Source of the DNA: Terriglobales bacterium
GTDB taxonomy: Bacteria > Acidobacteriota > Terriglobia > Terriglobales > Acidobacteriaceae
Direction of reading: 5' to 3'
Assembly (NCBI GenBank): GCA_035937135.1
Contig: DASYVL010000022.1
Location: 1 to 42,921, forward strand
DNA: 42,921 bases
The notes under the pieces were generated by a model. The model was not told the origin of the DNA, ran no database searches, and worked only from the letters and a program-made list of their open reading frames with translations. This document shows positions 1 to 42,921 of the stretch, piece by piece (the first letter of the stretch is position 1; each line of letters starts with the position of its first letter). A program made the translations under genes and the position numbers.

Positions 1-1124
1 AACTCGCCGCGCTCGAACTTATCCCTGGTGATGGGGGTCTGAAAGGGCGCGCCGCCGCCGCCCAGCGCCGCATCCAGCGCCCAGCTCCAGTTCCCGTTGC
101 GGATGCCCACCACGAACACCTTCTGGTCCGACTGCCGCAGGTAGGCGGCCAGGTCCTGCACGTCGCGGGCGCTGGGGGCCTGAGTATCCAGGGGCTTGGA
201 GGTGTAACGCAGCGCCGAGTCCTTGCAGATTTTCTTCGCCTTTTCGATGAACGGCTGGTAGTCGGGCTTGTTGGGGTCGAGGATGGAGACCACCTCCCGT
301 ACGCCCGTGCTCAGGATGCTCAGGTACCATTCGTCGTCGCTGGGGAAGGGGCCCACCACGATGCGCTTGTTGTCGTAGGTGAGCAGCATGCCCCGGTCGA
401 GCGCCGCCGGCAGCAGCGCGTTGGCGGTCTGCATCCCATCGCGCTGTCCCTCCAGCACCCACTGCCGGGCCAGGTTGGTCCGGTGTGTCCCCAGGTAGCA
501 GTGGATGTAATAACGCTTGCCGCTGCTCTGCACCAGTTTATTGAGGTTCTCCCGTGCCTCGTGGTTGTCAGAGATCCACGGCAGCATGGGGAAGTGGTAG
601 AGCTTGATGCCCACCTGCTGGGCGTTGGCCTCCTCGCGCGCGATTAGGACGATCTCAAAGGGGATGGTGGGGTGCAGCAGGGAGATGACTCCGTCGTATC
701 CCTGCTCCTTCAGCTTTTGCATCTCCGCCAGCTCCGGATAGGGGCCGAAGGTGGCCTGGGCGCTCACCTGCCGCACCGAGCCCTGGCGGGACGTAATCAC
801 CTTCAGGTCGGTGTCCAGGAAGGCGAAGAACACCAGCACGGCCGCCAGCACGCTTGCGCCCGCGATCCCGTAAGCCAGTCGCGGCCGCGGCGGCTTGACG
901 GCCAGCGCTTTCCGGTAATACAGCAGCGTCACCACCAAAGCGATGACGAACCACCCATACACGAACGGCGCCAGGGTGCGGTCGATCCCCGTCTGCGACC
1001 ATCCCATCGCGTTCAGCCAGCGCTCCACAGGCACCATCAGGAACATGAGGAAGCTGCCGCCGCCGGCAAACCCGAAGCTGCCGTAAAAGACGAGCCCCAA
1101 CAGCAATCTTTGCCACTTCTTCAT
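1..1124 (-). CDS. Membrane-anchored protein with tandem tyrosine/dual-specificity phosphatase-like domains (3' end outside window)
   Basis: The frame is open from an ATG at 1124 to the window edge (374 codons seen, no stop), so the C-terminus is missing. There are membrane segments near residues 8-30, 53-70 and 84-103, then a soluble part. Residues 126-220 look like a phosphatase domain: GPYP start, a GYDGVISLL strand, an acidic-loop Asp near 186 and the signature HCYLGTHR, with Cys209 and Arg215 forming CX5R. Residues 258-350 repeat the layout (GPFP, GVREVVSIL, PLD near 313), but the signature position reads VVGIRNGNW, without Cys or Arg. A catalytic first copy and a dead second copy are inferred. 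Substrate is unknown. It is separated from the upstream sigma-factor operon by 191 bp and a terminator. Confidence 0.75.
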   Translation of the reverse strand, partial: MKKWQRLLLGLVFYGSFGFAGGGSFLMFLMVPVERWLNAMGWSQTGIDRTLAPFVYGWFVIALVVTLLYYRKALAVKPPRPRLAYGIAGASVLAAVLVFFAFLDTDLKVITSRQGSVRQVSAQATFGPYPELAEMQKLKEQGYDGVISLLHPTIPFEIVLIAREEANAQQVGIKLYHFPMLPWISDNHEARENLNKLVQSSGKRYYIHCYLGTHRTNLARQWVLEGQRDGMQTANALLPAALDRGMLLTYDNKRIVVGPFPSDDEWYLSILSTGVREVVSILDPNKPDYQPFIEKAKKICKDSALRYTSKPLDTQAPSARDVQDLAAYLRQSDQKVFVVGIRNGNWSWALDAALGGGGAPFQTPITRDKFERGE

Positions 1125-1260
1125 GGATGGAGGTAGGGGCTTGGGCACGTTAAATTAAAGGGGGTGCACTACTACTATCACATTTTCCACCCGCTACCAA
1201 GGCGTCCTCTCGGCCCGACCCTGACGGGCATCCCCCGGGGAACGGGGGGAGGGCAGCCCC

Positions 1261-1291
1261 AAAATAAACGGCCCAGCGCATGCGCCGGGCC
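1261..1291 (-). terminator. Rho-independent terminator of the sigma-factor operon
   Basis: On the minus strand a strong hairpin at 1270-1291 (GGCCC and GCGC arms around a 2-base loop, one C/A mismatch) is followed by a T-rich run at 1261-1269. It lies 25 bp after the stop of the DUF4097 gene, as expected for an intrinsic terminator. Confidence 0.7.
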
Positions 1292-1315
1292 GGGCAGCAG
1301 AGGGAACTGCCGAAC

Positions 1316-2686
1316 TCATCCTGTCTTGCGGATATTGATGTCGCCGTGGGAATTGGTGAGCCGCAGGGCCGGCCCTCCCGCGCCCACCGCTCCGGTGGCC
1401 TTGGACTCGCGATCCGAGTTTTCCACCTTCAGCTCGCCGAAATCCGACTGGATGTCCCCGTGGTCGGTGCGCGCGGTCATCTGGAAGTTGGCTTTGGCAG
1501 GCAGCTCCACGCTGATGTGGCCGTGGTCGTTGACGATTTCCACCGCGCCCGTGGGCGGCTTGTCAGAAGTCAGCTCCACGTCGGCGTGGTTGCTATCCAC
1601 CTTGATGTCGCCATTCATGTCTTCCAGGTGGATGTCCTTGGAGCGGGTCACGATGCGGAACGGTCCGGTCACGCCCCGCGCCCGCAGGTCGCCGATCTCC
1701 ATGGTCATGTCGCCGTCCAGCCGCCCCATCTCCAGGTCGGTGCGCGAGGACTTGAAGCGCACCCCCTTGCCCACCTTGGCCAGGCTCATGGTGCCGAAGA
1801 AGTCGCCGTGCAGGTTCACCGCGCCGCCAATCTCGGACAGGTTGGAGTCGTGGATCCAGCCTTCCACGTCCACGTCGCCGGTCACCTTGCGGGCCCGGAT
1901 GGAGCCCCGCCGCAGGTGGATCTCCGCGTTCCCGGTCACGTCGTCCATCGAGACGTCGCCGCGCGAGGTGTGCGCCTTCACGTTGCCTTCGCGCCCCTCC
2001 ACTTCCACGTTGCCCCGCAAGGTCATCAGGTCGGCCACGGCCTTCCTGGGGACCTGGATCTCCAGGTCCATGGCGCTGCCCCGGCTGTAGTTGGCGATGC
2101 TGATGGCCACCTCGCTGCCCGAGACGTTGATCACCGGCTGCATGCTGCTATTGGTCCGGTCGGCCTCGCTCTGCGAGCCCGCCAGCACCGTCTTGCGCAC
2201 CGTCACGTGCAGCTTGTCGTCCGTCCCCGCCCGCAGCTTGATGTCGCCGCGGTCCAGCGAGACCCGCAGGCTGCCGCCGGCCGGGAAGGCCTGGTCCAGT
2301 TGCTGGTTATAGGTGTAGCGCGTGCCGAAGAGGATGGGGAAGTCGTCTCCCAGGTCCATTTCGTCGCCCAGCGATCCCCAGTTCACGCGCGAGGCCTGGC
2401 TCGCCATCATCCCGAACAGGATCACAAACACCAGGAGAACGATCCCGCCTCCGCCGATCCCCGGCGCCGGACGTCCTTCGCTGCGCGCCTGGTAGTACTC
2501 CACCAGCTTCACCACTCCCCACAGGATGATGAACAGCGGCCAGTAGCGCGCGAACCACCAGCCCACGTTGCCCCAGCTCCAGAAGCCGGCGTTGATCAGG
2601 AGAAAGGCCACCCCCAGTCCGATGAGAATGATGGGGCCGAAATAGGAGCGGGGACGCGGGGTCTGAGTTTGAGTTCCGTTAGTCAT
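1316..2686 (-). CDS. LiaF-like transmembrane protein with DUF4097 putative adhesin/beta-helix domain
   Basis: 456 residues. The N-terminus has three hydrophobic segments (about 15-32, 44-60 and 82-97) in the LiaI/LiaF-type (DUF5668) arrangement, with PIILIGLGVAFLLINAG as the typical first helix. From about residue 135 the protein is a long run of short strands with recurring G-D-[IV] turns (RGDIKL, RGDVSM, TGDVDV, NGDIKV, HGHISV, HGDINI), characteristic of DUF4097 beta-solenoid domains. It is probably anchored in the membrane with a large domain outside. It is the last gene of a five-gene operon led by an ECF sigma factor and overlaps its upstream neighbour by 8 bp. An envelope-stress or cell-surface role is inferred from context; no enzymatic residues were recognised. 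Confidence 0.85.
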   Translation of the reverse strand: MTNGTQTQTPRPRSYFGPIILIGLGVAFLLINAGFWSWGNVGWWFARYWPLFIILWGVVKLVEYYQARSEGRPAPGIGGGGIVLLVFVILFGMMASQASRVNWGSLGDEMDLGDDFPILFGTRYTYNQQLDQAFPAGGSLRVSLDRGDIKLRAGTDDKLHVTVRKTVLAGSQSEADRTNSSMQPVINVSGSEVAISIANYSRGSAMDLEIQVPRKAVADLMTLRGNVEVEGREGNVKAHTSRGDVSMDDVTGNAEIHLRRGSIRARKVTGDVDVEGWIHDSNLSEIGGAVNLHGDFFGTMSLAKVGKGVRFKSSRTDLEMGRLDGDMTMEIGDLRARGVTGPFRIVTRSKDIHLEDMNGDIKVDSNHADVELTSDKPPTGAVEIVNDHGHISVELPAKANFQMTARTDHGDIQSDFGELKVENSDRESKATGAVGAGGPALRLTNSHGDINIRKTG

Positions 2687-2966
2687 GACTTGGGTCCTTT
2701 GGTGTTTCTGGGACGCTGGGCGGCGCGGGAAGGCCCGCAGCCGGAGCGCCCGGTGAGATGTGTCCGGCCGTGGAGCCGCTCGAACGCAGGAAGAGCAGCA
2801 CTCCGATGACGATCAGGATTACCGGGAAGGTGTTGTGGAACCGGATGTGCGCCATGGTGGAGAGCAGGAACAGGACTCCCAGGGTGATGAGCATGGCGGC
2901 GCCCATCAGGTCCCACGCCAAGCAGCGCTGGCACCTGCAAGCCCGGTTTCTGACGTAGTTCTCCAA
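2679..2966 (-). CDS. Small LiaF/DUF5668-type membrane protein
   Basis: 95 residues from a TTG codon; an AGGGAGGA ribosome-binding site about 7 bases upstream fixes this start. A short Cys-containing N-terminus (RACRCQRC) is followed by two hydrophobic helices (about 20-38 and 46-61) of the LiaI/LiaF-like type, then a Pro/Gly/Ala-rich tail. It has the membrane module of both flanking genes but no extra domain, which suggests the three proteins share a membrane complex (inference). It overlaps the DUF4097 gene by 8 bp. Confidence 0.75.
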   Translation of the reverse strand: MENYVRNRACRCQRCLAWDLMGAAMLITLGVLFLLSTMAHIRFHNTFPVILIVIGVLLFLRSSGSTAGHISPGAPAAGLPAPPSVPETPKDPSHD

Positions 2967-2978
2967 AGCAGTTCCTCC

Positions 2979-3605
2979 CTATCGGCCCGCGGCCGAGCGG
3001 CGCATGTACATGCGGATGCCCAGCGCGATCAGGATCAGCGGCCACAGCTTTCCGATCCAATTCCAGTGGAACAGGCCCGCGTTGCTCAGCAGGAAGAGCA
3101 CACCCAGCCCGATCAGCACGATGGCTCCCGTGGGCACGTGGGAGAAGCTGCCCGCCGACTCGCCCGGGCCCCACAACCCCCGGCTCAGCCCCAGCGGATC
3201 GTCCGGCACCGGCTGGCCCAGGAGCCGCGCCTTAGCTGTCCTGTAGGCGTCGAACACCTGATAGAAGAAGAAGAACATGATCAGGATTCCCCACAGCGGT
3301 TCGTACTGTCCGGAATCCGCCAGCGTCACCAGCACCGCGAAGATGACCACGTGCACCAAGCCCTTGCCGAACTGGCCGTTGTACATCGCGCCCACGCCCG
3401 GGATGAGGCCAAGAAGCGCCGCCAGCACTGGGTTGCCGGCCCCCGGCGCGCCCACTCCCGGCGCCGTGCCCGCCAGCCGCGCCGCGATGCACTCCTCGCA
3501 GTAGATCACCCCGCGCACGTCGCGCTTGCACTCCTCGCACAGCGACTTGCCGCAGGTCCGGCAGAAGGCGGTGCCGGCCACTTCAGGATGGATTGCGCAA
3601 TTCAT
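2979..3605 (-). CDS. B-box-type zinc finger membrane protein with C-terminal DUF5668-like helices
   Basis: 208 residues. The N-terminus begins MNCAIHP and continues with paired cysteines (CRTCGKSLCEECKRD, then YCEEC), a B-box-like zinc-binding domain common in bacterial membrane proteins. A Gly/Pro linker leads to hydrophobic segments at about 60-75, 83-98 and 103-116. The C-terminal third (GAIVLIGLGVLFLLSNAG, then WPLILIALGI) repeats the LiaF-like pair seen in the next two genes. The start codon overlaps the anti-sigma stop (ATGA), so the genes are translationally coupled. Function unknown; context suggests a membrane component of the sigma-controlled response. Confidence 0.8.
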   Translation of the reverse strand: MNCAIHPEVAGTAFCRTCGKSLCEECKRDVRGVIYCEECIAARLAGTAPGVGAPGAGNPVLAALLGLIPGVGAMYNGQFGKGLVHVVIFAVLVTLADSGQYEPLWGILIMFFFFYQVFDAYRTAKARLLGQPVPDDPLGLSRGLWGPGESAGSFSHVPTGAIVLIGLGVLFLLSNAGLFHWNWIGKLWPLILIALGIRMYMRRSAAGR

Positions 3606-4372
3606 GCTTTGCTCCTGGCATTGCTCTCCAAAGTTGCTCCCCGAATCCCTTGCCGTACCCGCGCCGAAGCCAGCACCAGCTCCCGGCTCTCCCGGCTGTA
3701 CTGCTTATCCTTCTCCGGGTCGGGCTGGCCGCTGGTGTCGTTGTTCTTCTTGTCGTCTTTCTTGGGGGCGGAGGGCTGGGCCTGGGGCTCGGGCCGCGCC
3801 GCGTCCTTCAGCTGCTGCATCCGCGTCTGAATCTCATACACCAGCCGGATATTCTCGTAGTACTTCACTACCTTGGAGCTGGTCTCGTTGTAGTTGCGCA
3901 CCGCGCTGCTCTGCAGGGCGCTGGGGCGCAGGTCCAGGTGCCGCAGGTCGCTCAGCTTTACCCCGGTCACCTGCATCATCAGGGAGACGGAGAAGAAAGC
4001 CATGGCCGCCGACATCGCGAACCGCGGCTGTCGCACCGCCGCATACAGCGGGAACAACGCCGGCTTCAGCCATCCCCGCGTCCAGCCCCGGCCGGGCTCG
4101 CCCGGCGCGCTGGCCTCGGCTTCCGCCTCCTGCCCGCTGGTCGCGATCAGGATGTTGTGCACCAGGTTCCGCGGCGGCTCCACCTCTTCCAGGGACTTCA
4201 TCCAGCTCAGGCCGGCGGCTGCGTCCGCATACAGCGGACCGCAGTCGGAGCACGCCGTCCGGTGCTGCTCGAAGCGCTCGCGCTCTCCGCCCGCCAGGGC
4301 GCCATCCAGCGCCTCCGCCAGCAGGGCTTCGAACTCCGCGCAGTTCATCCGGGTTGTGCCTTCGCCCGCCAT
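3602..4372 (-). CDS. Membrane-bound zinc anti-sigma factor (zf-HC2/ZAS type)
   Basis: 256 residues. The N-terminal cytoplasmic domain has the ZAS zinc signature: Cys11, then His37-X3-Cys41-X2-Cys44. Such domains bind and inhibit the cognate ECF sigma factor. One hydrophobic stretch around 126-145 (AMAFFSVSLMMQVTGV) would be the membrane anchor; the remainder is a Gln/Lys/Asp-rich extracytoplasmic part ending in a charged, disordered-looking tail. The start follows the sigma gene with a TGATG overlap, the usual coupling that keeps sigma and anti-sigma balanced. An internal ATG at codon 9 (MNCAEF) is an alternative start. Confidence 0.88.
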   Translation of the reverse strand: MAGEGTTRMNCAEFEALLAEALDGALAGGERERFEQHRTACSDCGPLYADAAAGLSWMKSLEEVEPPRNLVHNILIATSGQEAEAEASAPGEPGRGWTRGWLKPALFPLYAAVRQPRFAMSAAMAFFSVSLMMQVTGVKLSDLRHLDLRPSALQSSAVRNYNETSSKVVKYYENIRLVYEIQTRMQQLKDAARPEPQAQPSAPKKDDKKNNDTSGQPDPEKDKQYSRESRELVLASARVRQGIRGATLESNARSKA

Positions 4373-4971
4373 CAGTTCACCTGCCTATGAATACGTGCCA
4401 GCAGGCGCGCCAGTTCCGTACGCCCACGGTTAATCCTCGATTTCACCGTTCCCTCCGGGACATTGAGCGCCTGCGCGATCTCCTTGTAGTCCATATCCTG
4501 CAGGTCCCGCAGGATGACCGCCTCCCGCAGCTCCGGCGAAAGTTTCCCCAGCGCCTGCTGCACCATCTCCTGGGTCTCGCGCCGTCCCACATGGCGGTCG
4601 GGCGACACCCCGCCGTCGGCCAGCTTCTCCGCCAGGCTCAAGCCCTCTTCTTCCGGCCCCGACCCCGCGTCCAGCGACTCCGTCACGCGATCCATCTTGC
4701 GCTTGCGGAAGTTGTCCACCAGAAGGTTGCGGGTCACCGTGGTCACCCAGGTGGTGAAGGCGCCGCGCTGCACGTCGTAGCTGTTGAGGGTGCGATACAT
4801 CTTGATGAAGACTTCCTGGGTCAGGTCCTCGGCTTCATCGCGGGAGCCGGTGAAGCGGTAGCACAGGTTGAAGATGCGCCGGTTGTGCTGCTCGACGAGC
4901 CTCTCCCACGCCGCGGCGTCGCCCGCCAGGCAGCGACGGAGCAAGGCAACTACGGCCTGAGCATCGTCCAA
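4372..4971 (-). CDS. ECF-family RNA polymerase sigma factor
   Basis: 199 residues. Region 2 is clear (YRFTGSRDEAEDLTQEVFIK, then the FTTWVTTVTRNLLVDNFRKRK helix for -10 recognition), and so is region 4 (LSPELREAVILRDLQDMDYKEIA, then VPEGTVKSRINRGR, the helix-turn-helix for -35). There is no region 1.1 or 3, as expected for group 4 sigma factors. Start is TTG at 4971, supported by AGGAG six bases upstream (4978-4982 on the plus strand). It heads an operon with its anti-sigma factor and three membrane proteins, so it probably directs an envelope-stress regulon that includes this operon. Confidence 0.93.
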   Translation of the reverse strand: MDDAQAVVALLRRCLAGDAAAWERLVEQHNRRIFNLCYRFTGSRDEAEDLTQEVFIKMYRTLNSYDVQRGAFTTWVTTVTRNLLVDNFRKRKMDRVTESLDAGSGPEEEGLSLAEKLADGGVSPDRHVGRRETQEMVQQALGKLSPELREAVILRDLQDMDYKEIAQALNVPEGTVKSRINRGRTELARLLARIHRQVN

Positions 4972-5012
4972 CCCGCACTCCTATGCGCTCCCGGGTCAAA
5001 TTCCTACAGCCA

Positions 5013-5043
5013 TAAGATACGGAATTTGGAAGCCAAAAGTTCG
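5013..5043 (-). promoter_or_regulatory. Candidate autoregulated (ECF-type) promoter of the sigma operon
   Basis: Minus strand: CGAACTT at 5037-5043, a 17-base spacer, then TATCTTA at 5013-5019, about 40 bases before the TTG start. The GAACTT element resembles -35 elements of RpoE-like sigma factors, so self-activation is possible. The -10 could also be read as a weak sigma-70 box. Confidence 0.3.
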
Positions 5044-5139
5044 CCGAAATCCATGAGCCGGGGCATTGTAGCAAAGAGGGGGAAAGCCCGGTGTCTGAGA
5101 CGAACGAAAAGGGAAGATAGGCCGTCTCCCCCCCCGGCT

Positions 5140-5241
5140 ATTCCGACGTGAAGTTGAGGCGCTTTGCGAGCGTGAGCGAGGCACCAGCCGAGCGGGAGCT
5201 CGCAGCCGAAATCCTGAGCGAGCGGAGCGAGTCGAAGGATC

Positions 5242-5258
<17 letters not shown>
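5140..5258. repeat. Duplicated glgC tail flanking an inserted repeat element
   Basis: The 16-base stretch at 5243-5258, which encodes the last codons and stop of glgC (FTSE-stop, read on the minus strand), recurs 103 bp away at 5140-5155 with two mismatches and would also encode FTSE-stop. Between the copies lies a GAGCGAG-rich sequence with a CCTGAGCGAG...GAGTCGAAGGA core (5213-5242) that recurs near 37520-37562. This looks like an element that inserted at the end of glgC and left a duplicated flank. Confidence 0.5.
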
Positions 5259-6492
<1,234 letters not shown>

Positions 6493-6566
6493 GGTGAAAG
6501 GACGATGGTAGCACAGCGAAAACCGCGCTCCGGGGCTAGAGCCCAGATGTGTTATAGGCCTGCATT

Positions 6567-6722
6567 CACTGGGCTAAAGCCCAGTGCTCCCACCACAAGA
6601 GGCACGACGTGATGCTGCCCATGAGTCTCGGAGAATCCAGTGGTGCGAGCACCGGCAGTGGTGGGAGCACCGGCCTTTAGGCCGGTGATTCAAGCGGCAC
6701 TGAAATCTGGGGCTTTAGCCCC
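6567..6722. repeat. Cluster of three REP-like hairpins between glgC and the mutase gene
   Basis: Three perfect inverted repeats in 156 bp: CACTGGGCT/AGCCCAGTG (6567-6586), ACCGGCCT/AGGCCGGT (6669-6686) and GGGGCT/AGCCCC (6709-6722), each with a 2-base loop (AA or TT). They share a GGC-T-T/AA-GCC core, so they look like variants of one dispersed palindrome. The rest of the 249 bp gap has no supported gene. Confidence 0.7.
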
Positions 6723-6728
6723 GGCTGC

Positions 6729-6734
6729 TACAAT
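6729..6734 (+). promoter_or_regulatory. TACAAT -10 box placing the mutase start at or near +1
   Basis: TACAAT ends 7 bases before the GTG at 6742, so transcription would begin about on the start codon (leaderless mRNA). No purine-rich ribosome-binding site precedes the GTG. The -35 region is poor and falls in the hairpin repeats. Confidence 0.45.
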
Positions 6735-6741
6735 TCCGACC

Positions 6742-8331
6742 GTGAAGAAAACCGTGGAGAAGCCGCCCGCCCGCGAGAAGAAGCCCGCCGGGATGCGTCC
6801 CCTCTACACCCCCGCTGACCTGAAAGGGAACGACCCCGGCTATCCCGGCGACTATCCCTACACCCGCGGCATCCAGCCCACCGCCTACCGCGGACGCCTC
6901 TGGACCATGCGCCAGTACGCCGGCATGGGCGACGCCGAGGAATCCAACAAGCGCTACCGCTACCTGCTTGCCCACGGCACCACCGGCCTCTCTGTCGCTT
7001 TCGACCTGCCCACGCAGATGGGCATGGACTCCGACCACGCGCTGGCCGCGGGCGAAGTCGGCAAAGTCGGCGTGGCCATTGATTCCATCGAGGATATGGA
7101 GCGGCTATTTGAGGGCATCGACCTGACCAAGGTCTCCACCTCGATGACCATCAACTCCACCGCGTCGATCCTGCTGGCGCTCTACGTGACCGTCGCCAAG
7201 CGCGCGGGCGTGGACATCCGCAAACTCTCCGGCACGGTCCAGAACGACGTCCTCAAGGAGTACATCGCCCGCGGGACTTACATCTATCCGCCCCAGCAAG
7301 CGCTGCGCGTCATCACCGACATGTTCGCCTGGGCTCTGCGCGAGCTGCCCGAGTGGAACACAATCTCCATCTCCGGCTACCACATGCGCGAAGCCGGCTC
7401 GACCGCGGTGCAGGAAGTGGCTTTCACCCTGGCCAACGGCGTCACCTACGTCCGGGCCGCGCTCGACGCCGGCCTCGACGTGGACGACTTTGCCCCTCGG
7501 CTCTCCTTTTTCTTCAACGCCCACAACAATTTTCTCGAGGAAGTGGCCAAATTCCGTGCCGCGCGCCGCATGTGGGCGCGCATCATGCGCGAAGACTTCC
7601 ACGCCAAAAACCCGCGCTCCTGGATGTTGCGTTTTCACACCCAGACCGCCGGCTCCACCCTGACCGCGCAGCAGCCGGAGATCAATATCGTCCGCACCAC
7701 GTTGCAGGCGCTGGCCGCCGTCCTGGGCGGGACGCAGTCGCTGCACACCAACAGCTTCGACGAGGCCCTGGCCCTGCCCACCGAGGAAGCCGCGCGCATC
7801 GCCCTGCGCAGCCAGCAGATCCTCGCCTACGAATCCGGAGTGCCCAACACCGTGGACCCGCTGGCCGGCTCCTACGCCATCGAGTCGCTCACCAACCAGA
7901 TCGAGGCCGCCGCCCAAGCCTATCTCGAGAAGATCGCCGCCCTGGGCGGCATGCTCACGGCCATCGAGCGCGGCTACGTCCAACAGGAGATCCAGAACGC
8001 CGCCTACGAACAGCAGCGCACCATTGATAGTGAGCAGTCCGTGGTCGTGGGCGTGAACCGCTTCCAGATGGAAGAAGAGAGATCGGTGCCCATCCAGCGA
8101 ATCGATGAGCAACTAGGACGCAACCAGGTGGAACGGCTGCGCGCCCTGCGCGCTCGCCGCGACCAGAAGACATGGAAGGCTACGCTCCAGGCCGTCGAGG
8201 CCGCCGCCCGCTCTGGCGACAACCTGATGCCGCGCATCTTGAGCGCGGTCGAGGACTACGCCACCGTCGGCGAGATCTCAGACGCCATGCGCAAGGTCTT
8301 CGGCGAATACAAGGAAGCAGTGGTGATCTAG
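6742..8331 (+). CDS. Methylmalonyl-CoA mutase-type large (alpha, TIM-barrel) subunit
   Basis: 529 residues from GTG 6742; the frame stays open to 6640, but that stretch is hairpin repeat. This is the acyl-CoA/TIM-barrel part of a B12-dependent acyl-CoA mutase: [79 protein letters not shown] and [18 protein letters not shown] are family hallmarks. The C-terminal cobalamin-binding domain (DXHXXG) is absent, so a separate small subunit encoded elsewhere must carry B12. Expected role is interconversion of succinyl-CoA and methylmalonyl-CoA in propionate and branched-chain catabolism. An isobutyryl-CoA or other acyl-CoA mutase cannot be excluded from sequence alone. Confidence 0.92.
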
Positions 8332-8362
8332 AGGTAGAGGCCAGCCTGCTACGTCGGCGTCT

Positions 8363-8530
8363 TCAGTTCTGCGCCTGCAGGTCGCAGGCCTCGCGGCAGT
8401 CGATGCAATACCACAGGCCGTCGTTGCACAGGCGGACATTGTTTCCCCCGTGGCACAGGCCGCAGTACTTGTCGCAGATGCACTTGGCCTCTTCCAGGTC
8501 GCAGACGCTGCAATGGAACGGTTGCGCCAT
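8363..8530 (-). CDS. Small ten-cysteine protein, probably metal-binding
   Basis: 55 residues from ATG 8530 (a longer open frame upstream is non-conserved-looking sequence over the gcvT promoter). Ten cysteines at 7, 10, 17, 19, 23, 26, 35, 42, 45 and 49 fall mostly in CX2C pairs (CSVC, CGLC, CIDC), with His6 and His27 nearby, consistent with two or three zinc or other metal sites. No signal peptide or membrane helix. A TACAGT -10 box lies 9 bases before the ATG and diverges from gcvT. Function unknown. Confidence 0.7.
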   Translation of the reverse strand: MAQPFHCSVCDLEEAKCICDKYCGLCHGGNNVRLCNDGLWYCIDCREACDLQAQN

Positions 8531-8539
8531 AGAGGAAGC

Positions 8540-8545
8540 ACTGTA
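8540..8545 (-). promoter_or_regulatory. TACAGT -10 box of the ten-cysteine protein gene
   Basis: Minus-strand TACAGT with 9 bases to the ATG at 8530, giving a very short leader. It matches the ccmE -10 exactly. The -35 is weak. Confidence 0.4.
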
Positions 8546-8578
8546 GCGCGTTTTTTCGGTTCTGAAAAGAGGCTGCCG

Positions 8579-8608
8579 TTGACCCCTAGAAAAAGCGCGT
8601 GATAACGT
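8579..8608 (+). promoter_or_regulatory. Promoter of the glycine cleavage operon
   Basis: TTGACC (8579-8584), 18-base spacer, TAACGT (8603-8608). The predicted leader to the TTG start is only about 35 bases, too short for a glycine riboswitch; none is visible. Confidence 0.55.
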
Positions 8609-8649
8609 AGCGGGTTCGTTCATCCCACGCCCGCCTAAGGAAACCTTTC

Positions 8650-9813
8650 TTGTCCACATCGCTGGAGGCCGCCGGCACGCTGCGCAAGACGGCGCTCAAC
8701 TCCGTCCATCGCCAGATGGGCGCCAAGATGGTGGACTTCGGCGGCTGGGACATGCCCGTGGAATACCCCGCCGGCTTTGGCGAACGCCCCGGCGGCCTCA
8801 TCCAGGAGCACCTCGCGGTCCGCACCGCCGTGGGCCTCTTCGACGTCAGCCACATGGGCGACATCGGCATGGAAGGCCCGCAGGCGCTGGCCGCGGTCCA
8901 GCACATCACCATGAACGACGCCTCGCGCCTCGCCTTAGGACAGGCGCAGTACTCCGCCATGCTCTACCCTCCGGGCACCTTCGTGGACGACGTCATCGTC
9001 CACCGCATGGACGAGAACAGCTATCTGCTGGTCATCAACGCCGGCACCCGGGAGAAGGACTACAACTGGGCGCGCGAGAACGCCCGCAACTTCGAGTGCC
9101 AGGTGGAGGACGCCGGCGACAACTTCACCCAGCTCGCCATCCAGGGACCGCGCGCCGCCGAACTGCTGCAGCAGCTCACCGACGCCGATCTCTCGAAAGT
9201 GAAGAACTACTGGTTCACCCACGGCACCGTATGCCGCCTGAAGGAGACCCTGATCGCCCGCACCGGCTACACCGGCGAGGACGGTTTCGAGATCTACATC
9301 CCCTCCGACCCCGCCATCAGCCGCCGCGTCTGGTTCGACATCCTGGAGACGGGAAAGGAAATGGGCATCCTGCCCTGCGGCCTGGGTGCGCGCAACACCC
9401 TGCGTCTGGAGTCGAAGATGGCGCTCTACGGCCACGAGATCTCGGACGACATCACTGTCTGGGAAGCCGGCCTGGACCGCTTCTGCCGGCTCACGCCGGA
9501 GAAGGGTAGCTTCATCGGCCGCGCGGCGCTCGAGCACCAGAAGGCCGAAGGCATCACCCGCACGCTGGTCGGCCTGGAGATGACCGGCCGCGGCATCGCC
9601 CGCGACGGCTATAAGGTGGTGGACAAGTCCGGCGCCGCCATCGGCGTGGTCTCCAGCGGTTCCTACGCGCCCTTTCTCAAGAAGAACATCGCCCTCGCCT
9701 ACGTGCCGCCCGCGCAGTCTGCCATCGGCGGCACGGTTTCGGTCGAGATCCGCGGGCAGCCCGTCGAGGCCCGCATCGTTCCAACGCCGTTCTACAAGCG
9801 CCCCAAGGTCTAG
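8650..9813 (+). CDS. gcvT: Glycine cleavage T protein (aminomethyltransferase)
   Basis: 387 residues from TTG 8650, supported by TAAGGA at 8636-8641. The T protein transfers the methylene carbon from the aminomethyl-lipoyl H protein to tetrahydrofolate and releases ammonia. Typical features: MVDFGGWDMPVEYP, LFDVSHMGDI, the GYTGEDGFEIY folate-site motif, GLGARNTLRLESKMALYGHEI, and a C-terminal beta-barrel ending in PFYKRPKV. Length is close to the usual 360-400. First gene of gcvT-gcvH-gcvPA-gcvPB. The L protein (dihydrolipoyl dehydrogenase) is not in the window and is probably shared with other complexes. Confidence 0.96.
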   Translation: MSTSLEAAGTLRKTALNSVHRQMGAKMVDFGGWDMPVEYPAGFGERPGGLIQEHLAVRTAVGLFDVSHMGDIGMEGPQALAAVQHITMNDASRLALGQAQYSAMLYPPGTFVDDVIVHRMDENSYLLVINAGTREKDYNWARENARNFECQVEDAGDNFTQLAIQGPRAAELLQQLTDADLSKVKNYWFTHGTVCRLKETLIARTGYTGEDGFEIYIPSDPAISRRVWFDILETGKEMGILPCGLGARNTLRLESKMALYGHEISDDITVWEAGLDRFCRLTPEKGSFIGRAALEHQKAEGITRTLVGLEMTGRGIARDGYKVVDKSGAAIGVVSSGSYAPFLKKNIALAYVPPAQSAIGGTVSVEIRGQPVEARIVPTPFYKRPKV

Positions 9814-9827
9814 GTTTTTCCGTCACT

Positions 9828-9873
9828 GAGAACCGAGAACTGAGAACCGAGAACTGGGGTTCGAGAACTGAGG
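9828..9873. repeat. GAGAACCGAGAACT tandem repeat in the gcvT-gcvH gap
   Basis: Two exact 14-base copies (9828-9841 and 9842-9855), themselves made of GAGAAC half-units, followed by a partial copy at 9863-9873. The repeat ends in TGAGG just before the gcvH ATG and may supply its ribosome-binding site. Confidence 0.65.
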
Positions 9874-9877
9874 CCCA

Positions 9878-10261
9878 ATGACCTATCCCGCGAACTTGAA
9901 GTACACGAAGGAACACGAGTGGATCAGTCTCGAGACCGGCCAGGTGGGCATCACCGACCATGCCCAGGAGTCGCTCGGCGACATCGTCTTCGTCGAGCTG
10001 CCTAAGCTCGGCGCCGAGGTCGTTGCCGGCAAGAGCTTCGGAACCGTGGAGTCGGTGAAGGCGGTCTCTGACCTCTTCGCCCCCGTCTCCGGCACGGTGA
10101 CCGCGATCAACGACTCGCTGGCCACCGCTCCCGAGCAGGTCAACAAGGATCCCCACGGTGCCTGGATGATCACCTTGAAGGTCAAGGACCCGAACGAGGC
10201 CGCGAAGCTGCTCTCCGCCGCCGACTACGAGAAGTTTGTGGCGGAAGAGGCGGGACACTAG
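9878..10261 (+). CDS. gcvH: Glycine cleavage H protein (lipoyl carrier)
   Basis: 127 residues, standard size. It carries the aminomethyl intermediate between P, T and L proteins on a lipoylated lysine. N-terminus [11 protein letters not shown] is the family signature; [22 protein letters not shown] leads to the lipoyl site in [11 protein letters not shown], with Lys61 as the modified residue. The rest ([22 protein letters not shown]) is canonical. Second gene of the operon, 64 bp after gcvT. Confidence 0.97.
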
Positions 10262-10293
10262 TTCAACAATTCAACGAATCTCACATCAACCTC

Positions 10294-11619
10294 ATGCGAT
10301 ACCTTCCCAAGTCCCCGACGGACCGCCAGCAGATGCTGCGCGAGATCGGCGCCGCGTCCATCGATGGCCTCTTCTCCACCATCCCGGCCGAATACCGCCT
10401 GAGCCGCGACCTGAAGGTCCCGCGGCAGATGGCGGAGTCGGAGGTCGTGGACTACTTCCGCCAACGCGCCGCTGAGAATGCCACCGGCTACGCGCTCTTC
10501 CTGGGCGCCGGCGCCTACCATCACTACCGCCCGGTGCTCATCGATGCGCTCATCTCTCGCGGCGAGTTCTTCACCGCCTACACCCCCTATCAGGCGGAGA
10601 TCGCCCAAGGCACGCTCCAGGCCATCTTCGAATTCCAGTCCATGATCTGCGAGCTCACCGGCATGGAGGTGGCCAACGCCTCCATGTACGACGGCTCCAC
10701 CGCCGTCCCTGAATCCGTGATGATGGCCGCGCGCATCACCGGACGCTCCGCCGCTGTCGTCGCCCGCAGCGTCCATCCCGAGCACCGCGAGGTGCTGGCC
10801 ACCTACGCCAAGCATCAGGGCTTGCCCGTCGCCACCGCCGGCTTCACCGAGAACGGGCGCGTGGACCTGGCGGCGATGGAGAAAGCCGTCACCGACCAAA
10901 CCGCCTGCGTGGTTATCCAGTCGCCAAACTTCTTCGGAACCATCGAAGACGTCGCCGCCGTCGCCGAGCTGGCCCACCGCAAGGGCGCGCTGCTCGTCGT
11001 CTCGATTTCTGAGGCGCTCTCGCTGGGCGCGGTGAAGCCACCGGTCGAAGCCGATATCGTCATCATGGAGGCGCAGTCCTTCGGCGTCCCGCTGGGCTTT
11101 GGCGGGCCTTACGTGGGCGTGCTCGCCACCCGCGACAAGTTCGTGCGCCAGATGCCCGGGCGCCTGGTGGGCGAGACCCGCGACCGCCACGGCAAGCGCG
11201 GCTTCTGCCTCACCCTCTCTACCCGCGAGCAGCACATCCGCCGCGAGAAGGCGACCTCGAACATCTGCACCAACCAGGGCCTGGTCGCCCTCATGGCCAC
11301 CATCTATATGACCGTCTATGGGCGCGAAGGGCTGAAGGAGCTGGCGCGCCACAATCTGGCCAAGGCCGCCTATGCTTCTGGCGAGTTCGCGAAGAAAGCG
11401 AAAGTGCTCTTCGCCGGTGCGCCGCGCTTCAATGAGTTCGTGGTCCAGACCGCGGAAGACCCCTACACCATTAACCAGCGGCTGCTGGAGCAAAAGATCA
11501 TCGGCGGCTTCCCGCTGAAGAAGTTTTACCCGGAGCTGAGCAACGCCGCTCTGTGGTGCTGTACCGAGCTGAGTACGAAAGCGGCGATTGATGCCGCGGT
11601 TCAGGCGGTGTCGAAATGA
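10294..11619 (+). CDS. gcvPA: Glycine dehydrogenase (decarboxylating) subunit 1
   Basis: 441 residues: the N-terminal half of P protein, encoded separately as in many non-proteobacterial species. With GcvPB it decarboxylates glycine using PLP. Visible: [66 protein letters not shown], and [27 protein letters not shown]. The PLP lysine is in the other subunit, as expected. The stop overlaps the gcvPB start (ATGA), so the two halves are translationally coupled. Confidence 0.97.
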
Positions 11620-13109
11620 GCGTCAGCAAGGCAGCCTCCCGCCACGTCAACCGCGACGAAGGTCTTATTTTCGAGAAGTCCTCGCCCGGCAAGGCAGCGT
11701 GGAAGCTGCCGCCCCTCGACGTCCCCGAAGTGGACGCCGCCAAAACCCTGGGCACGGCCGCGCGTTCCGACCTCGGCCACATGCCCGAGGTCTCGGAGAT
11801 CGAGATCATCCGCCACTTCACCCGCCTCTCCACCTGGAACTACGGCGTGGACACGGGCATGTACCCGCTGGGCTCTTGCACCATGAAGTACAACGCGCGC
11901 GTGAACGAGGTCGCCGCCCGCCTCGACGGACTAGCCAACGCCCATCCCTACCAGCCCGAGCGCGCCTCGCAGGGCGCGCTACGCATCCTGAAGACGCTCT
12001 CCGAGTGCCTGCTGGAGATCACCGGCATGGACGCCATCACGCTGCAGCCCGCCGCCGGCGCCCACGGCGAGATGACCGGCATCCTGCTCATCCGCGCCTA
12101 TCTGGAATCGAAAGGGAACCCGCGCAAGAAGATCCTGATCCCCGACTCCGCCCACGGCACCAACCCCGCCACCGCCGCCATCTGCGGATACGCGGTCGAG
12201 AACCTAAAATCGAACGCCGCCGGCATGGTGGACGTCCCTTCGCTCGCCGCGCAGATGAACGAAGACGTTGCCGGCCTCATGCTCACCAATCCCAACACCC
12301 TGGGCGTCTTCGAGCAGGAGATCCACAAGATCGCCAAGCTGCTGCACGCTAAGGGCGGCCTGCTCTACATGGACGGCGCCAACATGAACGCCCTGGTGGG
12401 CAAGGCCCGCCCCGGCGACTTCGACGTGGACGTCATGCACCTCAACCTGCACAAGACCTTCTCCACGCCCCACGGCGGCGGCGGCCCCGGCTCCGGCCCC
12501 GTGGCCTGCAAAAAATCGCTCGAGCCCTTCCTGCCCGTACCGGTCATCGTCACCAAACCCGATGGCGCGCTGGGCTTCGACTACGACCGCCCCCAGGCCA
12601 TCGGCCGCGTGCGCATGTTCTACGGCAACTTCGGCATGCACGTGCGCGCCCTCGCCTACATCCTGGCCAACGGCCCCGACGGCCTGCGCCAGACCACCGA
12701 AGACGCCGTCCTCAACGCCAACTACATCCGCGCCAAGCTGAGCGGCGCCTACGACCTCCCGTACGCGACGCCCACCATGCATGAGGTCGTCTTCAGCGAC
12801 AAGCTGCAGGCCAAGTTCGGCGTCAAGACTGGCGACATCGCCAAGCGGCTCATTGATTATGGCTTCCACCCCTACACCGTGTCCTTCCCGCTCATCGTTC
12901 ACGGCGCGCTGATGATCGAGCCCACGGAGAGCGAATCGAAGGAAGAGCTCGACCTGTTCGTCGAAGCCATGCTCGCCATCGCAGAAGAGGCGGAGAAAGA
13001 TCCGCAGGTGATCCTCGAGGCCCCGCACTCCACCCGCCTCTCCCGCCTCGACGAAGTCCAGGCCGCCCGCAAGCCCGTGCTGCGCTGGAAGCCGCCAGCC
13101 AAAGAGTGA
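11616..13109 (+). CDS. gcvPB: Glycine dehydrogenase (decarboxylating) subunit 2
   Basis: 497 residues: the C-terminal, PLP-carrying half of P protein. The PLP lysine is Lys280 in [21 protein letters not shown]. Other family segments: [58 protein letters not shown] and [18 protein letters not shown]. Slightly long at the C-terminus (usual 475-490). Coupled to gcvPA by a 4-base overlap and followed six bases later by a small unknown gene. Confidence 0.97.
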
Positions 13110-13115
13110 GGCCCG

Positions 13116-13388
13116 ATGTCGGTTTTTGAAGACAAGAAGGAAGAGCTGGAGAAGTACGAGTTCATGATGGGCGTGCCGCGCGGGCGCCTGGCCGTGACCC
13201 TCGACCTGCTCACCGACGCCCTCACGCTCGCCGGCCAGCACGGCGTCTACTGCCAGAGCCAGCGCTATCCCGGCCGCCCGGTCATGGACGTCGAGCTGAT
13301 CATGAAGTCCCTCACCGACGCCAAGGAACTAATCAGCACTGTGATGGAAGAACTGCGGAAGGCGCGCGAGGCGGAAACCAAAAACTAA
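13116..13388 (+). CDS. Unknown 90-residue protein at the end of the gcv operon
   Basis: Not recognised. It starts six bases after gcvPB, so it is almost certainly co-transcribed. Acidic, Glu/Lys-rich ends (FEDKKEELEKYEF and MEELRKAREAETKN) flank a central region with MGVPRGRLAVTLDLLTDALTLAG and a single Cys near 45. Predominantly helical, cytoplasmic, without metal or nucleotide motifs. Codon use matches the upstream genes, and the operon position supports a real gene. A link to glycine cleavage is only positional. Confidence 0.75.
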   Translation: MSVFEDKKEELEKYEFMMGVPRGRLAVTLDLLTDALTLAGQHGVYCQSQRYPGRPVMDVELIMKSLTDAKELISTVMEELRKAREAETKN

Positions 13389-13454
13389 CCGCGGATTCTC
13401 GCGGATAAACGCGGATTAAGGTCTTGACCTTTCTCAATCCGCGTCCATCCGCGG
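13389..13454. terminator. Long inverted repeat between the convergent gcv and fad operons
   Basis: Starts with CCGCGGAT at 13389 and ends with ATCCGCGG at 13454. The inner arms ACGCGGATT and AATCCGCGT plus AAGGTC/GACCTT close on a TT loop near 13423. It sits between two converging stops (13388 and 13461), so a bidirectional terminator is likely; the sequence also looks like a dispersed GCGGAT-type repeat. Confidence 0.6.
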
Positions 13455-13460
13455 TAGGAA

Positions 13461-15257
13461 CTACACAACGTACTTTCCCGCCTCCAGCACCCGCTTCGCG
13501 ATCTGCTGCCTGAGCACGATGGCATTCACCGGCTCATGCTTGCCCAGGCGGCGCAGGATGGCGAGCTGCGTGCGCAGCATGTCGCCCTCGGCCACCGCCA
13601 CGATGACCTTCTTCGCCGCTGACTCGATCCGTTCCATCGCTCCCGCCGCGTACACCTGCGTCATCTGCACCGCCAGCGCAGCCGCAGCCTCGCCCTGGTT
13701 CGCGACGAGCTTGCGCGCGCGCAGCACGCACGAATCCATCGCATAGGTCTCGGTGACGATGTCGGCCAGCGCGGCCATGATCTCCTGCTGGTCGGCCAGC
13801 CCCATCATGTACTTTTGCGACGCCGAGCCCGAGGCGAACAGCGCGATCTTCTTCGCGCTGGTCACCAGCGCCCGCTCCGCCGCCAGCGCTCCTTCGAGCG
13901 CCTCCGACGCGCCCGGCCCCGCCAACACCTCGTCCATGATCTTCTGGATGGCGGGCATGAGCGCCAGTTGTCCCGACATGGCCCGCTTCAGCAGCCAGCC
14001 GGTGATGATCATGCGGTTGATCTCGTTCGTGCCCTCGAAGATGCGGTTCACGCGCGAGTCGCGATACGCCCGCTCCGCCGGGTACTCCTCCACGAAGCCG
14101 TACCCGCCGTAGATCTGCACCACCTCGTCCACCGCGCGGCTCAGCATCTCCGAGCCCCAGACTTTCAGGATCGAGCACTCGACCGCGAACTCCTCGATGC
14201 CCTTGCGCAGCTCGCGCGGCGCCTCCGGGCTGTTCTTGTCGATGGAGGAAAGAGCCGCATCCATCAGCCCCACCGTGCGATACACCATGGACTCGCCAGC
14301 GTAGATTCCCACCGCCATCTCCGCGATCTTCTCCTGGATCAGCCCGAACTCGGCGATGCTCTTGCCGAACGCCTTGCGCTGCTTGGCGTAGCCGATCGCG
14401 TTCTGGATGGCGGTGCGGGCCCCGCCCACGCAGCCCGCGCCCAGCTTGAAGCGCCCGATGTTAAGCGTGTTGAAGGCGATGACGTGTCCCTTGCCGATCT
14501 CGCCCAGCAGGTTCTCCACCGGCACCTTGCAGTCGTTGAGGATGATGGGCGTAGTCGAAGAGCCGCGGATGCCCATCTTCTTCTCCTCCGCGCCCGCGGA
14601 GAAGCCGGGGAAGGTGCGCTCCACGATGAACGCCGAAAACTTCTCGCCGTCCACTTTGGCGAAGACGATGAAGAGGTCGGCAAAACCGCCGTTGGTGATC
14701 CACATCTTCTCGCCGTTCAGGATGTAGTGCTTGCCGTCTTTGGAAAGCTCGGCGCGGGCGCGGCAGTTCAAGGCGTCCGACCCCGAGGACGATTCCGAAA
14801 GCGCATACGCTCCGATCATCTCCGACGACGCCAGCTTGGGCAGGTACTGTTTCTTCTGTTCCGCGGTGCCGAAGTACACGATGGGCAGCGTGCCGATGCC
14901 CACGTGCGCGCCAAAGCTCACCATGAAGCTGCCATTCTTGGCCATGCGGTCGGCGATGATGCACGACGACACCTTGTCCATGTCCGCGCCGCCGTACTGC
15001 TCGGGCACGTCCACGTTAGCCAGGCCCAGCTCGCTCGCCTTCTTCATCAGCGCGCGCGTCACCGCCCAGTCCTTGTGCTCGATCTTTTCCGCGTTGGGCA
15101 GGATCTCGTTCACGGCAAACTCCTCCGCCGTCTGCGCGATCTGCCGGTGTTCCTCACTGAAGTCTTCGGGAGTGAACACCTCGTCGAGCCCGCGCTCCTC
15201 GATCAGGAAGCTGCCGCCCGTGATCTTCGTCTTGGGTGCTGCCGTCGCCGTCGCCAT
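13461..15257 (-). CDS. fadE: Acyl-CoA dehydrogenase, FadE type with C-terminal extension
   Basis: 598 residues, close to the length I recall for Bacillus FadE and longer than short-chain acyl-CoA dehydrogenases (about 380). It introduces the trans-2 double bond into acyl-CoA with FAD, the first step of beta-oxidation. Motifs: EQYGGADMD, GAYALSESSSGSDALN and MWITNGGFADLFIVFAKVDG (FAD/substrate site), then VQIYGGYGFVEEYPAERAYRD and FEGTNEINR with Glu408 as the expected catalytic base. Residues about 430-598 form a VLCAD-like helical extension. Start supported by AGGGGAG. Third enzyme and last gene of the operon, 11 bp after fadA. Confidence 0.93.
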   Translation of the reverse strand: MATATAAPKTKITGGSFLIEERGLDEVFTPEDFSEEHRQIAQTAEEFAVNEILPNAEKIEHKDWAVTRALMKKASELGLANVDVPEQYGGADMDKVSSCIIADRMAKNGSFMVSFGAHVGIGTLPIVYFGTAEQKKQYLPKLASSEMIGAYALSESSSGSDALNCRARAELSKDGKHYILNGEKMWITNGGFADLFIVFAKVDGEKFSAFIVERTFPGFSAGAEEKKMGIRGSSTTPIILNDCKVPVENLLGEIGKGHVIAFNTLNIGRFKLGAGCVGGARTAIQNAIGYAKQRKAFGKSIAEFGLIQEKIAEMAVGIYAGESMVYRTVGLMDAALSSIDKNSPEAPRELRKGIEEFAVECSILKVWGSEMLSRAVDEVVQIYGGYGFVEEYPAERAYRDSRVNRIFEGTNEINRMIITGWLLKRAMSGQLALMPAIQKIMDEVLAGPGASEALEGALAAERALVTSAKKIALFASGSASQKYMMGLADQQEIMAALADIVTETYAMDSCVLRARKLVANQGEAAAALAVQMTQVYAAGAMERIESAAKKVIVAVAEGDMLRTQLAILRRLGKHEPVNAIVLRQQIAKRVLEAGKYVV

Positions 15258-15268
15258 AGAACTCCCCT

Positions 15269-16447
15269 TTAATTCAGATTCTCAAAGATCCCTGCCGCGC
15301 CCATGCCTCCGCCCACGCACATGGTCACCAGCCCGTAGCGCCCCTTGCGCCGCTTCAGTTCGCGGATGATGGTTGCCGTCAGCTTCGCCCCCGTGCAGCC
15401 CAGCGGATGCCCCAGCGCCACCGCGCCGCCGTTCGGATTCACCCGCGCGGGGTCAAGCCCGCCGGCTTTGATCACCGAGAGCGCCTGCGCCGCGAAGGCT
15501 TCGTTCAGCTCGATGACGTCCATATCCGCCAGCTTCAGCCCCGCCAGCTTCAGCGCCTTGGGAATGGCGTACACCGGCCCTACACCCATCTCTTCCGGCT
15601 TGTATCCGGCGGTAGCAAAGGAGACATAGCGCGCCAGCGGCGTGATGCCCAGTTCCTTGGCCCGGGAAGCCGACATCACAATCGCTACCGCTGCGCCATC
15701 GGACATCTGCGAGGAATTGCCGGCCGTGACGGTGCCGTGCGCATGGAAGGCCGCCCTCAGCGCTCCCAGCGCTTCGAGTGAAGTGTCCGCGCGCGGCCCT
15801 TCATCCACCTTGAAGGTGATCTCGATGCGCTTGGGCTTCGCCCCGTTGGGCGTGGTGAAGCTGACCGGAACCGGCACAACCTCATCGTCAAAGCGTCCGG
15901 CGGCTATCGCCGCCAAAGCCTTCTTGTGGCTCTGGAGCGAAAACTCGTCCGCCATCTCGCGCGTGATGCCGTACTTCACCGCCAGGCGCTCGGCGGTCAG
16001 CCCCATCGAGAGATACGAATCGGGATAATGTTCGATCAGCCAGGGATTGGCCGAAACCTTGTTCCCGCCCATGGGGATCATGCTCATGGACTCCGTGCCC
16101 CCGGCAACGATGACCTCCGCGCCTCCCGCCATGATCCTCTCCGCCGCCAGCGCGATCGCCTGCAAGCCCGAAGAGCAGAAGCGGTTGATGGTCATGGCCG
16201 AGGCTTCGACCGGCAGTCCGGCGCGCAGGGAAGCGATGCGCGCCACGTTCATCCCCTGCTCGGCCTCGGGCATGGCGCAGCCCAGGATGACGTCCTCGAT
16301 CTCTTTCGTGTCGAGCTGCGGCATGCGAGCCAGCGCGCCCTTGATGGCCGTCGCCGCCAGGTCGTCCGGCCGCGTCGCCCGCAGTGTGCCTTTGAAGGCC
16401 TTGCCCACCGCGGTCCGCACCGAACTTACAATCACTACTTCTCTCAT
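15269..16447 (-). CDS. fadA: Acetyl-CoA C-acyltransferase (3-ketoacyl-CoA thiolase)
   Basis: 392 residues, standard thiolase length. It cleaves 3-ketoacyl-CoA with CoA to release acetyl-CoA. Catalytic residues are visible: Cys91 in [16 protein letters not shown] (acyl-enzyme), the His of [14 protein letters not shown], and the second Cys in [13 protein letters not shown]-terminal [13 protein letters not shown] is typical. The ATG at 16447 has GAGGGAG just upstream. It lies 12 bp after the zinc-ribbon gene and 11 bp before fadE; the order matches Bacillus fadN-fadA-fadE apart from the inserted small gene. Confidence 0.95.
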
Positions 16448-16459
16448 AACTCCCTCGTG

Positions 16460-16708
16460 CTACGGCTCTCGCTGCAATATCGGCTGCGCGTCCTTCAGCA
16501 GCCTGCCCAGCTCCAGCTCCATCTGCGTGGCGCTCGAGAAGTACGCCATCGCCCGCCCGCACTGGCTGCACACGATCGAACCCTCGAACCCGCCATAGCT
16601 TCCCGTCTGGGTTCCCGGCGCCGAGCAGTCCGGACACACCAGCTCGGCCGGCATCAGCTTCCCGCCCTCCAGCTTGGCCGCCACTTTCAGCATTCGCACC
16701 GTGCTCAT
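16460..16708 (-). CDS. Small zinc-ribbon protein inside the beta-oxidation operon
   Basis: 82 residues from ATG 16708; GGAAGGTG just upstream favours it over the codon six residues earlier. Two CX2C knuckles (Cys25/28 in CPDC and Cys47/50 in CSQC) form a typical zinc ribbon. The rest is mildly charged with no membrane segment. It lies between fadN (81 bp away, the gap being repeat-derived) and fadA (12 bp). Function unknown. Zinc ribbons next to thiolases can act as acyl-CoA-binding partners (DUF35-type), but the resemblance here is only the ribbon and its location. Confidence 0.75.
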   Translation of the reverse strand: MSTVRMLKVAAKLEGGKLMPAELVCPDCSAPGTQTGSYGGFEGSIVCSQCGRAMAYFSSATQMELELGRLLKDAQPILQREP

Positions 16709-16775
16709 CGCTTCACCTTCCCTCAAGGATTGTCATTCCGAGCCCGCCGGGCGGGCGAGGAATCTTCGGTTCGGC

Positions 16776-16797
16776 CAATTCTGCAATCTTCAATTCC
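16776..16797. repeat. AT-rich intergenic repeat overlapping the fadN stop
   Basis: CAATTCTGCAATCTTCAATT resembles the AT-rich repeats at 22923-22957 and 24127-24185. On the minus strand the fadN stop codon (16790-16792) lies inside it. Next to it (16731-16760) is a TCATTCCGAG...GAGGAATC sequence with a GCCCGCCGGGCGGGC palindrome. Confidence 0.45.
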
Positions 16798-19366
16798 GCA
16801 GCGGCTTTCCTGTCTTCAGCGTGTACTGGATCCGCTCCTGCGTCTTCTTCTCCCCGCACAGCGACTTGAAGCCCTCGCGCTCCAGGTCGAGGATGTACTG
16901 CTCGCTCACCGGCGTGCCTGGGGTGATCGCGCCGCCGCAGAGCACCTCGGCGACCTTGGTTCCGATCTTCACCTCGTGGTCGCTGATGAACTCTCCCTGG
17001 CGCAGCAGATGGACGCCCAGCTTCAAGGTCGCCAGGATATTCTCCCCCGGCGCGGGGATATTGTCGCGCGGGACGGGCGCGACGTATCCTGCGCGCGCCA
17101 GCTCCAGCGCCCGCGCTTTCGCGTCCGTCAGCACCCGCTCCCGATTCATGGTGATGCGGTCCTGCTCGCTCAGGAAGCCCAGCCCGCGCGCTTCGTACGC
17201 CGAGGTCGAGACCTTGGCCATGGCGATGGTCTCAAACGCGCGCTTCATCGCCTCCATCAACTCGACTCCCTCGCCGCGTCCATCCGGGCGGATGTGCGCC
17301 GCGCTATCCACCGCCCGCAGCAGCATCTCTTTGCAGCCGCCGCCGCCCGGCAGCAGGCCCACGCCCACCTCCACCAGTCCCATGTACAGTTCGACGTGCG
17401 GCTGGCGCGCCGGCGCGTGCAGCGAAACCTCGGTGCCCCCGCCCAGCGTCATCCCGAAGGGCGCGGCCACCACCGGCTTGGACGAGAACTTCACCGCCTG
17501 GGTCATGGCCTGGAACTGCCGGATGGCCAGGTCCACGTCGTCCCACTCTTCTTCCTGGACGGTCATCAGCAGCAGCATGAGGTTGGCGCCGACGGAAAAG
17601 TTCTGCGCGTCGTTGGTGATGACGAAAGCGTCGAAGCCGTCGCCCGGTCCGCCCGGCTGGAGCGAGCGCGTCACCAGCTCCACAATGTCGCCGCCCAGCG
17701 AGTTCATCTTCGAGTGGAATTCCAGGCACGCGACGCCGTCGTCCAGGTCCACCAGCGACGCCCCGGCATTCTTTTTCACAACCTTCGCGCCGCTCTTTTT
17801 CGCGACCGTGACCGACCACACGCCCTCGGGCGCCGCCACCGGCTTGTAGCCGGGGCACGCCAGGTCGAAGTACGAGCGCCCGGAAGGCACATCGGGATGG
17901 TCCTGATACCAGCCCTTGGCGCCGCTCGCCAGCAGTTTTTCGGCGTTGGCCGCCAGCGGGCGGCCTTCCATCTTCATGCGCGCGACCGTCGCCTCGACTC
18001 CGGCGGCGTCCCACAACTCGAAGGGCCCCATCTCCCAGTTAAAGCCCAGTCGCATGGCGCGGTCGATCTCCACCACCGAGCCCGCGATCTCCCCGATGCG
18101 GTTGGCCGAGTAGGTCCACAGGTCCGCCAGCGCCGACCACACGAACTTCGCGGCCTTGTCTTTTTCCGCGTCGCCCGAGAGCAGCATGCGCAGCCGCTCC
18201 TCGGTGCCTTCGACGTTCTTGGCCATCTCCAGCGCCGCAAACTTGGCCTTCTGCTGCGGACGGTACTCCAGCGTCTTCCAGTCCAGGCCCATCCGCTCGT
18301 CGCCTTTGGGACCCTTCTGCTTCTTGTAGAAGCCGCCCTTGGTCTTGTCGCCCAGCCACTTGCGCTCCAGCATCTTCTGGAAAAACTCGGGGACGGCCAG
18401 CTCCGAGCGCTCGTCGTGCACGTTTTCCTTCAGGTTCCCGACCACGTGGGCCAGGATGTCGAGCCCTACCAGGTCCATGGTCCGGAAGGTGGCTGAGCGC
18501 GGCCAGCCCACCGCCGTGCCGGTGAGCGCGTCCACTTCTTCGATCGAGAGGTCCAGCTCCTGCATCAGCCGCATCACGTTCAGCACGGAGAACGTCCCAA
18601 TGCGGTTGGCGATGAAGTTGGGCGTGTCGCGCGCCACCACGATGCCCTTGCCCAGCAGCACGTCCGAGAAGTGCTCGACCGCGGCCATGGCGCCCGCGTC
18701 GCTCTCCCCAGTGGGGATGATCTCCAGCAGCCGCATGTAGCGCGGCGGATTGAAGAAGTGCGTGCCGAACCAGTGCCGCCGAAAGTCGTCGGAGAATCCC
18801 TCGGCGATCTTGGATACCGGCAGCCCGCTGGTGTTGGTGGTGACGATGGTCCCCGGCCGCCGCGCCGCTTCCACCTTCTTGAGCAGCGCGCGCTTGATCT
18901 CGAGGTTCTCGGCCACGGCTTCGATGATCCAATCGGCCTGGGCGACCAGCTTCATGTCGTCGTCGAAGTTGCCGATGGTGATAAGCCGCGAAAGGGAAGC
19001 CTCGCAGAACGCCGCGGGCTTCGACTTCTTCGCCGCCTCCAAACCAGCGGCGGCAATCTTGTTCCTTTCCTCGCGTGTGGAAGCGGGCGACACCGGGGTC
19101 CCCGGCGCGCCCGCCTTTGGCGCGTTGGGGTGGGAGTCGCCCGCCTTCGTTGGCGGCACCATATCCAGCAGGAAGCAGGGTACCCCGGCGTTGGCCAGGT
19201 GAGCGGCGATGCGCGCGCCCATGGTGCCCGCGCCCAGCACCGCGACGCGCCGGATGGGCTTCAGTTGATGCGATCGCTCCACGTTGCGAATGGTATCAGT
19301 CTGGCGGGTCGGGGAAGAGGATTTTGCAGCGCCGGAAGAGGGAACCGCAGAGTCGGTGGAGATCAT
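16790..19366 (-). CDS. fadN: 3-hydroxyacyl-CoA dehydrogenase / enoyl-CoA hydratase (FadN type)
   Basis: 858 residues with the dehydrogenase first and the hydratase last, the FadN order (E. coli FadB is reversed). Residues about 38-230 form the NAD domain (AVLGAGTMGARIAAHLANAG); GTHFFNPPRYMRLLEIIPTG holds the catalytic His and Glu; two 3HCDH C-terminal-type domains follow to about 490 (MDLVGLDILAHVVGN and FNWEMGPFELWDAAG). The hydratase region (about 540-750) keeps both expected glutamates, in GMTLGGGTEVSLHA and GLVEVGVGLLPGGGG. A 37-residue Ser/Thr-rich leader precedes the NAD domain. GGGAG about 7 bases upstream supports the ATG. It is the first gene after a FadR-like operator. Confidence 0.94.
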   Translation of the reverse strand: MISTDSAVPSSGAAKSSSPTRQTDTIRNVERSHQLKPIRRVAVLGAGTMGARIAAHLANAGVPCFLLDMVPPTKAGDSHPNAPKAGAPGTPVSPASTREERNKIAAAGLEAAKKSKPAAFCEASLSRLITIGNFDDDMKLVAQADWIIEAVAENLEIKRALLKKVEAARRPGTIVTTNTSGLPVSKIAEGFSDDFRRHWFGTHFFNPPRYMRLLEIIPTGESDAGAMAAVEHFSDVLLGKGIVVARDTPNFIANRIGTFSVLNVMRLMQELDLSIEEVDALTGTAVGWPRSATFRTMDLVGLDILAHVVGNLKENVHDERSELAVPEFFQKMLERKWLGDKTKGGFYKKQKGPKGDERMGLDWKTLEYRPQQKAKFAALEMAKNVEGTEERLRMLLSGDAEKDKAAKFVWSALADLWTYSANRIGEIAGSVVEIDRAMRLGFNWEMGPFELWDAAGVEATVARMKMEGRPLAANAEKLLASGAKGWYQDHPDVPSGRSYFDLACPGYKPVAAPEGVWSVTVAKKSGAKVVKKNAGASLVDLDDGVACLEFHSKMNSLGGDIVELVTRSLQPGGPGDGFDAFVITNDAQNFSVGANLMLLLMTVQEEEWDDVDLAIRQFQAMTQAVKFSSKPVVAAPFGMTLGGGTEVSLHAPARQPHVELYMGLVEVGVGLLPGGGGCKEMLLRAVDSAAHIRPDGRGEGVELMEAMKRAFETIAMAKVSTSAYEARGLGFLSEQDRITMNRERVLTDAKARALELARAGYVAPVPRDNIPAPGENILATLKLGVHLLRQGEFISDHEVKIGTKVAEVLCGGAITPGTPVSEQYILDLEREGFKSLCGEKKTQERIQYTLKTGKPLRN

Positions 19367-19432
19367 GAAATGCTCCCAACCGCGCGCCCAGGGGAAAAGC
19401 AGCGGCGCGCGCCGACTTCTATGATTGAGTAC

Positions 19433-19462
19433 ATACTACTGAATGAGCCATCATTCAGTCAA
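19433..19462 (-). promoter_or_regulatory. fadN-fadA-fadE promoter with FadR-type operator
   Basis: Minus strand: TTGACT (-35, 19457-19462), an 18-base spacer, TAGTAT (-10, 19433-19438). A perfect 9+9 inverted repeat, ACTGAATGA and TCATTCAGT separated by four bases (19438-19459), fills the spacer. The core TGAATGA-N4-TCATTCA matches the consensus I know for the TetR-family repressor FadR of Bacillus (TGAATGANTANTCATTCA), which controls fadNAE there. Binding would occlude RNA polymerase, with release by long-chain acyl-CoA. The regulator gene is not in the window. Confidence 0.8.
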
Positions 19463-19500
19463 GAGGAATCTGCGACTCCGGCGCAGCCGGCTGGAGCCCA

Positions 19501-19613
19501 TGTGGCACAGCCGTCTTCGGCTGGGGGAAGCGGCACGGACCATGTGGCAGCCGCCCTCGGTTGTGGGAAGCGGCACAGCCCGTGTGGCACAGCCGTCCTC
19601 GGCTGTGTGCCTT
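19501..19613. repeat. Three tandem copies of a ~40-base hairpin repeat
   Basis: Units start at 19501, 19543 and 19583 with TGTGGCA, contain a GCCGTC(T/C)TCGGCTG-type hairpin (degenerate in the middle copy) and are joined by GGGAAGCGGCAC. The spacing is 42 and 40 bases. The rest of the 387 bp gap between fadN and the GAF gene holds only the two promoters; I see no gene there. Confidence 0.65.
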
Positions 19614-19688
19614 TACGGTCTCCTGCCTGCTCCTTGCCTCCGTGTCTCCGTGGTGACGTTGTACGCGGGGTTTTCCTCAGCCCCTGCG

Positions 19689-19717
19689 TTGACCGCCCTT
19701 TCCGCCCCGGTTACACT
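19689..19717 (+). promoter_or_regulatory. Promoter of the GAF-transketolase operon
   Basis: TTGACC (19689-19694), 17-base spacer, TACACT (19712-19717), then a roughly 30-base leader to the GTG at 19754. Confidence 0.6.
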
Positions 19718-19753
19718 AAAGCCGTTCCCAGAAAATCCTCCTGAGGCCTGAGC

Positions 19754-20383
19754 GTGAAACGCATTCGCTCTCCCCGCGAAGTGCTAGCCGCCCTCGACCT
19801 GGTGCTAGCCGCAAAGGCCGGTCCGGTGAAGGATGGCTCCCCGCTGGACCAGGCGGTGGAGATCCTCTACCGCCAGCGCCACTATTTCTGGGTGGGCATC
19901 TATCTGGTCGCCGGCGACCGCGCCATGCGCCAGGCCTTCCGCGGCCCGGTGCCGCCCTGTCACAGCTTCGCCCTGGGCAAAGGCAACGTGGGCACCGTGG
20001 GCGAGAGCGGCTTCCTGAAGGTCATCCCCGACGTCTCCGCCGACCCCACCTACAGCATGTGCTTCCTGGAGACCAAATCGGAAATCGTCGTTCCAATCAA
20101 GATCGTTGGACGCATCCTGGGAGTGATTGACGTGGAGAGCGACCGCCCGGACGCCTTCGGTCCCCTCGACCGCATCCTGCTGAAGAACGTGGCCGCCCGC
20201 CTGGCGCGCTTCCTCACTTCCACGGGGAAGCGATACGTGCGCAAGGCGAAGGAAGCGGCGGCGGCGGAAGCCGAACCCGTTGCCCAAGCCGAGCGCGGAC
20301 ATCCTCCCGCTTCCGAAAAGCCCGCAGCCGCTTCGGTGCAAGCTCCACGGCGCGCCGTCGCAGGAGACCACGTCCGCCCATGA
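19754..20383 (+). CDS. GAF-domain protein resembling free methionine-(R)-sulfoxide reductase
   Basis: 209 residues from GTG. A single GAF domain (about 10-160) matches the fRMsr (MsrC) layout: RHYFWVGIYLV, GPVPPCHSFALGKGNVGTVGE, DVSADPTYSMCFLETKSEIVVPI, ILGVIDVESDRPDAF. By alignment from memory with E. coli MsrC, the outer cysteines (Cys69 and Cys103) are kept while the middle one, in the GVCGT motif, is Asn78. Reduction of free Met-R-sulfoxide is therefore possible but unproven; a ligand-sensing GAF protein is the alternative. The last 50 residues are a low-complexity Ala/Glu/Pro tail. The stop overlaps the transketolase start (ATGA). Confidence 0.8.
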   Translation: MKRIRSPREVLAALDLVLAAKAGPVKDGSPLDQAVEILYRQRHYFWVGIYLVAGDRAMRQAFRGPVPPCHSFALGKGNVGTVGESGFLKVIPDVSADPTYSMCFLETKSEIVVPIKIVGRILGVIDVESDRPDAFGPLDRILLKNVAARLARFLTSTGKRYVRKAKEAAAAEAEPVAQAERGHPPASEKPAAASVQAPRRAVAGDHVRP

Positions 20384-21231
20384 CCGCGCCGGCGGTTTCC
20401 TCCCAGCCCAGCATCACCGAGCTGAAGCGCATCGCTCGCGGCCTGCGCATCGACATCGTCAAGATGATCGGCGCCGCCGGCAGCGGACATCCCGGCGGCT
20501 CGCTCTCCGAGGTCGAGCTGCTGACCGCGCTCTACTTCCGCGTCCTGCGCCACGACCCCAAGGATCCCACCTGGGCCGACCGCGACCGCTTCGTCCTCAG
20601 CAAGGGACACGGCTGCCCGGCGCTCTACGCCGTCTACGCCGCCGCCGGCTACCTCGATCCCGCGCTGCTGCCCACGCTGCGCAAGCTGGGCTCCCCGCTC
20701 CAGGGACACCCGGACAAGCGCATGCTGCCCATCCTCGAAGCCTCCACCGGTTCGCTCGGCCAGGGCATCTCCATCGGCATCGGCATGGCGCTCGGCGCGC
20801 GCCTCGATTCCCGCGACTCCCACATCTTCGTCCTGGTCGGCGACGGCGAACTCCAGGAGGGCCAGAACTGGGAGGCCGCCATGTTCGCTCCCTTCCACAA
20901 GCTCTCCAACCTCACCGTCATCGTGGACAACAACAAGCAGCAGCTCGACGACTGGACCAACAAGATCCTCGACCTCTCCCCGCTCAAGGACAAGTGGGCG
21001 GCCTTCGGCTGGAACGTCCGCGAGATCGACGGCCACGACTTCGAGCAGGTGATCCCCGCGCTCCAGGAGGCCCGCGCCAACTCCACCGAGAAGCCCACGG
21101 TCATCCTCGCCAACACGGTGAAGGGCAAGGGCGTGTCCTTCATGGAGAACAACATCAAGTGGCACGGCGTCGCCCCCAAGCCGGAAGAGGTCGAGGCTGC
21201 GGTCAAGGAACTGGAGGCTCAAGCAGTATGA
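20380..21231 (+). CDS. Transketolase, N-terminal (thiamine-PP-binding) subunit
   Basis: 283 residues. Transketolase moves two-carbon units between sugar phosphates in the pentose phosphate pathway; here the enzyme is split in two, as in many archaea and some bacteria. Motifs: GAAGSGHPGGSLSEVELLTALYF, DRFVLSKGHGCPALYA, GSLGQGISIGIGMALG and the TPP motif beginning GDGELQEGQNWEAA and ending VDNNKQQ. GWNVREIDGHDFEQVI closes the domain. Translation is coupled to the GAF gene. The partner subunit follows after a 103 bp gap with two hairpins. Confidence 0.94.
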   Translation: MTAPAVSSQPSITELKRIARGLRIDIVKMIGAAGSGHPGGSLSEVELLTALYFRVLRHDPKDPTWADRDRFVLSKGHGCPALYAVYAAAGYLDPALLPTLRKLGSPLQGHPDKRMLPILEASTGSLGQGISIGIGMALGARLDSRDSHIFVLVGDGELQEGQNWEAAMFAPFHKLSNLTVIVDNNKQQLDDWTNKILDLSPLKDKWAAFGWNVREIDGHDFEQVIPALQEARANSTEKPTVILANTVKGKGVSFMENNIKWHGVAPKPEEVEAAVKELEAQAV

Positions 21232-21237
21232 TCAGTC

Positions 21238-21285
21238 CCGTCCCGCAGGGACGGCATGAGAGTAGCCCGGCACGTCAGTGCCGGG
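21238..21285. repeat. Paired hairpin repeat between the transketolase halves
   Basis: Two perfect stem-loops: CCGTCCC-GCA-GGGACGG (21238-21254) and CCCGGCAC-GTCA-GTGCCGGG (21266-21285). Neither is followed by a T-tract, so they are probably REP-like elements or mRNA processing/stability signals rather than terminators. Confidence 0.7.
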
Positions 21286-21334
21286 GTCACTGAGGCGTGA
21301 TGGATCCAGTTCCGTTAGGGACGACTGAAAACCA

Positions 21335-22300
21335 ATGAAAGCCGCCACCACCAAACTCGAGCTCAAGATGGGCAAGGCCACGCGCGAGGCCTACGGCGAA
21401 GCCCTGGCCGAGCTCGGCCGCTCCAACCCCAACATCATTGCTCTCGACGCCGACCTGGCCAAGTCCACCTTCAGCGCCACCTTCGGCAAGGAGTTTCCCG
21501 ACCGCTTCTTCACCGTGGGCATCGCCGAGGCCAACATGGTGGGCATCGCCGGCGGCCTGGCGCTCTCCGGCAAGATCCCCTTCGCCTCCTCCTTCGCCGT
21601 CTTCCTTTGCGACAAGGGATACGACCAGTTGCGCATGTCCGTCGCCTATCCCGGGGTGAACGCCAAGTTCTGTGGCTCGCACGGCGGCATCTCCATCGGC
21701 GAGGACGGCCCCAGCCAGCAGTCGGTCGAGGACCTGGCGCTCATGTGCGCCCTCCCCGGCTTCGTCGTCATCCATCCCGCCGACGAATTCGCCGCCCGTG
21801 CCCTCGTCCACCGCATGGCCGAGCACGTGGGGCCCTGCTACATGCGCACCGGCCGCGCCAAGGCGCCCATCCTCTACGGGCCCAACGACACGTTTGAGAT
21901 CGGCAAAGCCAAGGTCCACGGCTCCGGGCGCGACGTGGCCATCGTCGCCTGCGGCTTCGAGGTCGGCTACGCCCTCCAGGCCCAGGCCCAGCTCGAGGAA
22001 GAGGGCATCGCCGCCCGCGTCGTCGACATGCACACCCTGAAGCCGCTGGATAAAGGAGCCGTCGCCCAAGCCGCGCGCGAGTGCGGCGCCCTGGTCACCG
22101 CCGAGGAGCACTTGCTCGACGGCGGCCTCGGCTCGCGCGTCGCCGCCGCCGCTGCACGCTCCTGCCCCGTGCCCATTGAGTTTGTCGGCATCCAGAACAC
22201 CTATGCCGAGTCCGGCACGCCCGACCAGTTAATGGAAAAATACGGCCTCACCGCGCCTCACATCGTCCAGGCGGTGAGGACGGTTCTGAAACGAAAGTGA
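21335..22300 (+). CDS. Transketolase, C-terminal subunit
   Basis: 321 residues: pyrimidine-binding and C-terminal domains of transketolase. Visible: GKATREAYGEALAELGRSNPNIIALDADLAKST, then RFFTVGIAEANMVGIAGGLALSG with the conserved Glu that activates the thiamine ring, KFCGSHGGISIGEDGPSQQS, CYMRTGRAKAP, and GGLGSRVAAAAAR in the last domain. Works with the N-terminal subunit encoded just upstream. ThiC, which makes the pyrimidine of the cofactor, is also in the window but separately transcribed. Confidence 0.94.
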   Translation: MKAATTKLELKMGKATREAYGEALAELGRSNPNIIALDADLAKSTFSATFGKEFPDRFFTVGIAEANMVGIAGGLALSGKIPFASSFAVFLCDKGYDQLRMSVAYPGVNAKFCGSHGGISIGEDGPSQQSVEDLALMCALPGFVVIHPADEFAARALVHRMAEHVGPCYMRTGRAKAPILYGPNDTFEIGKAKVHGSGRDVAIVACGFEVGYALQAQAQLEEEGIAARVVDMHTLKPLDKGAVAQAARECGALVTAEEHLLDGGLGSRVAAAAARSCPVPIEFVGIQNTYAESGTPDQLMEKYGLTAPHIVQAVRTVLKRK

Positions 22301-22308
22301 GATGTCGT

Positions 22309-22893
22309 ATGCGCACCCGAATGGTTTCCCTCTGCCTGGCGTTGTTCGCCCTGGCGATTCTCCCCTTATGCGCCGCTCAGCAGGCCATCATCCTGGTCCG
22401 CCACGCGGAAAAGATCGGCGACGACATGAACGGCAAGGACGTCCCACTCTCCAAGGCGGGGCAGGAGCGCGCCCGCCTGCTGGCCGAGATGCTCAAAGAT
22501 TCTGGCATCACCGTCATCTACGCCAGCGACACCGTCCGCACCCGCGCCACCGCCCAGCCCCTCGCCAAAGAACTGCGGCTGCCGATCAAGAACCTCGACC
22601 AGCGCGACCCGGAGGCCGCGATCAGGCGGCTGAGGAAGGAGAACCCCAATGACGTGGTTCTGATCGTCGGCCACGCTGACACTCTCCCCGGGCTGCTGCA
22701 GGCGCTGGGCTACCGCCGGGAGGTCAGGATCCATTCCAACGAGTACACCAATCTGTTCGTGGTGCTTCCCAGGGCCGGCAAGGCGCCCGCGGTCATCCGC
22801 GTCGGTTACGGGGAGGACAAAAACGAGACCGACGCCCGCCGGAAGCATCCGCCCTCGCCTCGCTCCAAGTCGTCGCCTCCCGGCGCGCCTTGA
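22309..22893 (+). CDS. Secreted histidine phosphatase (SixA/phosphoglycerate-mutase superfamily)
   Basis: 194 residues from ATG 22309; a GTG at 22297 overlapping the transketolase stop is the alternative. The N-terminus is a clear signal peptide (VSLCLALFALAILPLCAAQQ), so the protein is exported. The catalytic phospho-histidine motif ILVRHAEK follows at once, with the partner motif IVGHADTLPGLLQ and the acid-site segment IYASDTVRTRATAQP. The C-terminus is a short Pro/Ser/Arg-rich tail. Substrate cannot be predicted: periplasmic phosphate esters or a phosphoprotein are possible. Confidence 0.87.
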   Translation: MRTRMVSLCLALFALAILPLCAAQQAIILVRHAEKIGDDMNGKDVPLSKAGQERARLLAEMLKDSGITVIYASDTVRTRATAQPLAKELRLPIKNLDQRDPEAAIRRLRKENPNDVVLIVGHADTLPGLLQALGYRREVRIHSNEYTNLFVVLPRAGKAPAVIRVGYGEDKNETDARRKHPPSPRSKSSPPGAP

Positions 22894-22922
22894 GGCGGCA
22901 GGGACCGAGCCTGATTTTCGGG

Positions 22923-22957
22923 CCAATCTGAAATCTTCAATCTACAATGTGCAATCG
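22923..22957. repeat. AT-rich intergenic repeat upstream of the acyltransferase gene
   Basis: CAATCTGAAATCTTCAATCTACAATGTGCAATCG-type sequence (minor members at 16776 and 24127). It contains TACAAT (22943-22948), which could double as a -10 for the gene starting at 22978. Confidence 0.45.
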
Positions 22958-22977
22958 TCGGCTCCTCCGGCGCTGCC

Positions 22978-24117
22978 ATGACTGCCTCCGCTCCCTCCCG
23001 CCTCGCCTACATTGACTGGATGCGCGGCCTGGCGTGCCTGCTCATGTTCCAGACGCACGCCTATGACGCCTGGCTCACCCCCGAGGCCCGCAAGACCCAA
23101 TTCTTCATGTATTCCCAGGGTCTCGGGACCTTTCCCGGGCCGCTCTTCCTGTTTCTTGCCGGCATTTCTTCGGCGCTGGTGGTGGACCGCCTGCGCCAGA
23201 AGGGCGTCGCCGCCAACGACATCGCCCGCGCCACCATGAGCCGCGGCCTCGAGATCTGGGGCCTGGGCATGGCCTTCCGCCTGCAGGAGTATCTGATCGC
23301 TTTCCCCTGGGCGCCGTGGAGCAATCTGTTCCGCGTGGACATCCTCAACATTCTGGGGCTGGCCATGATCCTGATGGGCGCGGTCGCGCGCCTGGCCGCT
23401 GGAGGGAAGGGATCGAGCGCTGCCCGCGCCCGCTGGCTCACCCTCGCCGCCGCCATCACGGTCGCACTCGCCATCGCCCTGCTCACTCCGCCGCTCTGGA
23501 CCACCTGGCGCCTGCGCTTCCTCCCCTGGCCGCTCGAGTCGTACATCAACGGCGTTGACGTCTTCGACCAGCCCCATCCAGGCCTCTTTCCCATCTTCCC
23601 CTGGGTCGGGTTTGCCTTTGCCGGGTTGGCCATGGGCCTGGCGCTGTTCAGCGATTGGGCGCGCCGGCATGAAGGCGCCGCGCTGGCGCTCCTCGGCGTG
23701 GGCGGCGCGGCGCTCTTTCAGTCCGCCCGCTGGCTCGAAGCCCAGCCCATCCAGCTTTACGCCGTCCACAACTTCTGGCTCACCAGTCCCAACTTCTTCC
23801 TGATGCGCGTCGGACTCTTGCTGGGGATCCTGTGGGGAAGCTACGCCTGGTGCCGCTGGGGGTTGGCGACCAAGGGCTTCAGCCCGGTCATCCAACTCGG
23901 CCAAACCTCATTGCTGGTCTACTGGGTACACATTGAGTTGGTCTACGGCCGCGTTTCCATCCTCCCCCAACACACGCAGAGCATCCGCGGCGCCTCCCTC
24001 GGCCTGGCCACCATCACCCTGGCCATGCTAGTGCTCTCGGTGATCAAGACCCGCATTCTCCCGCGGCTGAGTTGGTGGCCCGGCTCCAAGCGCCCGATTG
24101 GTTCAAAAGCTTCCTGA
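22978..24117 (+). CDS. DUF1624/HGSNAT-type multi-pass membrane acyltransferase
   Basis: 379 residues with about ten hydrophobic helices. The N-terminus RLAYIDWMRGLACLLMFQTHAYDAW carries the family signature (Asp, MRG, and a His at the end of helix 1), as in heparan-alpha-glucosaminide N-acetyltransferase-like and OpgC-like integral membrane acyltransferases. LFLFLAGISSALVV, ILGLAMILMGAVARL and QLGTSLLVYWVHIELVYG-like helices follow. It would transfer an acyl group across the membrane to a surface sugar or lipid; the acceptor is unknown. Convergent with the MFS gene; the 64 bp between them is repeat. Confidence 0.82.
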   Translation: MTASAPSRLAYIDWMRGLACLLMFQTHAYDAWLTPEARKTQFFMYSQGLGTFPGPLFLFLAGISSALVVDRLRQKGVAANDIARATMSRGLEIWGLGMAFRLQEYLIAFPWAPWSNLFRVDILNILGLAMILMGAVARLAAGGKGSSAARARWLTLAAAITVALAIALLTPPLWTTWRLRFLPWPLESYINGVDVFDQPHPGLFPIFPWVGFAFAGLAMGLALFSDWARRHEGAALALLGVGGAALFQSARWLEAQPIQLYAVHNFWLTSPNFFLMRVGLLLGILWGSYAWCRWGLATKGFSPVIQLGQTSLLVYWVHIELVYGRVSILPQHTQSIRGASLGLATITLAMLVLSVIKTRILPRLSWWPGSKRPIGSKAS

Positions 24118-24126
24118 AGCTGGAAT

Positions 24127-24185
24127 CGCCCAAGTCAATCTGCAATCTGTAATCTGAAATTTGCAATTGTCGATTGTCAATTCAA
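24127..24185. repeat. AT-rich repeat between convergent genes, overlapping the MFS stop
   Basis: A run of CAATCTG/AATCTGTAATCTGAAATTTGCAATTG-like units followed by TTGTCGATTGTCAATTCAAT. On the minus strand it carries the stop codon of the MFS gene (24182-24184). It is much more AT-rich than its surroundings. Confidence 0.6.
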
Positions 24186-25489
24186 TCCAGCCTCCTCAAC
24201 TCCGGCCTGGTGAAATACAGGAACAGGCTGGTCACCAGCGCCAGCGCGCACATCCCAGCGATGGCGTGGGGCGCGGTGACCGCGCCTGCCAGCGACCCGG
24301 CGATCAGGCTGCCCACGGGCGCGAATCCCAGGAACGCGGTAGCGTACATGCTCATCACCCGCCCGCGCATCTCATCGCTCGAAAGGTGTTGCAAGAGCGC
24401 GTTGACGGTGGCCACCATCAGCACCATGGAGTACCCGATCACCATCAGCAGCGCCGAGGAGAGCGCGAACGAGCGCGAGAAGCAGAACGCGATGATGGCC
24501 ACGAAGAACACCACCCCTGCGCTCACCACGAATCTTCCGCGCCGCTTCACCCGGCCAAGGTACGCGATGGTTCCGGCGCCCAGGAATGCGCCTAGCCCGG
24601 AGAAGGCCATCAGCAATCCCAGCCCGGTCTCGCGTACGTGCAGGATGTCGCGCGCGAACAGCGGGATGAACATCAGGTAGGGGATGCCGAAGGTCGAGGC
24701 CAGCCCCACCAGCGTGATCAGGGTCATCATCTCCTGCCGCTCATACACGTAGCGGAATCCGTCGGCCAGCTTCTGCCACATCGTGGCCGAGCCGTCATCC
24801 GGCTCCGGCGGCGGATAGTGGATCTTCCGCAGCGCGAAGATCACCGCCAGGAAGCTCACCCCGTTCAGGAAAAAGTTTCCCGCCACGCCCAGCCCGGCCA
24901 TGGCGAATCCGCCCAGCGTGGGCCCCACGATGCGCGAGAAGTTGAACTGCGCCGAGTTCAGCGCGATGGCGTTGTTCAGGTCCTCTTTGGGGACCAGCTG
25001 CGGCACCAGCGCCTGGTAGCTGGGCACGTTCAGCGACATGGCCATGCCCGTCGCGAAGGCCAGCAGCACGATCTCCGGCACGTTGATGACCTTGGCCCAG
25101 GTCAGTCCGGCCAGGGCGAAGGCGAACAGCATCATGGCCGCCTGGGTGCGCACCATCAGCTGCCGCCGGTCCACGCGATCGGCGATCACCCCGCCCAGCA
25201 GCGTGAACACCAGCATGGGCGCCGAGGCCGCGAAGCCCACCACGCCCAGCCAGAAAGCGGAGTTCGAAAGCTCCAGCACCAGCCAACCCTGGGCCACGTT
25301 CTGCATCCACGTCCCAATGTTGGAGAGCATGTTGCCCGCCCAGAAGTAGCGGAAGTCGTGGTGACGCAGCGCGCGCAGGACGCGTGGCATTTCCACCGCC
25401 GCCGGGGCCACCTGCGCCGCGATGGTCTCTTCGGCGCACACGCCCTGCAGCGCCCCCTTGGCGTCGTTTGCGGCAGAGGAGTCGCTCAC
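24182..25489 (-). CDS. MFS transporter of the enterobactin-exporter-like (MFS_3) group
   Basis: About 435 residues from GTG 25489; ATG 25390 (MPRVLRALRHHDFRYFW) is the alternative, but strongly coding third-position GC continues upstream to the GTG. The open frame further upstream to 25870 overlaps the divergent peptidase and is rejected. Twelve helices are expected; the start LRALRHHDFRYFWAGNMLSNIGTWMQNVAQGWLV is typical of the EntS-like group, and motif A is visible as GGVIADRVDRRQLMVR between helices 2 and 3. Role: proton-driven export of an unknown small molecule. No siderophore genes lie nearby. Confidence 0.86.
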   Translation of the reverse strand: MSDSSAANDAKGALQGVCAEETIAAQVAPAAVEMPRVLRALRHHDFRYFWAGNMLSNIGTWMQNVAQGWLVLELSNSAFWLGVVGFAASAPMLVFTLLGGVIADRVDRRQLMVRTQAAMMLFAFALAGLTWAKVINVPEIVLLAFATGMAMSLNVPSYQALVPQLVPKEDLNNAIALNSAQFNFSRIVGPTLGGFAMAGLGVAGNFFLNGVSFLAVIFALRKIHYPPPEPDDGSATMWQKLADGFRYVYERQEMMTLITLVGLASTFGIPYLMFIPLFARDILHVRETGLGLLMAFSGLGAFLGAGTIAYLGRVKRRGRFVVSAGVVFFVAIIAFCFSRSFALSSALLMVIGYSMVLMVATVNALLQHLSSDEMRGRVMSMYATAFLGFAPVGSLIAGSLAGAVTAPHAIAGMCALALVTSLFLYFTRPELRRLD

Positions 25490-25667
25490 ACCTTCGTTCG
25501 GTTCCGGCGCGCGGATGGGTGCTGGGCTTTCGGGATTCAATGGGAAGGGATCAGCGGCGCAAACTGTGCCAGAAGTCCTTGAATAGTGTAAATTGTTCTG
25601 CCTTCCCGGTTCAGGCGCTGCCTCGCACCCGCTTGCCCGGGTTATGTTGCGGAATAGAGGAGCAGCG

Positions 25668-27830
25668 ATGAAACGAAGAGCGGTGTTGGCGTGGTTGGTA
25701 GCGGCATCGGTCCTGACTCTGTGCGCGCAGACCGCGATGCCGCCGCCGGCGCAGGCGGCCGCGCCCTCTATCCCCGGTTTCTTCGACCCCGCCGCCGAAG
25801 CCGCGCTCGAAAGACAGTTCCTCGCCGTCCCCGACCCCAAGCTCGCCGAGGAGCACCTGCGCATCCTCACCGCCGAGCCTCACATCGCGGGCTCCCCTGA
25901 AGATCGCAAGACCGCCGAGTATGTCGCTAAAAAGTACCGGGAAGCCGGCCTGGAGACCGAGATCGTCGAGTACAAGGTGTGGTTCAACTATCCCGCCGAG
26001 ATCTCCGTGGACGTCCTCTATCCCAAGATGCTGCGCACCCACCTGCCCACGCCCGAGCACGTCGAAGGTGATCCCTACCAGGACGACCCGCGCGTGGTCA
26101 CCGCCTACAACGGCTTCTCGCCCTCGGGTGAGGCCGAGGCCGACTTGGTCTACGCTAACTTCGGACGTCCCGAGGACTTCAAGAAGCTGGAAGAGCTGAA
26201 AGTGGACGTGAAGGGCAAGATCGTCATCGTCCGCTACGGCTCGAACTTCCGCGGAGTGAAGAGCTACGTGGCGCAGCAGCACGGCGCCGCCGGAGTCATC
26301 ATCTACTCCGATCCCATCGACGACGGCTACTTCAAGGGCGACAAATACCCGCAGGGCCCCTGGCGCCCCGACTCCGGCGTGCAGCGCGGCTCCATCCTTT
26401 ATATGTTCAAGTATCCCGGCGACCCTACCACTCCGGGCGTGGCCTCGGTGCCGTCGCTTCCTGACAGCCAGCGCGTTCCGCCGGAGAAGGCCGAGAGTCT
26501 CTCCAAGGTGCCGACCACGCCGCTCTCCTACGGCGACGCCCGCTCACTGCTCGAGAACCTGGGCGGGCCGCAGTCGCCGCGCGACTGGCAGGGCGCGCTG
26601 CCCTTCACCTATCACATCGGGCCCGGCCCGGTGCGCGTCCGCATGCGCCTCAAGCAGGACTACGCCTACCGCACCATCTGGAACGTCATCGGCAAGATCA
26701 AGGGCAGGGAACTGCCGGAGCAGTGGGTGATCGCCGGCAACCATCGCGACGCCTGGGTGTACGGCGCCGTAGATCCCAACAGCGGCACCACCTCGCAACT
26801 GGAAGCCGTCCACGGTCTGGGCGAACTGCTGCGCTCCGGCTGGCGCCCGCGCCGCACCATCGTCATCTGCAGTTGGGACGCCGAGGAGCAGGGCCTGATC
26901 GGCTCCACCGAGTGGGTTGAAGAGCACGCGCAGGAACTCTCCAACGCCGTCGCCTACTTCAATCTGGATGTCGCCGTAGCCGGGCCTTCTTTCGGCGCCT
27001 CCTCCGTCCCCAGCCTCAAGCAATTCATTCGCGACGTCACCAAGGCCGTCCCCAGCGCCAAAGGCGGCATGCTCTACGACGTCTGGAAGCAAGAGAAGGA
27101 GAACGAGGCGGCCAAGGCCAGTCCCATGGATCTGAGCGGCCGCCGCGCGCCCAACGCCAGTCCCAAGGCCGATGTCTCCGTCGGCGACCTGGGCTCGGGC
27201 TCCGACTACACCAGCTTCCTGCAGCACCAAGGCGTGCCCTCCGCCGACATGGGCTCCAGCGGCAACTATGGCGTCTATCACTCCGTCTTCGACAATTTCC
27301 AGTGGTACAAGAAATTCGCCGACCCCGACTTCCTCTACTCCCAGGAGATTTCCCGCGTCTATGGCCTGGAAGTGCTGCGCATGTCCGAGGCCGACGTCCT
27401 GCCCTATGACTACGAGACCTACGGCAAGGAGATCAGCGAGTATCTGGAAGCCGCGCAGAAGAAGTCCGGCACCGCCTTCGGCGACCAGTCGCCCGCCTTC
27501 CAGCTGGCGCAGGTGTCAGCGGAGCGCTTTACGCTGGCGGGCACGGCCATCGCCGCCGCCCAGCGCGATCCCGCATCCGACCGCGCCCAGCTCAACCGTC
27601 TGCTCTCCCAGACCGAGCGCGCCCTGCTGCTGCCCAACGGCCTTCCCAACCGCCCCTGGTTCCGCCACTCCGTCTACGCTCCGGGGGAATATACCGGCTA
27701 TGCGGCCGTGGTCATCCCCGGCGTGAACGAGGCCATTGACGCCGGCGACCGCCCGCGCGCTACTGCCGAACTCCTCCACCTCACCGAGGCCCTCAATCGC
27801 GCAGCTGCCCTGCTGGAGAGCTACCACTGA
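25668..27830 (+). CDS. Secreted M28 family metallopeptidase (glutamate carboxypeptidase II-like)
   Basis: 720 residues from ATG 25668 (GGAG just upstream). Signal peptide: AVLAWLVAASVLTLCAQT. Order matches the GCPII/PSMA group: N-terminal peptidase part, an inserted PA domain (about 130-290: VKGKIVIVRYGSNFRGVKSYVAQQHGAAGVIIYSD), then the zinc core. Likely metal ligands: His359 and the Asp of AVDPNSGT, Glu406/407 in DAEEQGLIGSTEW, and the His in YGVYHSVFDNF. A C-terminal helical dimerisation domain follows. It would trim peptides, perhaps C-terminal acidic residues, outside the cytoplasm. Divergent from the MFS gene. Confidence 0.93.
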   Translation: MKRRAVLAWLVAASVLTLCAQTAMPPPAQAAAPSIPGFFDPAAEAALERQFLAVPDPKLAEEHLRILTAEPHIAGSPEDRKTAEYVAKKYREAGLETEIVEYKVWFNYPAEISVDVLYPKMLRTHLPTPEHVEGDPYQDDPRVVTAYNGFSPSGEAEADLVYANFGRPEDFKKLEELKVDVKGKIVIVRYGSNFRGVKSYVAQQHGAAGVIIYSDPIDDGYFKGDKYPQGPWRPDSGVQRGSILYMFKYPGDPTTPGVASVPSLPDSQRVPPEKAESLSKVPTTPLSYGDARSLLENLGGPQSPRDWQGALPFTYHIGPGPVRVRMRLKQDYAYRTIWNVIGKIKGRELPEQWVIAGNHRDAWVYGAVDPNSGTTSQLEAVHGLGELLRSGWRPRRTIVICSWDAEEQGLIGSTEWVEEHAQELSNAVAYFNLDVAVAGPSFGASSVPSLKQFIRDVTKAVPSAKGGMLYDVWKQEKENEAAKASPMDLSGRRAPNASPKADVSVGDLGSGSDYTSFLQHQGVPSADMGSSGNYGVYHSVFDNFQWYKKFADPDFLYSQEISRVYGLEVLRMSEADVLPYDYETYGKEISEYLEAAQKKSGTAFGDQSPAFQLAQVSAERFTLAGTAIAAAQRDPASDRAQLNRLLSQTERALLLPNGLPNRPWFRHSVYAPGEYTGYAAVVIPGVNEAIDAGDRPRATAELLHLTEALNRAAALLESYH

Positions 27831-27860
27831 CGCTCCCGGCTGTGGTAACTTTTGTCTCCT

Positions 27861-28052
27861 ATGTCTCCCCGCTTGCAGGCACAACTTGGGAGCGTGATTG
27901 CCGCCGGCGGAGTCGTTTGGACCATCGCCATCGCCAGCCAGCAACTGGGAGTCGCAGGGATCGTGCTTCCCTCCGGCCCTCTCGAGGTTTGCGCCGTCGG
28001 CATCCTCATCTGGCTGCACGGCAAATGGCGTGGCTCGGTCCGAAGGGTTTGA
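27861..28052 (+). CDS. Small two-helix membrane protein, unknown
   Basis: 63 residues from ATG 27861, 30 bp after the peptidase. Two hydrophobic stretches (about 9-25 and 32-50) with a basic C-terminus (HGKWRGSVRRV). A TAACTT box lies 9 bases before the ATG, giving a very short leader if it is a promoter. No family recognised. The alternative is spurious coding in a 303 bp gap, so confidence is limited. Confidence 0.5.
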   Translation: MSPRLQAQLGSVIAAGGVVWTIAIASQQLGVAGIVLPSGPLEVCAVGILIWLHGKWRGSVRRV

Positions 28053-28133
28053 CCGCAGCGATATGCTCGGTGATAGAAACGCCCGGCAGGACGTCTGGCC
28101 GTCGTGCGATTCAACTTCAGGGAAAGGGACCCC

Positions 28134-28652
28134 ATGACTCGTAAAATCCTTGGGCTGCTCTCCGCTTCAGTTTTTCTCGCGCTTGCCGCCATCGGTTTCG
28201 CCGCCCAGGGCAAACCCGCCGCCGGCAAGCCCGGCGCCGCTCATGCCGCGCCGGCCATGATCGTCTGGACCTCCGACCAGGGCGAGTGGATCCCCATCCC
28301 CGGCATCGCCGCCAAGATGAAGGTGGTGCGGGCGGACCCCGGCAAGGCCCCCACCGACCTCTACATCTGGCAGCCCGCGGGCACGGATACGCCCCTGCAC
28401 TGGCACTCCTCCGACGAGCGCATCTACACGGTAAGCGGCGACCAGGTCTATCGCATGTGGAAGGGGACGTTCGGCGCGGCCCTGCACCCCGGTGCCTTCG
28501 TCCTGGTTCCGGCGCGCATGATCCACCAGGCTCGCTGCATGGGCAAACAGGACTGCACCGTGCTCATCCACACCACCCTGCCCTTCGACGTCAATATCGT
28601 GGACGAGAACGGCAAGCCGATCCCTTCGCCCAAACCCGCCGCCAAGAAGTAG
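28134..28652 (+). CDS. Secreted single-domain cupin protein
   Basis: 172 residues from ATG 28134 (GGGAAAGGGA upstream; an ATG ten codons earlier is less likely because the signal peptide begins here). Signal peptide ILGLLSASVFLALAAIGFAA, Ala/Gly/Lys-rich linker, then a cupin barrel from about 60. The metal triad is visible: His89 and His91 in LHWHSSDERIY, Glu95, and His131 in VLVPARMIHQARC. Cys135 and Cys141 could form a disulfide. The fold fits an exported metal-binding protein or small dioxygenase; substrate unknown. Confidence 0.83.
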   Translation: MTRKILGLLSASVFLALAAIGFAAQGKPAAGKPGAAHAAPAMIVWTSDQGEWIPIPGIAAKMKVVRADPGKAPTDLYIWQPAGTDTPLHWHSSDERIYTVSGDQVYRMWKGTFGAALHPGAFVLVPARMIHQARCMGKQDCTVLIHTTLPFDVNIVDENGKPIPSPKPAAKK

Positions 28653-28674
28653 AGACGCAGCATGCTGCGTCTCT
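28651..28674. terminator. 24-base perfect palindrome after the cupin gene
   Basis: AGAGACGCAGCA followed directly by its reverse complement TGCTGCGTCTCT, overlapping the cupin stop codon (28650-28652). It lies between convergent genes (cupin and thiC) and could act as a terminator hairpin in both directions, though the T-tract is poor. Confidence 0.6.
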
Positions 28675-28721
28675 CGTTCGGTGGGAGAGCGGGCGACCGA
28701 AGAAGCGCCAGCCCCGGGGAC

Positions 28722-30188
<1,467 letters not shown>

Positions 30189-30215
30189 TCATGACCTCAC
30201 CGAGTGCAACGCTTG

Positions 30216-30221
30216 ATTATA
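30216..30221 (-). promoter_or_regulatory. thiC -10 box
   Basis: Minus-strand TATAAT, 33 bases before the ATG at 30182; a GTGAGGT ribosome-binding site lies in between. The leader would be about 27 bases, which leaves no room for a THI-box riboswitch. Confidence 0.6.
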
Positions 30222-30422
30222 CGCCGCGAGCAAAAAGCAGCTCCTGGTGGCCGGCTTTGTTCTTATGAATCAAGGCTTATAGGCCCAGCCGTGGGTAGCG
30301 CTTCGGGTCGGCCCACAAAAGGGCGATTCGATGTTTTGCGCTATTTTTCCCCTTCTCAAAGTGGTAAATATATGCAGGGGTGTTCCATTGTTGGAAGCGG
30401 TTCTGCGGCTCCAAGGCGCCAG

Positions 30423-32873
30423 ATGTTAGACCGTAACCAACTGAAGAGCCAGGGCATCCGCTTCGCTCTCTCCCTGCAGATGCTGTTCAAGAATGCAACC
30501 ATGTTCTCGGCCGGCCACCCGGCCGCAAGCATGTCCTTTCAGCGGAGCTTCGACTTCCTCAATGTGCTGGTGAAGGAAACCGGTGAATTCACCGTCGGCT
30601 TCGTAGACCAGCGCGTCATGCTGAACAACATCCTCACCATCGACCGCTCGCTGACACACTTGGAGAACGAGTTCCTCAAGCGCGGCATCGGCGCCATCAC
30701 CTTCCAGGCGGGCATGACTCTGGCCAGCTACAAGCGCGGCATGGGAGCGCTGGTGTGCCCGGTGAAGGCAATTGAAGCGGCCGGTGGTCTGGTCAAGTAC
30801 TTGGAGGAGCAGCCGCTGGAGTTGATGCGCGTCTTCCCCGCCAGCAAGAGCCAGGCGCGCACCGAGAGCGGCGACACCGTGCTCGACATGGACTCAGAAT
30901 CCTACCTGATGGCCAAAGCGTTTTCCGAGATCCGGCCTTCGGGTACCACCGGAATCCAGGACTTCGAGAACATCTTGCAGTCGGCTGGCGTGGGGGGCGC
31001 GGGCACCGGCGAGGGAACCGGAGCGGGCGATCCGGGCGGTGTCGAAGCTGGATTAGGAGTGGAAGGCTTGGTTGGCGGGCTTGACGACGGCGGATTTGGC
31101 CCGGGAGGAGGGGGAAAAGCCCTGCGAGGCCCAGGCCCGGTCGGTGGCGGTCCTGGCAGAGGCGGCCCTGTGGGCGCGGGGTTGGCCGTGGCTCCGCAGC
31201 CGGGTGTAGGCGGGCCCGCACAGATCACCAGCATGGTCGAAGGCTACCTGCAGTCCTCGCTCATCGATCCCGAGAACGCCCCGCAGCGCTCCTACGTGGA
31301 GCTGGCGCGCGTGATCAAGGACATGCGGCCCGAATTCGTGCTCTCCGCCTTCCCGCCGGAGCGGCGCGAGCAGTTGCGCGCCATGCCCCCGGACCAGATG
31401 GCTGCCGAGATCGTCGAGGACTCCGCGGTGCAGTGGGCGGCGCGACACCTGGCCACTGCGCCCAGTGGTCCGGAGGCATACATCGTCGAGGAGGAGGTTA
31501 TACGCGTCCTGCTGCGCAGCTTGCAAACCACGCAGACCGCTCAGCGCCTGGCCACCAAGCTGGCGCAATATTTCAAGGATCTGAACATGCCCGCGGCCAC
31601 CACCGGCCGCATCCAGGAAGAGCTCGAGTGGGTGGTCGTGCCGCAGAAGCAAAAGATTGAAACGCTGCTCTCGCTGAAACACTTCAACCGACACAAGTTT
31701 CGCCGGTTGCTCGATCTTTTGCGCGATCTCATCAAGGGTGTCGACAAGGAGAACGCCACCCAGCTCGCCAACCACTATATGCGGTTGCTGGCGCCGGAGA
31801 GCGAGGCCTTGCCTGAGGAGATTGGTCGTATTCCGGAACTGTTCGGAGTAGTAGCCAGCGTGCGCACCGACTTCTGGCACAAGTCGGCGGAGCTGCTGGC
31901 GCACGCGCTGCCCTCGTCCGAGCCGGGGTTCCAGCACCAGCAGATTGTGAACTGCACCGTGGCGTTGGCCAGGAACTCGGCCATCTACGAGGACTTTGCC
32001 TTGATCCAGACCGTGGGCTCGGCATTGGAAAAGCTGGTAGCCAAGGGTCCGGAGAAGCACCAGGCCTGCTGCGGCGCTGCACTCTCCACGCTGCTGACGC
32101 GCACGGCGATCGAGCGCATGATCGAGATCTCCGTGCGCAAGCGCGATGACGCCGCCGGAGCGCGCACGGCGGCAAGGCTGCTGGGCTGGGCGGGACCAGC
32201 AGCCATCGGCAAGGTCTTCCAGCAGTTGGACGATGAGCAGGTGACTTCGAACCGCCTCACTCTCATCCGATTGATCAGCAAAATCGGTCCCCTGGCGCTC
32301 GACTTGGCTCGACAGCGCCTGGCGCACGACCGCTGGTACGTCGTGCGCAACGCCTGCAAGTTGCTGGCCGACCTGAAGGATCCCGAATTGCTCGCGCAGT
32401 TGACGCCGATATTGCGGCATCCCGATGAGCGGGTGCAGAAGGCGGCCGCCGTGGCCATCATGGAGAGCCGTTCGCACGCCCGCAGTCTGATCTTCGCGGA
32501 AGCGCTCCCCTACCTGCATCCCCACGTTCTGGAAGAGGTGTTAGGCGACATGCTCTTCCTGAAGGACCCGGCCGTTCTGCCGGCGCTGGAAAGCTTCATC
32601 TTCCGCGACGCTCATGGCAAGACCAGGCTCCTGATCGCGGCGGTGCAGGCCCTGGCCGTCATTCCGGGCCGGCGCGCTGAGCATCTGTTGAGCAACATTC
32701 TGTCGGACTCGAGCTTGGACATGATTATCCGCCGCATCGCCATGGTGGCGCTCGTCCGCAGCACCACAGCCACCAGCACCAAGGCGATGCACGAGTTCAT
32801 CAGCGGCTCGCCCGCGGATCCCATGGCCCAGGAATGCGAACGCACCCTGAAGGCGCTGGGCCGGACCGTCTAA
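30423..32873 (+). CDS. Large HEAT-repeat protein with glycine-rich linker
   Basis: 816 residues from ATG 30423 (AAGG upstream); the frame is open to 30204, but TAAATAT at about 30367 and the ribosome-binding site favour this start. The N-terminal domain (1-150, with RFALSLQMLFKNATMFSAGHPAA and FVDQRVMLNNILTID) is not recognised. Residues about 189-265 are low-complexity Gly/Pro (GGAGTGEGTGAGD, GPGPVGGGPGRGGP). The C-terminal 500 residues are helical, ending in HEAT-type repeats (LLADLKDPELLAQLTPILRHPDERVQKAAAVAIM). No signal peptide or membrane helix; a scaffold role is inferred. The next gene starts 32 bp downstream. Confidence 0.82.
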   Translation: MLDRNQLKSQGIRFALSLQMLFKNATMFSAGHPAASMSFQRSFDFLNVLVKETGEFTVGFVDQRVMLNNILTIDRSLTHLENEFLKRGIGAITFQAGMTLASYKRGMGALVCPVKAIEAAGGLVKYLEEQPLELMRVFPASKSQARTESGDTVLDMDSESYLMAKAFSEIRPSGTTGIQDFENILQSAGVGGAGTGEGTGAGDPGGVEAGLGVEGLVGGLDDGGFGPGGGGKALRGPGPVGGGPGRGGPVGAGLAVAPQPGVGGPAQITSMVEGYLQSSLIDPENAPQRSYVELARVIKDMRPEFVLSAFPPERREQLRAMPPDQMAAEIVEDSAVQWAARHLATAPSGPEAYIVEEEVIRVLLRSLQTTQTAQRLATKLAQYFKDLNMPAATTGRIQEELEWVVVPQKQKIETLLSLKHFNRHKFRRLLDLLRDLIKGVDKENATQLANHYMRLLAPESEALPEEIGRIPELFGVVASVRTDFWHKSAELLAHALPSSEPGFQHQQIVNCTVALARNSAIYEDFALIQTVGSALEKLVAKGPEKHQACCGAALSTLLTRTAIERMIEISVRKRDDAAGARTAARLLGWAGPAAIGKVFQQLDDEQVTSNRLTLIRLISKIGPLALDLARQRLAHDRWYVVRNACKLLADLKDPELLAQLTPILRHPDERVQKAAAVAIMESRSHARSLIFAEALPYLHPHVLEEVLGDMLFLKDPAVLPALESFIFRDAHGKTRLLIAAVQALAVIPGRRAEHLLSNILSDSSLDMIIRRIAMVALVRSTTATSTKAMHEFISGSPADPMAQECERTLKALGRTV

Positions 32874-32905
32874 GTTCCCGGACGTTTCACCGAGAGCAGA
32901 GGATC

Positions 32906-34507
32906 ATGGCCAGAACACCAGAACAACGGCTCAGTGTTGCCGCAGAATGGCGGACGATTCGCCGTTTGTATCCCATCTATGCCGCGATCGCCCGTGAGTT
33001 CCAGCTGGGCGATCCTCCCTGCGAGTCTTTGAACGAGGTCAACGAGCGGTCCGAGCCGGACGCATTCCAGCGGATCGGACAATGGTTGGCGGAAATGGAC
33101 CAGCGCATCGAGGCGCACCACTTCCGGCAGCTGTTGCAGACCAGCGACCTGGCCTCCTCGGAAGACAAGATGCACACCCTGGTGGACCGGTACCTAAATA
33201 AGGAACACAGGACCGAGTTCGACCGCGACAAGATCGATTTCCTTCTTATCCAGTATTTCGCGGTCTGTGCGCCTCCCAGTTTTCATGACCGCGAGGTGGA
33301 CCTGGAGGAGGTAGCCGAGGTGCTCGAGCCGATTCTCGGGGAGTGCCCCACCTCCCTGCCGGAATGGCTCCGGCCACTCGAGCAATTGATCGCAGACATG
33401 CAACGCTGCCGGACTCTCGCCGACCTGGAGCGGCATCGCATCATCGAGCGCGGACGCGAGCTGAAGGCCGCGGCCGGAGGGAGGTACTTCGATTCCATCG
33501 CGCTGCTGGCGTTTACCCGCTTTAATTATCTTCTGCGGTGCGCCTGTTTTCGCCTCGTGGACAATGATTTGCGGGCCATCGAGGCTGGTCTGTGGGAGCT
33601 GGGCGCGCGCAGTGTGTACTTCGTGGACTGTACCTCCGTGCAACTCTCGCCCCAGGAGCCCCTCAGCAATCTGTTCCAACTGTGCCTCAACTTGAGGAAG
33701 CCGCTGATTCTCGACTATTCGACCGGCCGTTCCTTTGACCTGTTGATGGGACTGCGGACCATTATCGAGCGGGCGCTGGCTCCCGAAGCTGCGACGGACG
33801 GGGCTGGCGAAGCTGCAGCTCCGGATCTGCAACGCCGTCTGGAGCGGATGAAAGAAGAGATGGCGGGGCTGCGCGTCCTGCTGGAGCAGGCTCTGACGCA
33901 CGGGAAGCCTGGGCTAGCAGCTTCGTTGACGCCGGCACCACCCCAAGCGGCTGCTCCGCCGGACTCCCAAGCGAAGCCCCGGGTTTCCCCGGCTCTATCT
34001 TCTAAGGCCACCGTTTCTCCGGCCGCCACTCCTTCGCCAGCCCCGTTACCCCCTCCCTCTGCTCGGCCCAGCAATGCGGCAAAGGTTGCTCCGTCTCCCC
34101 CGTCAACCGTCAGTGTTGAGATCGAGCACATAAAAGAGCTCCTTTCGGTCAGTGGCAGTAAAGGGCGATCGTCCGTCAGCCTCGCCGTCGGTCCTACGAC
34201 CAAGCTGCTACTGACCACGGCGGAGGTGAACGCTTTTCTGAAGGGCGGCGACGAGGCCGGGGTTGCTCTCCAACGGGCCGTAGCCGCCCGTTTTCTCTTG
34301 GTAGCCACCTTGGAAAACTCGAAGCGCACGGGGGAGAAACCGGATTTAAAGCCATTACTTCAGTCGGCGCGCGACGAGTCGGCCAACCTGAGCCCGCTAA
34401 TCGTCCAGGCCGAAAAATCCGGCCAGACCTCTCTGGCTGAGGCCCTTTCCTTCACCCACCGGCAGTTGCTCGCGATCATCAACCAGGTGGAGAATCGGAA
34501 GGGTTAG
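32906..34507 (+). CDS. Unknown cytoplasmic protein, partner of the HEAT-repeat gene
   Basis: 533 residues from ATG 32906, preceded by AGAGGA. Not recognised. Residues 1-300 look globular and helical (EWRTIRRLYPIYAAIAREF, LDRYLNKEHRTEFDRDKIDF-like stretches, Cys-containing LLRCACFRLVDNDL); a likely coiled segment (RRLERMKEEMAGLRVLLEQA) follows near 310-335; residues about 341-402 are a Pro/Ala/Ser-rich linker; the last 130 residues (IEHIKELLSVSG, TTAEVNAFLKGGDEAGVAL) are a second helical unit. Co-directional with the HEAT gene and probably co-transcribed. No catalytic motif was seen. Confidence 0.75.
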   Translation: MARTPEQRLSVAAEWRTIRRLYPIYAAIAREFQLGDPPCESLNEVNERSEPDAFQRIGQWLAEMDQRIEAHHFRQLLQTSDLASSEDKMHTLVDRYLNKEHRTEFDRDKIDFLLIQYFAVCAPPSFHDREVDLEEVAEVLEPILGECPTSLPEWLRPLEQLIADMQRCRTLADLERHRIIERGRELKAAAGGRYFDSIALLAFTRFNYLLRCACFRLVDNDLRAIEAGLWELGARSVYFVDCTSVQLSPQEPLSNLFQLCLNLRKPLILDYSTGRSFDLLMGLRTIIERALAPEAATDGAGEAAAPDLQRRLERMKEEMAGLRVLLEQALTHGKPGLAASLTPAPPQAAAPPDSQAKPRVSPALSSKATVSPAATPSPAPLPPPSARPSNAAKVAPSPPSTVSVEIEHIKELLSVSGSKGRSSVSLAVGPTTKLLLTTAEVNAFLKGGDEAGVALQRAVAARFLLVATLENSKRTGEKPDLKPLLQSARDESANLSPLIVQAEKSGQTSLAEALSFTHRQLLAIINQVENRKG

Positions 34508-34635
34508 AATCGGTTGAGAGCCAACAGGAACTCAGACCGTCCGGCCCATCGCCTTCGGGGCGCCTTCACACGCCTGAGCCCATAGGACCCACCGCAGAGC
34601 AGGTCCTAAGGCCAAGTCTGGCCTCACCCGTCGGC

Positions 34636-34665
34636 TTGACCCTGTCAATCCGGACAGCGTACAGT
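34636..34665 (+). promoter_or_regulatory. ccm operon promoter
   Basis: TTGACC (34636-34641), 18-base spacer, TACAGT (34660-34665). Only 8 bases separate the -10 from the GTG start at 34674, so the ccmE transcript would be leaderless or nearly so. Upstream, 34508-34635 holds no gene, only a weak AGGACC/GGTCCT hairpin (34585-34608). Confidence 0.65.
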
Positions 34666-34673
34666 TTTCGGAA

Positions 34674-35147
34674 GTGACATCAGCCCGCAAAAAGTACCTG
34701 CGTTTCGGCGTGGCCATCGGCGTCATCGTGCTTTCGCTCGGCTACCTCGCCTACACCGGCGTGGAACAGAGTAAGAGCTACTACGTCACCATCGCCGAGC
34801 TGCGCCAGCAAGCCTCCCAGGGCGACGCCGTCTACTCCAAGCGACTGCGCGTGGCCGGCACGGTTGAGCCTGGCTCCATCCGCCGCCAGGGTTCCAAGGT
34901 CGAGTTCACTCTGGTCGAGGAAGGGAAGACGCTCCCCGTCATCTACCGCGGCAGCGAGGCGCCCCCGGACACTTTCAAGGACGACTCCCAGGCCCTGGCC
35001 GAGGGCGAGTTCGGCCGCGACGGCGTCTTCCACGCCCGACAGCTCCAGGCCAAGTGCGCTTCCAAGTACGCCCCCGCCGAGCAGCCCGGCAAGCCCGGTG
35101 CCGCCCCGGCTGTGCAGCAGAAGCCCGCCACCCCCGCTCCGAAGTAA
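34674..35147 (+). CDS. ccmE: Cytochrome c maturation heme chaperone CcmE, CXXXY variant
   Basis: 157 residues from GTG. CcmE holds heme covalently on the outer face of the membrane and hands it to apocytochromes. N-terminal anchor (FGVAIGVIVLSLGYLAYTG), then the OB-fold: RLRVAGTVEPGSIRR, KVEFTLVEEGKTLPVIYRG, PDTFKDDSQALAEGEFGRDGVFHARQLQAKC. Canonical CcmE binds heme through His in a HXXXY motif; here the aligned residues are Cys128-Ala-Ser-Lys-Tyr132, the CXXXY form known from archaea and some bacteria. A Pro/Ala-rich tail follows. First gene of ccmE-A-B-C-D. Confidence 0.92.
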   Translation: MTSARKKYLRFGVAIGVIVLSLGYLAYTGVEQSKSYYVTIAELRQQASQGDAVYSKRLRVAGTVEPGSIRRQGSKVEFTLVEEGKTLPVIYRGSEAPPDTFKDDSQALAEGEFGRDGVFHARQLQAKCASKYAPAEQPGKPGAAPAVQQKPATPAPK

Positions 35148-35252
35148 GCTCTGGCCCGTGTGGATGCGGGCGACTCGCCCGCGCCGCCGCCCGTCCCCTT
35201 CGTGTTACCTTTGTGTCCTTTGTGGTCGAGCTTTGTGATGTGATTCCCCCGC

Positions 35253-35945
35253 ATGCCCGACGCCACCGTCCCCGTCCTCGAACTCGACTCCGTCAGCAAG
35301 CTCTTCGGACGCGTCGCCGCCCTGCGCGAGGTGACCGCCGGCTTCGCTCCCGGACGCCTTTACGGCGTCTTCGGCGAGAACGGCGCCGGCAAGAGTACGC
35401 TGCTGCGCCTGATCGCCGGACTCGCCCGTCCCACTCGCGGCCGCATCCTGCGCTGGTCGAGCGACGACCTCCACCCCGCCCTCGCCCGCATGGGCTACAT
35501 GGCCCACGCCTCGCTGCTCTACGACGAGCTCACCGCGCTCGAGAACCTGCGCTACTTCGCCGGCCTCTACGGCCTCGCCGCCTCGCCCGCCTGCGAGGAC
35601 GCCATCTCCTCGGTCGGCCTCGACCCCGCGCTCTCCCGCCGCGTCGGCGACTACTCCCAAGGCATGCGCCAGCGGCTCTCGCTCGCCCGTGCCTTGCTCC
35701 ACGGCCCCGACTTGCTGCTGCTTGACGAGCCCTTCTCCAACGTGGACGCCGGCTCCGCCGCCGCCATGGCCGCGCGCCTCGGCCGCCTGCGCGACTCCGG
35801 CAAAACCATCTTCGTGGTCACCCATCAGCCCGCGCATCTCGAAGCCGTCGCCGACGAATCCCTGTGGATCGCGGCCGGCGAGATCACCGCACGCCAGGCC
35901 GGCATCCGCGCGGCGCTCGCGGCTCCTCCGGCGGTGACGCCGTGA
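35253..35945 (+). CDS. ccmA: ABC transporter ATPase of the cytochrome c maturation system (CcmA)
   Basis: 230 residues. Walker A is GENGAGKST (41-49), the ABC signature YSQGMRQRLSLARAL, Walker B LLLLDEPFSNVD and the switch His in VVTHQPAHLEA. CcmA works with CcmB, and with CcmC and CcmD releases heme-loaded CcmE. The 105 bp gap after ccmE contains CTTTGTGTCCTTTGTGGT, which looks like a dispersed spacer, and no clear ribosome-binding site precedes the ATG. The stop overlaps the ccmB start (GTGA). Confidence 0.92.
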   Translation: MPDATVPVLELDSVSKLFGRVAALREVTAGFAPGRLYGVFGENGAGKSTLLRLIAGLARPTRGRILRWSSDDLHPALARMGYMAHASLLYDELTALENLRYFAGLYGLAASPACEDAISSVGLDPALSRRVGDYSQGMRQRLSLARALLHGPDLLLLDEPFSNVDAGSAAAMAARLGRLRDSGKTIFVVTHQPAHLEAVADESLWIAAGEITARQAGIRAALAAPPAVTP

Positions 35946-36619
35946 CCGGACTCTTCGACGTCACCCGCGCCACCCTCGCCAAAGACCTGCGCCTGGAGTG
36001 GCGCTCCAAGGACGCCATCAACGCCATGCTATTTTTCTCCGTGTTGGTGGTGGTCATCTTCAGCTTCGCCTTCGACCCCACCGCCGAAGAGTCCCGCCGC
36101 ATCGCCGGCGGACTGGTCTGGGTGGCCTTCCTCTTCGCCGCCAACGTCGCCCTCAACCAGACCTGGATGCGCGAGCTGCGCAACCATGTGCTCGACGCCT
36201 ACCGCGTCTCGCCCGCCCCCGCCAATGCTCTGTTCCTGGGCAAGGCAATCGGGAACTTCTTTTTTGTGACCCTGGTCGAGCTCGCGATGACGCCGCTCTT
36301 CATCGTCTTCTTCAACCTGCGCGTCCTCGGCCCTGCCTGGCAGCTAGTGATCGTCCTCGTCCTCGGCACCTGGGCGCTGGTGGTGAACGGGACCTTCTTC
36401 GCCGCCGTCTCTTTGCGCACGCGGGTGCGCGAGCTGATGTTGCCCCTGCTGCTCTTTCCCATCTCCATCCCGGCGCTGCTGGCCATGGTCGAGGCCACCA
36501 CCGCCATCCTCACCGGCGACTCCTCGCCCCGATTTTGGCTGAACCTGCTTCTGGTTTACGATGTCGTGTTCACCACGGCCTGCTTGCTGCTCTTCGAGAC
36601 CGTCTTGCACGCGGAATGA
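35942..36619 (+). CDS. ccmB: Heme exporter protein B-type permease (CcmB)
   Basis: 225 residues from GTG 35942, which overlaps the ccmA stop by four bases; the frame upstream of it is a shadow of ccmA. Six hydrophobic helices are visible (e.g. AMLFFSVLVVVIFSFAF, GLVWVAFLFAANVALNQTW, IGNFFFVTLVELAMTPLFIV, WQLVIVLVLGTWALVV, LMLPLLLFPISIPALLAMVEA). LEWRSKDAINAMLFF and the RVSPAPANALFLGK loop are typical of CcmB. Membrane partner of the CcmA ATPase. Confidence 0.92.
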   Translation: MTGLFDVTRATLAKDLRLEWRSKDAINAMLFFSVLVVVIFSFAFDPTAEESRRIAGGLVWVAFLFAANVALNQTWMRELRNHVLDAYRVSPAPANALFLGKAIGNFFFVTLVELAMTPLFIVFFNLRVLGPAWQLVIVLVLGTWALVVNGTFFAAVSLRTRVRELMLPLLLFPISIPALLAMVEATTAILTGDSSPRFWLNLLLVYDVVFTTACLLLFETVLHAE

Positions 36620-36629
36620 AAGCACTGAT

Positions 36630-37346
36630 ATGAACTACAAATTCCTGATCTTCTCGCTCTTCACCATGGTCTTGCTCTTCTACGGCCTCCACCAGGGGCT
36701 GTACGTGGCGCCCGAGGAAAAGACCATGGGCGAGATCCAGCGCATCTTCTACTACCATGTCCCCTCGGCCTGGACCTCGTTCCTCTGTTTCTTCGTCAAC
36801 TTCATCGCCTCCATCATCTATCTGGCGCGGCGCAAGTCGAGCCCCTCCGCGGGACTCGCCGCTGACGCCGTGGCCGTCGCCACCGCCGAAGTCGGCGTCG
36901 TCTTCTGCACCATCGTCCTGGTCACCGGGCCTCTGTGGGCCCGGCCGGTCTGGGGCATCTGGTGGACATGGGACGCGCGGCTTACCACCACCCTTATCCT
37001 CTGGCTCATCTACGTGAGCTACCTTTTCCTCCGCCATAATGCCGCCGGCGGACAGGCGCCGACCCTTGCCTCCGTGGTCGCCATCATCGGCTTTCTGGAT
37101 GTGCCGCTGGTTTACATGGCCATCCGCTGGTTCCGCACCCAGCATCCGCAGCCGGTCATGGCTGGCGGCTCCAGCTCGGGCCTGGATCCGGCCATGTGGA
37201 CGGCTCTGCTCTGGAACTGGGCCGCCTTTCTAGCTTTCGGATTCCTGCTCATCTGGATGCGCTACAACCTGGTGCGCTTTGAGCAGCGCCTCGACGAGCG
37301 CCACGCCCTGGCAGCCCTCGCGGGCTCGAAAGGAGGCGCGCGATGA
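36630..37346 (+). CDS. ccmC: Heme-handling membrane protein CcmC
   Basis: 238 residues, six helices. CcmC loads heme onto CcmE. The tryptophan-rich signature WGIWWTWDARL lies at 109-118, and the two conserved external histidines that ligate heme are His43 (IFYYHVPSAW) and His172 (RTQHPQP). ATG 36630 lies 10 bp after ccmB, and the stop overlaps ccmD (ATGA). CcmF would share the WWD motif but is about 650 residues, so CcmC is the better call. Confidence 0.95.
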   Translation: MNYKFLIFSLFTMVLLFYGLHQGLYVAPEEKTMGEIQRIFYYHVPSAWTSFLCFFVNFIASIIYLARRKSSPSAGLAADAVAVATAEVGVVFCTIVLVTGPLWARPVWGIWWTWDARLTTTLILWLIYVSYLFLRHNAAGGQAPTLASVVAIIGFLDVPLVYMAIRWFRTQHPQPVMAGGSSSGLDPAMWTALLWNWAAFLAFGFLLIWMRYNLVRFEQRLDERHALAALAGSKGGAR

Positions 37347-37480
37347 ACCACCTCCACCTCGAACTCGCCTACATCTCCACCTGGGTCATCCTCATCGCCT
37401 ATATCGTCTTTCTGACCGTGAAGGTCCGAGGGCTGAAGAAGGAGTTCGAGGAACTGGAGCGAGAAGGACAGAAAAAGTAA
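37343..37480 (+). CDS. ccmD: CcmD-like small membrane protein
   Basis: 45 residues. The ATG overlaps the ccmC stop and has a perfect AGGAGG at 37331-37336. One N-terminal helix (AYISTWVILIAYIVFLTVKV) followed by a charged tail (RGLKKEFEELEREGQKK) is the CcmD layout; CcmD helps release heme-CcmE from the CcmABC complex. Sequence conservation in CcmD is low, so the call rests on size, topology and position. The stop codon lies inside the left arm of the inverted repeat at 37471-37484. Confidence 0.85.
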   Translation: MNHLHLELAYISTWVILIAYIVFLTVKVRGLKKEFEELEREGQKK

Positions 37481-37630
37481 AAAGTAAAAAGGAAGAGCGC
37501 ACTTGCTCTTGGCTGTCATCCTGAGCGAGCCCCGAGGCACAGCCGATGGGCGAGTCGAAGGACCCCTATCCTCAGAACAACGCTGAGCCCCCTGGGCGAC
37601 CAGCTTCTACTTTTTCCTTTTTACTTTTTC
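37471..37630. repeat. Element with 14-bp inverted ends between ccmD and the propeller gene
   Basis: GAAAAAGTAAAAAG at 37471-37484 and its exact reverse complement CTTTTTACTTTTTC at 37617-37630. Each arm carries the TAA stop of the gene running into it. The centre (about 37516-37567) has the CCTGAGCGAG...GAGTCGAAGGA core also present at 5213-5242. Confidence 0.65.
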
Positions 37631-40191
37631 CTTTGCTCGTACACTGTCCGCGCCTCTGCCAGCCCCTTCATCACCGCATCTTTCTCCGCCTCGCTATTCC
37701 ACCCAGTGTGCTGCCGCACCGCTTCGGTCACGCGGTCGATCCACTTCACGAAGTACGCCGCATCCTCGGGTGACGCCACCGGAGCACCCTCCACCGCGAC
37801 GTACACCGCGCTGGTCGTGGCATACGGATACGCATCCAGTACCGGATGTTCTGCCTTCTCGCTCCATGCGCGCAGCAGGCACCAGCCACTTCCGGAAATG
37901 GGAAGCGTCCCGGTGAAGTCGCCGGAATCGCGCCCGCCCTTGAGTTCGAGCGCCCGCACCACCTTCCCATTGCACACGACTTCCAAATGATCCACCGGCA
38001 CGATCGACCTCAGCCAGGCGCTGAACTTCACCTCATGCTTCCCGGCCGCGAGCTTCACCTCGCCGCCCGGGGTCTTTTCTCCCAGCCAGAACCAGACGAG
38101 CGGCCCATTGCTGACGAACGTCGCCCCGCGCTTCAGCGCCGGATAGAACCGTTCGTCGAGCTTCAGCGTCGCCAGCGGCGCCGGCAGGAAGACGCGGTTC
38201 ATCCCCACCGGCCCGCGCAGCGAGGCGTAATTCGCCATGGCATCCGTGCCCGCGCCCGCCGGCAGCCGGTAGCCCAGGTTGAGCAGCCGGTACCAAACGT
38301 CGGCCGTCGTCCGGTGCTCGCTGAAGCCCACTACCTCGATGTAATCTACCTTGCCCAGCGCTACGTCCACCGGCAGCGCGTTGGTCAGCGCCGCCTTCGC
38401 GCTCCCCGCCGCTCCACTTATCCCCGCCTCAACATCCGGCGGATCATCGAACGGGTGGACGTATCCCACCAGCGCCCGTTGCTCGTGCGCCAGGTCGGCC
38501 ACCGCGCTGTTCGAGGGATACAGACTCGCCGCCGCCGTTCCCGGATACCCGGCATAGCCCGGCATCACCAGGCCGCGATGCAGGTCGAGCAGCCCCAGGT
38601 GTCCCCAGTAGCTGGTGTGAAACTCCTGGTCGTGCACCAGCAGCCGTCCGGTCTTGGACGCCGCATCCAGCCCCATGCCCGCATAGGCGATGTCAGGGAC
38701 GCGCTGCTCCTTGTTGACGATGAGGTTCTCCACCACGTTGACGTCTTCGGCCTCCGCCTGCGCCACCATGTTCTTCGGCGTGTTGCGATACGCGCCGCCG
38801 TAGTTCATGTGGACGTGCAGGTCGCCGCTCACCCAGCGCCATCCTGGTGTCGCCGGCAGCTTCAGCGGAGTGAGGCGCACCGTGAGCGCCAGTTGCTGGT
38901 CGGGCAGCAGGTCGAGCTCGCGTCGCTCGAAGCGGTTGGCGAATCCTTTCATGACTTCGACCGTCACGCGTCCCGCCGGCGCCGTCACCGGTGCCGCTCC
39001 TGGCGAGTGGAAGTAGTGGGCCTCGAAGCGGCGCTGGCTGCGGTCGTAGCCGTCGTCGGCGCGCACCCAGGCGTCCTCGGGCGCATAAGCCAGCCCGTCG
39101 GCGCCGGTCACGGAAACGCGCGCCGCCGTCGGCTTTCCCGCGGCATCGAGCACGCGCACCAAGAGGCGCGCCATCGGCCGCATGTATTTCCGCTGCTTCG
39201 CGCGCAATTGCCGCTGCGCCCCGCCCGGCAGCTCCAGCAGCCACAGCTCGGTGTTCCCGCTGCGATTGGAGACGAACGCGATGTGCTTGCCATCCGGCGC
39301 CCACCGCGGCGCCGTGTTGTCGTAATCGCCGTAGGTGAGCTGGAGCGCGTGGCCTCCCTCTGCCGGCATCAGCCACAACTGGTTCCACTGCCGCCCCAGG
39401 TAGGAGCTATAAACCAAACGCTTGCCGTCCGGCGAAAACTCCGGACGCGCCTTCCACGCGGTTTCCTCGTAGTAGATCTCGCGCGCCTCCGCGCCCGGCT
39501 CTGCCTTCATCCGCCAGAAGCCGCCCGTGCCGTAGATGTGCCCGCGGTTGGAGACGAACACCAGCTCCCCGCCGTCTGGCGACCACGCCGGACTGATCTC
39601 GGTGTCGTACTTGCTGTAGTAGTAGCGGGGAAGCGGGTTCTCGCTCTCGCCTGTCAGCCGCTGGACGGATTGCAGCACGCCGTCTTTCACCCGCACCACG
39701 AAGATGTGGAATCGCTTGTTGTAAGAGGTAGAGACGAAAACGACGCGCGTGCCGTCCGGCGACCAGCGCGGCTCAACATTCACCGCGCCGCCCGCGGTGA
39801 GCTGATAGTTTCTTCCCGTCGCCACCTCCAGCAGGTGCAGCTCGATCGCGTCTCCGAAATAGCGCGCAAACACCACCCAACGTCCGTCCGGCGACCAGTC
39901 TGGCTGGTAGTCGTACCCCGGCCCGGCGGTCATTTGCTGCGCGGCCTCGGAATCAATCTCCTGCCGCCACAGCGACCCGGCCATGGAGTAGATCACCGAC
40001 TTCGAATCCGGCGACCACGCCACCGCGCTCGCTCCGCTGGTGAGCTGTGGCAGATACATCTCGCGGTAGTAATAGGAGTGCGGAAGGTCGATCTGCTCCA
40101 GCACCGGCCGCCGCTGCGCGCCCATGGGCGCCGCCCCAGCCACCATCAGCGCCAGAAGCAAACAACGTCGAACGCGCATCCTTCGAGACAT
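37621..40191 (-). CDS. Secreted TolB-like beta-propeller fused to a PHP/CehA-type metallohydrolase domain
   Basis: 856 residues with a signal peptide (CLLLALMVAGAAPMGAQ). Residues about 45-330 contain at least six PD40/TolB repeats with the W-SPDG turn (VAWSPDSKSVIYS, PDWSPDGRWVVFA, PRWSPDGTRVVFV, PAWSPDGGELVFV, PEFSPDGKRLVYS, PRWAPDGKHIAFV). A linker domain spans about 345-445. The C-terminal part starts with GDLHVHMNYGG (DXHXH near 455-459), then VGYVHPFDDP, YIEVVGFSEHRT and GAGTDAMAN, as in CehA/McbA-like PHP hydrolases. An exported hydrolase with a binding propeller is inferred; substrate unknown. Confidence 0.88.
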   Translation of the reverse strand: MSRRMRVRRCLLLALMVAGAAPMGAQRRPVLEQIDLPHSYYYREMYLPQLTSGASAVAWSPDSKSVIYSMAGSLWRQEIDSEAAQQMTAGPGYDYQPDWSPDGRWVVFARYFGDAIELHLLEVATGRNYQLTAGGAVNVEPRWSPDGTRVVFVSTSYNKRFHIFVVRVKDGVLQSVQRLTGESENPLPRYYYSKYDTEISPAWSPDGGELVFVSNRGHIYGTGGFWRMKAEPGAEAREIYYEETAWKARPEFSPDGKRLVYSSYLGRQWNQLWLMPAEGGHALQLTYGDYDNTAPRWAPDGKHIAFVSNRSGNTELWLLELPGGAQRQLRAKQRKYMRPMARLLVRVLDAAGKPTAARVSVTGADGLAYAPEDAWVRADDGYDRSQRRFEAHYFHSPGAAPVTAPAGRVTVEVMKGFANRFERRELDLLPDQQLALTVRLTPLKLPATPGWRWVSGDLHVHMNYGGAYRNTPKNMVAQAEAEDVNVVENLIVNKEQRVPDIAYAGMGLDAASKTGRLLVHDQEFHTSYWGHLGLLDLHRGLVMPGYAGYPGTAAASLYPSNSAVADLAHEQRALVGYVHPFDDPPDVEAGISGAAGSAKAALTNALPVDVALGKVDYIEVVGFSEHRTTADVWYRLLNLGYRLPAGAGTDAMANYASLRGPVGMNRVFLPAPLATLKLDERFYPALKRGATFVSNGPLVWFWLGEKTPGGEVKLAAGKHEVKFSAWLRSIVPVDHLEVVCNGKVVRALELKGGRDSGDFTGTLPISGSGWCLLRAWSEKAEHPVLDAYPYATTSAVYVAVEGAPVASPEDAAYFVKWIDRVTEAVRQHTGWNSEAEKDAVMKGLAEARTVYEQRKK

Positions 40192-40202
40192 GGGAGCAAG
40201 GA

Positions 40203-40231
40203 ACGGTATTGCATGCCGCGCCGCGAATCAA
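40203..40231 (-). promoter_or_regulatory. Promoter of the propeller-hydrolase gene
   Basis: Minus strand: TTGATT (40226-40231), 17-base spacer, TACCGT (40203-40208), 11 bases before the ATG. The leader would be about five bases. Confidence 0.5.
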
Positions 40232-40244
40232 GTGCGCCTAAAGC

Positions 40245-40273
40245 TTGACAACCCGTATTTCTGAGCGCACCAT
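40245..40273 (+). promoter_or_regulatory. Promoter of the 283-residue membrane protein gene
   Basis: TTGACA (40245-40250), 17-base spacer, CACCAT (40268-40273), with AAGAGG just before the ATG at 40317. It is divergent from, and 13 bp away from, the promoter of the propeller-hydrolase gene. Confidence 0.45.
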
Positions 40274-40316
40274 CGGGCGCCAGCTGACTGGCTGAGGGCC
40301 AGGCTAAGAGGCGACA

Positions 40317-41168
40317 ATGGGTTTATCGCAGGCTGGCGCTCCTTCCCCGCCATCGTCGTGGGAGTCCCCTGCTCCGCTCGGGGAGCGCCCGCCCAAGCCC
40401 CCCTGGAAGCCTCGCGTGTCGGGTGTGATCGGCTTCTTGTTTGGCCCGATAGCCGCCGCCATCGTTGCGTTCATCAATCTCCGAAGGCTGGGACAGCGCC
40501 GGAAAGCTGTCCTCACGCTAGGCGCGACCGGCCTCGGCTCTGTCCTCTTTTTTGTGGCGCTGTACTGGATTCCTGAAGGGGCCGCGAAGGGTGTAGGGGA
40601 GGTCGTGCAACTCATTAGCATCTTTCTCTTTCCGTTTCTTCAGAAAGACGGCTTTGAACACTGGGAAGCTGCCAACCCTGGGATCGAGCCATCCAACGGA
40701 TGGAAGGCAACTGGCTGGGGGCTCCTCGGACTTGTCTTGCTGCTTGCGGTCGCGGTGGTCGGGTTGGCGTCCCTTCTCGTCTCCGAGAAAGTCGAGAACG
40801 TCAACGTCTACATCTCCGGTCCCGCCAAGGTTGGCCAGGGAGAGGAATTCGTGTTTGCGGTTGAGGTGGAGAACACCGCCGCCAAAGCCCAGCTCCTGAG
40901 CAGCATCGACTTCGACTCGGGGTTCCTGGAGAAGGCGGAGATCTTGAAGACAGACCCCTCCTTCAAGAGCTCCGAGTCTGTTCCACTTACACAGGCTCGA
41001 ACCTATATCTTCGAAACACCCATCCCCCCGAAGGGCAAAATGCGTGTGCAGTTCCATGCCCGCGGTCGCAAGGCGGATTATTTTTCTCCGGTCGTGTCGG
41101 TTTGCATCGACTCACCCACCAATTGCGCCGAGTTTCAGAGGAAGGTACCGGCGGAGGACCCACACTGA
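40317..41168 (+). CDS. Unknown membrane protein with extracytoplasmic domain
   Basis: 283 residues. A Pro/Ser-rich N-terminus (PSPPSSWESPAPLG) precedes helices at about 36-54 (GVIGFLFGPIAAAIVAFIN), 65-83 and 92-105, then a fourth helix near 135-155 (GLLGLVLLLAVAVVGLASLLV). The C-terminal 125 residues look like a beta-sandwich (VYISGPAKVGQGEEFVFAVEVEN, KMRVQFHARGRKADYFSPVVSVCI), similar in style to Ig-like or adhesin domains. Two cysteines near 266 and 273. No family recognised. GC content is lower than in the metabolic genes, and it lies next to the integration site. Confidence 0.75.
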   Translation: MGLSQAGAPSPPSSWESPAPLGERPPKPPWKPRVSGVIGFLFGPIAAAIVAFINLRRLGQRRKAVLTLGATGLGSVLFFVALYWIPEGAAKGVGEVVQLISIFLFPFLQKDGFEHWEAANPGIEPSNGWKATGWGLLGLVLLLAVAVVGLASLLVSEKVENVNVYISGPAKVGQGEEFVFAVEVENTAAKAQLLSSIDFDSGFLEKAEILKTDPSFKSSESVPLTQARTYIFETPIPPKGKMRVQFHARGRKADYFSPVVSVCIDSPTNCAEFQRKVPAEDPH

Positions 41169-41190
41169 GGGCCTTCCAAACGCCCTTTTC

Positions 41191-41219
41191 TTGACACCTC
41201 CGGGCCCCTCCGTTACCAT
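41191..41219 (+). promoter_or_regulatory. Promoter of the truncated gene before tRNA-Arg
   Basis: TTGACA (41191-41196), 17-base spacer, TACCAT (41214-41219), the best sigma-70-type match in the window. Leader about 20 bases with GAGGTGG ahead of the ATG at 41245. Transcripts would read into the tRNA. Confidence 0.65.
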
Positions 41220-41244
41220 CCGCGCCGTCTCACGCGAGGTGGCT

Positions 41245-41400
41245 ATGGCAGCGCTGAACCGCAAGCGGGTGTTTCTGGCCGCTCTCGCCGGAGGCGTCGT
41301 CTGGAATCTCTGGAGCATCTGCCTCAACTTCGTCTTTCTCGGCCAGCAGTACGAAGCGCGAGCGCCACGCTATAATGGGACTCTGCCAGCGCGCCCGTAG
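41245..41400 (+). pseudogene. Truncated membrane-protein gene running into tRNA-Arg
   Basis: 51 codons from ATG 41245: a basic start (ALNRKRVFLAALAGGVVWN) and one hydrophobic helix (LWSICLNFVFLGQQYEA), then a stop (TAG 41398-41400) that lies inside the tRNA. It has a strong promoter and ribosome-binding site, so the start looks genuine, but the protein ends abruptly after one helix and its last codons are made of tRNA promoter and tRNA sequence. It is best read as the 5' remnant of a longer membrane-protein gene cut at this junction. A genuine 51-residue protein is the alternative. Confidence 0.5.
41371..41376 (+). promoter_or_regulatory. -10 box of tRNA-Arg
   Basis: Perfect TATAAT ending 14 bases before the tRNA 5' end, embedded in the truncated reading frame. 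The -35 is weak. Confidence 0.55.
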
Positions 41401-41467
41401 CTCAGCTGGATAGAGCGATTGCCTCCGGAGCAATAGGTCAGGGGTTCGAATCCCTTCGGGCGCGCCA
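41391..41467 (+). tRNA. tRNA-Arg (anticodon CCG), CCA encoded
   Basis: 77 bases forming a full cloverleaf: acceptor GCGCCCG pairs with CGGGCGC (7 of 7), D arm GCTC/GAGC, anticodon stem ATTGC/GCAAT around the loop CTCCGGA (anticodon CCG, reading CGG), and T arm AGGGG/CCCCT with TTCGAAT. Discriminator G is followed by an encoded CCA. A tyrosine recombinase ends 18 bp downstream, which makes the 3' half of this tRNA a likely attachment site. Confidence 0.97.
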
Positions 41468-41484
41468 TTCTATTTGGCTTGCCT

Positions 41485-42657
41485 TCAGTTGATTAGACCT
41501 ACCGGCTCCACTACTTCACGGTCCAACTTGGGAGCAACTGGGAGCAACTTTCCAGCAACCTTGCTTGCCACGCGCCGCTGCGCCTCAGGCATGGGTTGGA
41601 CGTAGACGGAAAGCGTCAGGCGAGCATCGGTGTGTCCGAGCTGCGCCTGCAGCGCCTTGATGCTTTCACCGCTCGGGTCCGCCCAGGTGGAGTAGGTGTC
41701 GCGGAAGCTATGCCAACCCACGCGGGGGATCTCGGCCCGTTTACATGCTGGAATCAATACCCGGTTGCGCACATTGTTGGGGCTTAGGGCGCTTCCCGGT
41801 TGGCTGTGAAAGACGAAATCCTCAGGATTCACGGTTTCGGCTCGCAACCGCGCCAAGCTATCGAGGACCATTTCGTCCACGAAGACCAAGCGCCGGGAAG
41901 CACGCGTCTTTGGCGGTAACGAGCGGCCCTGGTAGATGGACTCCGCCACCCGAATGGAGCGTTCGGCGAAGTCGACATTGCGCCAGCGCAGCCCAAAGAT
42001 CTCACCGCACCTGAGCCCTGAAAGTACAGCCAGCAGGACCATGGTGCGGTAAGGTTCGGCGAGTTCCGCCAACAATCGCCGAACCTGCTCGGGTGTTAGT
42101 GCCAGCCGTTCCCGCTGGTCCACGAGGGCCGGAATTTGCGTGCCTCGCGCCGGGTTCGACTGCAAGTAACCCCATGTGACGGCTACGGCAAAGACCTTGG
42201 AGAGGCGATTCCTAAGCGAGAGAACCGTCCTGGGCGCAACACGCTTGGACTTCTCCGCTAAGAACATCTGGACCTCTGCCGTTCCGATCTCCGGCAGCAA
42301 AGTGTTTCCAAAGAACGGAAGCATGTGTCGCCGGACAAGTGACTGATAGAGTCGGCGCGTGGAGGAGCGCAGAGTCGGAAGAATGTTCGCCTCGAAGCGC
42401 TCCAACATGAACCGCTCAAAGGTAATCATCCGCTCGGGTTTGTGCCTACCCTGGTTAATTGCTGCCAGTCGTTCCGAGAGCAGCCTTTGCGCTTGCCGCT
42501 TGGTCAGGTCCCTCACGGAGCCGAGCACCATTGAGCGCTGACGCCGCAAGCGTGAACCATCCTCGGCTAGCACATCCTCGCGATAACGACCCACCCACAC
42601 TGGACTTCTACTTCCTCGTTTGAACAACCAACCTGTTTGCCAACGTCGTCGAGCCAC
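41485..42657 (-). CDS. Tyrosine recombinase / phage-type integrase
   Basis: 390 residues from GTG 42657, chosen for its GAGAGGA ribosome-binding site; the frame stays open to 42774 with less convincing starts. Domains: an N-terminal arm-binding part (WLFKRGSRSPVWVGRYRED), a SAM-like core-binding domain (about 80-165), and the catalytic domain from about 180 with Arg in LSGLRCGEIFGLRW, Lys in PPKTRASRRLVFVD, the HSFRDTYSTW box (HXXR), LGHTDARLTLSVYV with the second His and the nucleophilic Tyr. It sits next to tRNA-Arg with its 3' end towards it, as in many genomic islands; the rest of the element would lie to the right. Codon use is less GC-biased than in the metabolic genes. Confidence 0.93.
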   Translation of the reverse strand: MARRRWQTGWLFKRGSRSPVWVGRYREDVLAEDGSRLRRQRSMVLGSVRDLTKRQAQRLLSERLAAINQGRHKPERMITFERFMLERFEANILPTLRSSTRRLYQSLVRRHMLPFFGNTLLPEIGTAEVQMFLAEKSKRVAPRTVLSLRNRLSKVFAVAVTWGYLQSNPARGTQIPALVDQRERLALTPEQVRRLLAELAEPYRTMVLLAVLSGLRCGEIFGLRWRNVDFAERSIRVAESIYQGRSLPPKTRASRRLVFVDEMVLDSLARLRAETVNPEDFVFHSQPGSALSPNNVRNRVLIPACKRAEIPRVGWHSFRDTYSTWADPSGESIKALQAQLGHTDARLTLSVYVQPMPEAQRRVASKVAGKLLPVAPKLDREVVEPVGLIN

Positions 42658-42921
42658 GGTGTCCTCTCTTTTCTCCGTGGCCCGTCTTCCTTCTGCGAGC
42701 GGGAGCATAGCACAGCTCACGGGCTCCGCTCCTGGAGTGTTTCCGTGGCTTGAGAATGGGTCAACGCGCCGCATCTCTTCCCTCGCTACATGCGGCCGCC
42801 ATGCGATTAAAAACGCTTTGAAGCGCCTGGTTGAGGTGCCCTGGGCCCCTGGCTATATCTCTCGCGCAGACGCGACAGAGCGCAATGCGAGGCGCGTGGT
42901 ACAGAACCTTTCGTCCCCGCC
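42658..42921. other. Region upstream of the integrase, no gene recognised
   Basis: The integrase frame continues open to 42774 but without a good start. Minus-strand TATGCT at 42703-42708 could be its -10. From 42775 to the end I see no supported gene and no second copy of the tRNA 3' end. Confidence 0.4.

Follow-up and report, generated by a model that had tools for sequence, protein, structure and literature searches.

The ccmE gene at the head of a compact ccmE-A-B-C-D operon in a Terriglobales bacterium (Acidobacteriota) encodes a cysteine where CcmE of E. coli has its heme-binding histidine, which raises the question of whether this organism matures its c-type cytochromes without CcmH. 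The stretch analyzed, here called the window, is 42,921 nucleotides long and makes up contig C22 (DASYVL010000022.1) of a 2.23-Mb, 192-contig draft genome (GCA_035937135.1) whose listed completeness is 100% and listed contamination 0.71%. A 2006 proposal tied Cys-type CcmE to the absence of CcmH, and the first-pass annotation of the window made the same link. That link was corrected in print in 2011 by a review reporting that about one-third of bacteria with Cys-type CcmE have CcmH and that absence of CcmH is not characteristic of them (PMC3601427). The groups in which the review found both Cys-type CcmE and CcmH are delta-proteobacteria, chloroflexi, and firmicutes; our literature search, which was of partial coverage, found no paper pairing Acidobacteria with CcmE or CcmH.

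The ccmE gene (34674..35147, plus strand) encodes a 157-amino-acid protein that matched PF03100 with an E value of 2.1e-25, at 89.4 bits against a curated cut-off of 24.6, placing it within the CcmE family. Translation can begin only at its GTG, because the interval from the preceding in-frame stop at 34575 to this GTG contains no other start codon. The local protein sequence reads ...ARQLQAKC128ASKY132AP, so that the HxxxY position is occupied by CASKY at residues 128 to 132 (codons at 35055..35069, plus strand). When aligned by phmmer with the E. coli protein (8ce8_E and 1sr3_A), C128 and Y132 fell on the histidine and tyrosine of HDENY, confirming the annotated replacement of the heme-binding histidine by Cys128 and the retention of Tyr132. 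The cysteine was invariant in 16 diverse relatives, and a scan of genome_contigs with the motif pattern returned at least 562 confirmed relatives, with all of the matches listed coming from Acidobacteriota. The invariance among the 16 relatives, together with the 113 of 129 CcmE-bearing Acidobacteriota genomes that encode only the Cys form (see below), excludes a sequencing accident. Judged by its sequence, the window CcmE is of the Cys (System I*) type. In D. desulfuricans and M. acetivorans, CcmE proteins of this type need or bind heme at the cysteine (PMC9084895; PMC3601427); in Methanosarcina (M. acetivorans) the cysteine is required for heme on CcmE, and a Desulfovibrio (D. desulfuricans) case has been reported too (PMC9084895).

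Each remaining gene of the compact operon was also backed by a profile. The ABC ATPase of the heme exporter is encoded by ccmA (35253..35945, plus strand), which matched PF00005 (7.4e-29) and, under the curated cut-off, TIGR01189 (1.8e-34), and which precedes ccmB (35942..36619, plus strand; PF03379, 2e-36; TIGR01190, 1.8e-22), the gene for the membrane subunit, with a GTGA overlap at their junction. The product of ccmC (36630..37346, plus strand; TIGR01191, 3.5e-39) aligned with E. coli CcmC (7f02_C) at 2.4e-25, contains the WWD motif (WGIWWTWDARLT), and has histidine at both positions aligned to the E. coli CcmC histidines. An ATGA overlap joins ccmC to ccmD (37343..37480, plus strand), whose 45-amino-acid product matched the alternative CcmD family TIGR04391 at 5.6e-6, over its cut-off. 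The next gene is convergent and unrelated, as had been annotated: it encodes a CehA/McbA-type metallohydrolase with N-terminal propeller repeats (37621..40191, minus strand; NF038032, 4.1e-58) and lies outside the ccm system. Of 80 loci from relatives, only 2 had a protein resembling this metallohydrolase close to ccmE.

The genome was searched family by family with profiles for the other cytochrome c maturation genes. A single CcmE was detected, the Cys-type protein of the window, and no HXXXY copy was found in the draft genome. Three proteins carry a Cytochrom_C_asm domain: CcmC of the window, CcmF on contig C188, and a CcsA-type protein on contig C94. The 681-amino-acid CcmF has both the CcmF_C domain (PF16327, 7.4e-65) and the Cytochrom_C_asm domain, and it aligned with Thermus CcmF (6zmq) over almost its full length (1.3e-91), with the WWD region and histidines kept, all of which identify it as CcmF. 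Directly downstream of ccmF lies ccmH (L007:8123-8600, contig C188), whose product belongs to the CcmH family by its match to PF03918 (3.8e-18; 66.4 bits against a cut-off of 25). Its motif, MMCACGCHQILLACNHVGC, contains five cysteines in 17 residues, and the classical LRCxxC redox motif is absent from it. A function other than that of E. coli CcmH could therefore be possible; the CcmH sequence found no match among solved structures. Near variants of the motif are common to the whole of the window's family. A second PF03918 match, on contig C47 (E value of 0.68, 9.8 bits), was too weak and was set aside.

The same searches gave less for the partners of CcmF and CcmH. A 432-amino-acid protein downstream of ccmF-ccmH matched the CcmI model TIGR03142 at 21.2 bits (cut-off, 29.3), and the 95-amino-acid protein between it and CcmH matched no profile. 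On contig C41, a CcdA gene is adjoined by one for a membrane-anchored ResA/CcmG-like thioredoxin with WATYCGPC; the best score for the CcmG/DsbE model TIGR00385 was 68 bits against a curated cut-off of 123. CcmG and CcmI are thus assigned tentatively, from below-cut-off profile matches and position. System II was ruled out as a backup, since ResB was not found by the profile search, its best match falling inside ccmF at an E value of 0.08, below the cut-off. The CcsA-family protein, encoded directly before hemA (L008:8861-10947, contig C94), is probably HemX and not part of System II. Six proteins in the genome matched PF13442 (cytochrome c) and are likely c-type cytochromes needing maturation.

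By gene content, then, the genome encodes System I with CcmH, and its ccm genes are distributed over at least three loci. The first-pass suggestion that the organism uses a variant System I holds insofar as its sole CcmE is of the Cys type; the system is not CcmH-less, since ccmF-ccmH is present on C188. That annotation had also named a second, HXXXY-type CcmE and a full ccmFGH set elsewhere as findings that would speak against it: ccmF and ccmH do occur elsewhere in the genome, and the second CcmE does not. It is unlikely that the result reflects one wrongly binned contig in the 192-contig draft, because members of the family have near-identical CcmH motifs.

The observation that ccmF, ccmG, and ccmH do not follow ccmD is correct for the window and is explained by a split of the ccm genes throughout the lineage. 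For 80 related Acidobacteriota ccmE loci, taken from among the matches listed, we examined the flanking sequence to a maximum of 10 kb in each direction. The order ccmE-A-B-C was found in 65; in the remaining 15, some of which are on short contigs, ccmA, ccmB, and ccmC were detected beside ccmE in part or not at all. Within those limits, neither ccmF nor ccmH was detected in any of the 80 loci. In the window's family, CcmE, CcmH, and CcmF were present in 20/20 sampled genomes (the window genome included), and in every one of them CcmE and CcmH were encoded either on separate contigs or at distant positions of a single contig. In many other families of the phylum, ccmE and ccmH are separated by about 2.5 kb, and CcmF is encoded in the interval. 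These data establish the split of the ccm genes as a feature of the lineage.

The relationship between CcmE type and CcmH was surveyed in 199 Acidobacteriota genomes, 129 of which encode CcmE. The CcmE motif was Cys only in 113 genomes, His only in 15, and both in 1. A CcmH (PF03918) match was present in 82 of the 113 Cys-only genomes and absent from the other 31, 27 of which are at least 90% complete. The Cys-type system therefore occurs both with and without CcmH inside one phylum, and on a poorly resolved CcmE tree parsimony required 10 changes of CcmH presence. CcmF was retained in 29 of the 31 genomes without a CcmH match (the exceptions being G091 and G136), so in this phylum Cys-type CcmE seemingly does not strictly require CcmH. 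The genome with both CcmE types, G069, encodes CPSKY and HDEQY proteins on different contigs (L019 and L138) and has no CcmH match; its two types could represent contamination or a second system.

CcmH of the [LIV]RCxxC form was found in 15/15 His-only genomes and in 0/82 Cys-only genomes having CcmH. Among Cys-type genomes, those of the window's family have the CcmH motifs CxCGC or CxCSC; elsewhere the motifs are CxCGxC, APCCW, or MSPYC. One CcmH, in G017, has a CxxC (YCPVCPNTPLDVC), but the arginine before it is missing. Two CcmH proteins are encoded in G187 (L212 and L133), one of the APCCW type and one of the CxCGC type. On a CcmE tree from which the motif columns had been left out, the Cys/His difference corresponded to one change, with support of 72. 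The association between CcmE type and CcmH motif thus rests on one split, functional coupling is not demonstrated by it, and it may reflect joint inheritance only.

Taken together, these findings make it highly probable that the ccm operon of the window belongs to a cytochrome c maturation system of the Cys type (System I*) that is ordinary for Acidobacteriota, includes CcmH, and has its genes at three or more separate loci. Going further than this explanation, and compatible with it, is the idea of two matched versions of System I, in which Cys-type CcmE and its own poly-cysteine CcmH (CxCGC...C or APCCW) evolved together as a pair because heme hand-over, including heme release from a thioether, or thiol chemistry differs between the versions. 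The complete separation of [LIV]RCxxC CcmH between His-only and Cys-only genomes speaks for such pairing; however, with the Cys/His difference being one change on the CcmE tree, joint inheritance explains the association equally well, and most Cys-type genomes without CcmH keep CcmF, and we consider the matched versions improbable. A reduced System I* like that of archaea and Desulfovibrio, in which CcmABCDE and CcmF function without any CcmH, would fit the Cys-type CcmE of the window, the lack of ccmFGH after ccmD, and the absence of a PF03918 match from 31 further Cys-type genomes in the phylum. As a claim about gene content it is ruled out by the PF03918 match beside ccmF on C188, and with ccmH present in all 20 sampled family genomes, such a system is very unlikely here. 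That the Cys-type ccmE is a nonfunctional or recently acquired oddity of one genome can be dismissed, given the invariance of its cysteine and the number of relatives recovered with the motif pattern.

For the favored reading, an ordinary Cys-type system with CcmH, a working scheme can be drawn by analogy with studies of E. coli, Desulfovibrio, and Methanosarcina, on which both the attachment of heme at Cys128 and all of the transfer steps are modeled. CcmA-B and CcmC-D would export heme and load CcmE, which probably binds it through a thioether bond at Cys128, Tyr132 serving as the iron ligand. CcmF and CcmH would then pass heme from CcmE to the CXXCH of apocytochromes, while CcdA and the adjoining thioredoxin-like protein would supply reductant and keep cysteines reduced.

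The system has families A, B, C, E, F, and H in common with classical System I of E. coli (CcmABCDEFGH), which differs in having His-type CcmE, LRCxxC CcmH, and a single operon. CcmH is lacking from the System I* of Desulfovibrio as well as from that of archaea (Allen 2006; Goddard 2010; Gupta 2022), whereas the window genome encodes CcmH, CcdA, and a CcmG-like thioredoxin. Cys-type System I with CcmH (PMC3601427) is the same case, a single genome encoding both CcmH and a Cys-type CcmE; here, in contrast, the organism belongs to Acidobacteriota, CcmH is without LRCxxC, and the genes lie at several loci. The Cys-type CcmE is real and ordinary for its phylum. The 82 of 113 Cys-only genomes with CcmH correct the equating of this CcmE type with a lack of CcmH and put numbers on the matter for one phylum. 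The survey also points to a pattern in which an LRCxxC CcmH accompanies His-type CcmE, and a CcmH with some other cysteine motif accompanies the Cys type. The CcmH forms without LRCxxC could help address the breaking of the stable heme-cysteine thioether on CcmE.
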